From Sutcliffiella horikoshii (GTDB taxonomy: Bacteria > Bacillota > Bacilli > Bacillales > Bacillaceae_I), in assembly GCF_019931755.1 (NCBI RefSeq), contig NZ_CP082918.1:848001-912000 (forward strand): 64,000 bases of DNA, in the 5' to 3' direction. Shown piece after piece: positions 1 through 64,000 of the stretch (position 1 is its first letter; each line of letters begins with the position of its first letter). The position numbers and the translations under genes were made by a program. Below the pieces are notes generated by a model. It saw only the letters and a list, made by a program, of their open reading frames with translations, was not told where the DNA came from and made no database searches.

Positions 1-1
1 G

Positions 2-1783
2 GCTAAAGAATTACGGACAATCAAGAAACCCAACTTTCTCATCCTGATGGTAGATCAGCAACGTTACCCAAGTGTCTATGAAAATGAAGAACTTAGAAAA
101 TGGCAACGTGAAAACCTGCTTACCCAAGAGCTCCTGAAAAAGAATGGATTCGAATTTACGAAGCACTATGTTGGAAGCACAGCTTGCTCTCCAAGCAGAA
201 CCACCCTATATACTGGGCAATATCCTTCCCTTCATGGGGTGACGCAAACGAGTGGTGCAGCGAAAACCTCTTTTGATTCGGACATGTTTTGGCTTGATCC
301 TAATACCGTGCCAACTATGGGCGAATATTTCCGTGCAGCAGGTTACAAAACTTTTTGGAAAGGCAAATGGCATGCGTCTGAAGAGGACATTCTTATACCG
401 GGAACGAAAAACTCTCTGCCAAGCTATACCTCTACAGGCAGACCGGACAAGAGAAATGTAGAGGAATATCTCGCCTCCAATCGCCTAAGTGATTACGGAT
501 TTGACGGTTGGGTCGGACCAGAGCCACATGGTTCTTCTCCTCGGAACTCTGCAAGCTCAGCTGCTATTGGGGTAAGCGGAAGGGATGTCATCTATGCTCA
601 AGAAACAGTAGAGCTCCTGCAGTCATTGGAAAATGAATGTCATCGAGATTCTTCCCCATGGTTTGTCATGTGCTCACTTGTTAACCCTCATGACATTGCG
701 ATTTATGGGATCTACACAGAGTTAAGTCCTTTGTTCAACTTTGAAATTGACCCATCCGTGCCTTTCATCCCGCCACCGCCGACTGCCAATGAATCACTAA
801 GTACCAAGCCTTCCGCCCAAGAGAGCTATCGTGAGATTTACCCAAAGGCACTCCAACCAATTAGAGATAACGTTTCTTACAGACAGCTCTATTATTCTTT
901 GCAAAAGAAAGCAGACCAAGAAATGGGGAAGGTTTTCCGAACCTTGCAGGAGTCTACATTTTACGAAAATACGATTGTCGTCTTTCTGTCTGACCATGGA
1001 GAACTGCTTGGTGCGCATGGAGGACTTTATCAGAAATGGTACAATACGTACGAGGAATCCATCCATGTGCCATTGATTATCCACAGTCCGAAACTATTTT
1101 CCGGAAAAGAAACCACTGATATGCTTACAAGCCATGTCGATGTACTACCGACCATGTTAGGACTCGCAGACATTGACGTAGATGAGATCCAACAGCATCT
1201 TCAACGGGATCATACAGAAGTCCACCCACTAGTAGGGCGGGACCTGACACCTCTCCTAATGGGAAAAAACAAATTTTACCGTGCCAACGAACCACTTTAT
1301 TTTATGAGTGACGACGACGTCACCCAAGGGCTAAACCAAGTCTCGGCAACAGGGGAACCTTATCATGCGGTCATTCAACCAAACCACACCGAAGCAATTA
1401 TCACCAAACTATCCACAGGTGAGAACGGAACAAAAGAAATCTGGAAACTCACACGCTACTATGACAATCCACAATTTTGGAGCAATCCTGGAGTCGAAAA
1501 TGTCACCACCACTCAAGTATCTCAAACATCTTCAGAAGAGAAGGTAGACTGTGCATTATGCATCACGACCACCAAAACGAGACCAGTCCCGGAACAATAT
1601 GAACTATACAATTTGACAAAAGATCCGTTAGAAGAAACCAATCTTGCTTATCCAGACAATCGAACTCCAGAAACAATAGCTATCCAAAAGCTCCTTATGG
1701 TGGGTTTAGAGGAACAGTGCAAGCAAAAGAGGTTGGAACCTTCAAGTGGGGAAGTACCAGGGATGCCTTCGTGTAAAAACTAA
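2..1783 (+). CDS. Sulfatase family hydrolase, 5' end outside the window
   Basis: This is a type I sulfatase or phosphonate-monoester-hydrolase-like enzyme of the alkaline phosphatase superfamily, which cleaves sulfate (or phosphate) esters. The frame is open to the window edge and encodes KKPNFLILMVDQQR just upstream of the first ATG (47). That segment is the usual first beta strand with a metal-binding Asp, so the true start lies before base 1. The signature CSPSR, whose Cys becomes formylglycine, has its codon at 185-187 and is followed by TTLYTGQYPSLHG. A second metal site, FLSDHGELLGAHGG, is in the middle. No signal peptide is visible because the N-terminus is missing. No formylglycine-generating enzyme gene lies in this window. 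The substrate cannot be told from sequence. Confidence 0.9.
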   Translation, partial: AKELRTIKKPNFLILMVDQQRYPSVYENEELRKWQRENLLTQELLKKNGFEFTKHYVGSTACSPSRTTLYTGQYPSLHGVTQTSGAAKTSFDSDMFWLDPNTVPTMGEYFRAAGYKTFWKGKWHASEEDILIPGTKNSLPSYTSTGRPDKRNVEEYLASNRLSDYGFDGWVGPEPHGSSPRNSASSAAIGVSGRDVIYAQETVELLQSLENECHRDSSPWFVMCSLVNPHDIAIYGIYTELSPLFNFEIDPSVPFIPPPPTANESLSTKPSAQESYREIYPKALQPIRDNVSYRQLYYSLQKKADQEMGKVFRTLQESTFYENTIVVFLSDHGELLGAHGGLYQKWYNTYEESIHVPLIIHSPKLFSGKETTDMLTSHVDVLPTMLGLADIDVDEIQQHLQRDHTEVHPLVGRDLTPLLMGKNKFYRANEPLYFMSDDDVTQGLNQVSATGEPYHAVIQPNHTEAIITKLSTGENGTKEIWKLTRYYDNPQFWSNPGVENVTTTQVSQTSSEEKVDCALCITTTKTRPVPEQYELYNLTKDPLEETNLAYPDNRTPETIAIQKLLMVGLEEQCKQKRLEPSSGEVPGMPSCKN

Positions 1784-1826
1784 AAGAAGCCAAACGACCT
1801 GGTTAAAATAGGTTGTTTGGCTTCTT
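1784..1826. terminator. Bidirectional intrinsic terminator
   Basis: A perfect 12-bp stem, AAGAAGCCAAAC paired with GTTTGGCTTCTT, has T-rich DNA on both sides. It lies between the convergent sulfatase and LysE-type genes and can end both transcripts. Confidence 0.85.
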
Positions 1827-1846
1827 ATTTATGTTTGTTTAATTTT

Positions 1847-2479
1847 TTACTCTGAACCCTTCTCCAACGCCAACTTTACTCCAAAACCAATCAATACAAT
1901 ACCAGTAATGGACTCAATGACAGTGGTGGTACGCGGTCTTTTCATAAATGCACTAATTTGATCCACTAGATAGATGTAAAGGACAAACCAAATGGCTGTC
2001 AGGACAGCGTAGGTAACTCCCATTAAAAGAAATGGTCCGATTGTGCTTGTTCCCGGGTCTACGAATTGTGGCAGGAAGGTCAGGAAAAAGACCGCAACTT
2101 TTGGATTTAGCATGTTGGTCAGGAAACCTTGTTTAAAATGAGATTGATTTTTATATTTATTAGCCACGTTGCTGTCCATTGGAATCTCCGCATTCTTGTT
2201 GCGGAGTGCCCAAATCGTTTTAACCCCCAGGTAGACAAGGTAAACGGCACCAACATATTTAAAAACAGAGAAAAGGAAGGCAGATTTAACAATAATGGCG
2301 GAAAGACCGACGACGGCTGCGATGGTATGGATGAGAATTGCGCAAAAGGTACCTAAAACGGTTTTGAATCCGCCGCCTCTTCCTGCAGACAAGGTATTCT
2401 TGGTTGCGATGGCGGTGTCAGGGCCGGGCAGAATGATAAGTAGAATACTCATAACAACAAACAGAAAAAAGTTTTCCAT
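1847..2479 (-). CDS. LysE/RhtB family amino-acid exporter
   Basis: The 210-residue membrane protein has about six hydrophobic segments and opens with the family motif LPGPDTAIATKN near residue 18, followed by a Gly-rich loop (AGRGGGFKTVLG). A second conserved patch, GFLTNMLNPKVAVFF, sits near the middle. LysE/RhtB proteins export amino acids such as lysine, threonine or homoserine lactone; the substrate here is unknown. It is monocistronic, with a shared terminator downstream and the XRE-type regulator gene upstream on the same strand. Confidence 0.9.
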   Translation of the reverse strand: MENFFLFVVMSILLIILPGPDTAIATKNTLSAGRGGGFKTVLGTFCAILIHTIAAVVGLSAIIVKSAFLFSVFKYVGAVYLVYLGVKTIWALRNKNAEIPMDSNVANKYKNQSHFKQGFLTNMLNPKVAVFFLTFLPQFVDPGTSTIGPFLLMGVTYAVLTAIWFVLYIYLVDQISAFMKRPRTTTVIESITGIVLIGFGVKLALEKGSE

Positions 2480-2564
2480 GGTGAAAACCCCAATCTTCGT
2501 GAAATTTATTAAGATTCATTCTAACAGATATCAGAATATTTTTAAAAGTATTTTTTGGGTTTTA

Positions 2565-2607
2565 GGGACAGGCACGGCGACCCTTAGTGGGCCGCGGTGC
2601 CTGTCCC
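2565..2607. repeat. Dispersed GC-rich palindrome, copy 1
   Basis: Perfect 11-bp arms, GGGACAGGCAC and GTGCCTGTCCC, surround a GC-rich centre containing CGACCC..TTAG..GGGC. A second copy lies at 31188-31235. It abuts the stop codon of the regulator gene (minus strand) and may act as its terminator. Both copies sit just 3' of genes, which suggests a REP-like dispersed element. Confidence 0.75.
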
Positions 2608-2609
2608 CA

Positions 2610-3836
2610 TTACCCACTAACTTGCTCCAATACTTTTCTGCTGAATTCCTTCATTTTTGAATCTAGGAGGGGCTCGAAATTTTCGACGGCTTTTTGTGCG
2701 GCAGTCACGGCTTCTTCCTTTTTTCCGCACTCCATAAGAAGGAGTGCTTGGTAGGATTCTTTTACATATAAGAAGGACAAGTCAATAGGATGGTGGAGGT
2801 CAGGCATGTTGAACATTTCTAATGTTTGATATGCCTCTTCATAGCGTCCCAAATAGTAAAGTGCTTTCGCTTTCTCTAAATTTAACCAAGGTGCATAGAA
2901 ATCCACTAATTCTATTGATGAAAAAAAATCTTCAATTCTGGCAAGTGCCCGTTCGTATTCTTTCTTTTCTGCTATCAAATCCATAATGGCGAATAATTCA
3001 CAAAAATAAATGGAGGAGGGGTGATCTGCAAATTCGCCGTATTGCTTTAACTTTTTTAAATAATACTCCTTTTTTTGTTTATCTCCCTCCATCAATGCAT
3101 GTGCAGAGGCAAGACGGTAGAGATCATCTGTCAAATAAAAGATACGTTTTTCTTTTGAATAGGCAAGTGCCTTTTCCATCGTTTCGATTGCTGCTTTTGA
3201 ATTCCCGACTGCATATAAGTACACGGCTTCCGAATAATCAAGATCAAGTCTTGCCATCGGTTCTATGTAGGCATGCTTGGCTTCAATTTCTTTTCGTTCA
3301 TTTATAAAAATATTTAATGCTTCCTGGTAGTTGTGTTCTGAAAATGCAATAGATGAACGAAAAATTCCAATGGACGTCCGGTTGGAGGAAATGTTCATCT
3401 CGTCAAACATATCAGAAGCGTTCTTAAGAAGACTTTCCCAACCAGTACGTTGTTGTTTCTGTAGCGAATAGCTATATATTTCTAAAAGTCTTGCACCCTC
3501 ATATCCATGGTTAAGCTTATCTATGTGAGGTTCAATTTGGTTAATGATTTGCAAGTATTTATCATGGAATTCTGTAACCGGTATGTTGAAAATCTTTTCA
3601 GCCCGATCTAATATTTCTCTTAGTTCATGAGAATGGACCTCTCCTAATAATTCTGCTCTCTCCACACCAAGCTGATGGGCAATATAAGTAAGACTTTCCA
3701 TAGAAGGATTGGCCTTGTTGTTTTCAATCAGGCTGAGCATTCCTTTCGTCAGCTCTGTCCCGGCAACTGCTTCTAACGTCATTTTCTTTTGCTTTCTTAA
3801 TTTGCGTATCCGTTCTCCGAGCATATAAGTATGCAC
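2610..3836 (-). CDS. XRE-family regulator with C-terminal TPR-like repeats
   Basis: The 408-residue protein has an N-terminal helix-turn-helix (LGERIRKLRKQKKMTLEAVA, residues about 6-25, then SLIENNKANPS). A long alpha-helical TPR-like region of about 330 residues follows, as in Rgg/PlcR/AimR-type regulators that sense small molecules or peptides. It is divergent from the MFS transporter at 3952. The 115-bp gap holds two identical-armed 17-bp palindromes, one over its own -10 box and one just after the transporter's -10. The likely role is autoregulated repressor of the pump. The palindromic operator is longer than many XRE sites, so direct binding by this protein is an inference. Confidence 0.85.
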   Translation of the reverse strand: MHTYMLGERIRKLRKQKKMTLEAVAGTELTKGMLSLIENNKANPSMESLTYIAHQLGVERAELLGEVHSHELREILDRAEKIFNIPVTEFHDKYLQIINQIEPHIDKLNHGYEGARLLEIYSYSLQKQQRTGWESLLKNASDMFDEMNISSNRTSIGIFRSSIAFSEHNYQEALNIFINERKEIEAKHAYIEPMARLDLDYSEAVYLYAVGNSKAAIETMEKALAYSKEKRIFYLTDDLYRLASAHALMEGDKQKKEYYLKKLKQYGEFADHPSSIYFCELFAIMDLIAEKKEYERALARIEDFFSSIELVDFYAPWLNLEKAKALYYLGRYEEAYQTLEMFNMPDLHHPIDLSFLYVKESYQALLLMECGKKEEAVTAAQKAVENFEPLLDSKMKEFSRKVLEQVSG

Positions 3837-3856
3837 TCCTTGTAAAAAAATATTTT

Positions 3857-3873
3857 GTTTAATTATATTAAAC
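3857..3873. promoter_or_regulatory. Operator palindrome O1 over regulator promoter
   Basis: GTTTAATTATATTAAAC has perfect 7-bp arms (GTTTAAT/ATTAAAC) around three bases. It overlaps the minus-strand -10 box (TATAAT, 3862-3867), whose -35 TTCCAA is at 3885-3890 with a 17-bp spacer. This layout predicts autorepression of the XRE-TPR gene. Confidence 0.75.
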
Positions 3874-3879
3874 TTTCCC

Positions 3880-3909
3880 TTGAATTGGAATACCTTAGTA
3901 TGGTAAGAT
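3880..3909 (+). promoter_or_regulatory. Predicted sigma-A promoter of the MFS gene
   Basis: -35 TTGAAT (3880-3885), 18-bp spacer, -10 TAAGAT (3904-3909). It lies between the two operator palindromes and reads toward the transporter at 3952. Confidence 0.6.
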
Positions 3910-3911
3910 TT

Positions 3912-3928
3912 GTTTAATTAAATTAAAC
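3912..3928. promoter_or_regulatory. Operator palindrome O2 after the MFS -10 box
   Basis: GTTTAATTAAATTAAAC has the same 7-bp arms as O1 and lies 55 bp away centre to centre. It begins 2 bp after the predicted -10 box and so covers the expected transcription start of the transporter gene, the classic position for repression. Confidence 0.75.
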
Positions 3929-3951
3929 TTTTAAAAAACGGGGTGCTTTTA

Positions 3952-5262
3952 ATGGAGGAAAGCTTAAAATTGAAAAGAGCGACATATCACCTGTACACCT
4001 TTATGATTAGTAAATTAATTTCCACCTTTGGATCTCAGGTATATGCATTTGCCATTAGTTTTTATATTTTGCAGCTTACTGGATCTGCTACAAGTTTTGC
4101 AACAAATCTTCTATGTAATATTCTCCCACGAACGCTTGCAGGACCGTTTGCTGGAGCCATCACCGATCGTTATTCTAGAAAAAAGATTGTTATTATCTCA
4201 CAAGTAGCCACAACTCTCGCCATCACTGGACTTCTCATCTATACCCTTACTTCAGGACTTTCCCTTTTAGCAATCTACACAACTACGAGTATTCTATCCC
4301 TAACATCCATTTTTTCGGGAATTGCCTTTACTTCATCCATTACAGGTTTGATTGATCAGGCCCGTATACAAAAAGCAATGTCTATGAACCAGATGGCCAT
4401 TTCTTTTGCAGCTATCGGAAGCCCTGCTGTCGGCGGGCTTTTATATGGAACGGTGCCGATTCCTGTATTTCTAATATTGTTTATTGTTGCATCTGTTATC
4501 GCTGTGATTTTGGAATCGACGATGAATTTCCGCCTGTTTTCTGAGGGTAAGAGTAGCTTAGAGGACGGGGAGAAGAAGGAATCCATGCTGCAGAGCATGA
4601 AAGCAGGTTTACGCTACTTGCGTCTGCAAAATTCAATTTTGCCCATACTCTGGATACTTTTACTTATTAACTTTCTTTTCGGGGCTTATGAAGTTGGATA
4701 TTCCTATATCCTGATTGAAAATTTGAAAATGGAGTCCCAGCATTTTGGTTTCACACAAGGAGCGTTTTCTCTTGGCATGTTGCTAATGTCGATTTATTTT
4801 TCCGGACGAAAAGAAGTGAAATTTCCACTGCTAGTTTCCAAAAAGGGAATCATAGGAATGGGAACGGTTATGGGGGCGATTGCTCTTCCGCTGTTGCTGC
4901 CGATGTCGTATTGGATAATGTTCTCTTATTATATGTTTCTAATGTTCAGCTTCGGTTCACTCATTATTATCGTCAATACACCATTGCAAGTGATGCTTCA
5001 AAAGACCGTTGCCGACGAATTCAAGGGACGTGTATTTTCCATTATTGAAACAATGGCGATGGCACTTATTCCCCTTGGTATGGTAATTTACGGGATATTG
5101 TATGATGTCCTATCCGGGGAGTGGATCTTGCTTTTATCAGCAGGGATGCTCATTGTTATCACGCTCATCATGGCGAGGCCGTCTGTTATTAGAAAGGTGC
5201 ATCCGGAGATTGGGGAGAAGCAAGTGGGCGGAGTAGTGGAAGCGGGGAATGTGGCTCGGTAA
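3952..5262 (+). CDS. MFS transporter, drug-efflux type
   Basis: This is a major facilitator superfamily permease of 436 residues with about 12 hydrophobic segments. The cytoplasmic loop 2-3 motif appears as AGAITDRYSRKKIVI, typical of drug:H+ antiporters. The ATG at 3952 is preferred over an in-frame GTG at 3943 because GGGGTG lies at proper spacing before it. It is divergent from the XRE-TPR regulator and carries operator O2 at its start site, so it is probably induced when that regulator binds a ligand. Its overall look resembles macrolide-type MFS pumps, but the substrate is not known. Confidence 0.85.
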   Translation: MEESLKLKRATYHLYTFMISKLISTFGSQVYAFAISFYILQLTGSATSFATNLLCNILPRTLAGPFAGAITDRYSRKKIVIISQVATTLAITGLLIYTLTSGLSLLAIYTTTSILSLTSIFSGIAFTSSITGLIDQARIQKAMSMNQMAISFAAIGSPAVGGLLYGTVPIPVFLILFIVASVIAVILESTMNFRLFSEGKSSLEDGEKKESMLQSMKAGLRYLRLQNSILPILWILLLINFLFGAYEVGYSYILIENLKMESQHFGFTQGAFSLGMLLMSIYFSGRKEVKFPLLVSKKGIIGMGTVMGAIALPLLLPMSYWIMFSYYMFLMFSFGSLIIIVNTPLQVMLQKTVADEFKGRVFSIIETMAMALIPLGMVIYGILYDVLSGEWILLLSAGMLIVITLIMARPSVIRKVHPEIGEKQVGGVVEAGNVAR

Positions 5263-5272
5263 GGTAAGGGAG

Positions 5273-5532
5273 TATGAAGACCTCTGTTGGCGAGAATTGA
5301 GGTCAGAGAGGTCTTGAAAAGTGGTATGAAGACTTCTGTTGGTGAGAATTGAGGTCAGAGAGGTCTTGATAGGAGGTATGAAGACCTGTGTTGGCGAGAA
5401 TTGAAGTTAGAGAGGTCTTGATAAGTGGTATGAAGACTTCTGTTGGCGAGAATTGAGGTTAGAGAGGTCTTGACAGGAGGAATGAAGACCTCCGTGGGCA
5501 AGAATTCAAGTCAGGGAGGTCTTGATAAAACT
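5273..5532. repeat. Tandem array A: five units of 52 bp, each a hairpin
   Basis: Units begin at 5273, 5325, 5377, 5429 and 5481, exactly 52 bp apart, with a few substitutions per copy. Each contains a dyad of the form AAGACCTCTG ... CAGAGAGGTCTT spaced by about 17 bases, so the array could form five consecutive hairpins. The arms match the terminator stem at 5567-5601, suggesting the array grew from it. No protein is supported in the array; it fills the space between the convergent MFS and sortase genes. Confidence 0.85.
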
Positions 5533-5566
5533 GATCAAGACGTCCACCACCCAACAACAAACAAAA

Positions 5567-5601
5567 AGAGGTCTTCATCATCAATCGACATGAAGACCTC
5601 T
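5567..5601 (-). terminator. Terminator of the sortase operon
   Basis: Perfect 11-bp arms, AGAGGTCTTCA and TGAAGACCTCT, with a 13-base loop. On the minus strand the stem is followed by TTTTTGTTTG, a proper terminator for the sortase transcript. The same stem sequence recurs in array A. Confidence 0.8.
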
Positions 5602-5609
5602 CTCTATTC

Positions 5610-6275
5610 TCATTTCTTCAAACTACTATACACAACCAACCGATCAGAATAATTTCTACTTTCCCGATTAAACGTCCCTGTACAGGTAATCAGGTTTAAA
5701 TTGCTTTGAAACGAATAATCAAAAATTGCCTCCACAGGAGATTCATCCTCGGGATAGGTTTCTATTCTGTCCACCACATAGGTCAAGGATTCGCCGGCTT
5801 CGTTGGAAACAACAATCTCGTCACCGGCTTCTAGGTTTTTCAGATCAAAAAATACAGCGGGGCCGTTACGGCTGTCGACATGTCCGGAGATGACGGAGTT
5901 TCCGCGTTCTCCTGGCATGGGGCCTTCATTGTACCAGCCGACGGTCTCGAAAGATTCGGGTACTCCCATTTGACCGTTTTCGATAACGCCTACTTGTTCA
6001 ACTAGTGCATCGACTCCGATAGAGGGGATTTCGATTCGGTGGGGTTCGATGCTGATAGATTCATCTTTAATGACTTTCCCGTTTTCGTTCGTCGTTTGTG
6101 TACGGGTAGGGAGGGGAGTTTTTTTGTTGGCAGGGGCCGCAGTTTCGGTGGACGCGGTTGCTTCGTTTGGAGTTTCCATTTCAGTAGCCTGATTACCAGT
6201 TGTCATCGGAGTATTCTCCGAACTACATCCGACTAGTAAAACAAGCATGAATGATAAAGCGGTTAGTAGTCTCAT
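5610..6275 (-). CDS. Lipoprotein-anchored sortase (class D/F-like)
   Basis: This is a sortase transpeptidase of 221 residues. The start at 6275 follows AAGGGGAA and gives a short signal with lipobox LLVGC (Cys17), so it is probably a lipoprotein rather than the usual TM-anchored sortase. A Thr/Glu/Pro-rich linker covers residues 20-75. The sortase fold shows His132 (ISGHVDS), Cys198 (NLITCTG) and Arg212 (YSDRLVVY), the expected catalytic triad. It lies 69 bp downstream of a secreted protein with a C-terminal TM and RRK tail, its probable substrate. A stable hairpin between the genes may lower sortase expression relative to the substrate. An upstream in-frame ATG at 6338 would bury the lipobox and is disfavoured. 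Confidence 0.85.
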   Translation of the reverse strand: MRLLTALSFMLVLLVGCSSENTPMTTGNQATEMETPNEATASTETAAPANKKTPLPTRTQTTNENGKVIKDESISIEPHRIEIPSIGVDALVEQVGVIENGQMGVPESFETVGWYNEGPMPGERGNSVISGHVDSRNGPAVFFDLKNLEAGDEIVVSNEAGESLTYVVDRIETYPEDESPVEAIFDYSFQSNLNLITCTGTFNRESRNYSDRLVVYSSLKK

Positions 6276-6307
6276 AGTTCTTCCCCTTCTAGAAAATGAT
6301 AGTAGGA

Positions 6308-6330
6308 AAGAGAGGGAAGACCCCTCTCTT
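6308..6330 (-). terminator. Intercistronic hairpin in the sortase operon
   Basis: Perfect 9-bp arms AAGAGAGGG and CCCTCTCTT with a 5-base loop. On the minus strand it is followed by TTTCCTACTATC, a weak T tract. It could be a leaky terminator or an mRNA-stabilising stem that reduces sortase relative to the upstream gene. Confidence 0.5.
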
Positions 6331-6344
6331 CTTAACATAAACTA

Positions 6345-7703
6345 TTATTCTTGTGTAGCTTTTCTTCTATATGCAATAACTTGAGTTAAGACAATCGCGG
6401 AGATTAATCCAGCAACCGTCCAAGCGATAGCAGCATTCATTCCATTGTCTGCTGCACCACCCATACCTGCTGCAGGCATGTCAGTTGGCATGTCTTTTTC
6501 AAAGTTTTCTGGGAATTGGTCCACAATCGCACCGGACATCATTTCACCTACACCGAACATGTGGGCATAAGATTCACGGATTGTGTTATAAGTAGTTTCA
6601 TAGTCTGCTTCGTTATAGCTGTTGAAAGCTAGAAGTAACTCATCAATATGCATTTGCAGTCCTTCTTCAAGGTCAGCTGCTTTCAGACGGCCTTCTGTAG
6701 CTGTGTCTAAGAATGCAGCTTGTTCTACTTTATACTCTTCCAACTCCGCGATTGCTGCTTCACGGCCTTCTTCATTTTCTTCACCAGTAGCAACGACATA
6801 ATCTACGAAATATCCAATATGGCTACTCCAGATCTCTTCGAATGCTGCTCCGCCTTCTTCACCGTAAACAGATCCTACAGCTGCAGATAGGTCAGCTGTG
6901 TTTTCATTCAAAGCTCCTGCAGCGTTTTCAAAGTCACCAGCGCCATCAATTCCTTTTTGCATAGCTAGAACTGCTAGTGCAGCATGCTCAGCGAAAAGGT
7001 GGTTCAAGTCAGCGCGTAAGTCTGCGGCTGGTGTGTCAACACTAGTATTCTCGAATTTGTCTGGGAATTGATCTGTGATCGCCCAAGATAAACCTTTTCC
7101 TGGCTCATACATGTGCTCAATTGCGTGACGCATGTTTTCGTATGCTTTTTCAAAGTCTCCAGCGACATAGTTATCAAATGCCCAAACTAGTTGCTCCACG
7201 TGCATTTTTAGTCCAGCTTCTAGTTCGCTCGCTTTTAGGCGACTTTCTGTTGCTGTGTCAAGAAACGCAGCTTGTTCTACTGTATATTCATCTAGTTCGG
7301 CTAACGCCTGTTGTCTGCCTTCTTCATTGTCTTCCGCAGTTGCTGTTACATAATCTACGAAGTAACCAATATGGCTGCTCCAGATTTCTTTGAATGCTGC
7401 TCCGCCTTCTTCACCATAAACGGAAGCGACTGCTGCTGATAAATCATCTGTGTTTGCATTTAGTGCTCCAGCTGCTTGATCGAAGTCTTCTGCTCCGTCA
7501 ATTCCTTTTTGCATAGCTACGACTGCTAAGAAAGCATGCTCTGATAATAATGCATCCAATGACGCTCTCAAGTCAGATGCCGGGGTGGATACAGATGCAG
7601 TGTGTTGATGTGCTCCATGGTCATGTGCACTTGCTGCTTGAAAAGTTGGTACTAATAATCCTACGCTAAGTGGTACGGCTACGATTGCTTTTTTCCAGTT
7701 CAT
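6345..7703 (-). CDS. Secreted two-repeat His-containing surface protein, candidate sortase substrate
   Basis: The 452-residue protein has a signal peptide ending ASA/HD near residue 26 and a His-rich mature start (HDHGAHQH). Two homologous alpha-helical repeats follow, from about residues 40 and 224. Four His occur at identical repeat positions: 56/240, 111/295, 168/352 and 197/381, a constant offset of 184. This pattern would suit a helical-bundle metal site. The C-terminus has MPAAG (409-413), a Gly/Asp spacer, a hydrophobic helix (about 424-445) and RRK, resembling a non-canonical sorting signal of the xPxxG type. No catalytic motif of a known enzyme is seen. The adjacent downstream gene encodes a sortase. 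Function unknown; envelope metal binding is an inference. Confidence 0.75.
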   Translation of the reverse strand: MNWKKAIVAVPLSVGLLVPTFQAASAHDHGAHQHTASVSTPASDLRASLDALLSEHAFLAVVAMQKGIDGAEDFDQAAGALNANTDDLSAAVASVYGEEGGAAFKEIWSSHIGYFVDYVTATAEDNEEGRQQALAELDEYTVEQAAFLDTATESRLKASELEAGLKMHVEQLVWAFDNYVAGDFEKAYENMRHAIEHMYEPGKGLSWAITDQFPDKFENTSVDTPAADLRADLNHLFAEHAALAVLAMQKGIDGAGDFENAAGALNENTADLSAAVGSVYGEEGGAAFEEIWSSHIGYFVDYVVATGEENEEGREAAIAELEEYKVEQAAFLDTATEGRLKAADLEEGLQMHIDELLLAFNSYNEADYETTYNTIRESYAHMFGVGEMMSGAIVDQFPENFEKDMPTDMPAAGMGGAADNGMNAAIAWTVAGLISAIVLTQVIAYRRKATQE

Positions 7704-7858
7704 GTTCTAAGCACTCCTTTTTAGTTGGTTTCACTTACCTAACGGAGCGGATCAGAAACTGGATCACTTTTTTTTGAAAAAAATAAAAAAGTCTTCAACT
7801 TTGTATGTATAATGGGAATTGGAAGTGGTTGAAAAATACATATCGTGGGAGTAATACC

Positions 7859-8482
7859 ATGAAGCTACCTATTTCACAATTAGATGGCAAGAACCTTACA
7901 GATGAGCAGATGACTGACCTGCTTTTTAGAAATATAAAAGATGATAATAGAAATGGTGACTGTATTTTCGTTCCGGGGAGTAGCAAGGCGGTCGAATACC
8001 GGTTGCCTCCAGCCATACAGCTCTATAAGGAAGGAAGAGCAGGGAAAATACTGTTTTCCGGTGGAGTCGTATGGGACGGAAATCAGCTTAGCGAAGCGCA
8101 GCTCTTGGCAGAGAAGGCCATGGAATTAGGGGTGCCGTCAAAGGATATCCTCATCGAGAACCAGTCGCTCCACACAAAGGAAAATGTCCTGGCATCTTTG
8201 CTTGTATTGGATAGAGCGCTTCATCTTCATAAGATAGACCGGTTGCTTGTGGTGACAAGTCATTACCATATGAGGCGAATGAATCTTAAACTACGAACCT
8301 ATATGCCGGATTGGATTGATTATTCTCTTTGTCCAGTCAATGATAGAACTACACGAGAAGACAACTGGTTCCTCAATCCCTATGGTAGGCAACGGGTGGA
8401 GGCAGAATCTGCTAAGCTGATCAGTTATGTGAAACAGGGAATAATCATAGATCAGGAGCTGGAATTTACAAGTCAGCCATAA
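7859..8482 (+). CDS. YdcF-like DUF218 protein
   Basis: The protein of 207 residues carries the DUF218 (YdcF/SanA/ElyC) core: a strand and turn CIFVPGSSKAVEYRLPPA, then AGKILFSGGVVWDG, the ENQSLHTKENVLASL helix, and LLVVTSHYHMRRM. DUF218 proteins have a Rossmann-like fold, and some affect envelope precursor lipids; the reaction is undefined. There is no signal or TM, so it is probably cytoplasmic. The start at 7859 follows GTGGGAG and removes an 18-residue unconserved extension. It lies 34 bp upstream of the next gene and may be co-transcribed with it. Confidence 0.8.
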   Translation: MKLPISQLDGKNLTDEQMTDLLFRNIKDDNRNGDCIFVPGSSKAVEYRLPPAIQLYKEGRAGKILFSGGVVWDGNQLSEAQLLAEKAMELGVPSKDILIENQSLHTKENVLASLLVLDRALHLHKIDRLLVVTSHYHMRRMNLKLRTYMPDWIDYSLCPVNDRTTREDNWFLNPYGRQRVEAESAKLISYVKQGIIIDQELEFTSQP

Positions 8483-8516
8483 GAGCGAACATCTAATTAA
8501 CACCAGGAGGTACACA

Positions 8517-9101
8517 TTGAAAAAAAATATATCATTTCAATTTCCAATCGAAAAGCAAGATTACACCGAACTATTCCGGTATATGCCTTATTTTAAATCC
8601 ATTTTTAAGATGGCCACTGTGGGGAACTTGGTTGCACTCTTTTTATTTTGTGGTTACAACATTATTGCCAACCTGCAGATCGCACAAGATGGCACGCAAT
8701 TCCTTATTTTGAATATCGTTACCGTGGTAATTGGATTTGTCATGTACTATATCATTCTTTTCTTGATTCGTTTATTTTTCAGGAAAATTATTGAGAATAG
8801 AAGCAACAAACTCCATTCGTTATATTTTCAATCCAATAATACCTATCAGGTTGGGTTCGATCCCCGTTTTGATGCCTTTGTACTTGGTAAGGAAAAGAGA
8901 AAAATTCCTGCTGATGAATCCTTAACGGTCATTGAAACAGACCAGAATTTATTGTTTTATGTAGGCAAAGGAAAAGGGAAAGATGATAAGTTCTTAATTT
9001 CAAAAGCAGGTATTTCTCCCGACCATGCGCTAAAGCTTGAGCGCGTCACCAATATGTTACAAGAGAAGGGAATTGCCGTTCAAACAGCAAAACTAATCTA
9101 A
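8517..9101 (+). CDS. YcxB-like two-TM membrane protein
   Basis: The 194-residue protein begins with TTG after a perfect AGGAGGT. Residues about 35-90 form two hydrophobic segments, and the remainder is a cytoplasmic beta-rich domain with VGFDPRFDAFVLGKEK and a terminal helix. The layout (short N-terminus, two TM helices, C-terminal domain ending in a helix) resembles YcxB-like proteins, whose function is unknown. It may be co-transcribed with the YdcF-like gene. Confidence 0.6.
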   Translation: MKKNISFQFPIEKQDYTELFRYMPYFKSIFKMATVGNLVALFLFCGYNIIANLQIAQDGTQFLILNIVTVVIGFVMYYIILFLIRLFFRKIIENRSNKLHSLYFQSNNTYQVGFDPRFDAFVLGKEKRKIPADESLTVIETDQNLLFYVGKGKGKDDKFLISKAGISPDHALKLERVTNMLQEKGIAVQTAKLI

Positions 9102-9147
9102 TACTACCGGTTTTTAAAAATATCAGAAACCAATCTAGGCGTTTTTT

Positions 9148-9155
9148 CATACTAT
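9148..9155 (+). promoter_or_regulatory. Possible sporulation sigma -10 element before cwlJ
   Basis: CATACTAT lies 17 bases before the cwlJ-like start and fits the -10 consensus shared by sigma-E/K (CATA...T) or sigma-F/G (CATNNTA). No convincing -35 was found at standard spacing. Confidence 0.35.
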
Positions 9156-9172
9156 GGTGTTGAGGTGAAATT

Positions 9173-9610
9173 ATGGCTAGAGTTAAGTTTACGGATTCAG
9201 ATGTAGCGTTAGTGGCAAGGATGATGAGAGCAGAAGCAGAAGGTGAAGGCAAGCAGGGAATGCTTTATGTCGGCAATGTTATAACCAATCGTGCAGTAGC
9301 CGATTGTTTGGACTTCAAAGAAGTAAGAACCATTCCCCAAGTCATCTATCAAGTGCAGGGCGGAAATTATTCATTTGAAGCGGTTCAAAAGGGTAATTTA
9401 TTTTATAACAGAGCAAGGTCGGTTGAAAAAAACTTAGCTAGAAAGACGTTGACTTCTTGGAGAGAGCATCCAGCAAAATACGCATTATGGTATTTCAATC
9501 CATATGCACCATGTCCTCCAACATGGTATGACCAACCTTTTTCCGGCCAATTCAAGCAGCATTGTTATTACGAACCGATTGCGGGAACATGTGCTAGTGT
9601 ATATACGTGA
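9173..9610 (+). CDS. cwlJ: CwlJ-type spore cortex-lytic / cell wall hydrolase
   Basis: The 145-residue protein belongs to the SleB/CwlJ hydrolase_2 family, which degrades spore cortex peptidoglycan during germination. The N-terminal VARMMRAEAEGEG carries the likely catalytic Glu21. Further hallmarks are NVITNRAVADC, IPQVIYQVQGG and ALWYFNPYAPCPPTW. It lacks a signal peptide, like CwlJ, which is deposited in the spore coat by the mother cell, and unlike SleB. The start follows TGAGGTGA. It is monocistronic with its own terminator. No gerQ homologue is visible beside it, unlike B. subtilis. The assignment to CwlJ rather than another family paralogue is moderately sure. Confidence 0.85.
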   Translation: MARVKFTDSDVALVARMMRAEAEGEGKQGMLYVGNVITNRAVADCLDFKEVRTIPQVIYQVQGGNYSFEAVQKGNLFYNRARSVEKNLARKTLTSWREHPAKYALWYFNPYAPCPPTWYDQPFSGQFKQHCYYEPIAGTCASVYT

Positions 9611-9630
9611 ACAAAATATCATTACTTTTT

Positions 9631-9669
9631 AGGGGACTCTTTGGCAGATATGCGGAGTTCTCTTTTTTT
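9631..9669 (+). terminator. Intrinsic terminator after cwlJ
   Basis: AGGGGACTC pairs with GAGTTCTCT (allowing G-U) over a 14-base loop and is followed by seven Ts. Confidence 0.7.
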
Positions 9670-9752
9670 CAATTAGGAATTGATTTATTTCCTGTTATTG
9701 GGTTTTTGAAGTGAGAATGGTAGAATTATAGAGAGGTATTTATTGGAATGGG

Positions 9753-10511
9753 GTGTGGAATCTGACTATTAATTTCGGGTATGTGGAGAACATTATTGAG
9801 TTGCTTTGTATCCTTCTTGCTTGGGCGATAATTGCAGTGCTTGTTGTTCGTATTTATGTTAGGCAAGATGCAGAAGAACGTCCAAAATTATGGAAAATAC
9901 TTATAGCTGTTTTGTTGGGGTTATTTTCATTTACCTTCACTTTTATATTTTTTAATGAACCTCTTTCCATTGCGATTCTTCCCCTTGGAGTATGGATTTT
10001 GTATGGAATCTTAAAAAGAAAAGGACGTTGGGAAGCTTATCGAAAATATGCTTGGACGGGTTTTGGAGGAAACTTTATATTTTTGAGTACGGCTATACTA
10101 GCAATTGGGTTAGCTGCTGTGTTCTATCCAACTGATGAAGTGCGGACGTATCTAACAGATGTTTCGAAAGTGGAATTGTTGGTGACTCATCCATCTGGCG
10201 GAGAAGTGAAAATAAACGAAGAAAAGTTAGATGACTCCCTATCTACTTTTAAGTACGAGCGATCGAACGTCATTCAGTGGTTTGAAGAAATAAGAGAGCA
10301 GATTTGGCCAGAAGAAGAGAGTGAAGAGCCGGTTGACATTCAAGAGAAGTTTCCTTATTTGTTAACTGGAGTAAAATCAAAAACTGGTGACAAGATTCAA
10401 GTTTATGTGGAACAAGATGGTAAGGGATTGCTTGTTACAACGAAGAAAAATCAGCATTACTTTAAATCAAAGACAGCTTCCTTTTTAGAAAAAAGGGGGA
10501 ATGCTGAATGA
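9753..10511 (+). CDS. Unknown membrane protein, three TM helices plus exported domain
   Basis: The 252-residue protein starts with GTG. It has hydrophobic segments at about residues 12-33, 47-83 (two strongly hydrophobic stretches) and 103-122. A charged domain of about 130 residues rich in Glu and Lys follows. No family motif was recognised. It overlaps the next gene by 4 bp (ATGA), so the two are translationally coupled. It is first in a run of four same-strand genes that ends at the IS element. Function unknown. Confidence 0.6.
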   Translation: MWNLTINFGYVENIIELLCILLAWAIIAVLVVRIYVRQDAEERPKLWKILIAVLLGLFSFTFTFIFFNEPLSIAILPLGVWILYGILKRKGRWEAYRKYAWTGFGGNFIFLSTAILAIGLAAVFYPTDEVRTYLTDVSKVELLVTHPSGGEVKINEEKLDDSLSTFKYERSNVIQWFEEIREQIWPEEESEEPVDIQEKFPYLLTGVKSKTGDKIQVYVEQDGKGLLVTTKKNQHYFKSKTASFLEKRGNAE

Positions 10512-11224
10512 GGAAAAAAACAATCTTCCTGTTATTCTTTGTAATGGCAATAGTAGCAGGAGCTATCACTATGTACATAATGATGACACCGAAAGCATTT
10601 TATTCAGAAGAAGTAATCATTAAAAATATGGATTATCTAACTCAAGAGATGGAAGTTCTAGACGTTATTCAATTAGATGAGAAAACTTATTTCGTTCCGA
10701 TCTTATCAAATGGTGGTGAATCTTATGGATCTAGCATTTGGGTATGGAGTGGTTGGAAATGGGAATGTGTTGGTGCAACGAGCGCTTCGGACCCACAAAT
10801 AGTAGTTAATGAGGGAAACTCTTATATTTATTGGAATGTTCATCCTCAGGACGAGGTACGTGAATGGGAGTTTTATCTAACATCTGAACGGAATTATTCT
10901 GTGACGTCGGTAGGGGATGATAATCAGGTAGAGGTTTATTATCCAAAGATACAGATGAAACATTCTGTAGAGTTTGGAAAAGAAAGTTATGGTTATGTAG
11001 AAATGCCAAGTGAATGGAAAGATGTTATTGGATCCTTTGATTCTTTTCCAGCTGAAACGGGGTTCATCCCTTCCAGCCATTCGTATATGTATCAATGGCA
11101 GGCCTATAATGACGACGGAGAATCAATTCGCCTCGAGCATACGTTTCGCAACGGTGGAGGAGGATCCTATGGTGGGAATTATGTAATTCATATGCAACAG
11201 TTAAATCCTGAAAATTTGGAATAG
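10508..11224 (+). CDS. Unknown secreted or membrane-anchored protein
   Basis: The 238-residue protein has an N-terminal hydrophobic segment (residues about 5-27) and no lipobox, so it is anchored or secreted. The rest is beta-rich and Trp/Tyr-rich (SIWVWSGWKWECVG, YIYWNVHP), with a Gly-rich patch RNGGGGSYGGNYV near the end. It is coupled to the upstream membrane protein by ATGA, suggesting the two work together at the cell surface. Family not recognised. Confidence 0.6.
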   Translation: MRKKTIFLLFFVMAIVAGAITMYIMMTPKAFYSEEVIIKNMDYLTQEMEVLDVIQLDEKTYFVPILSNGGESYGSSIWVWSGWKWECVGATSASDPQIVVNEGNSYIYWNVHPQDEVREWEFYLTSERNYSVTSVGDDNQVEVYYPKIQMKHSVEFGKESYGYVEMPSEWKDVIGSFDSFPAETGFIPSSHSYMYQWQAYNDDGESIRLEHTFRNGGGGSYGGNYVIHMQQLNPENLE

Positions 11225-11260
11225 GGATGAAAGTATTAGTAAAGATTTGAGGTAATAGAA

Positions 11261-11857
11261 ATGTTTCAACAATCAAGCAAGCAATATTATATTTTGGTGT
11301 TTCTTTTATTTATTTCTGTTTTCTATGGGTTTCAAAAGCATGTGGAAGTAAATAAGCAACAAGAGTATTTAGTACCGCATCTCAAGGAAAGGGTATGGAA
11401 TCTTCAATCGGAGACCAATACTACTTCGGTTATCATGGGAACAGTGATGAGGGAAAATGAAATTCCATACGCGCAATGGGTTCAATTGAAGAATGGCTTC
11501 AAAGCAATAGAGGATACTAGCTATGAAATTGAAAAGCTGGCCAAAGCGATTTATCCACGGCATGCTGAGGAGTTACAGTTTGCGACTAGGACCAGTGCTA
11601 GTTTAATTGCAGGAGAGCTAAGATATTTGGAGGCAACCTTGCTGGAAGAGGACATGGATAGATTGGATACAGTCACTTTTCCAAAAGAAATGGAAGCGAC
11701 ACTCGTCCGCATTCATGAGACTGCAGCTGCGTGGAGCGAAGCAACAAATCCTTTTATAGGCTTGCCGAGCAATTTAATCGACCAAACAGATTGGGTAGAT
11801 ATGCTGAAAGAGATGGAAGATGATTCAATTGCGTATCAGGATGGTTATGGGGACTAA
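11261..11857 (+). CDS. Unknown single-pass membrane protein
   Basis: The 198-residue protein has one N-terminal TM helix (residues about 9-24) and a long alpha-helical extracytoplasmic part with many Glu and Ala, possibly coiled coil. No known domain was recognised. It follows the previous gene by 36 bp and precedes the Nudix gene by 23 bp, so it is probably in the same operon. The ribosome site is GAGGTAATAG. Confidence 0.55.
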   Translation: MFQQSSKQYYILVFLLFISVFYGFQKHVEVNKQQEYLVPHLKERVWNLQSETNTTSVIMGTVMRENEIPYAQWVQLKNGFKAIEDTSYEIEKLAKAIYPRHAEELQFATRTSASLIAGELRYLEATLLEEDMDRLDTVTFPKEMEATLVRIHETAAAWSEATNPFIGLPSNLIDQTDWVDMLKEMEDDSIAYQDGYGD

Positions 11858-11880
11858 CTAAATCAATTGTGGTGATAAAG

Positions 11881-12390
11881 TTGAAAAGAGTGGACGTTGC
11901 GTATGTATTATTATTAGATGAAGCACAAGAAAAAGTACTTTTGGTAAAGAACATTGGAGAAAATGAATCTTATTATACGCTGCCAGGTGGAGCGGTGGAG
12001 GAAGGAGAAACCCTTCCGGAAGCTGCTGTTCGTGAAGTGAAAGAAGAGACGGGCTTGGATGTAGAGGTATCTGGAATAGTCGCTGTTATGGAGGCATTCT
12101 TTGAGGTAAGAGGACATCATGCTATATTTTTTATTTTTGATGGGGAAGTTAAGGGTGGAGATATCAACATTTCAATGCTCGAGGAAATAGAGGAAGTTGC
12201 TTGGATGGAAGTAGAAGAGGCTGAACAGTGGTCTTCTGTCAAGAAAGTGGACAACTTTTTAGAGAGAATCTTCTTATGTTTTTCAATATTGGTACAGCTT
12301 TACTTTTTAAAAAAGCTATTTTCCTCGTATCTAGTTTGTATCTTGTATGAAAGATCCCAAATAGAGAATTCTCAGTGTCCCGCAACTTGA
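11881..12390 (+). CDS. Nudix hydrolase, 3' end altered by IS insertion
   Basis: The Nudix box is complete: GGAVEEGETLPEAAVREVKE followed by ETGL, near residues 36-59. The enzyme would hydrolyse a nucleoside diphosphate-X compound. The TTG at 11881 is preferred because GGTGAT lies just upstream; an in-frame GTG at 11869 lacks a site. The last roughly 45 residues are hydrophobic and unlike a Nudix fold, and the final five codons lie in the end of the adjacent IS3-family element. The gene therefore looks truncated and fused to IS sequence. The catalytic core could still fold, but activity is uncertain. Confidence 0.75.
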   Translation: MKRVDVAYVLLLDEAQEKVLLVKNIGENESYYTLPGGAVEEGETLPEAAVREVKEETGLDVEVSGIVAVMEAFFEVRGHHAIFFIFDGEVKGGDINISMLEEIEEVAWMEVEEAEQWSSVKKVDNFLERIFLCFSILVQLYFLKKLFSSYLVCILYERSQIENSQCPAT

Positions 12391-12493
12391 CATGGAGCCT
12401 CTGCGGGTATGACCTCGAGCCACAAAGCCACCTGGGTAGGAACCAGTGGCTCGCCAGGTAGGCTATCCTACCCGCCCCTCCATGTAAAGTTGC
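12382..12493. repeat. GC-rich nested palindrome at IS end
   Basis: GCAACTTGACATGGAG (12382-12397) pairs with CTCCATGTAAAGTTGC (12478-12493) at 15 of 16 positions. Nested inside are GCGGGTA/TACCCGC (12403/12469), CGAGCCAC/GTGGCTCG (12416/12446) and GGTAGG/CCTACC (12457/12467). The region is far richer in G+C than its surroundings and could form a multi-stem cruciform or RNA fold. It lies between the transposase stop and the probable IS end. Confidence 0.7.
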
Positions 12494-12509
12494 TAAGTGG
12501 GGTTACTCT

Positions 12510-13352
12510 TTATGCAGCTTCTTTATCTAGTACTTGTTTTTTCGTATTGCTTCGTTCGTATTCATTTGGTGATATATATCCTAGTTTAGAGTGACTTCTT
12601 CTTTCGTTATAAAAGCTCATAATATAGGTCCAAATTTCCTTCGTTGCTTCTTCTCGAGTTGCGAATTTTCTTCGATACACAAGCTCTTTTTTCAGAGTCG
12701 CAAAAAAGGACTCCATACATGCATTATCATAACAGTTTCCTTTTCGACTCATACTTATTTCCATGTTACATTCCTTCAAGCGTGCGATGTAATCACTGGA
12801 GGTATATTGGCTACCACGATCAGAATGGTGAATCAGGCCATAAGGAGGCTTTCTTTGATTTATAGCTCTGTTTAACGCTTGTAAAGGAAGCTCCTTTGTC
12901 ATGGTTTTGTTCAAACTCCAACCAACAATTTTTCTAGAAAACAGGTCCATTACTGTAGCCAAATACAACCATCCTTTTAACGTCCAAATGTAAGTGATAT
13001 CTGTTACCCACACTTGATTAGGCTTTTCTGGATTAAACTCGCGATTAAGTAGATTCGGATAAATTGGCTGATTATGGTTGGAATCTGTCGTAACCACAAA
13101 ACGTTGTTCCGGTATAGCACAAAGCCCCATTTCACGCATATATCTTCCGACGGTTTTCTCTGAAATCAGAAACCCATCTTTATACAATTCTCTCGTAATT
13201 CTAGGACTCCCATAGACTTCTTTATTCTGAAAGAATAGACCACGAATTTTTGCCATCATCCACGTTTTTCGTTTTTTTCTAGGGGACTCCTTTTTATTAA
13301 TCCACTTGTAGTACCCACTCTTGGATACATTTAATACCGTGCACATCTTCAC
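12510..13352 (-). CDS. IS3-family transposase OrfB (catalytic part)
   Basis: This DDE integrase-type domain catalyses transposition. Asp118 (WVTDITYIW), Asp178 (HHSDRGSQYTS) and Glu214 (NACMESFFATL) form the DD(35)E triad. An HTH_21 region with NVSKSGYYKW is at the N-terminus. Reading continues upstream in the -1 frame without a stop to the slippery site at 13427-13433 (residues HEKPEVIYRFIFQHRKEF), so the working protein is an OrfAB fusion. No internal stop is seen; the element appears intact. Confidence 0.93.
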   Translation of the reverse strand: MKMCTVLNVSKSGYYKWINKKESPRKKRKTWMMAKIRGLFFQNKEVYGSPRITRELYKDGFLISEKTVGRYMREMGLCAIPEQRFVVTTDSNHNQPIYPNLLNREFNPEKPNQVWVTDITYIWTLKGWLYLATVMDLFSRKIVGWSLNKTMTKELPLQALNRAINQRKPPYGLIHHSDRGSQYTSSDYIARLKECNMEISMSRKGNCYDNACMESFFATLKKELVYRRKFATREEATKEIWTYIMSFYNERRSHSKLGYISPNEYERSNTKKQVLDKEAA

Positions 13353-13393
13353 AATTCGAAACTCTTTCCGATGTTGAAAAATAAATCGGTAAA

Positions 13394-13681
13394 TTACTTC
13401 TGGCTTTTCATGAAGATGTGCGCCGCCTTTTTTATGATTTCATTTTCCTCTTTCAATTCGTTTATTTGATCCAATAGTTCTTTTTCACGTTTTTTAAACT
13501 CGCTAGGAGTAATGTAACTCTCCCCAGCTTGCGTTTTCTTTCGATAAATGCTAACCCAACGTGATATGTTCTTTGGTGACAAGTCCATTTCTTTACTAAT
13601 ATCTGTTGCTTTATTTCCCTCTTCTACTACTAGCTTGGCAATGTATTCCTTGAATTCAGGGTCATATCTTTTACTCATCAT
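13394..13681 (-). CDS. IS3-family transposase OrfA (helix-turn-helix)
   Basis: The 95-residue protein is an HTH_Tnp_1 DNA-binding module (KRYDPEFKEYIAKLV, then ATDISKEMDLSPKNISRW) followed by a leucine-rich coiled coil (KELLDQINELKEENEIIKKA). It overlaps the -1 extension of orfB, and ribosome slippage near its 3' end makes the fusion transposase. Confidence 0.92.
   Translation of the reverse strand: MMSKRYDPEFKEYIAKLVVEEGNKATDISKEMDLSPKNISRWVSIYRKKTQAGESYITPSEFKKREKELLDQINELKEENEIIKKAAHIFMKSQK
13427..13433 (-). promoter_or_regulatory. Programmed -1 frameshift heptamer
   Basis: A AAA AAG in the orfA frame (minus strand). After slippage the frame continues GGC GGC GCA CAT CTT CAT into orfB without a stop, as expected of IS3-family elements. 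Confidence 0.8.
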
Positions 13682-13745
13682 GACACGCTCCGTTCCAGAT
13701 ACTTGTTTTTACAAGTCTCTCCAAACCGTGTCTACTTTATAGTCT

Positions 13746-13965
13746 AGACCCACTAAACGCCTGAAGGGCTATGGAACCAGGTTGAATTGTCTAATAGAAG
13801 GGTTCTAAACGCCCGAAGCGCTGAGAAATCAGGTTGAATTGTCTAATAGAGGGGCTCTAAACGCCCGAAGCGCTAAGAAATCAGGTTGAATTGTCTAATA
13901 GAAGGGTTCTATACGCCCGAAGCGGCATGAAACCATGTTGAATTGTCTAATAGAAGTAGTTTCAA
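13746..13965. repeat. Tandem array B: 52-bp units next to the IS
   Basis: The motif GTTGAATTGTCTAATAGA recurs at 13781, 13833, 13885 and 13937, exactly 52 bp apart. A degenerate partial unit before the first is cut by the IS end. Each unit carries AACGCCCGAAG or a close variant (ACGCCTGAAG, TACGCCCGAAG) and a small AGAA..TTCT dyad. No coding potential is seen. The rest of this gap (to 14056) is an AT-rich leader for the next gene. Confidence 0.85.
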
Positions 13966-14056
13966 CACATTATTAAATAACAGAATATTAAATAAATGAA
14001 ACTTTTCATAAGAGTAATCGTATTAATATATATAAGATCAAAAGGGGGAGTATCAC

Positions 14057-14254
14057 ATGATCTGGTTATTTATCATCGTACCAATAGGGCTACTCGTCGG
14101 AATTACTATTTTTATGGATAAAAAGAATAAAGGAATGGGCCAAGCTCCGGATGTGAACAGAGGCAATCAAAATATTGAATCAGAAACAACTAGAAATCAA
14201 TTCAATCAGTTCAACAATCATGGTGGAGGAAACGATGGCGGGGGATCAAACTAA
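14057..14254 (+). CDS. Small membrane protein with Asn/Gly-rich tail
   Basis: The 65-residue protein starts at ATG after AAAGGGGGAG. Residues about 2-19 form one TM helix, followed by KKNK and an Asn/Gln/Gly-rich tail ending GGGNDGGGSN. Function unknown. Its 3' end overlaps the next gene by 20 bp, where the Gly codons double as the ribosome binding site GGTGGAGGA. Confidence 0.65.
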   Translation: MIWLFIIVPIGLLVGITIFMDKKNKGMGQAPDVNRGNQNIESETTRNQFNQFNNHGGGNDGGGSN

Positions 14255-14672
14255 GATGGATTACGCTATCCAAGCAAACCATCAAAACATGAAAATCTTG
14301 AAGGCTTCCAAAGATCGCTTTGGAAGCCATCTTAAGCTTGAGGTCACTTTTCCTGATGGAGTTATTGTCTTAAGGTGGGGACTAGATGATGTGGATTATC
14401 TAAGAGTTAGAAATATCGTCAAAAATAATTATTTTGATAGCTTAGAAGCAGGGTATCATTATGAGTTACTCCCTTATGTTGGAGTAAGCCTCGACAAACC
14501 CAACGGTAAACAAACATTCCTTGCGAACCTCCGTTGCGTACAGGGACAAAAGGCTGCAAGAATTGAATTTGAATGCTCAGAAAAGTTTGCTGGGAATATA
14601 GAGTGGTTTAAAAAGGATGTAAGGTGTATAAAAGATTTGGAACATCTGAAATGGGAGAAGTTTAAAGCATGA
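14235..14672 (+). CDS. Unknown soluble protein in three-gene cluster
   Basis: The 145-residue protein starts at ATG 14235, supported by GGAGGA nine bases upstream. It has no signal or TM. It contains LKLEVTFPDGVIVLRWGLDD and later VSLDKPNGKQTFLANLRC, a mixed alpha/beta composition. No family recognised. It overlaps the gene before by 20 bp and the gene after by 4 bp, so the three are tightly coupled. Confidence 0.6.
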   Translation: MAGDQTKMDYAIQANHQNMKILKASKDRFGSHLKLEVTFPDGVIVLRWGLDDVDYLRVRNIVKNNYFDSLEAGYHYELLPYVGVSLDKPNGKQTFLANLRCVQGQKAARIEFECSEKFAGNIEWFKKDVRCIKDLEHLKWEKFKA

Positions 14673-15040
14673 AACAACGAAGAATTTTGCTATTAGGATT
14701 AACGCTATTGATAGGAATAATAGTTTTTCAATTTATAGGAAATAAAGATATTCCGATGATAACAAATAGCCATACATTTGGTGTCTTCTATGTGGAGGAA
14801 AAAGACCATCATATAGAACCAGGAGAGTATATGGAGATGTGGGTTATCGGTTATAACGGAGCCGAGAAAGAAGAGAATAAAGAGTACTTCAAGGTATACA
14901 TTAAGGATGCTAATGTTTATAACCTTATTGAAGCAGAAGAAACCTATATGTTTTCCTTTTCTTCAACGGGAGACGATAGATACTATTTAGACCAAGTTTT
15001 CCCCGAAAATGGTACTCAGTTGACTGGAGAGGGAAGATAA
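14669..15040 (+). CDS. Unknown exported protein
   Basis: The 123-residue protein has an N-terminal hydrophobic segment (about residues 5-24), acting as signal or anchor, and a beta-rich domain with PGEYMEMWVIGYNG and SFSSTGDDRYYLDQVFPENG. It overlaps the preceding gene at ATGA. Small exported partner of the two genes before it; function unknown. Confidence 0.6.
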   Translation: MKQRRILLLGLTLLIGIIVFQFIGNKDIPMITNSHTFGVFYVEEKDHHIEPGEYMEMWVIGYNGAEKEENKEYFKVYIKDANVYNLIEAEETYMFSFSSTGDDRYYLDQVFPENGTQLTGEGR

Positions 15041-15134
15041 AAAGATTAGTAAAAGTAACGGCCCTTCTTTTGGCTTTTAAATGTGACAGTTATAAAGATT
15101 TACTTTATCAAAATCCTCATATAGTTACTGAGAT

Positions 15135-15161
15135 ATGCACGCGTATGTGTGCATTTTTTTA
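15135..15161 (+). terminator. Weak intrinsic terminator
   Basis: ATGCAC and GTGCAT form a 6-bp stem with an 8-base loop, followed by seven Ts. It would end the three-gene transcript before the germination operon. Confidence 0.5.
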
Positions 15162-15213
15162 TTTATTTTATGCACCTCACGACAAAGACCCCTTCTAAAT
15201 ACACCACTTTTCT

Positions 15214-15243
15214 CGAATAAAAAAAGTAATAAGTAAAATAATA
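15214..15243 (+). promoter_or_regulatory. Possible sigma-G promoter of the ger operon
   Basis: CGAATA (15214-15219), a 17-base spacer and AATAATA (15237-15243) match the forespore consensus GNATR / CATNNTA at most positions. GerA-type operons are known sigma-G targets. Identified by eye only. Confidence 0.35.
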
Positions 15244-15306
15244 CTCCGTAGTACAGTCAAACGTATTTAATCAGTCATAGACTTATACAAAAAATGAGGT
15301 AATTGT

Positions 15307-16791
15307 GTGTTTAATAAGAGACCTTCTCGGGGCAGCAAACAGATTCAATCAGTAATGAAGCCAAACTATGAAGATTATTTGAAAAAGAAAATCCAGGTGG
15401 ATGACTCAACCATTCCAAATGATCAAAAATCTTTTCAGGATATTATTAAACATGTTTTTGAAGATGTAGGTGATTTTCGCGTTAGGTATATTCCTAAAAA
15501 CGATGAATCGGGGGTGTATGTCTATTACATTTCCGGAATAACCGACGTAACTAAATTAGAAGAGCAACTACTACTCTCAGATGAATTGGAATTAGCGGTA
15601 TTAAAAGAAAACATTAGAAACTTTGATTACTATGAGGCGGATTCATGGAAGTCTTGTATCCAAGGGTGCTTGGAAGGTCATGTAGTCATTCACTTACCTG
15701 GGGAAGTACCTTTTTTAGTGAACTATGTGAAGAAAGAACAGAGAAACGTAACAGAACCCACAACGCAGTATCAAGTATATGGACCGAAAATCGGCTTTAT
15801 TGAAGATAGCAGAACAAATATTTCACTTATTCGTAAACTAATCAAGGACCCGAGGTTGAAATTAAAAGAATTCACCGTGGGAACGTTAAGTCACACCCAC
15901 GTTGGATTATTGTATTTAGATGAATATGTGGACCCTGATTTGTTGGAGTTGGTCACTAGTAGATTGGAAAATCTAACAATGGAGCAATTGACCGATGGCG
16001 GGGAGCTTGCAAAAAAAATAGTGGATCATCCCCTGTCCATTTTCCCACAAGTATATGAAACAGAGAGACCGGACTATACTTCCATTGCATTAGGACAGGG
16101 AAAAATTGTGCTAATCGTCGATAATTCCACCTTCAGTGTCGTACTGCCAGCGACCTTGTTTAACCTGATTGAAATAAGTCCAGACAACTACCGAATGGCA
16201 TTGGATAATTCTTTTATCCGTATACTAAGAATTGTGTCTATACTAGTAGCGACCATTCTTCCAGCTCTATACGTGTCTTTAGTTGGGTATCATCCAGAAC
16301 TGCTTCCAACCACACTCGCTTTAACGATCGCTGATTCCAGAAATAATATTCCATTTCCTATTTACTTGGAAGCGCTAATGATGATTTTTGCTTTGGATGT
16401 TTTAGTAGAAGCAAGTCTAAGGCTTCCTAGTTTTGTAGGTCAGACTATTGGTATTGTAGGGGGGCTTGTTGTAGGTCAGGCGGCTGTAGAAGCTGGCTTA
16501 GTTAGTACAACAATGATTATCGTTAGTGCCTCAACCGCTATTACATCGTTTACACTCCCAACTTGGCATCTAATTTCTTCATGGAGAATTTCAAGATATC
16601 TATTAATAATCATGTCTGCTTTATTAGGAATATTCGGCTTAACAATAGGTATAGCGTACCTTACATTACATCTTTGTAACCTTAGTTCTTTCGGAAAACC
16701 ATATTTATCTCCTGCAACCCCTTTTAATCCGAAAGAACTATTAAATATTTTTTCTAGATTAAGAAACAACCAATTTTCGAAGCCAAAGTGA
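15307..16791 (+). CDS. GerA-family spore germination protein, A subunit
   Basis: The 494-residue subunit starts with GTG after TGAGGT. The large cytosolic N-terminal domain (about 270 residues) contains FQDIIKHVFEDVGDFRVRYI and LSHTHVGLLYLDEYVDPDLL, followed by several TM helices with the family segment VSLVGYHPELLPTTLALTIA and a Pro-rich cytoplasmic tail. GerA-type A, B and C subunits form the inner-membrane germinant receptor (GerA, GerB and GerK are the B. subtilis examples). It is the first gene of the operon. The amino acid or sugar sensed cannot be predicted. Confidence 0.93.
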   Translation: MFNKRPSRGSKQIQSVMKPNYEDYLKKKIQVDDSTIPNDQKSFQDIIKHVFEDVGDFRVRYIPKNDESGVYVYYISGITDVTKLEEQLLLSDELELAVLKENIRNFDYYEADSWKSCIQGCLEGHVVIHLPGEVPFLVNYVKKEQRNVTEPTTQYQVYGPKIGFIEDSRTNISLIRKLIKDPRLKLKEFTVGTLSHTHVGLLYLDEYVDPDLLELVTSRLENLTMEQLTDGGELAKKIVDHPLSIFPQVYETERPDYTSIALGQGKIVLIVDNSTFSVVLPATLFNLIEISPDNYRMALDNSFIRILRIVSILVATILPALYVSLVGYHPELLPTTLALTIADSRNNIPFPIYLEALMMIFALDVLVEASLRLPSFVGQTIGIVGGLVVGQAAVEAGLVSTTMIIVSASTAITSFTLPTWHLISSWRISRYLLIIMSALLGIFGLTIGIAYLTLHLCNLSSFGKPYLSPATPFNPKELLNIFSRLRNNQFSKPK

Positions 16792-16806
16792 AAGGAGGAG
16801 GAAGCT

Positions 16807-17907
16807 TTGCGTAATACAATACAACAATTCCGCGGCTTTGATTTGTTTGCCTTTACGTTTTCATCCACCATTACTTTGGGAGTAGCTTTTTTACCGTATG
16901 TAGCAGATGGGGAAATCAGGAGTGCTTGGTTAAAGCTAATCATAACGTCCATTCCCTTTCTTTTTCAGGTCTGGCTAATATCTAAATACTTCCGATTATA
17001 CAATAATATGGATTTCTTCAAGGTATTTAAAAATCATGCCGGCCCTTTCATATATTTCACCATAATGGCTTACTTGATAATCAGTTCCATTTTTAGCACG
17101 ATGAAAGTAACACAGGATCTGACTTTTCTAGTAAGGACATTTATGTTAAAAACCACCCCTACATTTTTTATTATTTTACCTTTCATCATACTTATCTCTA
17201 TTGCAGTTCATTATGGATTATTGACAATCGTTAGGTTTGTTTCTTTCTTTGTTGTTGCAGAAATAATACTGCTTTCGACATTTTTGACTTGGGGATTTTT
17301 TGGTGGATATTTCGATTGGATCTTTATTCCACCTGTTATGAATGTTGACTTATCTGTTTTTCTAAATAGTTCTATTTCAGATGCTGCACGGTACGGGGGA
17401 ATAGTTACTCTCCTTGGGTTTATCCAATATGTAAAACGGGGGGAAAAGACCTTTCGTGCCATGAGTACAGGATTATTATGTGTCATGCTGGTATATGTAT
17501 CCTTGAGCTTGGTTGTATTAGGAGTGTTTGGATATGAAGAAGCAATCCATCTTATATCACCAATCATTACGTTGGTTCAATCAATTACACCTAGTACTGG
17601 TCTGTTAGAAAGGATGGATCTCTTGTTTTTGGGGTTTTGGATCATCTCTTTTATAAAAGTTTCTTGTATCCTTTTTTGGTTTTCGATTCATTTATTAGAG
17701 CAACTATTACCAAAAATAAAAAGAGGAATTTTAATTGTCTGCATTACCCCTTTATTTTTTATTTATGCGAATTGGGTCCCTTTTCAATTTATTGAAGGAT
17801 GGCATGCTTATAATATCAATGTCTTAGTAGCTTCTTTGCTAGTCCCCTGTCTGCTATTAATCTTTGTCATACTAAGACACCGTAACTCTCGGGGGATGGT
17901 TTCATGA
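16807..17907 (+). CDS. GerB-family germination permease-like subunit
   Basis: The 366-residue protein has about 10 TM helices and belongs to the APC-superfamily spore germination permease family (GerB). In GerA-type receptors this subunit binds the germinant. It starts with TTG after GGAGGAGG, 16 bp behind the A subunit, and overlaps the C subunit by 4 bp. Membrane-embedded throughout. Confidence 0.92.
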   Translation: MRNTIQQFRGFDLFAFTFSSTITLGVAFLPYVADGEIRSAWLKLIITSIPFLFQVWLISKYFRLYNNMDFFKVFKNHAGPFIYFTIMAYLIISSIFSTMKVTQDLTFLVRTFMLKTTPTFFIILPFIILISIAVHYGLLTIVRFVSFFVVAEIILLSTFLTWGFFGGYFDWIFIPPVMNVDLSVFLNSSISDAARYGGIVTLLGFIQYVKRGEKTFRAMSTGLLCVMLVYVSLSLVVLGVFGYEEAIHLISPIITLVQSITPSTGLLERMDLLFLGFWIISFIKVSCILFWFSIHLLEQLLPKIKRGILIVCITPLFFIYANWVPFQFIEGWHAYNINVLVASLLVPCLLLIFVILRHRNSRGMVS

Positions 17908-19073
17908 TGGGAAAAAAGATACGATATTTGCCGTTACTGCTAGTGTTGTGTTTAAGTGGTTGCAATGATATGCGTGAAATTGACCAAAGAGGGATGGTAT
18001 TAGGAATATCTATTGATCAAGGAGAGGAAAAAAAATATAAAGTTAGCATCCAGTTACCTATTCTGGGGAAAAGTCAAAACGGAGGGGGAGGTCCTGCGAA
18101 GTCCGGAGAATTTGAGGTGTTATGGAGTGAAGGGGATACAGTATGGGAAGCACTTACTAATTTGGAATCAAAGACGCCGAATGTATTATTTTTTGGACAT
18201 CTAAAGGTTATTGTAATTTCAGAGAAAATTGCGGCATCTAGTATCAACGGTTCATTGGATTTGGTGGACAGAATTCCTGATATAGGGAACAAGGTCTTCC
18301 TTATAATAAGCAAGGATGAAGAGGCTAGCAAGTTTTTAAAATCAGAGTCCTCTCTCATAAAGTTACCGGCCCTGTATGTTAACCGATTCTTCCGGGCTGA
18401 TAAAAAACTTTCTCGAACGCAGCCAATTAAAGTTTTCCAGTATAGACGGGATCGAAACACGGTATCTTCAGCGGCAGTTATTCCCTTTGCAAAAACAATT
18501 GACAGTGAAATTATTATTGAAGATATGGGAGTATTAAAAGAGGATGCATTAGTAGAAATCTTGGAAGGGAATGAAGTAGCAGCAAGTCAGCTGATAAAAG
18601 GCGAGAAAGTGGAAGAAATGAATTATATCACCCAAATAGAATCAAAAGGAAAAAACGTATCTGTTTCTTTATCTAGAATGATGTTAGAAAGTAAAGTGAA
18701 TTTAGAAATGGTAACTCAGGTAACCTTTGATATTCATGTGAAGGGTGAAGGGAACCTTGTTGAGCTTTCTGCTGGTGAAACATCCAAAGACTTTATTGAA
18801 AAGCTCGAAGCTAAATTGAATCAAGAGATAAAAACGGATATTGAACAAACGATAGAGAAAATGAAGAACGCAAATGTGGAACCATGGTTGTTGGGGCAGA
18901 GGATATGGATAAAGGATCAAACCTTTTTTGAAACGTTAAAGTGGAAGGAAAAAGGGTTTAAAGAAGCATTATTTACTGTAAATGTGGACATTCAGATAGA
19001 CACAACAGGACAAAAAGGGTTATTCAATAAATCGCCTATTTATCAGAAGTCAACTAGAAATGATGGGGAGTAA
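17904..19073 (+). CDS. GerC-family germination lipoprotein
   Basis: The 389-residue lipoprotein has a short signal with lipobox LCLSGC and then NDMREIDQRGMVLGISID, the classic Ger(x)C N-terminal motif. The C-terminal domain includes ELSAGETSKDFIEKLEAKLNQ and WLLGQRIW, typical of the family. It is anchored to the outer face of the inner spore membrane and completes the receptor. It overlaps gerB (ATGATG), so the operon is tightly coupled. Confidence 0.93.
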   Translation: MMGKKIRYLPLLLVLCLSGCNDMREIDQRGMVLGISIDQGEEKKYKVSIQLPILGKSQNGGGGPAKSGEFEVLWSEGDTVWEALTNLESKTPNVLFFGHLKVIVISEKIAASSINGSLDLVDRIPDIGNKVFLIISKDEEASKFLKSESSLIKLPALYVNRFFRADKKLSRTQPIKVFQYRRDRNTVSSAAVIPFAKTIDSEIIIEDMGVLKEDALVEILEGNEVAASQLIKGEKVEEMNYITQIESKGKNVSVSLSRMMLESKVNLEMVTQVTFDIHVKGEGNLVELSAGETSKDFIEKLEAKLNQEIKTDIEQTIEKMKNANVEPWLLGQRIWIKDQTFFETLKWKEKGFKEALFTVNVDIQIDTTGQKGLFNKSPIYQKSTRNDGE

Positions 19074-19167
19074 GAATGGAAAATACGTGTATAAATATTT
19101 TTTCACGCACAACGGGTTAAACTAAATAAAAATTAGTATAAAAAATCTTATACACAAAGGACACATC

Positions 19168-19641
19168 ATGATTGGATTAATTTTAGCTATCCTCATATTT
19201 AATGGAATTGCATGGAAAGTAGATAAAAAACTATCTCGAAATCAAATGGTTCATATTTGGTTTTTTACGATTGCCTTTCAGCAAACACATGATTTCATTG
19301 TGGAATTTAAATTGGGGGGATACTGGTATTTTAATCCCGGGGTTGATTGGGCAGGGCTCTTGGCTCATACAATATTAATCGCTCCCGTAAATATCTTGTT
19401 CCTGAATTTTTTCCCTTTTAGGAACAATTTCTATAAAAAATTTCTTTATTTTATTGCGTGGCTTGCCTTTATTATTATTTATGAGATTATTGCTGCTCTA
19501 CCTGAACCATATGGTTATTTTCACTATGGTTGGTGGAAGTTGCAGTATTCAATGGTGGAAGATGTAATATTGCTATTGATTCTATTAGGTTTTTATAAAT
19601 ACATTGTAAGTCTGGAGAAATCCATTGGAGGAATTCAATGA
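19168..19641 (+). CDS. CBO0543-like multi-pass membrane protein
   Basis: The 157-residue protein has about five hydrophobic segments with conserved-looking FQQTHDFIVEFKLGGYWYF and YGYFHYGWWKLQYS. It matches my recollection of the CBO0543 family of Firmicute membrane proteins, whose role is unknown. The ribosome site is AAAGGA. It overlaps the next gene by 4 bp. Confidence 0.65.
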   Translation: MIGLILAILIFNGIAWKVDKKLSRNQMVHIWFFTIAFQQTHDFIVEFKLGGYWYFNPGVDWAGLLAHTILIAPVNILFLNFFPFRNNFYKKFLYFIAWLAFIIIYEIIAALPEPYGYFHYGWWKLQYSMVEDVILLLILLGFYKYIVSLEKSIGGIQ

Positions 19642-20480
19642 TCATTTTAGTCACAGGATTTACCGGAAAAGTCGGGAAGGAAGTAGCCAAGAATTTAAAA
19701 GCAAAAGGGTTATCAATTAAGTGTGCAGTGAGGAATGTAGATAGCTTAAAGAGAGAACAGAATTCATATGATTTTGTGTCACTTGATTTTTCAAATCCAG
19801 CCACATTTGATCAAGCTTTAAACGAGATAGATAAAATATTTTTGATTTATCCTCCAGGGGCTGACATCAAGTTTGAAGAATTCTTAAATGTTGCAAAGCA
19901 AAAAAAAGTAAAGCATATTGTTTATTTATCTGTTAAAGATGTACAATTCTTGCCCTTCATCCATCATTATAAGAATGAAAAATTAATTAAAAAATCAGGT
20001 ATTCCATTTACATTCATACGTGCCGGATATTTTATGCAAAATCTAAATGACTTTCTAGGTGCAGAACTGAGAGAGAATCGGCGAATATTCGTACCTGCTG
20101 GGAAAGGTAAGACGAGCTTTGTGGATACTAGGGATCTTGCCGAAGTTGCTTCCATAGCATTTCAAAATACGGAAGATCATCAAAATAAAAAGTATGTCAT
20201 CACAGGTGATGAAGCATTGGACTTTTATGAAGTGGCTGAAATGATGACTGATGTGATGCATGTAGATATTCACTATACTAATCCTTCTGTGAAAGAATTT
20301 AGAGAATGTATGCTGAAAAAAGGTGCAAAGGAACAATTTATTAATGTGGTCGTAGGTATTCATTTCCCAACTAAACTTGGATTGGCGAAAGGGATTACCA
20401 AAGAGTATGAAAAACTAACAAAAATGAAGCCCAGGAAAATGAAGGACTACATAATGGACTACCAAGAGGAATGGTTATAA
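19638..20480 (+). CDS. NmrA-type NAD(P)-binding oxidoreductase/epimerase
   Basis: The 280-residue Rossmann-fold protein of the atypical SDR (NmrA/HSCARG) group carries the dinucleotide motif VTGFTGKVGKEV at the N-terminus. Downstream are HIVYLSVKDV, GIPFTFIRAGYFMQNL and the substrate-side segment YVITGDEALDFYEVAEMM. No Tyr-Lys catalytic pair typical of classical SDRs is evident, as in NmrA proteins that sense or use NAD(P). It is translationally coupled to the CBO0543-like gene. Confidence 0.85.
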   Translation: MIILVTGFTGKVGKEVAKNLKAKGLSIKCAVRNVDSLKREQNSYDFVSLDFSNPATFDQALNEIDKIFLIYPPGADIKFEEFLNVAKQKKVKHIVYLSVKDVQFLPFIHHYKNEKLIKKSGIPFTFIRAGYFMQNLNDFLGAELRENRRIFVPAGKGKTSFVDTRDLAEVASIAFQNTEDHQNKKYVITGDEALDFYEVAEMMTDVMHVDIHYTNPSVKEFRECMLKKGAKEQFINVVVGIHFPTKLGLAKGITKEYEKLTKMKPRKMKDYIMDYQEEWL

Positions 20481-20532
20481 GGCGCTGAGACTGTTTTCTT
20501 TTCATGTGGATAGTACATAGAACCACTAGAAC

Positions 20533-20563
20533 AAAGAGTAAGACACCAGTTGCCTTACTCTTT
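20533..20563. terminator. Bidirectional terminator
   Basis: Perfect 10-bp arms AAAGAGTAAG and CTTACTCTTT around an 11-base loop between the convergent NmrA-like and flavoprotein genes. Confidence 0.8.
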
Positions 20564-20566
20564 GAA

Positions 20567-21997
20567 TTATCTAAACCACCTAATGTACCTCTCCATCACT
20601 TTAGGTAGGAAACCTTCAAATAGCTTCTTCCTCCAATAGGCATCTGCTGTACGTTGAACAGCTGCGCTATGATTTGGATACGGATGAATGACATTTGATA
20701 TGCTACCGAGCTTCTTTTTAAACTGTTTGGAAAACACCGCCTCTTGCATCCAGTCCCCGGCATGATTTCCAATGGCATGGGCTCCTATGATATGACCTTT
20801 CTTATCCGTGATAATTTTTACAAAACCAGTTGTCTGGTGATCTGTTACGAATCGATCGACTTCGGAAAGGTCCACCTTATAGGCATCATAGTCTAATCCT
20901 TGTTCTTTTGCTTCTCCTTCGGTTAAACCTAAATGAAATACTTCTGGTGAAGTGTAGGTGACCCATGGAACATTGGAATAATCTATTTTTCTTCTTAATC
21001 CTATAAGTGCGTTTTGGACGACTAGCTTGCCCTCCATGCCGGCTACATGAGTAAAAGGTAATGTTCCGTTAACATCACCTACAGCATAGATGTGAGGGAT
21101 GTTTGTTTGCAAGCGTGCATTCACTTTTATATGTCCGCGCTCATCTGTTTGAACATTGGCCTTATCTAATTGAAGTTTGTCAGAATTAGGGGTTCTTCCT
21201 GTTGCAACCAGTATTTCATCCACTTCCATAGAGATTTCCTGCTCTACTGGTTCCACCGTTAAATGAACAACTTTCCCGTTTGGTCCAGATTCAATAGAAT
21301 TGACGTTAGCATTATAGAGTAGCTTCATCTCTTTAGAAAGAACATCTTTCATGAGTTGCTGAACTTCCTCATCCTCTTTTACTAGTACACAATCAGACTT
21401 CTCGACAACCGTCACTTCACTTCCTAGTCTCGCCATCGCCTGAGCCATTTCAATTCCAATCGGACCACCGCCTAACACTAATAGCCTTTTTGGTAATTTG
21501 GATAAAGAAAAGATGGTTTCATTTGTGATAAATCCATTTTCTTTCAAACCGGGAATTGATGGAACAAACGGTCTTGAACCAGTAGAAATTACAATTCTCT
21601 TCCCATAAATAATTTCTCCATTATTAATAACCACTTCATTCTTGGAGTTAAAAGCCCCCATTCCTATATAAACATCCACTCCTAGTTTTCGGAACCGATC
21701 CGCATCATCATGCACTTGAATATGTTCAATGGCTTCCTTCACTTTATTCATGACAGCTTCCATTTGAATATTCTCTGAAACGTGAACACCGAATTCCTCA
21801 AGGGAACGTGCGCTTTTAACGCGGTTTGCAATCTCAATTAAAGCTTTGGATGGAACGCAACCGAAATGTAAACAGTCACCGCCAGGCTGTTCTTCCTTTT
21901 CTATTAACGCAACTTTTCCTCCTAAAGAAGCAGCGCCGGCGGCTACTGTTAATCCTCCGGCTCCTCCTCCAATGACAATGAGGTCATACTTTTTCAT
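20567..21997 (-). CDS. FAD pyridine nucleotide-disulfide oxidoreductase (mercuric/lipoamide-reductase-like)
   Basis: The 476-residue flavoprotein has the FAD motif GGGAGGLTVAAGAA, redox pair Cys42 and Cys47 in GGDCLHFGCVPSK, the NAD(P) motif GGGPIGIEMAQAM, ATGRTP, YAVGDVNG, and the dimerisation-domain motif HPYPNHSAAVQ with an active-site His. It lacks the MerA N-terminal heavy-metal domain and the C-terminal Cys pair, so it is not a true mercuric reductase. ATG 21997 follows AGAGGTGA; an in-frame GTG at 22009 is weaker. Its ribosome site overlaps the stop of the TVP38-type gene, so the two are coupled; the same pairing occurs in other bacteria. Substrate unknown. Confidence 0.88.
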   Translation of the reverse strand: MKKYDLIVIGGGAGGLTVAAGAASLGGKVALIEKEEQPGGDCLHFGCVPSKALIEIANRVKSARSLEEFGVHVSENIQMEAVMNKVKEAIEHIQVHDDADRFRKLGVDVYIGMGAFNSKNEVVINNGEIIYGKRIVISTGSRPFVPSIPGLKENGFITNETIFSLSKLPKRLLVLGGGPIGIEMAQAMARLGSEVTVVEKSDCVLVKEDEEVQQLMKDVLSKEMKLLYNANVNSIESGPNGKVVHLTVEPVEQEISMEVDEILVATGRTPNSDKLQLDKANVQTDERGHIKVNARLQTNIPHIYAVGDVNGTLPFTHVAGMEGKLVVQNALIGLRRKIDYSNVPWVTYTSPEVFHLGLTEGEAKEQGLDYDAYKVDLSEVDRFVTDHQTTGFVKIITDKKGHIIGAHAIGNHAGDWMQEAVFSKQFKKKLGSISNVIHPYPNHSAAVQRTADAYWRKKLFEGFLPKVMERYIRWFR

Positions 21998-22005
21998 AAA
22001 AACCT

Positions 22006-22674
22006 TCACCTCTTTTCTTCGGTTTTCGCAAATCCTAATTTAGAACGGACTTTTTTACTTAATATAAGCGGAAGAACACTTATCAGAATAAAAACGACAA
22101 CTGCAAAAATAATGACCGATTTATTATCGCCGACAAAACTGGATCCCAGAAAATTGTAAGCAAAAGTACCTGGAATGATCCCAATTACTGTAGCCAAAAC
22201 AAAATGCGACAGCTTCACCTTGGAAAGCCCCGCCAGGTAACTTATTAGGTCAAAATTGAACAAAGGTATTAAACGAAGAAGAAGCACATAGAAAAATCCA
22301 TTGACCTCCATTTGCGATTGAATCTTTTGTACTCTCACGTTTGAAGTTTTCTTCTGCGTTATATTTTTTCCGAATTTCTTCGCAACAAGGAAAGATACGA
22401 TTGCTCCTAATGTCGCCCCAATGATGGTATAAACCGTTCCCCATAAAACCCCAAAAGCAAGTCCGGCAGCTAAAGAGAGAATAGATGCTGGAAATAAGAT
22501 GAGTGGTCGAATCGTATATAGAACAACGTAGATGATCGGTGAAAAGATACCGAAGGATAGAATCCATTTCCGAATTCCTTCTGGGCTGATATTTAGATAG
22601 TTGTGATTGATGTATAACAAGGAACCTACTATTATAGCTAGCAGTATTCCTTTAATCCAATTCTTTTTCATCAT
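22006..22674 (-). CDS. TVP38/TMEM64 family membrane protein
   Basis: The 222-residue SNARE-associated/DedA-like membrane protein shows the central motif FGVLWGTVYTIIGATLGA with FLVAKKFG and later LRLIPLFNFDLISYLAGLS. These proteins are predicted membrane transporters or scramblases. It is upstream of the flavoprotein reductase and shares its transcript. It starts at ATG 22674 after GGAAGGG. Confidence 0.88.
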   Translation of the reverse strand: MMKKNWIKGILLAIIVGSLLYINHNYLNISPEGIRKWILSFGIFSPIIYVVLYTIRPLILFPASILSLAAGLAFGVLWGTVYTIIGATLGAIVSFLVAKKFGKNITQKKTSNVRVQKIQSQMEVNGFFYVLLLRLIPLFNFDLISYLAGLSKVKLSHFVLATVIGIIPGTFAYNFLGSSFVGDNKSVIIFAVVVFILISVLPLILSKKVRSKLGFAKTEEKR

Positions 22675-22764
22675 GAAACCCTTCCTTCCGGTATCAACTT
22701 ATCTTCTATTATTAACCCAACAGCACATCAATGAGCAACAAATAAGGTGCAGGAATTAGTTTTA

Positions 22765-23637
22765 TCATGATATTGAATACTTCCTATTTCCAACTACAAT
22801 CCCGCCTAAAATAAGCACAACCCCAGCCCATTGATACATACTGATATGTTCGGATAATACAAATGCCGACATGATTACAGCGACAGGAAGTTCAGAGGCT
22901 GTAAGGATTGTTCCTAGGCTTGGTCCCACATGAGGCATTCCAATGGAAAAGAGTAATGGGGGCAGCACCACACCAAATATACCTAGAATTAACCCATAAG
23001 GAGCGATTCCCATTACAGTTGGTAGCTCGACTAAAAATACTGGGGGAAACAAGATAAAAGTAATAAGCAAGCCACCGGTGGAAAGAAGGGCACTTTTTTG
23101 AATCGCAGGGATTTCTTTGCCAATGATCCCACTCAAAAAAATAAAGATAGAAAAAGTAAAAGCAGAAAGTATTCCCCAAATTACACCTTGCCATGAAATG
23201 GATTCAATACTTTCTCCCAACAATCCGGCTGCCAAAACGGATCCAGAAAGTAAGATTACAATCGATACAATCTTACCTGATGAAGGAAGCTTTTTATAAA
23301 AAATCCACTCAATCAATGTGCCAATCCAAATAAATTGAAACAAACAAATGATAGCGAGGGAAGCTTCAAGCGTTTGCAAGGATTGGTAGTAAAGCAATCC
23401 TGTTAGGCCCATCGGTATCCCTGCTAACACAAGCTTCAATGTTTGCATGACATGTAATTTTTTCTTTCGGATAAATAAAGAAACAATCCAAATAATGATC
23501 GTACCAACTAACACCTGACTGCCTGTTACCTCACTCATGGAATAACCGGCAGCATAAGCAAGCTTCACGAATGTAGATAAAATCCCAAGGCAGCAGCCTC
23601 CTAAAAATACCATCAACGCATAATGCCAAGTCTTCAT
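22765..23637 (-). CDS. EamA/DMT-family transporter
   Basis: The 290-residue permease of the drug/metabolite transporter superfamily has ten predicted TM helices in two EamA repeats. It starts after GAAGAAGGT-like sequence at 23637. Expression is probably controlled by the attenuator in its leader, since a sigma-A promoter, a 33-codon leader ORF and an intrinsic terminator precede it. The substrate is unknown; amino acids, nucleosides or drugs are typical for the family. Confidence 0.88.
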   Translation of the reverse strand: MKTWHYALMVFLGGCCLGILSTFVKLAYAAGYSMSEVTGSQVLVGTIIIWIVSLFIRKKKLHVMQTLKLVLAGIPMGLTGLLYYQSLQTLEASLAIICLFQFIWIGTLIEWIFYKKLPSSGKIVSIVILLSGSVLAAGLLGESIESISWQGVIWGILSAFTFSIFIFLSGIIGKEIPAIQKSALLSTGGLLITFILFPPVFLVELPTVMGIAPYGLILGIFGVVLPPLLFSIGMPHVGPSLGTILTASELPVAVIMSAFVLSEHISMYQWAGVVLILGGIVVGNRKYSIS

Positions 23638-23652
23638 ATAATTTACCTTCTT

Positions 23653-23754
23653 TCAATGATTTGTTTGAAGAAAATACAAAAAAGCCACACAACTGTCAGA
23701 AGACAGTCGTGTGGCGAAAATAGAGTGATCTCTAGAAAAATCCACAAGAAACAT
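23653..23754 (-). CDS. Possible 33-residue leader peptide of the EamA attenuator
   Basis: An ATG at 23754 opens a 33-codon frame through the whole terminator hairpin, with its TGA at 23653-23655, just before the EamA ribosome site. The peptide begins MFLVDFSRDHSIFATRL. No strong Shine-Dalgarno lies upstream. Ribosome position on it could decide whether the stem at 23684-23715 forms. Translation is unproven. Confidence 0.4.
   Translation of the reverse strand: MFLVDFSRDHSIFATRLSSDSCVAFLYFLQTNH
23684..23715 (-). terminator. Attenuator-type terminator in the EamA leader
   Basis: A 14-bp stem GCCACACGACTGTC / GACAGTTGTGTGGC (minus strand, one G-U pair) with a 4-base loop is followed by TTTTTTGTATTTT. 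It lies between the predicted promoter and the EamA start codon, with no other minus-strand gene for it to end, so it most likely works as an attenuator. Confidence 0.75.
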
Positions 23755-23778
23755 TTTATTATTAAATTTACAAACCAA

Positions 23779-23807
23779 ATTATACTGAAATAATCCCTCC
23801 TTTTCAA
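23779..23807 (-). promoter_or_regulatory. Predicted sigma-A promoter of the EamA leader
   Basis: TTGAAA (23807-23802), 17-bp spacer, consensus TATAAT (23784-23779) on the minus strand. Transcription would start near 23772, about 135 bases before the EamA start. Confidence 0.75.
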
Positions 23808-23899
23808 TAAGAAATTTCACTGCCAGCACAACACATTAAAAGTTGTGTTTCCATCAATTTAGGAGCAGAGTTGGTAGTAACAGGAGAGGGGACGGAAAA

Positions 23900-24103
23900 A
23901 TGAACTTTAAAAATTCCATATCAGATACAAAGTTGAAAATGGTCCAATTGGAAAGAGAACTGACAAGGCTGGAAAATCTGAAAAGAGGGGAAGATGTCAA
24001 CACATTACATGACAGATTAGTAAGTATAAACAAGGATATCGATGCGTTGATTCTTGAGGCAAATAAGAAAACAGGAAGAGTTAGTGATGGAATAATGATT
24101 TGA
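23900..24103 (+). CDS. Small coiled-coil protein
   Basis: The 67-residue protein begins at ATG 23900 after GAGAGGGGACGG. It is alpha-helical with heptad-like leucines (KLKMVQLERELTRLENLKRG and SINKDIDALILEANKKTG), suggesting a short coiled coil. No TM or signal. It is divergent from the EamA leader and precedes the cyclase gene by 78 bp. Function unknown. Confidence 0.6.
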   Translation: MNFKNSISDTKLKMVQLERELTRLENLKRGEDVNTLHDRLVSINKDIDALILEANKKTGRVSDGIMI

Positions 24104-24181
24104 AGTAGGTTTTCTGATGGCCTTCTAAATTGTGTAAACGTACATAAGTTTTAATATTACGTGAACATAGTGGAGGGACAT

Positions 24182-26071
24182 ATGAATACGGTAAATAAAA
24201 TATACGAGAAGTTTAAGGATATGATAAGCAGTTTACTCAGCGCACAATCGGATAATGGTGCCTGGAACTTTTGCTTTGAAGGAAGCATCATGACAGATGC
24301 TTATATGATTATCCTAATAAGAACACTTGAAATCACCGATGAGGAAGTATTGGTAAAAGATTTAGTAGAGCGAATAAAGTCAAGGCAATCGCCAAATGGA
24401 GCCTGGAAAGTGTACCCTGATGAGGACAAAGGTAACTTGAGTGCCACAATAGAGGGGTACTTTTCTTTATTGTATTCAGGGTACGTTGCCGAAGAAGCTA
24501 GCTATATGCGAAAGGCGGAGCGCTTCATACGCGAAAATGGAGGACTTGCAAAAAGTGATTGGTTGACCAAAATGATGCTTGCTATAACAGGGCAAATTAT
24601 CTGGCCAAGTACCATAAAAATCATTCCGATTGAAATCATGTTACTTCCAAAGTGGTCCCCCATCACGATTTATCAGCTTGTAGGGTATGCGAGAGCACAC
24701 TGGATTCCGATTCTTATCTGCAGTAATCTGAACATATCGTTTGTTACACCTCAAACCCCTAACATATCACCTCTTCAGGAAAGAATAAGTGATTCTGAAA
24801 ATGAACGGATTTTGGAAGAAATGCAGAATCTAAAACTTTATTTTAAAAATGCCCTAGAAAAACTTTCAGAATCGCCTGAAGTCCTCAAGCAAAAAGCTTT
24901 TATCAAAGCGGAAGACTATATTATCGAGAGAATCGAAGAAAATGGAACCATGTATAGTTATTTCAGTGCAAGTTTCTTTATGGTCTTTGCCCTTCTTGCA
25001 CGAGGTTTCGATAAAAAGCATCCCCTCATCCGTAATGCCTTTAAGGGGATGAAATCCTATCTTTGCAGAAATGCTGACCAAGCTTTTATTCAAAATTCCC
25101 CCTCTACCGTCTGGGACACTGCTCTTCTCACAGCTGCTTTGCAACAGGCTGGAGTCCCTCATCAACATGCTTCCATCATGAAAGCAAACAACTATCTTTT
25201 CTCTAGACAGCATCAGAAATACGGTGATTGGGCCATCAAAAATCCAGACGTTCCTCCAGGCGGATGGGGTTTTTCGGATATCAACACCTTTGTCCCTGAC
25301 ATTGATGACACAACTGCTGCTTTGAGGGCTATCACCCCATCAGCAAGAACTGAGCATCATTTCAAAGAAGCGTGGGACAGGGGAGTCGAGTGGATCCTGT
25401 CCATGCAAAATGATGATGGTGGCTGGTCGGCTTTTGAGAAAAATACGGATAACTATCTTCTGTCTTTACTTCCTTTTAAATATGAAGACAGGGTGCTTTT
25501 TGATCCTTCGACTGCTGATTTAACAGGAAGGACCTTATACTTTTTAGGGGAGTATACAACCATTCCCCAGGAGTCTGAAATTTTTCAAAAAGCAAAAGAG
25601 TGGCTCCAACACAACCAGGAGGCGAACGGGTCGTGGTATGGAAGATGGGGAAATTGTTATATTTATGGGACATGGGCTGCGATAACAGGATTGAAGGCTA
25701 TCGGCGTATCCAATCATGATCCTATAATCAGTCGTACTGTGAAATGGCTTCTTTCCATACAAAATGAGGATGGGGGTTGGGGAGAATCGTGTGCAAGTGA
25801 TATCAACAAGCGCTATATTCCTTTGCATCAAAGTACTCCTTCTCAAACTGCCTGGGCTTTAGATGCGCTCATTTCTGTATCGGAAACTCCAACTCCCAAA
25901 TTAGAATTGGGAATTCAAGCACTATTGAGTTTACTAGAAGCGGATGATTGGAGAAGCACGTATCCTACAGGTGCAGGAATTCCAGGGGGGTACTATATTC
26001 ACTATCACAGCTATAAATATATTTGGCCATTGCAAGCGCTTAGCCACTATAAGAATAAATATGATAGGTGA
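24182..26071 (+). CDS. sqhC: Squalene-hopene / sporulenol-type terpene cyclase
   Basis: This is a class II terpene cyclase of 629 residues, close to the length of Bacillus SqhC (tetraprenyl-beta-curcumene cyclase, which makes the spore lipid sporulenol). The catalytic acid motif DIDDTTA is at residues 373-379, matching DXDD. Several QW-type repeats appear (QNDDGGWSAF, QNEDGGWGES, NQEANGSWYGRWG). The start at 24182 follows GGAGGG. In a spore former the sporulenol role is more likely than hopene synthesis, but no curcumene synthase gene is nearby and the substrate cannot be settled from this sequence. It is monocistronic with a strong terminator. Confidence 0.88.
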   Translation: MNTVNKIYEKFKDMISSLLSAQSDNGAWNFCFEGSIMTDAYMIILIRTLEITDEEVLVKDLVERIKSRQSPNGAWKVYPDEDKGNLSATIEGYFSLLYSGYVAEEASYMRKAERFIRENGGLAKSDWLTKMMLAITGQIIWPSTIKIIPIEIMLLPKWSPITIYQLVGYARAHWIPILICSNLNISFVTPQTPNISPLQERISDSENERILEEMQNLKLYFKNALEKLSESPEVLKQKAFIKAEDYIIERIEENGTMYSYFSASFFMVFALLARGFDKKHPLIRNAFKGMKSYLCRNADQAFIQNSPSTVWDTALLTAALQQAGVPHQHASIMKANNYLFSRQHQKYGDWAIKNPDVPPGGWGFSDINTFVPDIDDTTAALRAITPSARTEHHFKEAWDRGVEWILSMQNDDGGWSAFEKNTDNYLLSLLPFKYEDRVLFDPSTADLTGRTLYFLGEYTTIPQESEIFQKAKEWLQHNQEANGSWYGRWGNCYIYGTWAAITGLKAIGVSNHDPIISRTVKWLLSIQNEDGGWGESCASDINKRYIPLHQSTPSQTAWALDALISVSETPTPKLELGIQALLSLLEADDWRSTYPTGAGIPGGYYIHYHSYKYIWPLQALSHYKNKYDR

Positions 26072-26087
26072 ACAACATGATATTGAA

Positions 26088-26119
26088 AGGTGATTCTAAC
26101 AAACAGAATCACCTTTTTT
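26088..26119 (+). terminator. Terminator after the cyclase gene
   Basis: Perfect 10-bp stem AGGTGATTCT/AGAATCACCT with a 7-base loop and a T run. Confidence 0.85.
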
Positions 26120-26189
26120 CTTTGCTCACACTTTATTCACATTTTTGGAGTAAAATAAGGGTTAGTATTTCTATTTAGGAGTGTTACGG

Positions 26190-27167
26190 ATGAAGTATCC
26201 TTTTATTATAATCGCCATAATAATAACAGTTACACTAACCGGGTGTACAAGCAATGATATTGCATTGCCGAAAATGGAGAACGATGATTCGGTCATGTAT
26301 ATAAGCCACTTGAAAGAAAATGCCATTACCGCCTTGGACCTTGCCACAGGTAGGGAAGAGAAAGTAAGTCTGCCATTCCGGCTTTCCTCGATTGCGGAAA
26401 TAAAGCCAGGTGTTTATATGGCTTCTGTCAAAGAAAAAGAAAGCCTTTTTGTAATTGATACAAATGAAAATAAAGTTTCTCCATACATGGAAATAGAAGC
26501 GGGAGTTCTTGAGCTGAAATATGATAGCGAAAATGGTCTTCTTTACACGGCAAATGGAAAAAACAACACGATACAAGTGATAGATATTGAGAAGGAAGAG
26601 GTTCTCAAAGAAGTAAGTGTGGAAGAGTATCCGTCTAAGATGGTACACCACGGAGAGCGTTTGTTTGTGCTTGCTTCTAAGAGCGGGGATGTACATGTGA
26701 TGGACACTTCTACTAACAACATTAAACACTCTTTTTCGGTGAATGAGAGGCCGGAAGGGTTGCACTTTGATGGGAAGAATATATGGACTGGCGGGCATGG
26801 TGCTACCGGTGAATTGAATGAAAAAGTAATTGCCTATAATCCAGAGACAGGAGAAGAAGTAAAAACGGTGACAACTGGACTGATGCCAATCCAAATTTCA
26901 CAGGTAAGCGGGAATTCTTCTATTTATGTGCTAAGCCATGGAGACCACAGCCTGACGAAATTCAACGCTGACACTTTTGAAGTGGAAAAGAAAATAAATG
27001 TCGGGGATAATCCGAGCTTCATGATTGCAGATGGGGAAAATTTATATGTGTCGAGCCTTGATGGGGACGAAGTAATTGTACTAGATAAAGAAAGCATGGA
27101 TGTTTTAGACAAGTATGCAATAGCGAACGGTCCCTATCTCTTATTCAAAGGAGGCGAAAGAGAATGA
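26190..27167 (+). CDS. Beta-propeller lipoprotein (YncE-like)
   Basis: The 325-residue lipoprotein has lipobox TLTGC. The rest contains repeats of about 40 residues of the type NKVSPYMEIEAGVLELKYD, NTIQVIDIEKEEVLKEV and FEVEKKINVGDNPSFMIADG, typical of YncE-like seven-bladed propellers. It probably lies on the outer face of the membrane. ATG 26190 has AGGAG at good spacing, while an in-frame GTG (26181) has none. It overlaps the response-regulator gene by 4 bp, so it may sense or modulate the signal handled by the two-component system. Confidence 0.8.
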   Translation: MKYPFIIIAIIITVTLTGCTSNDIALPKMENDDSVMYISHLKENAITALDLATGREEKVSLPFRLSSIAEIKPGVYMASVKEKESLFVIDTNENKVSPYMEIEAGVLELKYDSENGLLYTANGKNNTIQVIDIEKEEVLKEVSVEEYPSKMVHHGERLFVLASKSGDVHVMDTSTNNIKHSFSVNERPEGLHFDGKNIWTGGHGATGELNEKVIAYNPETGEEVKTVTTGLMPIQISQVSGNSSIYVLSHGDHSLTKFNADTFEVEKKINVGDNPSFMIADGENLYVSSLDGDEVIVLDKESMDVLDKYAIANGPYLLFKGGERE

Positions 27168-27847
27168 AAAACGCCTTTTGTGTATTAGTGGTGGATGATG
27201 AAGCGGATATGCGCGAAATGCTTGGCATGTATCTTCACAAGGAAAACTATCAAGTCCTCCATGCGGAAAACGGAGGGGAAGCGCTGGATATGCTCTATGA
27301 CCAAGCGGTGGACCTGATTATCCTCGATGTGATGATGCCAGTCATGGATGGCTTTACTGCTTGCAAAAAAATCCGTGAAAAATATATGATGCCGATTCTG
27401 ATGCTCACAGCCAAAAGTGATGAATGGGATAAAGTGAGAGGTTTGAAGCTAGGGGCGGATGATTATGTAATGAAACCATTTAGCCCCAAGGAACTTTTGG
27501 CCAGGGTGGAGGCATTGCTTCGCCGATCCAATCAAGCATTCTTTGATGTGGTCTCGCACGCTGAGATAACGATTCAGAAAAACGCTCGGCAAGTGCTGGT
27601 TGGAGGGGAACGGGTGAACCTTGCACGAAGAGAATATGATCTTTTACTTTTTTTAATGGAACATGAAGGGAAAGTATTTTCAAGAGAACAGCTACATGAT
27701 GTCATTTGGGGGCTGGATGCGGAAAAGAGTTCATACCGCACCGTAGACACTCACATAAAGACATTGCGATTCAAGCTGAAGGATGAAGGTGCCAAAATAA
27801 AAACGGTATGGGGCATCGGTTATAAATTTGAAGGTGAGGAAGCATGA
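27164..27847 (+). CDS. OmpR/PhoB-family response regulator
   Basis: The 227-residue protein has a receiver domain with acidic pocket VVDDEAD, phosphoacceptor Asp55 (IILDVMMP), Thr in LMLTAKS and Lys in DYVMKPFSPKEL. A winged-helix domain follows (YDLLLFLMEHEGKVFSREQL, then VDTHIKTLRFKLK and WGIGYKFEG). It overlaps the propeller lipoprotein and the kinase by 4 bp each. Its targets probably include the PepSY gene downstream. Confidence 0.93.
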   Translation: MKNAFCVLVVDDEADMREMLGMYLHKENYQVLHAENGGEALDMLYDQAVDLIILDVMMPVMDGFTACKKIREKYMMPILMLTAKSDEWDKVRGLKLGADDYVMKPFSPKELLARVEALLRRSNQAFFDVVSHAEITIQKNARQVLVGGERVNLARREYDLLLFLMEHEGKVFSREQLHDVIWGLDAEKSSYRTVDTHIKTLRFKLKDEGAKIKTVWGIGYKFEGEEA

Positions 27848-29232
27848 AGCCATTATCTATTCGCAACAAAATTTGGCTTACCATCATTTCTGTTTCCGTT
27901 TTGACCATTATTTTGGTGGTGGTCGTGTCCTATTACCTGTATCAAACATTGTATATCGAAAAACAGACAGAAACTCTTTTAAAACAAGGACAAGCCTTGG
28001 AGCAATCCTACTATGAAAATAATCCGGAGAATTTCTCAAGGAAATTAGACTGGTTGGAAGATAGTTCGGATACCTTTTTCATTTTTACGGATGACCCGAT
28101 GCTATTGGCAAGTGGTGCACCTTTTGACTCTTTTGCAGAAGAAAATCTAATCACTTTTTCCGAAAGACAGGACTTACTGAAAGGGAAAACGCTGACCTTC
28201 ACGAAATACCATACCGGACTGAACCAAGAAATCAATGCGGTTGTCATTCCATTAAGTGTGGAAGATAGGTTGGAAGCAGTCATTTTTCTATATATTCCTT
28301 TAACAGCCATTGCGGAGGCATTTGAGCCAATCAGAAACTTTCTGATTGGTGGAGTTTTCCTAGTGATTATTCTTCTGATTTTAGTTGGAACGAAAATGAC
28401 AAACAGGATTGTACAACCAATTAAGCAGATGGAGAAAGTGGCAAAAGACATTGCCCAAGGGGATTTTTCGAAAAGGTTATCCATAAAAGGCGAGGATGAA
28501 ATTGCAAGCCTTGGTAGATCCATCAATACCATGTCATCCAATCTTGATGAAGTCGACAGGAACAGACGAGAATTTCTGGGCAATGTATCCCACGAATTAA
28601 GGACACCGATCAGCTATCTAAAAGGGTACAGTGAAGCGTTGGATGAAGGAATCATTCCAACAGAAAAATTTGCAGAAACGGTCAAGAAAGAAACGGATAG
28701 AATGGAACGTCTTGTTCATGATCTTTTGGATCTTGCTCAGCTAGAGGGTGACTCGTATCCGATGAACAAGGAACCGGTCATACTGGCGGAACTGGTAAAA
28801 GAAGTGCTGGACCGCTTTCGCTTAAAGCTGGATGACAAGAGTCTTGTAACGGAGGTCCAACTTGATGAAGGGGTCGTCGTGAATGGGGATTATGGGAGAC
28901 TTGATCAAGTCATGGAAAACCTTTTGAGCAATGCTATCAAATTTTCCGCTACTAACAGGAAAATAAGAATTCTTGTCAGAGAGGGAAAAGAGATGGGTGT
29001 CTTGAAAATTGAGGATGAAGGAGTAGGTATTCCAGAAGAGGATGTTCCCTATATTTTTGAAAGGTTTTACCGAGTCGAAAAAGCCAGGACTAGAACAAGC
29101 GGTGGAACCGGCCTTGGACTTTCCATTGTCCAGCAGATTATAAATAAGCATGAAGGCAGGATTCATGTCGATTCTAAGCGTGGAATAGGAACAGTAGTGA
29201 CAGTGGAATTACCGTTGTTTGATTTTCAATAA
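27844..29232 (+). CDS. Sensor histidine kinase
   Basis: The 462-residue protein has TM1 at about residues 12-34, an extracytoplasmic sensor of about 130 residues, TM2 at about 165-183, a HAMP domain, a HisKA domain with His250 (GNVSHELRTPISYLKG) and a HATPase domain with the N box (ENLLSNAIKFS), G1 (EDEGVGIP) and G2 (GGTGLGLSIV). It is the cognate kinase of the adjacent regulator. Confidence 0.93.
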   Translation: MKPLSIRNKIWLTIISVSVLTIILVVVVSYYLYQTLYIEKQTETLLKQGQALEQSYYENNPENFSRKLDWLEDSSDTFFIFTDDPMLLASGAPFDSFAEENLITFSERQDLLKGKTLTFTKYHTGLNQEINAVVIPLSVEDRLEAVIFLYIPLTAIAEAFEPIRNFLIGGVFLVIILLILVGTKMTNRIVQPIKQMEKVAKDIAQGDFSKRLSIKGEDEIASLGRSINTMSSNLDEVDRNRREFLGNVSHELRTPISYLKGYSEALDEGIIPTEKFAETVKKETDRMERLVHDLLDLAQLEGDSYPMNKEPVILAELVKEVLDRFRLKLDDKSLVTEVQLDEGVVVNGDYGRLDQVMENLLSNAIKFSATNRKIRILVREGKEMGVLKIEDEGVGIPEEDVPYIFERFYRVEKARTRTSGGTGLGLSIVQQIINKHEGRIHVDSKRGIGTVVTVELPLFDFQ

Positions 29233-29303
29233 TCCTTCATTCTTTTTTCACAATTGACCGTCAAAATATAAGCATACAAAGATAAAGTTGAAGGAGTATG
29301 CTT

Positions 29304-30683
29304 ATGGAGAACACAACGAATCAAGATAAGAGCAAAAATCAGAGCAGAAATGGCCTCTACCAAACCATGTGGAGATGGCACTTTTATGCTGGGATTATTT
29401 TTGCTCCTTTTTTAATTATTTTGGCCTTCAGTGGTGCTGTTTATTTATTTAAACCGCAGATAGAATCCTATTTGTATCAAGATCTATATTATGTGGAAGA
29501 AACAAACTCAGCAACTTTGTCTGTAAATGGGCAGGCGGAAAAGGTAAGGTCGCAATACCCGGACGCTATCATAACAGGAGTATCCGTTTTTGATGAGGAA
29601 GAACGGACTTTTAAATTTTCCACGATGCAGGACGGACAGGCGGTAAATGTTTTTGTAGACCCTTATTCCGGAAAGGTGTTGGGAAATCTTCCTGTTGAAA
29701 AAGAACTGATGACCATCTTTATGAAACTGCATAGCGAACTGCTTGTCGGCGGGACGGTTGCCAACCGCTTAGTGGAGCTTGCTGCTTGCTGGGCCATTAT
29801 TCTTATATTAACAGGACTGTATATTTGGTGGCCCCGAAACCGAGCCTCCATTTGGGGCACCGTCCTTCCGAGATTAAGAAGCAAAGGACGGGTGTTCTGG
29901 CGTGACATGCATGCGGTACCAGCATTCTGGCTGTCCATTGGACTCTTGGTCTTAATTTTGACAGGGCTGCCATGGTCCGGTGTTATGGGGGAGCAAATCA
30001 ATCGAATCGCAACAGCAACAAATACCGGATATCCAGCATTCTCTTTTGCTTTCGGACCTAAGCCTGAATCGGTCTCAGTGACAAAAGATGTCGCCGAAGA
30101 TGTCCCTTGGGCTGCAGAAAATATTCCAGTACCTGCTTCGGTCGATAATCAATATGTACCATTAACTCTAAATGACGCCGCAGGAATTGCGGAAATGAAA
30201 AATGTTCAAAAGCCGTATTCCATCTCCATGCCACAAGGGGAAACGGGAGTGTTTACGATAGCTGCATCTCACTCCAAACCGTTTGATAATGCTACGTTGC
30301 ATGTTGATCAATACAGTGGTGCCGTGCTGACAGATGTTAGATATGAGGACTATGGATTTTTGGGGAAAGCAATCACCTTAGGAATTGCCCTTCATGAAGG
30401 GAAACTATTTGGTTTGGCTAATCAACTATTGGGTCTGTTGCTTTGCATTGGTTTGATAGGAATGATGGTAAGTTCCTTAATTATGTGGAGGAAAAGAAAA
30501 CCGAAAAATGGGTTAGGCGCTCCAGGTAGAAATGTAGATATAAAGATAAAAAGGGCAGTAACCATTATCATGCTGCTACTAGGACTTGTCATGCCGTTGG
30601 TAGGGATCTCCATCATTGTGGTGCTCTTATTAGATAAGCTTGTATTTGTAAGAATAAAACGTTTAAAAGCCTGGTTAGGGTAG
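29304..30683 (+). CDS. PepSY-associated TM helix protein
   Basis: The 459-residue protein has four main TM helices and a large extracytoplasmic PepSY region. The N-terminal WRWHFYAGIIFAPFLIILAFSG and the later WRDMHAVPAFWLSIGLLVLILTGLPW are hallmarks of the PepSY_TM (PiuB-like) family, often tied to iron, haem or copper. ATG 29304 has GAAGGAG at correct spacing. It follows the kinase with its own short leader, whose TTTTCACAATTG resembles the sequence before the propeller gene. Confidence 0.85.
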   Translation: MENTTNQDKSKNQSRNGLYQTMWRWHFYAGIIFAPFLIILAFSGAVYLFKPQIESYLYQDLYYVEETNSATLSVNGQAEKVRSQYPDAIITGVSVFDEEERTFKFSTMQDGQAVNVFVDPYSGKVLGNLPVEKELMTIFMKLHSELLVGGTVANRLVELAACWAIILILTGLYIWWPRNRASIWGTVLPRLRSKGRVFWRDMHAVPAFWLSIGLLVLILTGLPWSGVMGEQINRIATATNTGYPAFSFAFGPKPESVSVTKDVAEDVPWAAENIPVPASVDNQYVPLTLNDAAGIAEMKNVQKPYSISMPQGETGVFTIAASHSKPFDNATLHVDQYSGAVLTDVRYEDYGFLGKAITLGIALHEGKLFGLANQLLGLLLCIGLIGMMVSSLIMWRKRKPKNGLGAPGRNVDIKIKRAVTIIMLLLGLVMPLVGISIIVVLLLDKLVFVRIKRLKAWLG

Positions 30684-30693
30684 GAAAGGTGTC

Positions 30694-31176
30694 GTGTTTA
30701 AAATGAAGAAATTATTGCTAGTAGTTGTACCGATTTTATTATTGTTGGCGGGTTGCACAAGTGCGCCTGAGGAGAAAACCTCTTTGGAAATTGTTGAGGT
30801 TGAAATAACACTTCCTGAAAACGTGAAGGAAGAAGAGAAAGTAGCGATTACGACCTTAGTTACGCAGGGCGACGAAAAAGTGGAAGATGCCAAAGAAGTG
30901 CAGATTGAGATTTGGAATGTGGAGAACGGAAAAGAAAACAGTGTCCTTCTTGATGCAGAGCATGTTGGTGATGGCGTTTATGAAGTAAAACATTCTTTTG
31001 GTGAAAAGGGAGTTTATCGAGTTCAGTCTCATGTAACAGCTCGTGACATGCATGTCATGCCTACTAAGCAATTGGTGGTTGGGGATATGAGTCAGGAAGA
31101 GATCGACGCTATTTTGGAAAGTGAAGTAGAAGAGGAAGAGCATGATGATAGTGAGGACAGTGGGCATCATCATTAA
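30694..31176 (+). CDS. YtkA/FixH-like lipoprotein with His tail
   Basis: The 160-residue lipoprotein has lipobox LLAGC and a single Ig-like beta domain resembling YtkA/FixH (ITTLVTQGDEKVEDAKEVQI, YEVKHSFGEKGVYRVQSHVT). It ends in an acidic His-rich tail (EEHDDSEDSGHHH), suggesting metal handling. It starts with GTG 30694 or ATG 30703; neither spacing from AGGAAAGG is ideal. It is probably co-transcribed with the PepSY gene 10 bp upstream. Confidence 0.75.
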   Translation: MFKMKKLLLVVVPILLLLAGCTSAPEEKTSLEIVEVEITLPENVKEEEKVAITTLVTQGDEKVEDAKEVQIEIWNVENGKENSVLLDAEHVGDGVYEVKHSFGEKGVYRVQSHVTARDMHVMPTKQLVVGDMSQEEIDAILESEVEEEEHDDSEDSGHHH

Positions 31177-31187
31177 AAAAGAACCGA

Positions 31188-31235
31188 GGGGACAGGCACG
31201 CCGACCCACATTAGGGGGCTGGGGTGCCTGTCCCC
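31188..31235. repeat. Dispersed GC-rich palindrome, copy 2
   Basis: 12-bp arms GGGGACAGGCAC and GTGCCTGTCCCC, with a centre that shares CGACCC and TTAG with copy 1 (2565-2607). It is followed by TTAAATTTTTTCC, so it may also end the YtkA-like transcript. Confidence 0.75.
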
Positions 31236-31291
31236 TTAAATTTTTTCCATTCTTGTAGGAATAATTGAATTTTTTCTAGTAGAAATCCTTT

Positions 31292-31312
31292 ACTATGTTA
31301 ATAGAACATAGT
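31292..31312. promoter_or_regulatory. Inverted repeat, candidate operator
   Basis: ACTATGTT and AACATAGT are perfect 8-bp arms around five bases, followed directly by GAAGGAGGTCA. That looks like a ribosome site, but no ATG, GTG or TTG follows at normal spacing. It sits in the leader of the peptidase gene at 31435. Confidence 0.5.
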
Positions 31313-31434
31313 GAAGGAGGTCAACTTACATACATTATATTAATCTCTAAACCTAGCAATCAATCGTTGTCGTAGCTGCAGTTTGATTTGAACAAGTCAT
31401 TCAAAAAATTATTGTGGTTGGGAGAGATGGGAAG

Positions 31435-32157
31435 ATGGTAAATGCGTATCAGAAGATGTTGGTATTCAGTTTTACTTTAATGCTTGGGATGGTATTGTCA
31501 TTGGTCGCGGCAGAAGAAGCGTCCGCTTATAACTGGACGAGGACGTTAAGTGAGGGCTCTAGTGGTACGGATGTAAGAGAATTGCAGATCCGGGTAGCAG
31601 GCTGGGCAGCTGATTCACCGCAACAAACAGTAGTCAGTGTGGATGGTCAGTTTGGACCGGGTACGAAAGCTGCGGTCATCCGATTTCAACGTGCTTACGG
31701 ATTGACGGCAGATGGAGTAGTTGGACCACAGACACAAGCAAAGTTAAATGAATTAGAATCACCAAATGGAACGAAACACTTCAGTTACAGCGAATTTTAT
31801 TCTAAAGACGGAAGCGGGTTCAACGGCGGGAATGTATCAGCAACAACCGTTCGCGAAAATGTACGCCGTATGATGTACAAGCTTGAGGCAATCCGAGTGA
31901 AAATTGGAAACCGTCCAATGAATGTCAACTCCGGTTTTAGAAGCATCTCTCACAACCGCAATGTCGGCGGAGCTTCCAACAGCCAGCACACCTATGGGAT
32001 TGCTGCAGACATCAGCGTATCTGGTGTGAGCACTACCACTGTACGCAATGCTGCGAAAAGTTCCGGATTTAGCGGGATCTACAGCGAAGGCAGCTTTACA
32101 CATATGGATAGCCGAGTGGAATATCCTTATGGTACGCAGTATTGGTGGTGGGAATAA
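31435..32157 (+). CDS. M15-family peptidase with peptidoglycan-binding domain
   Basis: The 240-residue secreted enzyme has a signal peptide ending EASAY near residue 31. A PG_binding_1 domain (residues about 38-105, DGQFGPGTKAAVIRFQRAYG and TADGVVGPQTQAKL) is followed by a peptidase M15A-like domain with zinc ligands His185, Asp192 (SQHTYGIAADI) and His223 (FTHMD). It probably trims peptide stems in peptidoglycan as an LD- or DD-carboxypeptidase. ATG 31435 is preferred to a GTG at 31414 because it gives a normal signal peptide. Confidence 0.85.
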   Translation: MVNAYQKMLVFSFTLMLGMVLSLVAAEEASAYNWTRTLSEGSSGTDVRELQIRVAGWAADSPQQTVVSVDGQFGPGTKAAVIRFQRAYGLTADGVVGPQTQAKLNELESPNGTKHFSYSEFYSKDGSGFNGGNVSATTVRENVRRMMYKLEAIRVKIGNRPMNVNSGFRSISHNRNVGGASNSQHTYGIAADISVSGVSTTTVRNAAKSSGFSGIYSEGSFTHMDSRVEYPYGTQYWWWE

Positions 32158-32167
32158 AAGTCAAAGA

Positions 32168-32205
32168 AGAGTACATATCCGGATATCGGATATGTACTCT
32201 TTTTA
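32168..32205. terminator. Bidirectional terminator
   Basis: Perfect 13-bp stem AGAGTACATATCC/GGATATGTACTCT with a 7-base loop and T run, between convergent genes. Confidence 0.85.
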
Positions 32206-32784
32206 TTCTACATCTACAAGAGGATTGTAAAGTTCAGATGAAATAAAATTTTCTTCGAATAGTATATATGGGTGTGTTTCGAATAGAATGGTTTGAAGTT
32301 GTATCGGCATTTGCTCTGCTTCATATGCACAGATTAATGGGAAGGATAGGCTTATCACTTTTTCATCTGCAGTTCGCTCAATATCTTCTATTAAATGTAT
32401 GGGATCTCCTACTGAAGCCCATTCTACATGTGACCATGTTCGGAAAGAGAGATTTTTGTCCACGTAAGGTTGTACTGTTTTATTAAAGTATTCTAATATT
32501 GCAGGGGGTTGATAGCTGCCATTTGTAAAATAAAAATCAAAGTTATTCACCCGGTGTAAAAACTTAAATTGCTCAAATGTTAACCTGTTACTCAGTTCTC
32601 TATAAATCAATCGATAATTACGCTCATTTTCAATTAGAATCACATAATCTCCAGCCATTATGCCATTCAACACAAAATCTACAACTGTACTTATGTACTT
32701 CTTTAACCCAACATAAGGATACAGAACATGAACACTTCTCTGCTCCTCAAACAGTTGATACATTTTGCTATGCAATCGGACCAC
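32203..32784 (-). CDS. MEDS-domain sensory protein
   Basis: The 193-residue protein resembles the MEDS/DcmR sensory domain, a RecA/KaiC-like fold: HVLYPYVGLKKYISTVVDFVLNG, GDYVILIENERNYRLI and WSHVEWASVGDPI. In Bacillus such stand-alone domains are of unknown role; elsewhere they sit on kinases or regulators. It starts with GTG at 32784, or possibly TTG at 32775, which has GGGGTGG upstream at better spacing. Confidence 0.7.
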   Translation of the reverse strand: MVRLHSKMYQLFEEQRSVHVLYPYVGLKKYISTVVDFVLNGIMAGDYVILIENERNYRLIYRELSNRLTFEQFKFLHRVNNFDFYFTNGSYQPPAILEYFNKTVQPYVDKNLSFRTWSHVEWASVGDPIHLIEDIERTADEKVISLSFPLICAYEAEQMPIQLQTILFETHPYILFEENFISSELYNPLVDVE

Positions 32785-32942
32785 CCCTTCGTTTACGAGT
32801 AACTAGTAATATATATTTTACTTGATATATGAATAGAAAGCGAAATAATTATTTCTATTAAATGTAAATATTAGAGAAGGATTTTAAAACCACTTTATGG
32901 AAATGTATAGAGTGTGCTGATTAAGAATGGAGGAAAACATAT

Positions 32943-33221
32943 ATGCCATTTGCCATTATTGTATTGGTTTTATCAATAGGAATAGGTATCGTACTGAGCC
33001 GTAAATACGAAAATAGAGCATTAATCATTTGGGGACTTATAACCATGCTATCCATTGCTCCATTCTTCAGTTGGATTGTTGCGATTCTTGTTGGAGTGAG
33101 TGTAGGGGATGGTTTTGCTGCAGTGGCAGTCATGTGGCTAATGGCCCCTGCATTGTTCTTGATAGGAGTGGGGATGGTTGGTGCTGGGGTGTATAAGAAA
33201 GTGACCGGGGAGAATCTCTAG
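32943..33221 (+). CDS. Small hydrophobic membrane protein
   Basis: The 92-residue protein has three predicted TM helices and an RKYENR loop, starting at ATG after AATGGAGGAA. No family recognised. It is flanked downstream by a 21-bp repeat array. Confidence 0.6.
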   Translation: MPFAIIVLVLSIGIGIVLSRKYENRALIIWGLITMLSIAPFFSWIVAILVGVSVGDGFAAVAVMWLMAPALFLIGVGMVGAGVYKKVTGENL

Positions 33222-33288
33222 GGGGATGGGATCAATTTTATGGAATAATTAAACCAATTTTAGTCCAAAATTCCCTTCTGAAAATGGG

Positions 33289-33509
33289 TTTGGACATTTT
33301 TTGATTAGCTTTGGACATTTGAGTTGCGTCTTAGAAGGTACTTCGGCCATTTAAATTGGTCCTTCGGTCAAGAAATTCAAGTGTTTGGTCATTTGAAAAT
33401 TTGGTTCGGTCAACTTTCCAAAATCTTCGGTCAAACTCGGAGAATCTTCGGTCAACTTTCAAAAAACTTTGGTCAAAATCACGAAAACTTCGGTCATTTA
33501 CGAAAATGG
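33289..33509. repeat. Tandem array D: 21-bp units (TTCGGTCA type)
   Basis: Copies of TTCGGTCA or a variant start at 33342, 33363, 33384, 33405, 33426, 33447, 33468 and 33489, always 21 bp apart. Two earlier TTTGGACA copies at 33289 and 33310 are also 21 bp apart. One frame reads FG[HQ]xxxx heptads, but with no usable start or ribosome site. This fills most of the 311-bp gap between 33222 and 33532. Confidence 0.85.
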
Positions 33510-33532
33510 CAGTTCGAGGGAGGATGAAAAAA

Positions 33533-33778
33533 ATGAAAAATATTGATAAAAGAAGCCGTTTGGATGAATCACCTTTCAGCTACCGCATCTCAAAGGATAA
33601 TACCATTTTCCTTGATTATGAAAACCGACAAGTAAAAATCCTGAAAGGAAAAGAAGCGAATAAATTCCTAGAGCGGATGGAAGCTGCGGATGATGATAAA
33701 GCTAAGCAATTGATAATGGCAAAAATAACTGGAAATTTCAAAAGAGGTAATGAGCGAAGTGCAAACTCTGATAAATAA
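33533..33778 (+). CDS. Conserved-looking small soluble protein
   Basis: The 81-residue charged protein contains DESPFSYRISKDNTIFLDYE and RQVKILKGKEANKFLERME and has no signal or TM. ATG 33533 has GGGAGG eight bases upstream; another ATG at 33524 is too close to it. I recall short Bacillus hypothetical proteins of this type, but no function is known. It lies directly after the 21-bp array. Confidence 0.6.
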   Translation: MKNIDKRSRLDESPFSYRISKDNTIFLDYENRQVKILKGKEANKFLERMEAADDDKAKQLIMAKITGNFKRGNERSANSDK

Positions 33779-33810
33779 AAAAAAGTATGCAATAGGGGAG
33801 GGGTTCAAAA

Positions 33811-34074
33811 TTGAATCCAAAAATACGTTGGTTAGTTTCTATTTCACTGGCAATTCTTACGATTTTATTAATTTCAGAAGGTCTCCATCTTTGGTCATAC
33901 GGTTCAGATGTTGATGGAAACGGTATTGGTGTGTATTTTTTAGGACTGGAGATTAACGACAGAGTATTAGAAGCGACCATACCAACTTATGCAATTGGGT
34001 TCTTTATTGCAGGATTGTGTACATGGCTAATGAGTATAACTAATTTAACAAAATTACTATTAAAGTCAACTTGA
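33811..34074 (+). CDS. Small two-TM membrane protein
   Basis: The 87-residue protein starts with TTG after AGGGGAGGGG. One TM helix is at about residues 6-23 and another at about 58-78, with a polar loop SYGSDVDGNGIGVYFLGLEI. It follows the preceding gene by 32 bp. Function unknown. Confidence 0.6.
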   Translation: MNPKIRWLVSISLAILTILLISEGLHLWSYGSDVDGNGIGVYFLGLEINDRVLEATIPTYAIGFFIAGLCTWLMSITNLTKLLLKST

Positions 34075-34188
34075 AAAAGCAACAAAGGGTTTGTTGTCAT
34101 GGGGACTGCAGGGGGATAACACGTAACACATAAGTTCCAGAACTTTTTTCTGAATAGTATGATATAGTAATATTTGTAAAGATAAGCG

Positions 34189-34218
34189 GCATCGGAGCAG
34201 TTCCGGTGCTTTTCTTTT
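34189..34218 (+). terminator. Hairpin with T tract in the MFS leader
   Basis: GCATCGGA pairs with TTCCGGTGC (8 bp, one G-U) over a 5-base loop and is followed by TTTTCTTTT. It lies 30 bases before the MFS start, so it may be an attenuator rather than a simple terminator. Confidence 0.55.
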
Positions 34219-34247
34219 ATGTGTTGAAAAGAGAAAAGGGTGGTCGT

Positions 34248-35462
34248 ATGTCTTCATGGAAGTACCCCCTCTTATTGATTGCCGGAATCGGCGTATCTTA
34301 TTTGGGGAGCTGGATTTACTTAATTGCATTAAATATATCCATTTTAAATATGACAGGTTCAGCAGCGGCCGTTGCGGGCTTATACATAATCAGGCCAATC
34401 GCCATTTTACTGACCAATATGTGGGCCGGAAGTGTCATTGATAGAGTGAACAAAAGAAAGCTCATGATATGGGTGGATGTAGCACGTGGAGGACTAGTGT
34501 TTCTCATCCCATTCATTGATTCACTCTGGACTATCTACTTTATTTTGTTAGTTATCAATATGGTCGGGGCATTTTTTGGACCAAGTTCTTCTGTGTACAT
34601 AACGAAACTTATTCCGGTCAGCGAACGTAAAAGATTTAACTCGTTATTAAGCATGACAAGCTCAGGTGCGTTCCTTTTGGGGCCGGCCATTGCAGGATTT
34701 CTCATCATGTATGTGAGTACCGACATATGTATTTTGATCAACGCAGTGACGTTCTTAGTATGTGCATTCTTCATTTTCCTGCTGCCGGATGTGGATGAGA
34801 AGGTTGAAAACAAACGGGAACCGATCCGCCTGCAAACTCTAATGGACGATTGGAACGTGGTCAAGGACTTCTCAATGAAAGCAAGATTTTTTATCACTGT
34901 TTATCTACTGTTCCAATCCGCTATGTTACTTGGATTTGCTTTGGATTCGCAAGAGGTGACTTTTATCAAACAAGTCCTGGAATTGTCTGACCGTGATTAC
35001 GGGCTAATCGTAAGTTTGACGGGTCTCGGGGCCTTGGGCGGTGCGTTTGTGTCGGCTTTGGTAGCAAAAAAAGTATCATTAAAAGTTTATTTAGGAGTTG
35101 GGATGCTTCTAACTTCTGTGGGATATGTAGCCTTTTATGCTTCTTACGACTTTTTTACTGCTACTGCTGCCTTTGTATTCCTCGGCTTTTTCATGGCATT
35201 TGCCAATGCAGGGTACGCGACATTTTTCCAAAACACTGTCCCTGTTGATATCATGGGGAGGTTCGCTAGTATTGCAGAGATGTTCCAAGGGATGGTGCAA
35301 ATAGCACTTACGCTGCTCCTCGGATTTGCAGCTGAGGTGTTCTCCTTGCAATTTGTTTGCCTGATATTTTCAGGTGTTTCCACCGTTTTTGCATTGGTTT
35401 TATTAATTGCCATTATAAGACCCTCGAAAGCAAGCTATTTTAGGGAAGAAGTTTCTGTTTAA
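34248..35462 (+). CDS. MFS transporter, macrolide-efflux-like
   Basis: The 404-residue MFS permease has about 12 TM helices and loop motif GSVIDRVNKRKLMIWVD. The N-terminal half resembles MefA-like macrolide efflux pumps (LGSWIYLIALNISILNMTGS). ATG 34248 follows GGGTGG. A terminator-like hairpin in its leader could give drug-responsive attenuation, as known for some macrolide pumps; this is an inference. It is followed closely by a phosphatase, a small membrane protein and a hydrolase on the same strand. Confidence 0.82.
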   Translation: MSSWKYPLLLIAGIGVSYLGSWIYLIALNISILNMTGSAAAVAGLYIIRPIAILLTNMWAGSVIDRVNKRKLMIWVDVARGGLVFLIPFIDSLWTIYFILLVINMVGAFFGPSSSVYITKLIPVSERKRFNSLLSMTSSGAFLLGPAIAGFLIMYVSTDICILINAVTFLVCAFFIFLLPDVDEKVENKREPIRLQTLMDDWNVVKDFSMKARFFITVYLLFQSAMLLGFALDSQEVTFIKQVLELSDRDYGLIVSLTGLGALGGAFVSALVAKKVSLKVYLGVGMLLTSVGYVAFYASYDFFTATAAFVFLGFFMAFANAGYATFFQNTVPVDIMGRFASIAEMFQGMVQIALTLLLGFAAEVFSLQFVCLIFSGVSTVFALVLLIAIIRPSKASYFREEVSV

Positions 35463-35475
35463 CTAAGGGGGAAAT

Positions 35476-36033
35476 ATGTTGACTAATCTATATTTCATTA
35501 GGCATGCTCATTCCATTTACACACCTGATGAATTGGAGCGGCCCTTATCTGAAAAAGGGTACAAAGATGCTGAGAGAATACTAGCTTTGATCCAACCTGA
35601 CAATATTGATGTGGTAGTTTCCAGTCCTTATAAGAGGGCAGTTCAAACTGTAGAAGGTGTGGCGGAGTATTTTAATTTGGAGATTGAGATTTTTGAAGAC
35701 TTGAAAGAACGCACGTTGACAGGTAAGCCCGCTGAAGACTTCGCAGCAGCCATCACAAAGGTCTGGGAGGATCCAAACTTCGCCTGGGAAGGCGGCGAAT
35801 CCAATATGGAGGCGCAGGCAAGAGGTGTGAAGGTCATCCATCGCCTATTAGAAAAGTACGAAGGGGAAAATGTGGCGATCGGAACGCATGGAAACATTAT
35901 GGTTTTAATCATGAATCATTTTGACAAGCAGTATGATTTCTCGTTTTGGAATGGGTTGGATATGCCGGATATCTATAAGCTAACGTTTGATGGGGATGAG
36001 TTGGTTGGGGTGAGTCGGATGTGGGAGAGGTGA
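35476..36033 (+). CDS. Histidine phosphatase family protein
   Basis: The 185-residue protein has the RHG-type motif YFIRHAHS with catalytic His at about residue 9, a later YKRAVQTVEGVAE (Arg), an acidic LKERTLTGKP region, and a second His in IGTHGNIM. This is the phosphoglycerate-mutase-like fold that removes phosphate from small molecules. It starts at ATG after AAGGGGGAA, 13 bp behind the MFS gene. Confidence 0.88.
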   Translation: MLTNLYFIRHAHSIYTPDELERPLSEKGYKDAERILALIQPDNIDVVVSSPYKRAVQTVEGVAEYFNLEIEIFEDLKERTLTGKPAEDFAAAITKVWEDPNFAWEGGESNMEAQARGVKVIHRLLEKYEGENVAIGTHGNIMVLIMNHFDKQYDFSFWNGLDMPDIYKLTFDGDELVGVSRMWER

Positions 36034-36037
36034 ACTC

Positions 36038-36430
36038 TTGGGCAAAAAAGTTTTAAAAAGGATCAGAGGTAAAAGTTGGGGATTTCTCCAAAAAGTAAGC
36101 AGCGTTTTCCTCATGAATTGGTTGAAACAAAAAATGATTGTAAATCAATACTCAGACATGTCAGAAGAAGAAAATAACCATTTGGACGGTATTAAGCGGC
36201 AAAACCCTTTTGGAATTATGGTTCTAGTATTAGGAGGGGCATCCTTCGCTTTTGGACCAGAATATAAATGGATTCCAATCTTTACAATGCTATTCTGTTT
36301 AGCAACCATTGGCACTTTTGACAGAGTAAAAGAAGATAATCCATGGCCATTTGGCATCGGGTTTGGGTTAAGTGTTATTGGATTATATATGTATTTAGTT
36401 AAAGTGTACCATGATGATTATCTTTATTGA
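36038..36430 (+). CDS. Unknown small membrane protein
   Basis: The 130-residue protein starts with TTG after GAGAGGTGA. It has a basic N-terminus (KKVLKRIRGKSW) and three hydrophobic segments toward the C-terminus. It lies 4 bp after the phosphatase gene and is probably in the same operon. No family recognised. Confidence 0.6.
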   Translation: MGKKVLKRIRGKSWGFLQKVSSVFLMNWLKQKMIVNQYSDMSEEENNHLDGIKRQNPFGIMVLVLGGASFAFGPEYKWIPIFTMLFCLATIGTFDRVKEDNPWPFGIGFGLSVIGLYMYLVKVYHDDYLY

Positions 36431-36449
36431 GACGGGGAGTGGGGGATAT

Positions 36450-37178
36450 ATGTTATTACATACAGAAGTTTTTGGGGATGGAGAACCAATCGTTTTTCTA
36501 CATACAGGCTTGCAAACGGGGATGACTGATTTTGAAGAACAGCGGGATTATTTTCAGTCGCGATATAAAGTAATTTTGCCAGACTTAAGGGGGCATGGAA
36601 AGTCTTCTTCAAGTAAGCTCTCAAACTATTATGAGGATTGTGCCTCCGATTTAAAAGATACGTTGAATCTTTTAGGGGTGGAATCTGCCCATATCGTTGG
36701 CTGTTCCATTGGTGCATTGGTTGGACTATTTCTTGCCAAGAGGTTTCCAGACAAAGTGAAGACATTGACACTTTCTGGGATGATGACTGAAAAACCTGTT
36801 AATTGGTCGGAAATACATCGGAATATGGTTGTACAGCATTCTAACCTTTTGGAAAATGAACAAGTTGTAGCCTACTTTGACCAGCTTCATGGTAATGGTT
36901 GGAGGGAGTTTATTCACTTGTCTGCGGAAGAAGATTCCTATCCATTTGAGGAAACTTCTAATTTGGGTGAGCTGAAAATGCCAACATTATTCATGGTAGG
37001 AGAGAAGAACGCGAATGAAGTGAAGGGGGCTATCATTGTCCCACTGTCAAATATGTACATCCACGTATCAGTCATCCCGTTTGCAGGACATCTGGTTCAT
37101 TCCGAGCAGCCGGAGGTCTATAACCGGATTTTAAAGGGGTTTTTGGAGAGATATAGTGTGGTTGGTGTAGAAAGTTAG
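36450..37178 (+). CDS. Alpha/beta hydrolase
   Basis: The 242-residue enzyme has an oxyanion loop VFLHTGLQTG, PDLRGHGKS, nucleophile elbow GCSIGAL (Ser86) and a C-terminal His in FAGHLVHSEQP. Substrate unknown. ATG 36450 follows GGGGGA; an upstream in-frame ATG at 36411 lies inside the previous gene and adds unconserved residues. It is the last gene of the run that starts at the MFS transporter. Confidence 0.85.
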   Translation: MLLHTEVFGDGEPIVFLHTGLQTGMTDFEEQRDYFQSRYKVILPDLRGHGKSSSSKLSNYYEDCASDLKDTLNLLGVESAHIVGCSIGALVGLFLAKRFPDKVKTLTLSGMMTEKPVNWSEIHRNMVVQHSNLLENEQVVAYFDQLHGNGWREFIHLSAEEDSYPFEETSNLGELKMPTLFMVGEKNANEVKGAIIVPLSNMYIHVSVIPFAGHLVHSEQPEVYNRILKGFLERYSVVGVES

Positions 37179-37242
37179 TTGAAATGAGGCTATTAGTGCA
37201 AGCAGGATACCTCTTCCTGGTAAGGCAGCAAGGTGCTAGGGT

Positions 37243-37362
37243 GATATATCAATAAATCTGGGAATATATCAATAATTTTCGAGATATATCAATAAAATTC
37301 AAGATATATCAAGAAATTCTGAAATATATCAAGAAATTTAGGGATATATCAATAAATCAACC
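37243..37362. repeat. Tandem array E: six 20-bp units
   Basis: (G/A)ATATATCAA(T/G)AA is repeated at 37243, 37263, 37283, 37303, 37323 and 37343, exactly 20 bp apart. The array is very AT-rich and falls between the hydrolase and the acetyltransferase operon. Two helical turns per unit would place each motif on the same DNA face. Confidence 0.85.
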
Positions 37363-37381
37363 AAGAGGGTGTGAGAGATCG

Positions 37382-37900
37382 GTGAAATCTACCGGAACCG
37401 GGTACTTGTCTATTCAACTAAGAGCCCTTCAAGTTGAAGATTTTCCTATGGTGGAAAAGTGGAGCAATGATCATGCTTTCTGTCTTGCGAATGGTTGGGA
37501 AATTGATAGAAACGAGGATGAACTTTTTTCATGGTGGCACAATTGTGTACATAACCATCCCCATGACTTTGTAAGATTAGGAGTCCAATATGAATCAAGG
37601 TTAATTGGCTATGCAGACCTGGCAAACATCAATGGTATTAGCGCTGAGATTGGCATCGCCATAGGGGAAAGTAAATTATGGGGACATGGAGTCGGTACGG
37701 AAGTTGTGAAGCTATTAATGGTCAATGCAACCGAAAAGTTTGGCACTGAAATATTTGATGCAGAAACGCATGAAGCTAACACTCGCTCTAAAAAAATGTT
37801 AGAAAAACTTGGATTCACCGAGATTAGTAGAATTGGATCTGAAGTATACCAGGGGATAGAAAGTCAGTTGATTCAATTCAGATATAACAAGGGGGAATAA
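37382..37900 (+). CDS. GNAT N-acetyltransferase
   Basis: The 172-residue acetyltransferase of the RimJ/AAC(6')-like group has SIQLRALQVEDFPMVEKWSN at the N-terminus and the acetyl-CoA region EIGIAIGESKLWGHGVGTEV, then NTRSKKMLEKLGF. The acceptor is unknown; aminoglycosides or protein N-termini are possible. It starts with GTG after GAGGGTG. It is first of six closely packed genes. Confidence 0.85.
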   Translation: MKSTGTGYLSIQLRALQVEDFPMVEKWSNDHAFCLANGWEIDRNEDELFSWWHNCVHNHPHDFVRLGVQYESRLIGYADLANINGISAEIGIAIGESKLWGHGVGTEVVKLLMVNATEKFGTEIFDAETHEANTRSKKMLEKLGFTEISRIGSEVYQGIESQLIQFRYNKGE

Positions 37901-37903
37901 ACA

Positions 37904-38329
37904 ATGGTACAAACAGAAAGAGTGACACCAAAACACATCATTTCGGCAGCGGCAGTTGTCCTGAATGACAAGAATGAAGTGCTTCTAATTAAAGGCCCAA
38001 GCCGTGGATGGGAGATGCCTGGCGGACAAGTGGAAGAGGGAGAATCACTGAAGGATGCTGCCATCAGGGAAACGAAGGAAGAGTCGGGAATCGATGTGGA
38101 AATCGTCAAATTCTGTGGAGTTTTCCAAAACGTCAGTGGCTCCATATGTAACACGCTTTTCTTAGCTAGAGCGGTTGGCGGGACACCTACTACTTCACCT
38201 GAGAGCTTGGAAGTTGGTTTTTACCCTATAGAGCAAGCGTTGGAAATGGTAACATATAAGAATTTTAGAGAACGGATTGAATATTGTTTAAAGGAAGAAA
38301 TGGTTCCGTTTTACATAGAGTTTAATTAA
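37904..38329 (+). CDS. Nudix hydrolase
   Basis: The 141-residue protein carries a complete Nudix box, GGQVEEGESLKDAAIRETKE followed by ESGI. It starts at ATG after GGGGGA, 3 bp behind the acetyltransferase stop. Substrate unknown. Confidence 0.9.
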   Translation: MVQTERVTPKHIISAAAVVLNDKNEVLLIKGPSRGWEMPGGQVEEGESLKDAAIRETKEESGIDVEIVKFCGVFQNVSGSICNTLFLARAVGGTPTTSPESLEVGFYPIEQALEMVTYKNFRERIEYCLKEEMVPFYIEFN

Positions 38330-38343
38330 CTGGAGTGATCACG

Positions 38344-39129
38344 ATGAAGCCAATTCAGCTTGAAGAAATTCCAATTGTAATAAAAGATTATGTGAAAGAT
38401 ATCCATTCCATCACCTTCCCCCGCCAAGGGTGTACATCTGATGTTGGAATCATTCAAAGTGACAACGGGCGATATGCTCTAAAACGAACCAAGACACAAC
38501 AATTCAATGCGTGGCTAAAGAAAGAGATCATGGTATTAAGAAGCTTGAATAAGGAAACCTCATTGCCCGTTCCGAAAGTTGGAAAATTTGTTGAGGTTAA
38601 TGGGCAAGCTTGGGCGCTACTTGAGTATTTAGAAGGGGAAACCATCAGGACTGCGTTAACCAAAACCCATCATAAAGGCAATCGTGAAGAGTTGTTAAGA
38701 AACTTTGGTAAAGTCATGTCTGATATCCATGCTACCCCGTGTCCGGAAGCCTTAAAGAGCGAGAAAATTTGGTTGGATGATATGCTCGATCAAGCAACAT
38801 ACAATCTTCAAAACTACGGGGTGGATGGTTCGGAAGACTTGTTGGAACAAATCAAGGAAAACCGACCTGGTAATAGAAAACAAACCCTTATCCATGGCGA
38901 CTTGACGATTGATAATGTATTAGTACATAACGGAGAAGTCACAGGAATCATTGACTGGAGCGGGGGAGCATTTGGCGATCCAAGGTACGATGTATCTTTG
39001 GCTATTAGGCCAAAACACCACATCTTTGAGTGGGAATCGGATAAGTTATGCTTTTTTGAAGGGTATGGAGGAAGCATTCTGACTGAAGGGGATTATGAAT
39101 ATTTCATTAACCTTTATGAGTACTTTTAG
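38344..39129 (+). CDS. APH-fold phosphotransferase
   Basis: The 261-residue protein has the aminoglycoside phosphotransferase/choline kinase fold. Lys47 (YALKRT) is the probable ATP-binding lysine, Asp186 and Asn191 lie in LIHGDLTIDN, and the metal-binding Asp204 lies in GIIDWSGGAFGDP. It phosphorylates an unknown small molecule; resistance is only one option. ATG 38344 is favoured by GGAGTGATC. Confidence 0.85.
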   Translation: MKPIQLEEIPIVIKDYVKDIHSITFPRQGCTSDVGIIQSDNGRYALKRTKTQQFNAWLKKEIMVLRSLNKETSLPVPKVGKFVEVNGQAWALLEYLEGETIRTALTKTHHKGNREELLRNFGKVMSDIHATPCPEALKSEKIWLDDMLDQATYNLQNYGVDGSEDLLEQIKENRPGNRKQTLIHGDLTIDNVLVHNGEVTGIIDWSGGAFGDPRYDVSLAIRPKHHIFEWESDKLCFFEGYGGSILTEGDYEYFINLYEYF

Positions 39130-39144
39130 AGGAGGGAGTGTGCA

Positions 39145-39894
39145 ATGATCTTAAGGGAGCCAATTGCATCCGGTAATACTGCCGATATTTATTTGCATGA
39201 GAACCAAATCATCAAAATTTTCAAGGACCATCTACCAGATACCGAATCAAACTATGAAGCGCAAAAACAAAGGGTTGCCTTTGAAAGCGGTCTGCGCGTG
39301 CCTAAAATACTCGATGTCAAAAAAGTAAACGGAAAACAATCCATCATCATGGAATATGTGGAGGGGAAAACACTAGGCGAACTCGTGACAGAGAACATGG
39401 ATCAAGTAGGGTCTTTTCTGGAAATGTCGGTTAATATTCAGATGGAAATTCATGCGGTGCTTACTGAATCGTTGGTACCTATGCGTATCAAACTGCAGCG
39501 GCAAATAGAAGCAGTTGAAGGATTGGATGAGCAAGTAAAATGGTCATTGCTAAAGAAACTGGAGTCGATGGACGTGGAAAAAAGACTCTGCCACGGGGAC
39601 TTCCACCTCTATAATTTGATAAAATCAGATGATGAGGTTTTCATCATCGATTGGGTCGATGCAAGTGCTGGGGATCCGCGAGCAGACGTATGCCGTACAT
39701 ATATACTTTATTGCCAGGTTTCAATAGACATAGCAGAATTGTATTTGAATCTATATTGCGAGAAAAGTGGTTGGAGCAGAAAAGAAATACTGGAATGGGC
39801 ACCAATCATTGCGGCAGCGAGACTTTCTGAAAATGTCGCAACGGAAGATTCAGATAGGCTGATGAAATACATAGTAATGGAGGAACATAATTGA
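39145..39894 (+). CDS. Second APH-fold phosphotransferase
   Basis: The 249-residue protein is another APH-fold kinase, not close to its neighbour. Its loop is ASGNTADIYLHE, Lys is in IIKIFKD, and catalytic Asp152 and Asn157 lie in CHGDFHLYN with Asp169 in IIDWVDASAGDP. It resembles the TIGR02172-type subfamily. It starts after AGAGGAGGGAG and overlaps the ASCH gene. Two different small-molecule kinases in one operon is unusual. Confidence 0.83.
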   Translation: MILREPIASGNTADIYLHENQIIKIFKDHLPDTESNYEAQKQRVAFESGLRVPKILDVKKVNGKQSIIMEYVEGKTLGELVTENMDQVGSFLEMSVNIQMEIHAVLTESLVPMRIKLQRQIEAVEGLDEQVKWSLLKKLESMDVEKRLCHGDFHLYNLIKSDDEVFIIDWVDASAGDPRADVCRTYILYCQVSIDIAELYLNLYCEKSGWSRKEILEWAPIIAAARLSENVATEDSDRLMKYIVMEEHN

Positions 39895-40340
39895 TGAATC
39901 AAGCATCTTTAGAGTACTGGAATAATTATTGGAAAGATCAAGAAAAGCCTGAAAGAGTAACAGCTTGGCAGTTCGGTGGTAGTCCGGACTACTTGGCGCA
40001 ATTAGTTATGGATGGAGTGAAAAAAGCGACTTGTTCTGGCTATATCTTTTATGAAGTGGAGAATGAACCTCTACCAACAACAGAAGATTACAGTGTTGTT
40101 CTGAACAGTAAAGACGAACCTGTAGCCATTATTAAAACGGTGGATGTTCAGATCATGCCGATGAACGAAGTACCAGAAGAATTTGCGATTTCAGAGGGAG
40201 AAGGAGACCGAACATACCAATACTGGTGGGACGTTCATGTGGAATTCTTTACTAAGGAATTGCGTGAAATTGGGAGAGAATATTCCAAGGATATGCTCTT
40301 GGTTTGTGAGCGATTTGAACTGGTCGATGTAAAAAGATAA
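39894..40340 (+). CDS. ASCH-domain protein
   Basis: The 148-residue protein has an ASCH (PUA-like) fold: WQFGGSPDYLAQLVMDGVKKATCSGY, LNSKDEPVAIIKTVDVQIMP and a terminal FTKELREIGREYS...LVCERFELV. ASCH domains bind RNA or modified nucleosides, and some act as amidohydrolases of N4-acetylcytidine. ATG 39894 is embedded in the previous stop (TGATG); TTG 39891 is an alternative. Confidence 0.82.
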   Translation: MNQASLEYWNNYWKDQEKPERVTAWQFGGSPDYLAQLVMDGVKKATCSGYIFYEVENEPLPTTEDYSVVLNSKDEPVAIIKTVDVQIMPMNEVPEEFAISEGEGDRTYQYWWDVHVEFFTKELREIGREYSKDMLLVCERFELVDVKR

Positions 40341-40355
40341 AAAAGAGGTGCTTTT

Positions 40356-40556
40356 ATGGATGTCAAATACTATTGCGACGGTGAGCTAATCTATGAAACT
40401 CACACATCTGATTTGAGCGGACTTATGATGGCGATTGAAAAATCAAACAGCATTCATTTCGAAAATGATGCCTATACTTTTGACGCCTTTTTCTTAAATC
40501 ATTACGAACAAGATGGGATCTGGTTTGAGGAATTGGTGGTTTATTTGGTGAAATGA
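40356..40556 (+). CDS. Small acidic protein at operon end
   Basis: The 66-residue protein starts at ATG after AAAAAGAGGTG. Its sequence is acidic and aromatic (YYCDGELIYETHTSDLSG, FDAFFLNHYEQDGIWFEELV), with no TM or signal. No family recognised. It ends just before a strong terminator. Confidence 0.6.
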   Translation: MDVKYYCDGELIYETHTSDLSGLMMAIEKSNSIHFENDAYTFDAFFLNHYEQDGIWFEELVVYLVK

Positions 40557-40564
40557 TAAATGAA

Positions 40565-40594
40565 AAACACACGAGATTGCATACTCGTGTGTTT
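40565..40594. terminator. Bidirectional terminator
   Basis: Perfect 11-bp stem AAACACACGAG/CTCGTGTGTTT with an 8-base loop, between convergent genes. Confidence 0.85.
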
Positions 40595-40609
40595 CAATCA
40601 TGTTTAGAA

Positions 40610-41257
40610 TTAGTAACTTTTCGCACCAATATATTTGTCCTTCCAGTAGGAACTTCCAATCTCACTTGTTGTCACGCCTTCTGTGGATGATGCGTGGATG
40701 AACTCCCCATTACCAATGTATAAACCGGCATGACTCGGTCCGTTTCCTTCAATATCAAAAAATACAATATCACCGACAGCTGGTGACTCTACTTTCGTTC
40801 CTTCTGCATAAATGTCTTTTACTGTTCGTGGAAGGTCTTTGTTTTCTGCTTCATCAAAGATATAGTTTAAGTAGCCGCTGCAGTCAAAGCCTTCTTCTGG
40901 CGTTTCCCCACCCCACTGGTAAGGCGTGCCCTCATATTTCTTTGCCACTTCGACAATGTTTGATTCATTACTTTCAATACCTAACGCTTCAAATGTTTCC
41001 TCGCCAGCAATACCATTTACCTTGAGGTCATTATCAGCCTGAAACTTTTTTACGGCATCAGTTGTATATTCTCCATAATATGTAGTAGTTTCGCTATAGC
41101 CGAAGTATCCTTTTTTATCTAAAATTCCTTGTAATTCTTTTACATCCTCATGATACATTCCGGGTTCGAGCGTTTGATCTCCAAGCTCTGCATGACCGAT
41201 CACCGGATTGAACGCCAATACACCTGCTAATGCTAACCCTGCTGTTAATCGTTTCAA
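40610..41257 (-). CDS. NlpC/P60 peptidoglycan endopeptidase
   Basis: The 215-residue secreted enzyme has a signal peptide ending IGHA near residue 23. A PG_binding_1 domain (about 30-92, YYGEYTTDAVKKFQADNDL) is followed by an NlpC/P60 domain with Cys126 (FDCSGYLNYIF), His176 (SHAGLYIG) and His188 (EFIHASS). It cleaves D-Glu-gamma-diaminopimelate links in wall peptides. It is monocistronic. Confidence 0.92.
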   Translation of the reverse strand: MKRLTAGLALAGVLAFNPVIGHAELGDQTLEPGMYHEDVKELQGILDKKGYFGYSETTTYYGEYTTDAVKKFQADNDLKVNGIAGEETFEALGIESNESNIVEVAKKYEGTPYQWGGETPEEGFDCSGYLNYIFDEAENKDLPRTVKDIYAEGTKVESPAVGDIVFFDIEGNGPSHAGLYIGNGEFIHASSTEGVTTSEIGSSYWKDKYIGAKSY

Positions 41258-41383
41258 ACTATCATCCCCTTATCTATGTAATCTGACCTGTCCCATACTA
41301 ACAGGCCGAGATGACAGCGAGGTATTAAAGGAGTTACATAGGGATAACAATTTGTGAGGTTGAATGTAATATTTACTACCATT

Positions 41384-42613
41384 TTATGCTGATTCTACTT
41401 CTTTGTCCTCATATTCCATAGTCAACTTAGACAACCATCTAAAGCTCCAAGTTATGAAAAACGAGCACATGCCGAGTATAAAAAAGATGACCCGTATATC
41501 TACCAATTCGGCTAATATTCCTGTCAAAAACCCCGCTAGAGGCAAGGTTCCTAGCCCAAGCATGGAAATTAACCCATTTACTCTCCCAAATAGATGAGAA
41601 GGTACAAGCTTTTGGCGCATTGTTTTAAAAAGAACATTAAACATGATGACAGGTGCACTCTGAATGGCAATTGCAAATAATAGTGTCTGCCAGTTCCAGC
41701 TCATAGCGACAATCATGATTCCAACCGCACTAACCATAATATTGAGCAACATCAATCGAATAGGATTGCCTTTATCTCCTCTATAATTAACATAAGCAAT
41801 GGCAGCTACCTGGACTAAGGCTGCACCTCCATACACCCAACCGACCTCTTGGGAAGAAAGGAGTAGTTTTTCACGTGAAAAGTAGATAAGCATACTGATT
41901 AATGCCCCATTTGCCACATTTACCATAAGGACAAGAAGAGTGAAGGGTCCAAGTAATGTGTGGTTCTTCAAAAAGGTGGCTCCTGCCTTTAATTGCCCCC
42001 AGGATTTAGACTTGGTTTTAATAGGCGTTTCCTTTACCAGGAATTTAAGAAATAGAACCGACACTGCAATAGGTAAGAAAGAAATTGCATCGAGTAGTAA
42101 AACGTTATAGACGCCGATATGCGTAATTAAAATTCCCGCGAGCATACTGCCGAACAGGACAGAGGAAGTGTCAATGAATTGGTGGGTTGCATTGACCTTC
42201 ATCAGCTTCTCTTTTTTAAAAAGCTGTGGTACCACCGTGGAATTTACTACAGAATAGGTAGCTCCTACACAAGCAATCAGGAAACCAACAGTATAAATAT
42301 GCCATAATTGCAATACTCCCAGCACATTCATGAGTGGGATGACACCAGCAAGTGCTCCCTGTAAAAGTGCACTAGAAAACATCATTAATCTCCTAGGAAA
42401 TCGATCTGCAAGCACTCCCGCAATGGGTGAAACGAATATGAAGGGCAGTGTTTGAACGAAAAACATGATACCCATGTTTGCAGCTGACTGCGTTAGTTCG
42501 TAGATAAGCCAAGGGATGGCAATAATATAGAACTTATCTCCGAGCTTTGATAGTGCAGTCCCTGTAAAATAAAGAATAGCGTTTTGCTCGCGCCAAATGG
42601 ACTCTTTAAACAT
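41384..42613 (-). CDS. MFS transporter paired with SgrR-like regulator
   Basis: The 409-residue MFS permease has about 12 TM helices and DHA-type loop AGVLADRFPRRLMMF. It is divergent from the SgrR-like gene at 42721, an arrangement like yhjO/yhjP of B. subtilis as I recall it. The substrate is unknown. The shared intergenic region (about 107 bp) should contain the operator; I found no perfect palindrome there. Confidence 0.85.
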   Translation of the reverse strand: MFKESIWREQNAILYFTGTALSKLGDKFYIIAIPWLIYELTQSAANMGIMFFVQTLPFIFVSPIAGVLADRFPRRLMMFSSALLQGALAGVIPLMNVLGVLQLWHIYTVGFLIACVGATYSVVNSTVVPQLFKKEKLMKVNATHQFIDTSSVLFGSMLAGILITHIGVYNVLLLDAISFLPIAVSVLFLKFLVKETPIKTKSKSWGQLKAGATFLKNHTLLGPFTLLVLMVNVANGALISMLIYFSREKLLLSSQEVGWVYGGAALVQVAAIAYVNYRGDKGNPIRLMLLNIMVSAVGIMIVAMSWNWQTLLFAIAIQSAPVIMFNVLFKTMRQKLVPSHLFGRVNGLISMLGLGTLPLAGFLTGILAELVDIRVIFFILGMCSFFITWSFRWLSKLTMEYEDKEVESA

Positions 42614-42720
42614 TTCTCTCTACCTCTCTTTTCTGATTTATCCTAATTATCAGCTATCTACAAAGGGGGAAAAAGGGTAAAATTAAGTTAATAATGTCCC
42701 CTTTTAGGAAGGTGCAGCAA

Positions 42721-44448
42721 ATGAATGATCGATATATCACACTGAGGGCCAATCTTCATCATTACAAAGGAAATCATTGTTATGAAGTAAAACTGGAGGA
42801 CCTGGATGGTATTTGGTTCTGTACGAGAAAGAATTCCAAGCGGATTCTAAAAAAACTCGAGAGAGCCGGACAACTCAAGTATCAGCCTGGCAGGGGAAGA
42901 GGAAATGCTTCTCAAATCACCTACCCAATTGAGTTCCAACAAGAGATGGATACGTACATAGAAGAGTGTGTAAATAGGGGTGATTTAGAAAGTATAGCTC
43001 AAGTTCTGCGGGTACCAATTCCAGAGCAGTGGGTGATGAATTTCTCTTTAGAGATACGTCAACTTCTGGGATTGAAGCGTGATGAAACGGTCTCAAGGGA
43101 TGTTTTGCATACCTTTAGAGCTCGGGACATCACAACCTTGGACCCATTACGTGTTTCGGTATCATTAGAAACCCATCTTATTGAATATCTGGGTGATACA
43201 CTTGTACGTTATAACAGGGAAGATGATTGTTTCGACCCTCATATTGCACATCATTTTGATGTAGCAAATAATAATAGAATATGGACATTTTATTTACGTA
43301 AAGCGGTAGCTTTTCATCATGGTGGGATTGTGACGAGCAGGGATATCGCGCATACAATCAACCGGATGAAAAACAGTCAGCATTCATACTCTTGGCTAGC
43401 AAGGAATATTACCAAGATTAAGTGTTCCCACCCATATAAGGTGGAGATTCACCTAGCGGAACCGAATCCATTCTTCTTGCGGTATCTGTCTGCTCCGCAT
43501 TTTTGCATCCTACCAGAAGATATAGAATTTAATGAATATCAATGGATTGGCACTGGACCTTTTCGACTAAAGGAAAGAACGGAGCACAAGTTAGTGTTGA
43601 TGGCTAATGATGTCTATTTCAAAGAGCGGCCGCTTATAGATGAAATTCACTTTTACAAAGTAACTCATGAGGCTGCTAAAATTGTCTATCTATCCAACAA
43701 AGAAGAAGTGGACAAGATTGAACCTAGAAAGCATAAAATTAAAGATGCAGGAATACGATTGCTTTCCTTTAACCTTTTACGCTCTAATGTTGTTAAACAG
43801 CATTCATTTAGAGAAGCAATCTACCATATTTTTAATGTGAGAAAGATGGCTAAAGAACTCGAGTGGGAGGTATTGGAAGCTAGAAGTTTTGAAATCGAGA
43901 AGGCTGGGCCGCAGCTTAGGGACCTTAGCAAAATTCCATATTTATTAAAAATTTCGGGATATAAGGGAGAGGCCTTGAATCTGTATCATTTTGTAAACCA
44001 GCATGCAGTTGTGGAAGCGGAGTGGTTGAAAAAAGAGGCATCAAAATACGAAATACTTTTAAATCTCCATCCGATTACTTTTCAAGAATTTACAGAAAAT
44101 GGAACGGAGCATGACATCGACTTATTAATTATGGGGTTATCTTTGTCCTTTGATAAGCATCTTGCATTTTCCTACGCTTTCCGCAACAAAGCGCTACTGT
44201 TCAATAGATTGTTTGATAGGAAGATAGATCGTTATATTCAGGAGATGTTGACGGCTTTTGAGCTAACAGAGGAGCGAACTAGAAGAGACGAAATAATGGA
44301 AGAGATGGAGCAGTATCTTCAAAAGGAACATGCCATTATTTTTTTGTATCATCCTATTGTGACAAGGGCACTAGATCCTATTATCCAGGACGTGGAATCC
44401 AACTCATTCGGGCACTTGGATTTTCGGAAGCTTTGGGTTAGGAGTTAA
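42721..44448 (+). CDS. SgrR-like regulator with solute-binding domain
   Basis: The 575-residue protein has an SgrR-type N-terminal winged helix (about 1-110, with WFCTRKNSKRILKKLERAGQ) fused to an extracytoplasmic-type SBP_bac_5 domain lacking a signal peptide (LDPLRVSVSLETHLIEYLGD, TFYLRKAVAFHHGGIVTSRD, WIGTGPFRLKE). The fusion would sense a small molecule inside the cell and control the divergent MFS gene. ATG 42721 follows AGGAAGGTG; an upstream in-frame ATG at 42694 has no site. It resembles B. subtilis YhjP. Confidence 0.85.
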   Translation: MNDRYITLRANLHHYKGNHCYEVKLEDLDGIWFCTRKNSKRILKKLERAGQLKYQPGRGRGNASQITYPIEFQQEMDTYIEECVNRGDLESIAQVLRVPIPEQWVMNFSLEIRQLLGLKRDETVSRDVLHTFRARDITTLDPLRVSVSLETHLIEYLGDTLVRYNREDDCFDPHIAHHFDVANNNRIWTFYLRKAVAFHHGGIVTSRDIAHTINRMKNSQHSYSWLARNITKIKCSHPYKVEIHLAEPNPFFLRYLSAPHFCILPEDIEFNEYQWIGTGPFRLKERTEHKLVLMANDVYFKERPLIDEIHFYKVTHEAAKIVYLSNKEEVDKIEPRKHKIKDAGIRLLSFNLLRSNVVKQHSFREAIYHIFNVRKMAKELEWEVLEARSFEIEKAGPQLRDLSKIPYLLKISGYKGEALNLYHFVNQHAVVEAEWLKKEASKYEILLNLHPITFQEFTENGTEHDIDLLIMGLSLSFDKHLAFSYAFRNKALLFNRLFDRKIDRYIQEMLTAFELTEERTRRDEIMEEMEQYLQKEHAIIFLYHPIVTRALDPIIQDVESNSFGHLDFRKLWVRS

Positions 44449-44608
44449 TAAAATGAGAAAAACGCAGGATAGCAAGAAATAAGTACTCTATGAAACATAA
44501 CTAATGGGACGGTTCTAGCATTCCTTAAATATTTGAAGAAGGAAGCAGTTGAACCGGCCACTTTTTTGGAAATTGTTGTTGTTTAATGGTCTCATTTTTT
44601 TCTATTAA

Positions 44609-44764
44609 TTATGGAGATTTTTTCAATAACTTAATGATTACTTCATTTTGTTTAATAATGACTTCGTTCTGTTTGCTTGTTTTATGTAGGCCTTTTGATA
44701 TTTTAGGTAGGTAGTATAATACCAAGATACCAGCGATTAAAAGTAAAAGAACTATTATTTCCAA
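44609..44764 (-). CDS. Small single-pass membrane protein (DUF4083-like)
   Basis: This 51-residue frame on the minus strand starts with TTG at 44764, nine bases after GAGGAG. Residues 1-19 are a strongly hydrophobic helix (MEIIVLLLLIAGILVLYYL), followed by basic and coiled-coil residues with the repeat KQNEVII. It resembles the small protein at 60785. The rest of the 44449-44896 gap shows no other gene, repeat or strong signal. Confidence 0.5.
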   Translation of the reverse strand: MEIIVLLLLIAGILVLYYLPKISKGLHKTSKQNEVIIKQNEVIIKLLKKSP

Positions 44765-44896
44765 TGATTTCAACTCCTCAAAGCTTATCTTGCTTAAATA
44801 CGAAAATTAAATGACTAGACAACTGCTGTAGTCCTTATATCTATACATTACGGTAGCATAAACTATTTATGAAGAACAGAGGAGGTGATTAAGAAT

Positions 44897-45406
44897 ATGA
44901 AAAATCATATTTTTGAATCTGAACGATTGATATTAAGAGTTTTAGATAGTGGAGATGTACAGTACCTTAAGAGAATTTGGGGGGATGAAGAAGTTATGGG
45001 GCTCTGTTTAGGTGCCACTTCTCACGAAAAACTCCCCAATATAATTGAATTTTACAAGAAGTGTGAAGTAGACAAGGGCTTATCAGTGTATGCGGTTGTT
45101 GAAAAATATTCTGGAAATGTCATTGGCACTGCAGGCTTCAATGTGGCAGATTCCTTAGAGAAAGTGGAGCTTATTTATCATTTTGTTAAAGAGTCTTGGG
45201 GAAAGGGCTATGCTTCAGAAGCCGCTAGGGCGTGCTTGGAAATCGCAAAACGTAACCATGCAGTAAGATGTGTCTTTGCTTCTGTAGATGCAGCCAATAA
45301 GAATTCCTTAAAGGTATTAGAAAAAATAGGGTTTGAGTATAAGGGAATGAAGTGGTTTGAGGATACTCAACAAGAGGAGCCTTATTACGAACAAACGCTG
45401 ACGTAA
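44897..45406 (+). CDS. GNAT N-acetyltransferase (RimJ-like)
   Basis: The 169-residue enzyme has N-terminal FESERLILRVLDSGDVQYLK and acetyl-CoA region YHFVKESWGKGYASEAARA, then NKNSLKVLEKIGFEYKG. The first part looks like ribosomal-protein or small-molecule acetyltransferases. ATG 44897 has GGAGGTGA upstream at about 10 bases; GTG 44885 overlaps that site. Substrate unknown. Confidence 0.88.
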   Translation: MKNHIFESERLILRVLDSGDVQYLKRIWGDEEVMGLCLGATSHEKLPNIIEFYKKCEVDKGLSVYAVVEKYSGNVIGTAGFNVADSLEKVELIYHFVKESWGKGYASEAARACLEIAKRNHAVRCVFASVDAANKNSLKVLEKIGFEYKGMKWFEDTQQEEPYYEQTLT

Positions 45407-45629
45407 GCTGAATTAGCCAACTCTTATTTAATGATAGAATACATGAAATTGCCATAAATAGAGATAGTAATAATCTTCTCAAGAGTGTAAAATTATCTCA
45501 AATCAATTCGATTTAATTTATGTTAACAGGGGGAAAGAACGACACATAGAATACAGTTGACTATCGTTGCATAGAGTTCAGGTTATTTTTTCAGAATATT
45601 AATAACACTATAAAAGAGGTTGATGTTAG

Positions 45630-46283
45630 TTGACGAAGGATACAAGAGATTTAACTGTTAAGGAACAGACTATTTTCCCTCATGTTGGCAATAAAATAAA
45701 AACAGAAGATAGAGAGATAGCTATCATTGCACGAATGGAAGAGCCGCTTGTTGTTGTACTTGCAAATGTCCTTAGCGATGAGGAATGTGATGCGCTGATT
45801 CAATTGTCCAAGGATAAGATGAAGCGTTCAAAAGTTGCTAATGGCATGGAAGTGGATGCTATTAGGACAAGCAGCAGTACTTTTTTCCAAGAAGGCGAAA
45901 ATGAGCTTGTGTCTCGTATTGAAAAAAGAGTTTCACAGATTATGAATGTACCTGTGGAACATGGGGAAGGTTTACAAATCCTTAACTATCAAGTTGGCCA
46001 GGAATATAAAGCGCACTTTGATTTCTTCAAGTCTTCCAACAAGCCGGTAAGCAACCCCCGTATCAGTACACTAGTCATGTACCTGAACGATGTGGAAGAA
46101 GGCGGAGAAACGTATTTTCCTAAGCTGAAATTGTCAGTTTCCCCACAAAAGGGAATGGCAGTTTACTTTGAGTATTTTTACGACAATCAAGAACTGAATG
46201 AATTGACCTTACACGGCGGATCACCTGTCGTGGTTGGGGATAAATGGGCGGCAACGCAGTGGATGAGAAGGAAGAAATACTAG
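45630..46283 (+). CDS. Prolyl-4-hydroxylase-type 2-oxoglutarate/Fe(II) dioxygenase
   Basis: The 217-residue enzyme has Fe(II) ligands His129 and Asp131 (YKAHFDFF) and His195 (LTLHGGSP), with Lys205 (GDKWAATQW) for 2-oxoglutarate. It closely resembles the B. anthracis collagen-type prolyl-4-hydroxylase over its full length as I recall that sequence (NVLSDEECDALI, ILNYQVGQEYK, LVMYLNDVEEGGETYFPKL). Likely substrates are proline residues in proteins such as collagen-like exosporium filaments or EF-Tu, by analogy. It starts with TTG after GAGGTTGATG. It is monocistronic. Confidence 0.93.
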   Translation: MTKDTRDLTVKEQTIFPHVGNKIKTEDREIAIIARMEEPLVVVLANVLSDEECDALIQLSKDKMKRSKVANGMEVDAIRTSSSTFFQEGENELVSRIEKRVSQIMNVPVEHGEGLQILNYQVGQEYKAHFDFFKSSNKPVSNPRISTLVMYLNDVEEGGETYFPKLKLSVSPQKGMAVYFEYFYDNQELNELTLHGGSPVVVGDKWAATQWMRRKKY

Positions 46284-46388
46284 AATTTGATGGCGCTGAT
46301 CTCTTTGGAGGTTGGCGTTATTTCATGTTTATGAGTAAGTTTGACCACAAAAAAGGTCCAGCAACGATTTTGTTATAGCTTTTTTCAA

Positions 46389-46472
46389 AATACTGTCGGA
46401 TGTGTAATGAATACTGTCCAAAACTCATCAAATACCGTCGGAAATCACTATAATACAAGCCGTTCGACAAAC
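46389..46472. repeat. Tandem array F: four 21-bp units
   Basis: AATAC(T/C)GTC or a variant begins at 46389, 46410, 46431 and 46452, 21 bp apart. The last copy is degenerate. It lies between the dioxygenase and the Nudix genes; the remainder of that 275-bp gap shows nothing distinct. Confidence 0.65.
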
Positions 46473-46558
46473 GCTCCAAGGATCCGACACAAGCTCCCGG
46501 AAACTTATCCCTCGACCAATACGTCATATAAATATAATAGAAAAGGACTGATACTAAA

Positions 46559-47026
46559 GTGGACTACATAACACACCTAAGATCAATGGTAGGCAACGAA
46601 AACGTAATAATGGTAGTTGCTGGAGCATTTGTTTTTGACTCAGATGGAAAGCTCCTTTTACAACAACGGACAGATAATGCACAGTGGGGCCTGCCTGGAG
46701 GCTTCATGGAGCTTGGTGAGAACATAACTGATGCGGCACGAAGAGAAGTCCAAGAAGAAACTGGTCTCCATTTAGAACAGCTTGAGCTTTTCGGAATCTA
46801 CTCAGGACCAGAGTATGATAAGACATTCGCAAACGGAGACCAAGTCTCTTTAGTACAAGTACTTTTTACTTGTAAGCGATATAGCGGAGAACTAGTCACA
46901 AGTAACGATGAGTCACTAAAAAATGAATTTTTTCATCTAGATAGTTTACGGGAAAATATCTTTACCGAGCATCAAGTATTCATTGAGGATCTTGTGACAA
47001 AACAGATCCTCCCCATTGTTAAATAA
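46559..47026 (+). CDS. Nudix hydrolase, first of a tandem pair
   Basis: The 155-residue protein has Nudix box GGFMELGENITDAARREVQE followed by ETGL. It shares FANGDQV with its neighbour (FGI.SGPEYDKTFANGDQ here), and the two are probably an old tandem duplication. It starts with GTG after AAAGGA. It resembles ADP-ribose or GDP-mannose type Nudix enzymes; the substrate is unknown. Confidence 0.9.
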   Translation: MDYITHLRSMVGNENVIMVVAGAFVFDSDGKLLLQQRTDNAQWGLPGGFMELGENITDAARREVQEETGLHLEQLELFGIYSGPEYDKTFANGDQVSLVQVLFTCKRYSGELVTSNDESLKNEFFHLDSLRENIFTEHQVFIEDLVTKQILPIVK

Positions 47027-47044
47027 AGGAGAGGTGGAAACCTA

Positions 47045-47506
47045 GTGCCTATTTCAGATTATTACCGTAAGTTACGTGAAAAAGTGGGGACCGACCTCCT
47101 GCTTCTCCCGAGTGTTGCAGCAGTCATCAGAAATGAAAAATCGGAAATATTGTTTCAATATCCTAGGAACAGTGAGTACTGGAGTTTGCCAGCGGGTGCC
47201 ATTGAACCAGGAGAATCACCAGCTGAAGCAGTAGTGAGGGAAGTACGGGAAGAAACAGGTCTGACAATAGAGCCGATCAACATCATTGGTGTTTTTGGCG
47301 GGGAGAAGTTTCGTCACATTTATGCAAACGGAGATCAAGTAGAATACCAAGTAACCATATATGAGTGCAAAATAGTTAGTGGTACCTTGGAAGCGATGGA
47401 TGGAGAGTCGGAGAGGTTGCAGTATTTTAAAGAAGACAACATTCCAAAACTCGCGTTGTCGTATCCAGATGGGGTATTTAAAGCAAATTTAGAACGGGGC
47501 TGTTAG
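47045..47506 (+). CDS. Nudix hydrolase, second of a tandem pair
   Basis: The 153-residue protein has Nudix box GAIEPGESPAEAVVREVREE followed by TGL, with the IGVFGGEKFRHIYANGDQVE segment matching its upstream paralogue. It starts with GTG after AGAGGTGG and its stop overlaps the GTG start of the next gene. Confidence 0.9.
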   Translation: MPISDYYRKLREKVGTDLLLLPSVAAVIRNEKSEILFQYPRNSEYWSLPAGAIEPGESPAEAVVREVREETGLTIEPINIIGVFGGEKFRHIYANGDQVEYQVTIYECKIVSGTLEAMDGESERLQYFKEDNIPKLALSYPDGVFKANLERGC

Positions 47507-47973
47507 TGTTGAAAAAAAGTATGTCTTTATTGGGGATTTGTATTGTTTTTACTTTCCTGCTAGTTGCGTGTTCTATGGAGGAAGGGAAAACGGCTGTTGT
47601 GAACGAGGATATAAAAGAAGCTGTAGTATATGACGCTGAAGAAGTCATTGAACAAGTTGTGATTAATGAGATGGAGAGCTTCTCAGAAGTGAAAGGCTCA
47701 TCTGAAAAGACACTAACAAATAAAGAAGATATTAAAATTATTCAAGATGCATTCTTGAATGCAAACAAAGAACCTGGTGTAGCTGATATGTCAGATCCTC
47801 ACTATAAATTGTTGGTGGGTGATAATTCATACTACCTTTGGATTCACGAATCCTCAGGAACAATTATGAACAGGAAGGATACCCATGTCATATATTCTTT
47901 TTCCGAGGAAGCAGCACAAGGTGTATATAAATTATTGGATAGAATGTACGGGGGGAATAACAATGACCAATAA
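47506..47973 (+). CDS. Unknown lipoprotein
   Basis: The 155-residue lipoprotein has a signal ending in lipobox LLVACS, then an acidic N-terminal stretch and a compact beta-rich domain (DPHYKLLVGDNSYYLWIH, HVIYSFSEEAAQGVYKLLD). It resembles short YhfM-like lipoproteins in layout, but this is not certain. It starts with GTG overlapping the Nudix stop and ends overlapping the next gene. Confidence 0.65.
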   Translation: MLKKSMSLLGICIVFTFLLVACSMEEGKTAVVNEDIKEAVVYDAEEVIEQVVINEMESFSEVKGSSEKTLTNKEDIKIIQDAFLNANKEPGVADMSDPHYKLLVGDNSYYLWIHESSGTIMNRKDTHVIYSFSEEAAQGVYKLLDRMYGGNNNDQ

Positions 47974-48355
47974 ATTCTACATAGCATCAAGCTTCAGCAA
48001 TATAGAAAAAGTGCGAGAAGTAAGTAGTCTTCTCAAAAATAAAGGCTTCATCCAAACCTATGATTGGACCCAAAACGAACGCGCCGCCACTTTAGAGGAT
48101 CTAAAAGAAATCGGCGAGAAGGAACGTATTGCAGTGCTAGAAGCAGACTTTCTCATCGTCTTATTGCCTGCCGGAAAAGGCAGTCATATAGAATTCGGGA
48201 TTGCCCTTGGTCAAGGAAAGAAAATATATTTGTTTTCCGAGAATGATGATATAGATAACTTTGAAACAACCAGCACATTTTATCATTTAGACAACGTTGA
48301 AAAGATTGTGGGGACTGTAGAAGAACTTATGGAGAAGATAAAACAATACAATTGA
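47963..48355 (+). CDS. Nucleoside 2-deoxyribosyltransferase-like protein
   Basis: The 130-residue protein has KFYIASSFSNIEKVREV, the catalytic-type region VLEADFLIVLLPAGKGSHIE with a Glu in SHIEFGIALGQGK, and IYLFSE. This matches the nucleoside 2-deoxyribosyltransferase fold, which exchanges or cleaves nucleobases. ATG 47963 follows GGGGGA. It overlaps the lipoprotein gene by 11 bp. With two Nudix enzymes upstream, a role in clearing modified nucleotides is plausible. Confidence 0.8.
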   Translation: MTNKFYIASSFSNIEKVREVSSLLKNKGFIQTYDWTQNERAATLEDLKEIGEKERIAVLEADFLIVLLPAGKGSHIEFGIALGQGKKIYLFSENDDIDNFETTSTFYHLDNVEKIVGTVEELMEKIKQYN

Positions 48356-48475
48356 ATACCTACCCCACTATAAATTTCCATAAACACGACACATCTCCCA
48401 GCAACCCTACCATCTTTTATTTAGTAAAATAAGGATATAAAGATAAATCCTAACAGGTGAAAAGAGGAGATGTGG

Positions 48476-48964
48476 TTGGGGACTAACCTGAATTCTAAAA
48501 AGTTTTTATTCTATTTTTTTGGAGGCTATATATTCTTGATTGTGGCGCTCATCTTTTTTTCTTCTTCCGCGGATCTTACCGGTGGAGGTAGCACGGAAGA
48601 TCTTGTGCAGTCGTTTGAAGAGGGGATGGCGCATACGGAGAAAAAGAACGAGGAGAAAGCGGAAAAAGAGCCGCTATGGGATGTACCGAACCATATTGCT
48701 GCTCCAATCCTCATCATGGCATCCATACTCGATATTGTCATAATCCTCCTTTGGGCGCGTACCGAGAACAGAAAGCGAGAGGCTCAAGAAGCTGGAAACA
48801 TTCCTGTAAAGAAGAGGTGGACAGATAGCAAGTGGTTCTGGCATATCATAGCATTGGGAATTGTTCAGCCGAAGAATGGTAGAATAGTAGTTAATTGGCG
48901 CAATCTAGTGGCAGCTTTTGTGCTGTTGACCATATTGAAATTTGCTATTTTAGACCAACTGTAA
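48476..48964 (+). CDS. Unknown membrane protein
   Basis: The protein of about 162 residues has one N-terminal TM helix, a charged Glu/Lys loop (about residues 40-68), a second TM (about 75-93) and a third at the C-terminus. TTG 48476 has GAGGAG at good spacing; ATG 48470 touches that site. No family recognised. It lies 17 bp before the SGNH hydrolase. Confidence 0.6.
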   Translation: MGTNLNSKKFLFYFFGGYIFLIVALIFFSSSADLTGGGSTEDLVQSFEEGMAHTEKKNEEKAEKEPLWDVPNHIAAPILIMASILDIVIILLWARTENRKREAQEAGNIPVKKRWTDSKWFWHIIALGIVQPKNGRIVVNWRNLVAAFVLLTILKFAILDQL

Positions 48965-48981
48965 AAACGGAGGTATCTTCC

Positions 48982-49662
48982 ATGAAAATCGCATGCATCG
49001 GGGACAGTTTAACAGAGGGGAGACCAGGCGTTTCCTTCTTTAACATATTAATAAAGAAATACCCAGACATAAAATTCGTCAATCTTGGAAAGGCTGGCGA
49101 AACGGTTAAGAGTTTACATACAAGACTGAGCAAAAATAAATTAGATCAAGATTATGATCTTGCTTTTCTATGGATTGGTGTCAATGATATATACTCAAGA
49201 CTTTTAAAAGTACAGGCTCAACCCATCACTAGAAATTCAGAAGAGTTCCGGGAATTCTACGAACATGTACTAGAATTAGTCATGCAATCTTCCAAAAAGG
49301 TGGTGGTCGTTTCTCCAGCTTTGATTGGGGAAAATATCAATTCTTCGAACAGAGGATTGCTAAATCTTTCTATGATAATAAAAGAAATGTCACAAGAGCA
49401 TAAGAATACTACATTTATTGATTTGCACCAATCATTTACAGAACAACTAGAAACTTTGCGCACAACAGACTACCTCAGTACAAGCGTAGGAAGGTTAGTA
49501 AAGGATGTATTTTTCTATAAAAGTCCGAAGCGTGTAGACCGGCTGGCAGAGGAGCGAGGACTGCATTTAACCCTGGACGGCATCCATCTGAACAGTAAGG
49601 GTGCAAATATTGTGGTGGATAAATATAGTCAGATAATAGAAGGGTTTCAATCTAATAACTAG
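48982..49662 (+). CDS. SGNH/GDSL-family hydrolase
   Basis: The 226-residue enzyme has block I IACIGDSLTEG (Ser8), block II NLGKAGETV, block III IGVNDIYS and block V LDGIHLNSKGAN with the catalytic Asp/His. It has no signal peptide, so it is an intracellular esterase or lipase. ATG 48982 follows CGGAGGT; longer in-frame starts lie inside the previous gene and are unsupported. Confidence 0.9.
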   Translation: MKIACIGDSLTEGRPGVSFFNILIKKYPDIKFVNLGKAGETVKSLHTRLSKNKLDQDYDLAFLWIGVNDIYSRLLKVQAQPITRNSEEFREFYEHVLELVMQSSKKVVVVSPALIGENINSSNRGLLNLSMIIKEMSQEHKNTTFIDLHQSFTEQLETLRTTDYLSTSVGRLVKDVFFYKSPKRVDRLAEERGLHLTLDGIHLNSKGANIVVDKYSQIIEGFQSNN

Positions 49663-49749
49663 GAACATAAAGAGGATGTGCTCTCTTCATATTTTCTGCA
49701 AACTTTTTGGGTACACTATTTGTATAGAACTCAAAGGAGGTTGTATTAC

Positions 49750-50349
49750 ATGAAAAAAAGAAAGCTATTAGGAGCACTAACCATGGCAGCGGCCATCACA
49801 TTATCCGGCTGTGCAGCAGGTGATAATGAAGAGGCAGCGCCAAACAATAATCAAGCAAATAATGCAGAAGAAGAAGAATCCCATGATGGTGGACACGGTG
49901 ATCACTCTGGCATGGATATGTCCGGTTCAGGTGAGGTTCCTGAAGGGTTGAAAGAAAAAGAAAATCCAACTTTTGAAGTAGGCAGCACTGCTACCATTAC
50001 AGAAGCTCATATGCCTGGTATGGAAGGTGCAGAGGCAACCATTGTAGGAGCCTATGAAACAACGGTCTACTCCATTTCATATGACCCGACAGATGGCGGG
50101 GAACGAGTGGAAGATCATAAGTGGATTATCCATGAGGAAGTAAAGGATGCTCAAGAAGAGCCATATGAAGTTGGCGATGAAGTAGAAGTGGACGCGGATC
50201 ATATGGAGGGCATGCAAGGAGCTACTGCAACGATCGACTCTGCGGAAGAAACTACGGTTTATATGGTGGACTTTACCCTCACTGACAGCGGAGAAGAAGT
50301 GACGAATCATAAATGGGTGACCGAGAGTGAGTTGTCAAAAGAAGAATAG
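49750..50349 (+). CDS. ydhK: YdhK-like lipoprotein, two DUF1541 repeats
   Basis: The 199-residue lipoprotein has lipobox LSGC, an acidic His-rich linker (ESHDGGHGDHSGMDMSGSG) and two DUF1541 repeats (HMPGMEGAEATIVGAYETTV and HMEGMQGATATIDSAEETTV). The His/Met-rich parts suggest copper or another metal. It starts after AAAGGAGG. A two-component system is convergent downstream, separated by a terminator. The symbol follows the B. subtilis homologue. Confidence 0.88.
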   Translation: MKKRKLLGALTMAAAITLSGCAAGDNEEAAPNNNQANNAEEEESHDGGHGDHSGMDMSGSGEVPEGLKEKENPTFEVGSTATITEAHMPGMEGAEATIVGAYETTVYSISYDPTDGGERVEDHKWIIHEEVKDAQEEPYEVGDEVEVDADHMEGMQGATATIDSAEETTVYMVDFTLTDSGEEVTNHKWVTESELSKEE

Positions 50350-50357
50350 AAAGTAAA

Positions 50358-50403
50358 AAAGCTTGTAGAAAGGTCTACTCAATGACCTTTCTCAAGCTTT
50401 TTT
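50358..50403. terminator. Strong terminator, probably bidirectional
   Basis: AAAGCTTG and CAAGCTTT enclose a second stem AGAAAGGTC/GACCTTTCT, followed by TTTTTTC. It lies between the ydhK-like gene and the convergent regulator. Confidence 0.85.
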
Positions 50404-50433
50404 CTTTGGCAATTTTAAGGGTTGTATTTCTTT

Positions 50434-51117
50434 TTATTGATCATTCCATCTATACCCCACTCCCCAGATGGTCTCAAGGTACTTATCTACTTCAAACCCT
50501 GAGTTCCGCAACTTACTTCGGAGGTTTCTGATATGCGAGTCAATGGTCCGGCTTTCTGTCTCTGCGTCGAACTCCCATAAGGACATAATGAGATGCTCTC
50601 TTGAAAATACTTTATCCTGGTTTAAAAGGAATGTTTCAAGTAGCGCAAATTCTTTTGGTGTGACTGAAATTTTCTCACCGTTATATTGTACGTGAAAGGA
50701 CGACGTGTCAAGAACCAGCCCTTTGAAGCGCAAAGAATAAGTAGGGGGGTCAATCACTCTTGTCCGCCTCATCACCGCTTCCATTCTTGCGATAAGTTCT
50801 TCTTCATTAAACGGCTTTGCTACGTAGTCATCTGCTCCAGCTTGAAGGCCCCTTACAATGTCATCTTTATCGTTTCTGGCAGTAAGCATGATCACAGGGA
50901 TATTGGAAAATTCTCTGATTTCTTTCAAGGTGTCCCACCCATCCATTACTGGCATCATGATGTCCAGTAAAACAATATCCGCTTCTTCTTTTTTCAGAAA
51001 TGTGAGTGCATCCCTACCTGACTGAAATTGAATGCACTCATACTGATATGGAGTCAGGTAAAGGGTTAACAGGTCAAGCATTCTTTTTTCATCATCAATC
51101 AGTAGAATTCTTGTCAT
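50434..51117 (-). CDS. OmpR/PhoB-family response regulator
   Basis: The 227-residue protein has a receiver with Asp52 (VLLDIMMPVMDGW), Thr in IMLTARN and Lys in DYVAKPFNEEEL, and a winged helix (FALLETFLLNQDKVFSREHL, IDSHIRNLRSKL, WGVGYRWN). ATG 51117 follows AAGGAG. It overlaps its kinase gene by 23 bp. The regulated genes are unknown, but the ydhK-like and Csp-like genes nearby are candidates. Confidence 0.93.
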   Translation of the reverse strand: MTRILLIDDEKRMLDLLTLYLTPYQYECIQFQSGRDALTFLKKEEADIVLLDIMMPVMDGWDTLKEIREFSNIPVIMLTARNDKDDIVRGLQAGADDYVAKPFNEEELIARMEAVMRRTRVIDPPTYSLRFKGLVLDTSSFHVQYNGEKISVTPKEFALLETFLLNQDKVFSREHLIMSLWEFDAETESRTIDSHIRNLRSKLRNSGFEVDKYLETIWGVGYRWNDQ

Positions 51118-52477
51118 CTTCGCTCTCCTTCCAAACAATGGTGACGGCAGTTCCAACATGTTGTTTACTATTGATAGAGAGGGTTGCGCCATGAGCTTCC
51201 ACAAGTTCCCTTACTATAGCCAATCCTAGTCCGACTCCACCTGTCAAACGGGACCTTGACTTTTCCACACGGTAAAAACGATCAAGAATAAAAGGTATCT
51301 CTTCTTCCGGGATCCCTTTTCCTTCGTCTTTAATGCTTAGAGAGCTCTCGTTTCCTTTTTTATTGAGTTGAATAGTTGTGGTGGAGCCTGCTGATGAATA
51401 TTTAAGCGCATTGTCCAGCACATTTAACACAATCTGTTCAAAGCGTCTGGGATCTATAAGTACTTCAAAGCTTTGATTAGGTTCAAACATCAAGTGAATT
51501 CCGGCATTTTCAAAGGCAGGTCGTGCTTTTTCGTAAATCGGCAGGATGAACTTTTCTATGTCCATTCTTTGTGGCTGGATTGAAAAAGCATTTTGGTCCA
51601 TTTTAGCCAGTTCAAAGAGATCTTCGAGCATACTTGATACTCGGTTAGATTCTTCATGAATAATATTCAGGTATTCCAATCTGGCTGATTCCGCAAGGTT
51701 CGGTTTTCTTCCAAGATCGGCGTACCCCTTTATATAAGTTAAGGGAGTTCGCAATTCATGAGAAATGCTCGCTAGAAATTCCTTTCTCTCCTTCTGCAAA
51801 TGATTCAAGTGATTGGCTAAGGATTGGATGGACTCGGCTAACTCTCCAAGTTCGTCTTTCGTTTTTACAGGTAATTTCACGGAAAAGTCCCCATTGCTGA
51901 TCTTCTGTGTAGCATCTTTCATTCTGATTAACGGCTTGGTCAATAATTTAATAAGGAAAATATTTGTTACGAGTAAAAAGAACATGATAATAACTACCGC
52001 TATGGCAAAGTGATGATTCAATTGCTGTATGACCTTCTGAAGTGAGTTTGTACTTTTCAGCATATAAACATAGCCAGTAGAACCGTCTTCTGAAAGAAAG
52101 GGGGATACGGTCGCAATGAATGCTTCCTGCTTCCAATCATCTTGGACAACAACTTCTCGAGTCGGTGGAGCGGATTGAATTACGTAATGTGGCAAGTTTC
52201 TCTTTTGAACAGATGAGTCAATTACAGAGCCGTTCTCATCAATTATTACGACTTCTGTATCTGTGTTAGACTCCATCAACACAATATGTTGGAGTGTTTC
52301 AGGGGTAAAGGAGGTTTCCAATACATCTCGATGGCTGTTCCCTCTTGCCAACAAAGAATCCAATTCCTCTTTTACTAGCGAATCTACCACATGACGATGC
52401 AAAACTAACATGGAAACTGATTCAATAATTAGTAGACATATAAAAAACCATAAACCTAGTTTAGTAGAGAATTTCAT
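51095..52477 (-). CDS. Sensor histidine kinase
   Basis: The 460-residue protein has TM1 at about residues 8-26, an extracytoplasmic sensor with a TxxVVIIDENGSV PAS-like strand, TM2 at about 158-178, a HAMP domain, HisKA with His240 (ASISHELRTPLTYIKG), and HATPase with NVLDNALKYS, KDEGKGIP and GGVGLGLAIV. It pairs with the regulator that follows. The stimulus is unknown. Confidence 0.93.
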   Translation of the reverse strand: MKFSTKLGLWFFICLLIIESVSMLVLHRHVVDSLVKEELDSLLARGNSHRDVLETSFTPETLQHIVLMESNTDTEVVIIDENGSVIDSSVQKRNLPHYVIQSAPPTREVVVQDDWKQEAFIATVSPFLSEDGSTGYVYMLKSTNSLQKVIQQLNHHFAIAVVIIMFFLLVTNIFLIKLLTKPLIRMKDATQKISNGDFSVKLPVKTKDELGELAESIQSLANHLNHLQKERKEFLASISHELRTPLTYIKGYADLGRKPNLAESARLEYLNIIHEESNRVSSMLEDLFELAKMDQNAFSIQPQRMDIEKFILPIYEKARPAFENAGIHLMFEPNQSFEVLIDPRRFEQIVLNVLDNALKYSSAGSTTTIQLNKKGNESSLSIKDEGKGIPEEEIPFILDRFYRVEKSRSRLTGGVGLGLAIVRELVEAHGATLSINSKQHVGTAVTIVWKESEDDKNSTD

Positions 52478-52550
52478 GACAGTTCTCCTGTATCTTAAAA
52501 AGTATGTACTTTCAGTTTACCAAGAAACTATAGAGAAAGTGTGCAGAAAC

Positions 52551-52582
52551 AATAAAAAACGCGCCAACTACGTGACGCGTTT
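52551..52582 (-). terminator. Terminator after the copper-storage-type gene
   Basis: AAACGCG and CGCGTTT form the stem with a 12-base loop. On the minus strand the stem runs into TTTATTG. Confidence 0.65.
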
Positions 52583-52593
52583 AGAGAACTATT

Positions 52594-52929
52594 TTAATGG
52601 CTAATCATTTCCCTGCAAGCTGCCGCGCAACGTCTGCACGCTTCCGCACATTTCTGGCAGTGATCATGAGTATGCTTGCTGCATTCCTCTGCACATGCCT
52701 CGCATATTTCTGCACACAGGCTGCAAATCTGCTCCATAAACGGGCTGTTGGATTGAATTGCTCTCGCTGCAAGTGCACAAATATCCGAGCATTCCCTATC
52801 CAAGCGGATGCAGGCGGCCATCATGTTCACATCTTCCTCATTCAAGCACGCATCAAAGCAGGTATTGCACGCCTCCATACACGCTAGGCATTCCTCTAAA
52901 CATTTTTGGTGTTGTTCATTACTTAACAT
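52594..52929 (-). CDS. Cys-rich four-helix copper-binding protein (Csp/YhjQ-like)
   Basis: The 111-residue protein is very rich in Cys (CLECLACMEACNTCFDAC, CSLCAEICEACAEECSKHT, CQKCAEACRRCAAACR) on amphipathic helices. This is the pattern of cytosolic copper storage proteins and B. subtilis YhjQ, where Cys side chains line a four-helix bundle and hold many Cu(I) ions. No signal peptide, so it is cytosolic. It starts after AAAGGAG. It lies upstream of the two-component system on the same strand with its own terminator. Confidence 0.9.
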   Translation of the reverse strand: MLSNEQHQKCLEECLACMEACNTCFDACLNEEDVNMMAACIRLDRECSDICALAARAIQSNSPFMEQICSLCAEICEACAEECSKHTHDHCQKCAEACRRCAAACREMISH

Positions 52930-53331
52930 AATTAAAAACTCCTTTCAAAAGTTAGGTTCCGTATTTGTTTACCCGTCAAAACAAGATAATAACTTAATAG
53001 AGGAAACTCCTAAGAATCTGCAAGGTTTTGTAACATTAGAAAGTTATTAAACCCCAACTGAAAATAGGTATTTAGGTTATATTTTGTTATTGAGTTTAAA
53101 AGTTTTATATGAAAAGTATCTATCAATGCAATTGAGATAGTTCAAAAGTCTATGTTTTTCCCCTTAAAATACCCCAATCTACCTTAGTGTCGTTCTATGC
53201 TAGAATATCCTTGAAATACACATATCTAAATATTCGAAATTTACAGAGGGAGGTAAAATACCTATTAATTGCTAGCTTCACACAACACATCATTTATTCA
53301 TATTTGGGTAGAAAGTAGGGGGAATACTTAT
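52930..53331. other. 402-bp AT-rich gap between divergent genes
   Basis: The gap must hold the promoters of the Csp-like gene and the large subtilase. I found no inverted repeat, RNA element or small gene that I can support. A GGGAGGT at about 53250 precedes an in-frame TTG (53269) of the subtilase by 13 bases, but that start would misplace the signal peptide. Confidence 0.5.
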
Positions 53332-56300
53332 ATGTTTACATCCATGAAAAAAGTAACATTCGTGCTCTTAGCAATACTAGTATTAATTTCACCTTTTCAT
53401 TCTGTTCTTCCTGCAAATGCAGTTGATAGAGAGTTTGATGGAAAGAAGATTCTTTCCTCACTGACAAAAGAGCAACGTGAGGCGCTTCATCAACTTGAAA
53501 CAACTGAACAAACGGGCTTGCACCTTGATCCTTCTGTAGATTTAAACGGGGATGAATCCTTAAAAGTTATTGTACAGTTTAAGGAACTTCCAGTTGAAAC
53601 AGCAGTGGAGGCTAGTGGAAGAACTTTAACTCCTTCTAATGCAAAAAAGAAAGTAGAGGCTGCCCATGCACAATTTAAAAAAGATGTGGCAGCTTTACAG
53701 AAAAAATCCAAGAGCAAGTCTAATACTCTAGTTATTCAACATGAATATAAACATGCTTTCAACGGGGTTTCCATGGAAGTTCCAGCTGATCAAGTGGAAG
53801 CCTTAATGGAATCTCAAGCAGTAAAGGCCATATGGAGTGATAAGGAAATACAAGTCATTTCTCCAATCGAAGAAGAAAAAAATGTGGAAAAGTTGATCAC
53901 TGCTTCTTCATCTCAAACTTTACACGAAAACGGCTTTACCGGTGAAGGAGTCAAAGTAGCCGTAATCGACACAGGAATTGATTACAATCATCCAGATTTG
54001 AAAGATGCATATAAAGGTGGATACGATTTCGTAGATAACGATGACGATCCAATGGAGACCACTTACGAGGATTGGAAGCAATCAGGCATGGCGGAAGTTT
54101 ATGCGGGAAATACCTATTATACCGCTCATGGTACACATGTCGCTGGAATCATTGCTGGTCAAGGCACCAATGAAACAGAATACGCAGTAACGGGGATAGC
54201 TCCTGATGTAGATTTATACGGATATCGTGTACTAGGACCATATGGAACTGGCATGTCTAGTCATATTATCGCCGCAATTGACCGGGCAGTTCAAGATGAG
54301 ATGGATATTATGAATCTATCACTAGGAGCAAGCATTAATGATCCTTATTTTCCGACATCCATTGCAGTGAATAATGCGGTACTTGCAGGGATAACTTCAG
54401 TTGTTGCTGCAGGGAACTCTGGAAGCGAGATGAGAACACTCGGTTCACCTGGTACCTCCACTTTAGCGATTACAGTAGGAGCAAATAACACATCTATCAC
54501 CGTCCCAACATTCGCCGGAACTATTGCTGGCTCCAATGATTTTCAGGTGGAATTACGCTTAATGGCCTTAAACATCCAGCATCCTGTTGACCTATTAGAA
54601 GGGGAAACTCTTTCTATCGTGGATGTAGGATTGGGACAGCCTGGTGATTTTGTAGGGAAAAACGTAGAAGGCAAGACCGTTCTGATTTCTAGAGGTATCA
54701 CCTCTTTTGATCAGAAGATAACACTTGCAAAAAATAAAGGAGCAAAAGCTGTTCTTTTATATAATAATGACGAAGGTCAAGGGCACATCCCGCATTATTT
54801 AGGGGAGACCGTCCAATATATCCCTACCTTTTCCCTCACAAAAGGCGAAGGGGAAGCGGTGAAGAACATGCTCTCTGATGAAGAATTAACCATCACCTTC
54901 AACCGTGCTGGAGAGTTCACATTGGAAGGCGGGTACTTAACGGATTTCAGTTCCCGTGGTCCGTCCAGATTGAATTACGAAATCAAACCGGAAGTTACGG
55001 CTCCTGGTGAGCAGATTCTTTCTACAATCCCGGCTTATACTAATGGGAAAGATTATTTGGAGAACTATGAACTGGCATATAAGCGTTATTCCGGCACATC
55101 AATGGCTTCTCCTTATGTGGCAGGTGTAGCAGCGCTTTTATTAGAAAAAAATAAGGAATATACACCTGAACAAATCAAAACTATTTTAATGAACACAGCA
55201 GACCCGCTAAACAAGGAATACAGTGTGTTTGAAACAGGCAGTGGACAGGTGAACCCTCTTAATGCATTAAAAACTAAAGTAGAAATTATGGTGGATAACC
55301 CGGCTGTTTCTATTCTGGATGGAGAAGAAACAGAAATCCGTTCTAAATCAGGCGCACTTAATTTCGGTCCGTTGTTACTAGACGGAACAAATGGTTCTGT
55401 AGCGCGGGACGTTTCGATTAAAAATAATGACAAACGGCCAAAAACTTTTGATGTAAAAGCTGAATTTCAAACAGGTATACAGGGTTCTAAGGACGCAAAT
55501 GCGAATAAAGTAGTTTTACAAAGTGACAAGGTAGTGACCATTCCGGGGAAAAAAGTCAAAGGCACAACGTTTAAAATGACTGTCCCTGCTGATGCTGAAC
55601 CAGGTGCATATGAAGGGTATGTAACATTGGAAAATAAGAAAGACTCCAATGAAAAATACCGTATTCCGTTTGCGCTTGTAGTAGTGGAAGAAGGAATTCA
55701 TTACATGAAAACCGATCCAAAAGCTATCACAAGGAACTTTGAATTCTTTTACCCTTTTGTTACCTACACAACAGGAGTGTCTTTCCGTACCAAGTCTCTA
55801 ATAAATACACTAGACTTTATCTTGCTTGACGGGAAAACAGAAGAAGAAATAGGATTCTTGGGGCAACTAACATCTTCAGGTATTTTGGAAGAAACCGATT
55901 ATTATGTTTCTAATGTATTTGATGGCAGGTACTTCCCATTTACCGGAAATCCAGAGGAACCAATCTCATCTGAAAGAATTTATGTGAATCATGGGCCGGG
56001 ACATTACAAAGTAAAAATGATCGCAACGGATAAGAACGGGAAGACGTATCCCCTGACAGATCATACCTTTATTGATTATACCGGACCGGATTTTATCACT
56101 GATACAAAAGAAGGTGTAATCGAGTATGAAGCGGGTGAAACTTCTTATGTATTAAAAGGCAGCCTAGTTGATCAAACCTTCGAATCCTACAAAGCATTAG
56201 GAGTAGAAATTGATCAATCACAAAACTTCATTATGGAGAAAAACAACAGCACATCTTTCACTAATGGTTTTTATGTAAACCCAGATGGCAGCTTTGAATA

Positions 56301-57405
56301 CCATATGCCAATAAATCCTTCCCTAAAGAGTTCAAAAGTTGAATTCCAAGGGTACAATTCTACAGGAGTAGGCGGAGATATTAAATCCTTCACTTTAGTG
56401 GAAAAAGGTACTCCATATATGTATGGTTCATTAGCTGATAAGCAAGTTAAAAGTGGAAATACTGTGGTGATGACCCTGAACGCTAACACTGTATCGGATG
56501 CAAAAGCATTTAACACAAGCTTTAACTTTGACAACAGATACATTGAAATACTCGATGTAGTAGTACATGAGGAACTTCAAGCTCTTGGAGAAACAGACAT
56601 TACTACATCAAATTCGGCTGTAAATTCGACCACTTCCAAGTTGGGAGTCAATGTTGAATTGTCAGAGGGAAGTTTCTCAGGTGATATTGCTGTTGCAGAG
56701 CTGACAATAAAGGTGAAAGATGATAACTACGCTCTGTATACTTTCTTCAACAACTCTCAAGCTAGTTATAAGAATCTAGAAGAGCAATCCATAAACATGG
56801 CTTCTGCAATCGATCATGTTCGGATTAAACCAAGCTACTCCAAAATTACAGGTAGTATTGCAGCACCCAAAGCGCTCCAACGTGAAGGCAGACCTGTTTG
56901 GAAGCCTGGATTAAATGCTTCTAACATTGGAGCAGAAGTATATGTGCTTGATCAAGATGGTAATAGATATGATGCGACTGTTAATATCTACAGTCAGCAC
57001 TCCGTAGAGCAACTGCCTCTTACTTTGAATGACATGAAATTGGTAGCGAAAATCCCAGGGCACTTTACATCCTATCGCAACTTTAGAGTAGGATTCCCGG
57101 ATGATGAAGGAAATATTGTAGGTCAAACACATTCAGGTATGAGCGTAGGAGAGCTTACTCCGGGAGATGTTAATGATGATGGGGTAATCGATATTCATGA
57201 CGCACTTCTAATAGAAGAACATTGGGGGACCACATACCGCGCTGCTGATATCAACTTTGACCAAGTTGTAAATGCTACAGACCTGCAGTTTGTAGTAGAC
57301 AATTATATGATGGTTAATGAATCGGCAAGTGAGACACCTGTACCATCTAAAGAACACAATGGAAGAACAATAGAAGATATTTTAGAAGCATTGAGTTCTA
57401 ACTAA
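53332..57405 (+). CDS. Giant secreted subtilase with cohesin-like and dockerin-like modules
   Basis: The 1357-residue secreted serine protease has a signal peptide ending near ANA (residue 30) and an I9-type propeptide (about 70-180). The S8 domain has Asp213 (VIDTGIDYNHPD), His266 (HGTHVAGIIAG) and Ser590 (GTSMASPYVAG); a PA domain is inserted between His and Ser (about 400-550). Fn3/beta domains follow. A cohesin-like module (about 1035-1170) precedes a dockerin-like pair of calcium loops (GDVNDDGVIDIHDALLIEEH and ADINFDQVVNATDLQFVVDN, about 1277-1336). ATG 53332 follows AGGGGGA. It resembles Vpr/minor-protease subtilases with extra modules. No other cellulosome-type protein lies in the window. 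Confidence 0.9.
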   Translation: MFTSMKKVTFVLLAILVLISPFHSVLPANAVDREFDGKKILSSLTKEQREALHQLETTEQTGLHLDPSVDLNGDESLKVIVQFKELPVETAVEASGRTLTPSNAKKKVEAAHAQFKKDVAALQKKSKSKSNTLVIQHEYKHAFNGVSMEVPADQVEALMESQAVKAIWSDKEIQVISPIEEEKNVEKLITASSSQTLHENGFTGEGVKVAVIDTGIDYNHPDLKDAYKGGYDFVDNDDDPMETTYEDWKQSGMAEVYAGNTYYTAHGTHVAGIIAGQGTNETEYAVTGIAPDVDLYGYRVLGPYGTGMSSHIIAAIDRAVQDEMDIMNLSLGASINDPYFPTSIAVNNAVLAGITSVVAAGNSGSEMRTLGSPGTSTLAITVGANNTSITVPTFAGTIAGSNDFQVELRLMALNIQHPVDLLEGETLSIVDVGLGQPGDFVGKNVEGKTVLISRGITSFDQKITLAKNKGAKAVLLYNNDEGQGHIPHYLGETVQYIPTFSLTKGEGEAVKNMLSDEELTITFNRAGEFTLEGGYLTDFSSRGPSRLNYEIKPEVTAPGEQILSTIPAYTNGKDYLENYELAYKRYSGTSMASPYVAGVAALLLEKNKEYTPEQIKTILMNTADPLNKEYSVFETGSGQVNPLNALKTKVEIMVDNPAVSILDGEETEIRSKSGALNFGPLLLDGTNGSVARDVSIKNNDKRPKTFDVKAEFQTGIQGSKDANANKVVLQSDKVVTIPGKKVKGTTFKMTVPADAEPGAYEGYVTLENKKDSNEKYRIPFALVVVEEGIHYMKTDPKAITRNFEFFYPFVTYTTGVSFRTKSLINTLDFILLDGKTEEEIGFLGQLTSSGILEETDYYVSNVFDGRYFPFTGNPEEPISSERIYVNHGPGHYKVKMIATDKNGKTYPLTDHTFIDYTGPDFITDTKEGVIEYEAGETSYVLKGSLVDQTFESYKALGVEIDQSQNFIMEKNNSTSFTNGFYVNPDGSFEYHMPINPSLKSSKVEFQGYNSTGVGGDIKSFTLVEKGTPYMYGSLADKQVKSGNTVVMTLNANTVSDAKAFNTSFNFDNRYIEILDVVVHEELQALGETDITTSNSAVNSTTSKLGVNVELSEGSFSGDIAVAELTIKVKDDNYALYTFFNNSQASYKNLEEQSINMASAIDHVRIKPSYSKITGSIAAPKALQREGRPVWKPGLNASNIGAEVYVLDQDGNRYDATVNIYSQHSVEQLPLTLNDMKLVAKIPGHFTSYRNFRVGFPDDEGNIVGQTHSGMSVGELTPGDVNDDGVIDIHDALLIEEHWGTTYRAADINFDQVVNATDLQFVVDNYMMVNESASETPVPSKEHNGRTIEDILEALSSN

Positions 57406-57412
57406 ATTAATC

Positions 57413-57450
57413 AAAGGGCTGTAGATGAAAACAATCTGCAACCCTTTTTT
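57413..57450 (+). terminator. Terminator after the subtilase gene
   Basis: AAAGGGCTGTAGAT pairs with ATCTGCAACCCTTT with mismatches around a 7-base loop, followed by a T run. Confidence 0.75.
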
Positions 57451-57534
57451 TACTATTTGTGGAAAAGAAGAATTGAATTTGTTGTTAAAATTTGAAATAA
57501 TCAGAAATATAAAGTAGATAAGGAGTGGATTGTA

Positions 57535-58014
57535 ATGAAAGTGAAAAAGATGAAAGAACCCGTTGTCAAAAAGCTGGAGGAACTCAAATTAACAGGATTC
57601 CGGGTATTATGTCCAGGTGAAGAGTATGCAATCGAAATACCGAAAGCTTCCAAACTATTAGAATCGCGCTTGTCTGAAGTTAAAAACGTGAAAAATAGAG
57701 CTATTCAGTTTGGGGCATTTATCGTAGACACCAACTCAGTAGAGGAAGACGGATATTGGGTGGCTGTTGAAGTGGAGGAATTCGAAGATATACCAGAGGG
57801 AATGGTCACGTTAACTGTTCCTGCACAAAGATATGCATCGGCAAAGTATGAAGGTCCAAACACTGGCATTTTTAATGCGTATGATGAATTACATAGCTGG
57901 GTTGCAGAGCAAGGGCACAAAAGACTTAAAGACAAATGGCATGTCGAAATATTTAAGTCTTGGGATGATCCCAATAACTTGGTAGTGGAATTACTAGATA
58001 CGATTGAACAATAG
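57535..58014 (+). CDS. GyrI-like effector-binding domain protein
   Basis: The 159-residue stand-alone GyrI/AraC effector-binding domain (SOUL-like fold) has FIVDTNSVEEDGYWVAVEVE, FEDIPEGMVTLTVPAQRYA and a C-terminal HVEIFKSWDDP...VVELLDTI. These domains bind small drugs or dyes. It has no HTH. It lies 15 bp before a VOC-family gene, so the two may form a small binding or sequestering operon. Confidence 0.8.
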   Translation: MKVKKMKEPVVKKLEELKLTGFRVLCPGEEYAIEIPKASKLLESRLSEVKNVKNRAIQFGAFIVDTNSVEEDGYWVAVEVEEFEDIPEGMVTLTVPAQRYASAKYEGPNTGIFNAYDELHSWVAEQGHKRLKDKWHVEIFKSWDDPNNLVVELLDTIEQ

Positions 58015-58029
58015 AAGGGGTGAAGTAAA

Positions 58030-58449
58030 ATGAAAGAGAAATTATGGAGAGTAGGGACGACTTATATTCCTGTAACAAATGTAGGTGAATCTGCTGATTG
58101 GTATGTAAGTAAGCTGGGAGCGGAATTGAGTTATCAGGATCAGGACAAGGCGATAATAAACCTTGCAGAGCAAAGTCTGTTTCTTGTAAAAGCGAAAGAA
58201 GGTCAAACTTCGAATTTTATAGATGCAAACGGACAGGTGCGTTTCTCTTTAACTTTTGAAGTAGATGGTCTAAGCGCATTAGAAAATATACACCATGATT
58301 TCGTTAAGCAAGGAATCAAGGTAGGTGAAATAGAAAACAGAGGGCACACCGGAAGAAATTTTGTATTTGAAGATCTAGATGGGAATAAGTTTGATGTGTG
58401 GAGCGAGCTGAGTATGAAATTTAAAGAGAAATATTTTAACAGACTCTAA
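58030..58449 (+). CDS. VOC-family (glyoxalase/bleomycin-resistance) protein
   Basis: The 139-residue VOC protein has VTNVGESADWYVSKLGAELSY and C-terminal RNFVFEDLDGNKFDVWSEL, the typical two betaalphabetabetabeta repeats. It may be an enzyme or a drug-binding protein. It starts after GAAGGGGTGA, probably co-transcribed with the GyrI-like gene. Confidence 0.88.
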   Translation: MKEKLWRVGTTYIPVTNVGESADWYVSKLGAELSYQDQDKAIINLAEQSLFLVKAKEGQTSNFIDANGQVRFSLTFEVDGLSALENIHHDFVKQGIKVGEIENRGHTGRNFVFEDLDGNKFDVWSELSMKFKEKYFNRL

Positions 58450-58528
58450 CGAATCAAGACATTTTTTCTAACGGGTTTAATTAAGGGTATAATGTATATT
58501 ACCAACTTATATACAGGAGTGAACTCAT

Positions 58529-59104
58529 ATGACAAATAATACTACTAGTGAAAAGAGTCTATCACTAGAACAAATGGAAGAATTAAAATCCGTTTTAAAG
58601 AAGCGGTTTGAGAAAAACATGCTTCGTCATGAGGATCTTGATTGGGATAAAGTTCAGGAGAAGCTAGAAAGTAATGCAGAGAAACTTTGGTCGCTCTACG
58701 AAATGGAACGTACCGAAGGGGAACCAGATGTCATTGGTTATGATAAAGGGACGGATGAGTACCTATTTTGCGATTGCTCAAAAGAGAGTCCAAAGGGTCG
58801 CAGAAGTGTGTGCTATGATCACGCAGCACTTGAGGCAAGAAAAAAGTTTAAACCTGAAGATAGTGCAATGAATATGGCAACTGAAATGGGAATCGAAATG
58901 TTGACAGAAGAGCAATATCGCGAATTACAAAAGCTTGGAGAATTCGATTTAAAAACATCCAGTTGGATACAAACACCGGATGAAATTAGAAAGCTTGGCG
59001 GTGCATTGTTTTGCGATCGTCGCTTTAATCATGTCTTCGTATACCACAATGGAGCTGATTCTTACTATGGTGCACGTGGATTCCGCGGGATGCTAAGGGT
59101 ATAA
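58529..59104 (+). CDS. DUF4256-type protein
   Basis: The 191-residue soluble protein matches the DUF4256 family as I recall it: ERTEGEPDVIGYDKGTDEYL, FCDCSKESPKGRRSVCYDH, MLTEEQYRELQKLGEFD and GGALFCDRRFNHVFVYHNGA. Several Cys and His residues could bind a metal. The function is not known. It starts at ATG after CAGGAG. Confidence 0.85.
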   Translation: MTNNTTSEKSLSLEQMEELKSVLKKRFEKNMLRHEDLDWDKVQEKLESNAEKLWSLYEMERTEGEPDVIGYDKGTDEYLFCDCSKESPKGRRSVCYDHAALEARKKFKPEDSAMNMATEMGIEMLTEEQYRELQKLGEFDLKTSSWIQTPDEIRKLGGALFCDRRFNHVFVYHNGADSYYGARGFRGMLRV

Positions 59105-59124
59105 ATTAAAGCGTTATTTTAAAT

Positions 59125-59158
59125 AGACGTAGAAGGAACAATTCTTCTGCGTCTTTTA
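59125..59158 (+). terminator. Terminator after the DUF4256 gene
   Basis: AGACGTAGAAG/CTTCTGCGTCT (11 bp, one G-U) with an 8-base loop and TTTTATTTTT. Confidence 0.8.
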
Positions 59159-59249
59159 TTTTTCCCGAAAATTGAAAACTTTTGCACTTTTAATTCGTAT
59201 ATAGACAAGAGTGAATATACAATTAATAGTAAGGAGGATTACATATTAA

Positions 59250-60545
59250 TTGAAAACAGTAATCAGCAAGATATTAATAGTAGTAAGTGTACCAATCCTT
59301 TTTGTCCTCTGGTTTCATCACCATAAAGTAATGGATGGGGACTATACAAAACTAACAATTAAAATGCCAAATGAAGGCGTGACTGTCATTGATGAGAAGG
59401 AACAGATTGAAGAAATCATTGATGCCATTAATGAAAGTCCACGAAACTTCGGTACAGAAAAGCCTTGGTACAACTATGAACTTGCTAGCCTTATTTTCGA
59501 AAATGAAAGTGGAGATAGCAAGGCGCTTCATTATATGACAGAGAGCCAAAATATTAAAATAAGATTTGGCGAGATTGATACGGATTTAGTGTTTGGGGAA
59601 GAGGACTTTCAAGAGAGCGAAAATGTATCGGCAGCCCTGAGTGAAGAAGTTCAAGAAAAAGTGATATTAGAACATGGTACCTTGGAAACATATAGCATCA
59701 ATGGGCAAACGTTTGAAATTATTCCTTATCATCAACCTTATTTAGACTTTATGGAAGGGCTTGAAACGACAAAAGGTGATCGGGCGGAACTGTTTTCAGC
59801 CCATGTCGTTAAGCCTTTTAGCAAAGAAATCTATGGACATGAATATTATGGTGAGGACGATCCCTACTACGTTTCACCAGTTAATACAGATATCCTTAGA
59901 GAAATGATTGTACAGCTGGATGATCAGTATGAGGAGATTAGTAGATTTATAAAAGAGGGACTAGAGGATTCTACAGCTCTTCTGACCGGGAGCGAAAAGG
60001 TCAGAATCTATCTTCAGCCACACAGTCCGGATTTCAATTACTTAGAAATGGGTGGCGTTGTGGCATTTGCTGCAGATAAAGATGTCATGGTTCTGCAAAT
60101 CGATCCGCGAAAGTACACGGAAAAAAGCATTAAACAAACTATTGCGCACGAATTCCACCATGTAGTAACCATGGAAGTTTCCGATTGGTCCTATCGAAAG
60201 CAGCATCTCTTGGACAGGGTTATCATGGAAGGAAAGGCAGACACTTTTGGAAAACTGGTGTATGAAGACTATGATGTTGCATGGATTGAACCTCTAAGTC
60301 CTGAAGCGACCAACAAAGTTTGGAGCTTTATAGAGGAAAACAAGGGTTCTTATGAAATGGAAGATGTGACAACTCTACATATGGGCCGTCCTTCGTCGGG
60401 AATTCCTAAATGGTCTAACTATAGAATTGGCTATCGGATTATGGAAGATTTCTTGGAAAAGAATCCTGAAGTCACTCTAGAGGAATGGACCGAGACGAGA
60501 GCGGATGAGATTTTGGAGTTGAGTGGATTTGGAGTGGGGGACTAG
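59250..60545 (+). CDS. Membrane-anchored DUF2268-type zinc protease, paralogue 1
   Basis: The 431-residue protein starts with TTG and has an N-terminal membrane anchor (about residues 5-22). An N-terminal domain of about 100 residues absent from its paralogue is followed by the shared region ETYSINGQTFEIIPY. The zinc motif HEFHH (residues 300-304) and a downstream MEGKADTF (Glu327) are as in DUF2268 predicted Zn-dependent proteases. Spacing from AAGGAGG to the TTG is long, so the start is less sure. A close paralogue lies at 61535. Confidence 0.82.
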   Translation: MKTVISKILIVVSVPILFVLWFHHHKVMDGDYTKLTIKMPNEGVTVIDEKEQIEEIIDAINESPRNFGTEKPWYNYELASLIFENESGDSKALHYMTESQNIKIRFGEIDTDLVFGEEDFQESENVSAALSEEVQEKVILEHGTLETYSINGQTFEIIPYHQPYLDFMEGLETTKGDRAELFSAHVVKPFSKEIYGHEYYGEDDPYYVSPVNTDILREMIVQLDDQYEEISRFIKEGLEDSTALLTGSEKVRIYLQPHSPDFNYLEMGGVVAFAADKDVMVLQIDPRKYTEKSIKQTIAHEFHHVVTMEVSDWSYRKQHLLDRVIMEGKADTFGKLVYEDYDVAWIEPLSPEATNKVWSFIEENKGSYEMEDVTTLHMGRPSSGIPKWSNYRIGYRIMEDFLEKNPEVTLEEWTETRADEILELSGFGVGD

Positions 60546-60593
60546 ACTGAGCGTTACTTTGTGGGTGTGCTCAAGACCTGAAGTCTTGCTATG

Positions 60594-60772
60594 GATGGGG
60601 AAAAGGTAAGAGAGAGGGCGTCTCTACGCCCGAAATGTTGCAATGAAAGGGAAAACGGTAAGAGAGAAGGCTTCTCTACGCCCGAAATGTTGCAATGAAG
60701 GGGAAAACGGTAAGAGAGAGGGTTTCTCTACGCCCGAAATGTTGCAATGAAAGCAAAAACGGTAACAGAAGG
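60594..60772. repeat. Tandem array C: 52-bp units
   Basis: The motif TCTCTACGCCCGAAATGTTG recurs at 60621, 60673 and 60725, exactly 52 bp apart, with a partial copy before. Each unit has the dyad AGAGA..TCTCT. The first half (AGAAGG.TTCT.TACGCCCGAA) matches array B's AGAAGGGTTCTAAACGCCCGAA. No coding potential is seen. Confidence 0.85.
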
Positions 60773-60784
60773 AGGGGAATATAA

Positions 60785-60967
60785 ATGGGCGATGCAATTT
60801 TTCAATTTGTTGTTTATGGACTGATTATACTTGGGAGTATTTCTTTTACTCTATTTATCAGAAGGCTGCTTGTTAATGCATCTTACAAGAATCAAAGATT
60901 GTACAATATCGAACAAAAACTAGATGCAATCATCAAGAAGATGGAGGAAGAAAATTCACCGAAATAA
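60785..60967 (+). CDS. Small membrane protein (DUF4083-like)
   Basis: The 60-residue protein has one TM helix (about residues 6-28) and a coiled-coil tail (RLYNIEQKLDAIIKKMEEEN). It starts at ATG after AGAAGGAGGGG. The TM-plus-coil layout is that of the DUF4083 family; a similar 51-residue protein may lie at 44609. Function unknown. Confidence 0.7.
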   Translation: MGDAIFQFVVYGLIILGSISFTLFIRRLLVNASYKNQRLYNIEQKLDAIIKKMEEENSPK

Positions 60968-61003
60968 ATTGCAATCATATGTTGTTGAGAGGAGAGAACA
61001 CCA

Positions 61004-61501
61004 ATGAATATAAGACAATTAACCCCAGTTGATGCTGAAAACTATCGAACCATTAGGTTGGAGGCTTTGAAAAATAAACCGGAAGCATTCAGCTCCAGTT
61101 ACGAAGACGAAGTAGGGTTTTCGGTTGAAAAATATAGAGGTAGATTTAACAATGACCATACCTACACCTTTGGAGCTTTTGAGGGAGAAAATCTGGTAGG
61201 TACGGTAACCCTACTATGTGAAACGAAAAAGAAAATTAAGCATAGAGCTACTATAGTAGCAATGTATGTCATGCCTGAACAACGAAAATCGGGTGTAGGA
61301 AAAGCACTTATGAATATAGCAATAAACAAAGCAAAAGAATTAAAGGAGATTGAACAAATCTATCTCGCGGTGACAGCGAGCAATGAACCTGCGAAGCGAC
61401 TTTATGCATCCCTGGGATTTGTTACATATGGAGTAGATAGAAATGGATTGAAAATAGATGGAACCTATTTTGACGAGGAATTGATGGTGTTGGAGCTCTA
61501 A
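61004..61501 (+). CDS. GNAT N-acetyltransferase
   Basis: The 165-residue enzyme has NIRQLTPVDAENYRTIRLEA, acetyl-CoA motif VMPEQRKSGVGKALMNIAI and NEPAKRLYASLGFVTYG. It resembles phosphinothricin/aminoglycoside-type N-acetyltransferases. It starts after GAGAGGAG. It sits between the two DUF2268 paralogues. Confidence 0.9.
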   Translation: MNIRQLTPVDAENYRTIRLEALKNKPEAFSSSYEDEVGFSVEKYRGRFNNDHTYTFGAFEGENLVGTVTLLCETKKKIKHRATIVAMYVMPEQRKSGVGKALMNIAINKAKELKEIEQIYLAVTASNEPAKRLYASLGFVTYGVDRNGLKIDGTYFDEELMVLEL

Positions 61502-61534
61502 TTTTATTAAGAAGGGGAGAACAGGGGGAAGTAA

Positions 61535-62500
61535 ATGAGGATTTTTCTTTTACTATGTTTGTTGATTCTTGCGGGATGTGAGAGTGGAACAAAAGAGGTG
61601 ACAGTAGAGAAGGAAAAAGAACTAGTTCTCAAAAATAATAGTGTTGAAACTTTTTCAATAAATGGACAGGAATTTGAAATTCATCCATGGTATGGATATT
61701 ATGTTGAGTATTTGAATGAGGAATATAGCACAGCTGAAGCAAGGAGTGACAACTTCCAGAAGGTTGTTGTAAACCCTTTGAGTAATGAGGTATTGGGATA
61801 TGATTATGGCTACCAAAATAGCATATACTTCAAGCCACCTTATAATAGAAACAAATTAAAAGATTATATTGTAAAATTGGATGAACGTCATAAAGAAATT
61901 GTAGAAGTAATTAAAGAAGCTTTGACTGATTCAACCTCCCTTCTTCCTGGTGGAAATTATAAGATATATCTGGCCCCGTTTAACTCTGACGTGGACACGG
62001 AAGAGTTTCATGGGGTTACAGGGTTTGCGGAAAAGAATGCGATGATTCTCATGCTGGATCCAAATAATATAACAGAGAAAAGCATTAAGGAGCTTGTTGC
62101 CCATGAATATCATCACTTAGTGTACATGGAAATCTCTGATTATAATACACGAACAGCTCATCTTTTAGAAAAAGTTGTTATGGAAGGAAAGGCGGAAACT
62201 TTCACTAAAATTCTCTATCCCGATTATGAAGTTCATTGGATAGAGCCATTAAGTAATGATGAAAGAGATAGAGTCTGGAACTTCATGGATGAGAACAAAT
62301 ACTCCGTTAATGAGGAGGATTACAGTGTGCTCAACAATGGCAGCATTTCCAAAGAGATTCCTAGTTGGTCCAACTATAGAATGGGCTATGAAATAATGCA
62401 GGAGTATTTAGAGAAAAATCCTGATTTACCGATAGAAGAATGGACTGTATTAAAAGCGGTAGAGATTATAGACGGATTAGAATTTGATAGTAGAGAATAA
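61535..62500 (+). CDS. DUF2268-type zinc protease lipoprotein, paralogue 2
   Basis: The 321-residue lipoprotein has lipobox ILAGC (Cys15). It is clearly homologous to the protein at 59250 over about 290 residues: VETFSINGQEFEI, VAHEYHHLVYMEISD with HExxH at 190-194, VVMEGKAETF with Glu217, HWIEPLS and SWSNYRMGYEIM. It lacks the extra N-terminal domain. The pair is a duplication that now differs in anchor type (TM helix versus lipid). It probably acts outside the membrane; the substrate is unknown. Confidence 0.83.
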   Translation: MRIFLLLCLLILAGCESGTKEVTVEKEKELVLKNNSVETFSINGQEFEIHPWYGYYVEYLNEEYSTAEARSDNFQKVVVNPLSNEVLGYDYGYQNSIYFKPPYNRNKLKDYIVKLDERHKEIVEVIKEALTDSTSLLPGGNYKIYLAPFNSDVDTEEFHGVTGFAEKNAMILMLDPNNITEKSIKELVAHEYHHLVYMEISDYNTRTAHLLEKVVMEGKAETFTKILYPDYEVHWIEPLSNDERDRVWNFMDENKYSVNEEDYSVLNNGSISKEIPSWSNYRMGYEIMQEYLEKNPDLPIEEWTVLKAVEIIDGLEFDSRE

Positions 62501-62503
62501 TAA

Positions 62504-62545
62504 AAAGAGAACTTATCTCACCAACAGATGAGTTCTCTTTTTGTT
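62504..62545 (+). terminator. Terminator after DUF2268 paralogue 2
   Basis: AAAGAGAACTTATCT/AGATGAGTTCTCTTT (one mismatch) with a 7-base loop and T run. Confidence 0.8.
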
Positions 62546-62639
62546 TTAATTCAAAATAAATTTATTGATAATCAATAAATAGTCTGATATTATACTGTTA
62601 ATTAATGTAAAGTTAATAGGTGTAAAAGGGGATGAGAAA

Positions 62640-63065
62640 TTGAAAAAAGTTTTATTGATTACCACAGTTATGTTGTTAATTCTATCTGGATGTAACCAAT
62701 ATTCTAGGGTGGATATTCCAGCAGAAGGAACTTTTCATTTGGCTGTTATCAATAACACCGATGTTGATATCTACGGATATGAGGTCAGCTATTCCCAAGA
62801 TGGAACACGCAGAGGGGGAAGTGGTGGTGGTCAATATGCTGATAATTCCAAGATAAAGAAGGGGGATACGTTCACGCTGGACTTTAATCATGTAAATTTT
62901 CTCCCGGACAAAGAGGTTACCTTTGTAATCACGGTCTTTACAGGAAAGCATCAAACGGAAAAAGTAACGTTGAGTTCCCCGGTTACTACCATGCTTTCTA
63001 ATTTGGAAAGTATTTATTATGTAGAGATAATTGGAGAAAATAAGGAAGAGTTAAGTATAAATTAA
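62640..63065 (+). CDS. Small unknown lipoprotein
   Basis: The 141-residue lipoprotein starts with TTG after AAAGGGGATGAG and has lipobox ILSGC. The mature part is one beta-sandwich-like domain with a Gly-rich loop (GTRRGGSGGGQYADN) and NNTDVDIYGYEVSYSQDG. No family recognised. Confidence 0.65.
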   Translation: MKKVLLITTVMLLILSGCNQYSRVDIPAEGTFHLAVINNTDVDIYGYEVSYSQDGTRRGGSGGGQYADNSKIKKGDTFTLDFNHVNFLPDKEVTFVITVFTGKHQTEKVTLSSPVTTMLSNLESIYYVEIIGENKEELSIN

Positions 63066-63170
63066 ATGATGAATCGGATTAAAAAATTGGAAAAAAACTG
63101 TGGAACTAAATTAGTGTTCATTTCGTATAGGTAATGAATGTAATTTTCATAAAAGAAAGTAGAGGAAAAG

Positions 63171-64000
63171 ATGAACACTAAGAAGAGAGTCAGTTTCCGC
63201 AAAGCATTTAAGTATATATCAGTAGGCTTAATAAGTATGGGTGTAATGTGGGTGGCATATCATCAAGTAATGGTTTTATTCGAGAAAAACAAATATGAAG
63301 CCACTGGGCAGTTGGTGGAAGTGGATGGTAGCAACATGCATGTTCATGCTGAAGGTGAGGGACCGAATACTATTATTCTACTTCCTGGATTGGGAACGTT
63401 AGCGCCAGTATTGGACTTTGAACCTTTGGTGGATGAACTAAGCAAGAATAATAGAGTGGTAGTCGTGGAGCCGTTTGGCTATGGATGGAGCGAGAAGACT
63501 GATAAGGATAGAACGGTAGAAAATGTGGTGGAAGAAGTAAGGGCGGCTCTTAAGAAAGCAAATATTGAAGGTCCCTATATTCTGATGCCGCATTCTATTG
63601 GCGGAATCTATAGTACGTACTATGCAAATACATATCCTGAAGAGGTAAAAGCGATTGTTGGTATTGATCCAACACTTCCGGCTGCAGTTGATTATTTTGA
63701 TGTACCTGTACCTACTATGCCAGGTTTCCTTAGGGCTGTAGCTCCGAGTGGTATTGCAAGAATAGTGATAGCTGGAAATGAGGAGGATTTTTTACCACTG
63801 TCAGAAGAAGGGACGTACTCAGCGGAAAATCTTGAGCTAACGAAAACTTTAACTGTCTGGAATGGCTACAATAAAAATATCATCATGGAAGCAAATGAGA
63901 TTAGTAATAATATCGCAAAAACGATTAACATGTCTTTCCCGTCCGATATACCTGTAATGATTTTTACACCAAAGGACGAAAAGGTAAACCCTGCCGGAAG
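63171..64000 (+). CDS. Membrane-anchored alpha/beta hydrolase, 3' end outside the window
   Basis: An ATG at 63171 after AGAGGAAAAG opens a frame that runs past the window end (about 276 residues visible). One N-terminal TM helix (about residues 13-31) is followed by VHAEGEGPNTIILLPGLGT, then VVEPFGYGWSEKT and nucleophile elbow PHSIGGIYS (Ser142). The visible C-terminal part, PVMIFTPKDEKV, includes the expected acid region; the catalytic His is not reached. Substrate unknown. Confidence 0.82.
   Translation, partial: MNTKKRVSFRKAFKYISVGLISMGVMWVAYHQVMVLFEKNKYEATGQLVEVDGSNMHVHAEGEGPNTIILLPGLGTLAPVLDFEPLVDELSKNNRVVVVEPFGYGWSEKTDKDRTVENVVEEVRAALKKANIEGPYILMPHSIGGIYSTYYANTYPEEVKAIVGIDPTLPAAVDYFDVPVPTMPGFLRAVAPSGIARIVIAGNEEDFLPLSEEGTYSAENLELTKTLTVWNGYNKNIIMEANEISNNIAKTINMSFPSDIPVMIFTPKDEKVNPAG

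Follow-up and report, generated by a model that had tools for sequence, protein, structure and literature searches.

A class F-like lipoprotein sortase and a histidine-patterned two-repeat protein as a conserved, probable sortase-substrate unit with a candidate regulator in Sutcliffiella horikoshii

The window analysed here is a 64,000-nucleotide stretch of the Sutcliffiella horikoshii genome (contig positions 848001-912000). Two open reading frames, both located on the minus strand where a first-pass annotation had placed them, encode a sortase and, upstream of it, a partner protein. The partner (6345-7703) is, as judged from its reading frame, its relatives and a structural model (pLDDT 88.5 over the full length), a two-repeat helical protein with a C-terminal sorting signal. 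The sortase frame had been listed as opening at 6338; its place stands, but translation probably begins at the ATG at 6275, since a ribosome binding site, AAGGGG, lies upstream of this codon at 6283-6288, followed by MRLLTALSFMLVLLVGC, and the sortase CDS is therefore 5610-6275, a call that also draws on comparison with relatives. A terminator-like hairpin is situated between the two genes (6307-6331) and a promoter-like element, TGATCC-N16-CGTTAGG, upstream of the partner gene (7738-7766); these and all other features of the gene pair are on the minus strand.

With 93.8 bits against PF04203 (cut-off 26.6) the enzyme falls within the sortase superfamily, and class F is the best fit among the NCBIfam sortase classes (NF033748, E 4e-44, 150 bits, compared with E 5.2e-13 for class E and 2.3e-10 for SrtD). 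As its score lies below the NF033748 cut-off of 166 bits, which was reached in none of 199 genomes of the order, we refer to it as class F-like. His132 (codon 5880-5882), Cys198 (5682-5684) and Arg212 (5640-5642) are invariant in all 36 sortases that adjoin a partner gene; in line with the family they are taken to be the catalytic triad, and the protein is a putative transpeptidase. The lipobox reported in place of a transmembrane (TM) anchor is present, LVGC at residues 14-17 (6225-6236), and the pattern recurs in 34 of the 36 adjacent sortases; in the remaining two (L015 and L044) LAGC and LSAC are visible, while six non-adjacent Planococcus sortases have no lipobox by pattern and, by eye, a TM-like start.

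Class F sortases were first reported in Propionibacterium/Cutibacterium acnes. In passages of a 2026 paper (PMC13251363) their roles are called unknown and a quadruple deletion of class F genes is described as giving no phenotypic change; passages of a second 2026 paper (PMC13257024) call the role not very conclusive and report that the acnes enzyme uses LPxTG. The window sortase resembles the class F enzymes in its fit, about 100 bits better for class F than for class E, and in its His-Cys-Arg triad. It differs from them in its score below the cut-off, its lipobox anchor and its operon partner carrying MPx(T/A)GxGG, a motif that also sets the pair apart from the acnes enzyme as portrayed in those passages of PMC13257024.

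Turning to the partner, residues 1-26 form, by eye, a signal peptide (7626-7703) with cleavage at ASA/HDHG, and the mature protein opens, as noted before, with a His-rich segment, HDHGAHQH (7602-7625), having four His in eight residues. In the 43 of 58 relatives where this N-terminal segment could be cut out His makes up 10.9% of it, versus 2.7% over the 58 proteins, and 36 of the 43 segments hold two or more His. Then follow repeat 1 (residues 38-222; 7038-7592), with H56, H111, Y140, H168 and H197, and repeat 2 (residues 224-406; 6486-7034), with H240, H295, Y324, H352 and H381. The four His pairs (H56/H240, H111/H295, H168/H352 and H197/H381) are indeed exactly 184 residues apart, and at this offset the repeats are identical at 121 of 184 positions (66%). 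Among 75 aligned relatives, 73 to 75 retain any given one of these eight His, a conservation which, judged by these alignments, is more than chance. All complete copies among the loci studied have exactly two repeats, and in one genome (G083) one 965-codon frame holds two partner matches.

The partner domain belongs to no Pfam or NCBIfam family (in Pfam none at E <= 0.1), and structure searches gave no significant match to a solved structure. At NCBI, relatives of the partner are named 'copper amine oxidase'. This was rejected as the partner's identity: it has neither an amine oxidase nor a Cu_amine_oxidN1 domain, which distinguishes it from those relatives that end in Cu_amine_oxidN1. Such domains were found at the C-terminus of both tested partners without a sorting signal (2/2) and are the likely source of the name. 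A repeat profile reaches one-repeat proteins of approximately 225 residues in Thermoleophilia, Chloroflexi, Acidimicrobiales and others; unannotated one-repeat relatives from several phyla (P0123-P0242) include one, P0172, with an MPNTG tail of its own. Among 114 of 120 listed relatives, 175 to 320 residues long and some of them fragments of two-repeat proteins, H111 is conserved in 114, H168 in 113 and H56 in 110, the position of H197 is occupied by His in 81 and by Gln in 30, and Y96, W108 and Y140 match the His in conservation.

The predicted structure of the repeat is helical (pLDDT 95.5 for a single repeat). It had been proposed that the His residues would cluster in the fold, and residue couplings (448 domain sequences, about 120 effective) favour this weakly: the best coupling diagonal falls within 3 residues of the H56/H111/Y140/H168/H197 level in 8 of 10 helix pairs, with helix orientations chosen after the couplings were seen, whereas for H1-H5 and H2b-H5 it lies elsewhere, the His diagonal there ranking among the top 5 to 7%. 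With the helices oriented the other way the score rises in H1-H2b (0.45 vs 0.38) and H4-H5 (0.78 vs 0.71) and comes close in H1-H4, H2b-H3 and H3-H4. Helix 74-123 is continuous by DSSP, while the couplings suggest a hairpin near residue 97. The four His and the Tyr thus appear to share one level of the bundle, for which the couplings give support of a moderate kind, not proof.

The His-rich start and the four-His level suggest metal, and each repeat may bind one metal ion or metal cofactor; our best guess would be copper, with heme, zinc or iron as possibilities. In six of seven Exiguobacterium loci genes for CopC and PepSY_TM lie near the partner, joined in five by CopD, and these neighbours point to copper; they are confined to one genus, as CopC (6) and CopD (5) among the 78 loci examined all belong to Exiguobacterium. 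The loci with PepSY_TM and CopC neighbours are L019, L021, L022, L024, L026 and L027; Pfam confirmed CopC/CopD in L021 and L026, and PepSY_TM in L021. On balance we consider it probable that the two genes constitute a unit displaying one surface protein, with a metal site and sigma control as proposed below.

A rival explanation accepts the pairing and takes the His to be structural, serving helix packing or hydrogen bonds, so that the partner would be an adhesin, a wall spacer or a signalling protein without metal. It is in keeping with the lack of matches to metal-binding families or solved folds, with a CopC/CopD link limited to one genus and with the equal conservation of Y96, W108 and Y140, but it fits less well with three of the four His being retained in 110 to 114 of 114 relatives from several phyla, with couplings that place the His on one level and with the His-rich N-terminal segments, and we judge it somewhat unlikely. 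Within the preferred reading, a metal-binding displayed protein, the site could hold heme or a different tetrapyrrole, ligated by His from opposite helices, as a surface electron- or heme-handling module. The four His and Tyr on one inferred bundle level, fold matches that include cytochrome bd and designed heme bundles, and the PepSY_TM genes adjoining the partner in Exiguobacterium speak for this, but those fold matches are below significance and stand among many unrelated helical proteins, and CopC/CopD neighbour the partner too; we regard the heme variant, whose probability is part of that given to the preferred reading, as improbable.

The C-terminus of the partner is as first described, DMPAAGMGG, a hydrophobic stretch and then AYRRKATQE. 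The sorting motif MPAAGMGG occupies residues 409-416 (6456-6479), and the hydrophobic helix with the basic tail residues 424-452 (6348-6434); the model has a helix at 424-451, with low to middling confidence there. Motif, hydrophobic helix and basic tail stand in the order of LPxTG-type signals (PF00746), from which the partner differs in its MPAAG motif, with Met for Leu and, in its clade, Ala for Thr, and in a GG two residues after the motif; it is not among the nine PF00746 (Gram_pos_anchor) matches listed at E up to 1 for the genome. Tails were compared in 78 loci (a contig scan gave 78, of which L079, a 19-residue match, was left out, while L001, the copy of S. horikoshii itself, was included). 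An MPx(T/A)GxGG tail is present in 56 of them and absent from 22, and across 30 aligned tails M, P and three G do not vary. As 47 of the tail-bearing loci have MPxTG, and MPxAG (MPAAG or MPNAG) is found in nine loci of one clade (L001-L009, Sutcliffiella and near Bacillus), MPAAG is not a new signal type. The first-pass annotation had called the signal non-canonical; the substitutions of Met for Leu and Ala for Thr hold, while the notion of a separate signal type gives way to MPAAG being, on the evidence of the tails, a T-to-A form, specific to this lineage, of the MPxTGxGG motif shared by the family, which is itself an LPxTG variant. One protein outside these loci, P0079, has MPKTG without GG.

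Sortase and sorting signal go together across genomes. A class F-like sortase lies in the fetched stretch of 42 of the 56 sorting-signal loci and of 0 of the 22 others. It is directly behind the partner in 36; in six Planococcus loci it is encoded on the opposite strand at a distance of 1.3 to 2.2 kb, and in 14 it is absent from the fetched stretch. When genomes were searched (27, out of the 56 sorting-signal loci), a class F-like sortase was present in all 27 (E 2.2e-33 or better), compared with one strong match (G034, E 6.3e-39) in 20 genomes having a partner without the signal (from 21 of the 22 loci); six of these 20 gave weak matches only, which were left uncounted (E 4.9e-8 to 2.8e-6). 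Three Paenibacillus sorting-signal loci (L020, L042 and L068) also have a sortase, and the pairing is therefore not merely a split between genera.

A survey sampled 199 genomes evenly across the order. With class F-like sortases counted at E 1e-20 or better, one was found in 74 of the 76 genomes whose partner match is strong (E 6.6e-56 or better) versus 13 of the 123 others, 20 of which have weaker partner matches (Fisher's exact test 4e-38, phylogeny uncorrected). The two exceptions, G056 and G084, have partners without the sorting signal and with a different C-terminus. Adjacency is less general: only 64 of 112 partner matches, which include pieces of one gene and one broken copy, are followed within 2 kb by a sortase in the same orientation, and 66 of 146 sortase matches are beside a partner. 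Many genomes of the order have a second pair type, in which a two-repeat paralogue (about 44% identical) is followed by a class F-like sortase (~330-codon frame); in one example (L108) the sortase has a long C-terminal extension.

Four sortases were detected in the S. horikoshii genome at E 0.001 or better, two of class D and two class F-like, and the partner has one match there. A search for similar tails elsewhere, as had been suggested, was made with a tail profile over the whole genome, and it selected two proteins (E 4.6e-17 and 1.4e-12; next matches E 0.26 and 0.27), each adjoining a class F-like sortase. One is the window partner. The other is a DUF4397 protein with an EMPQTGMGG tail; the class F-like lipoprotein sortase beside it, at 767 kb, shares 40% identity with the window sortase (pair at 767.0-768.5 kb; L093 7041-8496). 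Both pairs thus have a displayed protein beside a class F-like lipoprotein sortase; the DUF4397 pair differs in the displayed domain and in keeping Thr in the motif, and TGATCC-N16-CGT was not seen by eye in the stretch upstream of it. In the same genome a class D sortase likewise adjoins its likely substrate, a processed acidic surface protein (TIGR04383), a pair that differs from the window pair in sortase class, in its signal and in having no His repeat. Two long proteins above the Gram_pos_anchor cut-off are encoded at 3916.2 and 3917.5 kb (L084 and L085), about 45-55 kb from the class D sortases.

Co-occurrence, adjacency and a tail profile that marks only two proteins in the genome bear out the earlier suggestion of a dedicated sortase-substrate pair, and on these sequence comparisons we regard the conserved unit, together with its candidate regulator, as real. 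That the partner is not the substrate of its neighbour, and instead stays a membrane protein or is anchored by another sortase, the pairing reflecting common regulation only, appears highly improbable: the motif without the usual Leu and, in the clade, Thr, the absence of the partner from the Gram_pos_anchor matches listed and the 14 sorting-signal loci without a sortase in the fetched stretch would fit it, but the sortase is present in 27/27 genomes with the sorting-signal form and beside 0/22 forms with another C-terminus, five tail residues are invariant and the tail profile finds its matches in this genome only beside class F-like sortases.

As regards regulation, the element at 7738-7766 fits an ECF-type promoter and may well act as one. 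In the 200 bases preceding the partner start (starts assigned by rule), TGATCC-N16-CGT is present for 57 of 80 ORFs, versus 5 matches in all for 13 other spacers (10 to 23) and a mean of 0.015 in 200 mononucleotide shuffle rounds, and 11 of the 23 misses have TGATCT with the same spacer. Genes for an ECF sigma factor and an anti-sigma factor, recognised by sequence clustering (with Pfam applied to the L025 pair, the L060 anti-sigma and the S. horikoshii pair), are found in 45 of the 78 loci, that is, in 25 of the 56 sorting-signal loci and 20 of the 22 others, which suggests that the regulator goes with the His protein and not with the sortase. The S. horikoshii genome has one match to the anti-sigma query (33% identity, 915.4-916.2 kb), just beyond the window, with RskA_C (65.4 bits, cut-off 29.4) and zinc-finger (31.8 bits, cut-off 22.2) domains. 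The sigma gene precedes it and carries TGATCT-N16-CGTTAGG upstream; this pair, close by in many relatives, is here about 60 kb from the partner and not adjacent (915.4-916.7 kb; L094 7408-8711). Genome-wide there are four TGATCY-N16-CGTTAGG sites versus none for the reversed pattern. One site, TGATCC-N16-CGTTAGG at 253.8 kb (L095 1501-2898), is upstream of an SBP_bac_8 solute-binding lipoprotein gene and could reflect a regulon or chance. The element was found at only 8 of 45 sigma genes, which counts against autoregulation as a rule. ECF SigK/RskA systems are known from actinobacteria; the S. horikoshii pair resembles them in its RskA_C and zinc-finger anti-sigma and its ECF sigma, a likeness at the level of protein families, and differs in that its proposed target is a sortase-displayed protein.

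The intercistronic hairpin noted at first is present. Taken alone it does not exceed shuffled sequence in stability (z -0.60), but a stem-loop with a T-rich tail is found in 24 of 36 adjacent pairs, versus a mean of 0.14 and a maximum of 1 in 50 dinucleotide shuffles. Stems are 8 to 15 bp and their sequences differ between genera; nine of the 24 pairs are the close relatives L001-L009. We infer that the hairpin may act as a leaky terminator.

In the display unit that we favour, the partner would be exported by Sec and stay membrane-bound through the C-terminal helix and the RRK tail until the class F-like sortase, itself membrane-held as a lipoprotein, cuts MPx(A/T)G between A/T and G and joins the protein to the cell wall. 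The displayed part would consist of two copies of a helical bundle, each binding one metal ion or metal cofactor, and the His-rich N-terminus would serve as a capture arm. Expression would depend on an ECF sigma factor, restrained by the RskA-type anti-sigma, that recognises TGATCC-N16-CGTTAGG; part of the transcription would end at the hairpin, leaving the enzyme in smaller amount than its substrate. More broadly, and tentatively, the repeat may represent an undescribed, widespread family of secreted helical bundles, with one-repeat forms in several phyla and no Pfam entry, that would bind a metal or metal cofactor through a four-His layer; in Bacillales an RskA-controlled ECF sigma would switch it on and class F-like lipoprotein sortases would exist chiefly to fix it to the wall, while in Paenibacillus and others Cu_amine_oxidN1 domains would take the place of the signal, the sortase being mostly absent.

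Among the papers searched, none joined the sortase, partner and regulator parts. Compared with the first-pass annotation, the signal is less exotic and the case for the pairing and the promoter-like element is stronger; added here are the promoter-like element itself, the ECF sigma/anti-sigma genes and their linkage, the recurrence of the hairpin, the coevolution of the His and Tyr, the second pair and the alternative C-terminus in Paenibacillus and others. A class F-like enzyme with one obvious partner, a testable motif and a candidate regulator provides a route to the role of the class, and the paralogous pair in the same genome, differing by A versus T in the motif, is suited to a comparison of specificity. 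A function would likewise follow for a conserved family whose members are at present called 'copper amine oxidase' or hypothetical.

Finally, a tandem array (5272-5528; 52-bp unit, 4.9 copies, 85% matches) lies just downstream of the sortase gene and is followed by a related inverted sequence to about 5603 (by eye). Further features of the window are a gene for an MFS transporter (3943-5262), related to macrolide efflux families and scoring well below their cut-offs, and one for a small cell-wall hydrolase (9173-9610; PF07486) in which a signal peptide is not visible by eye.
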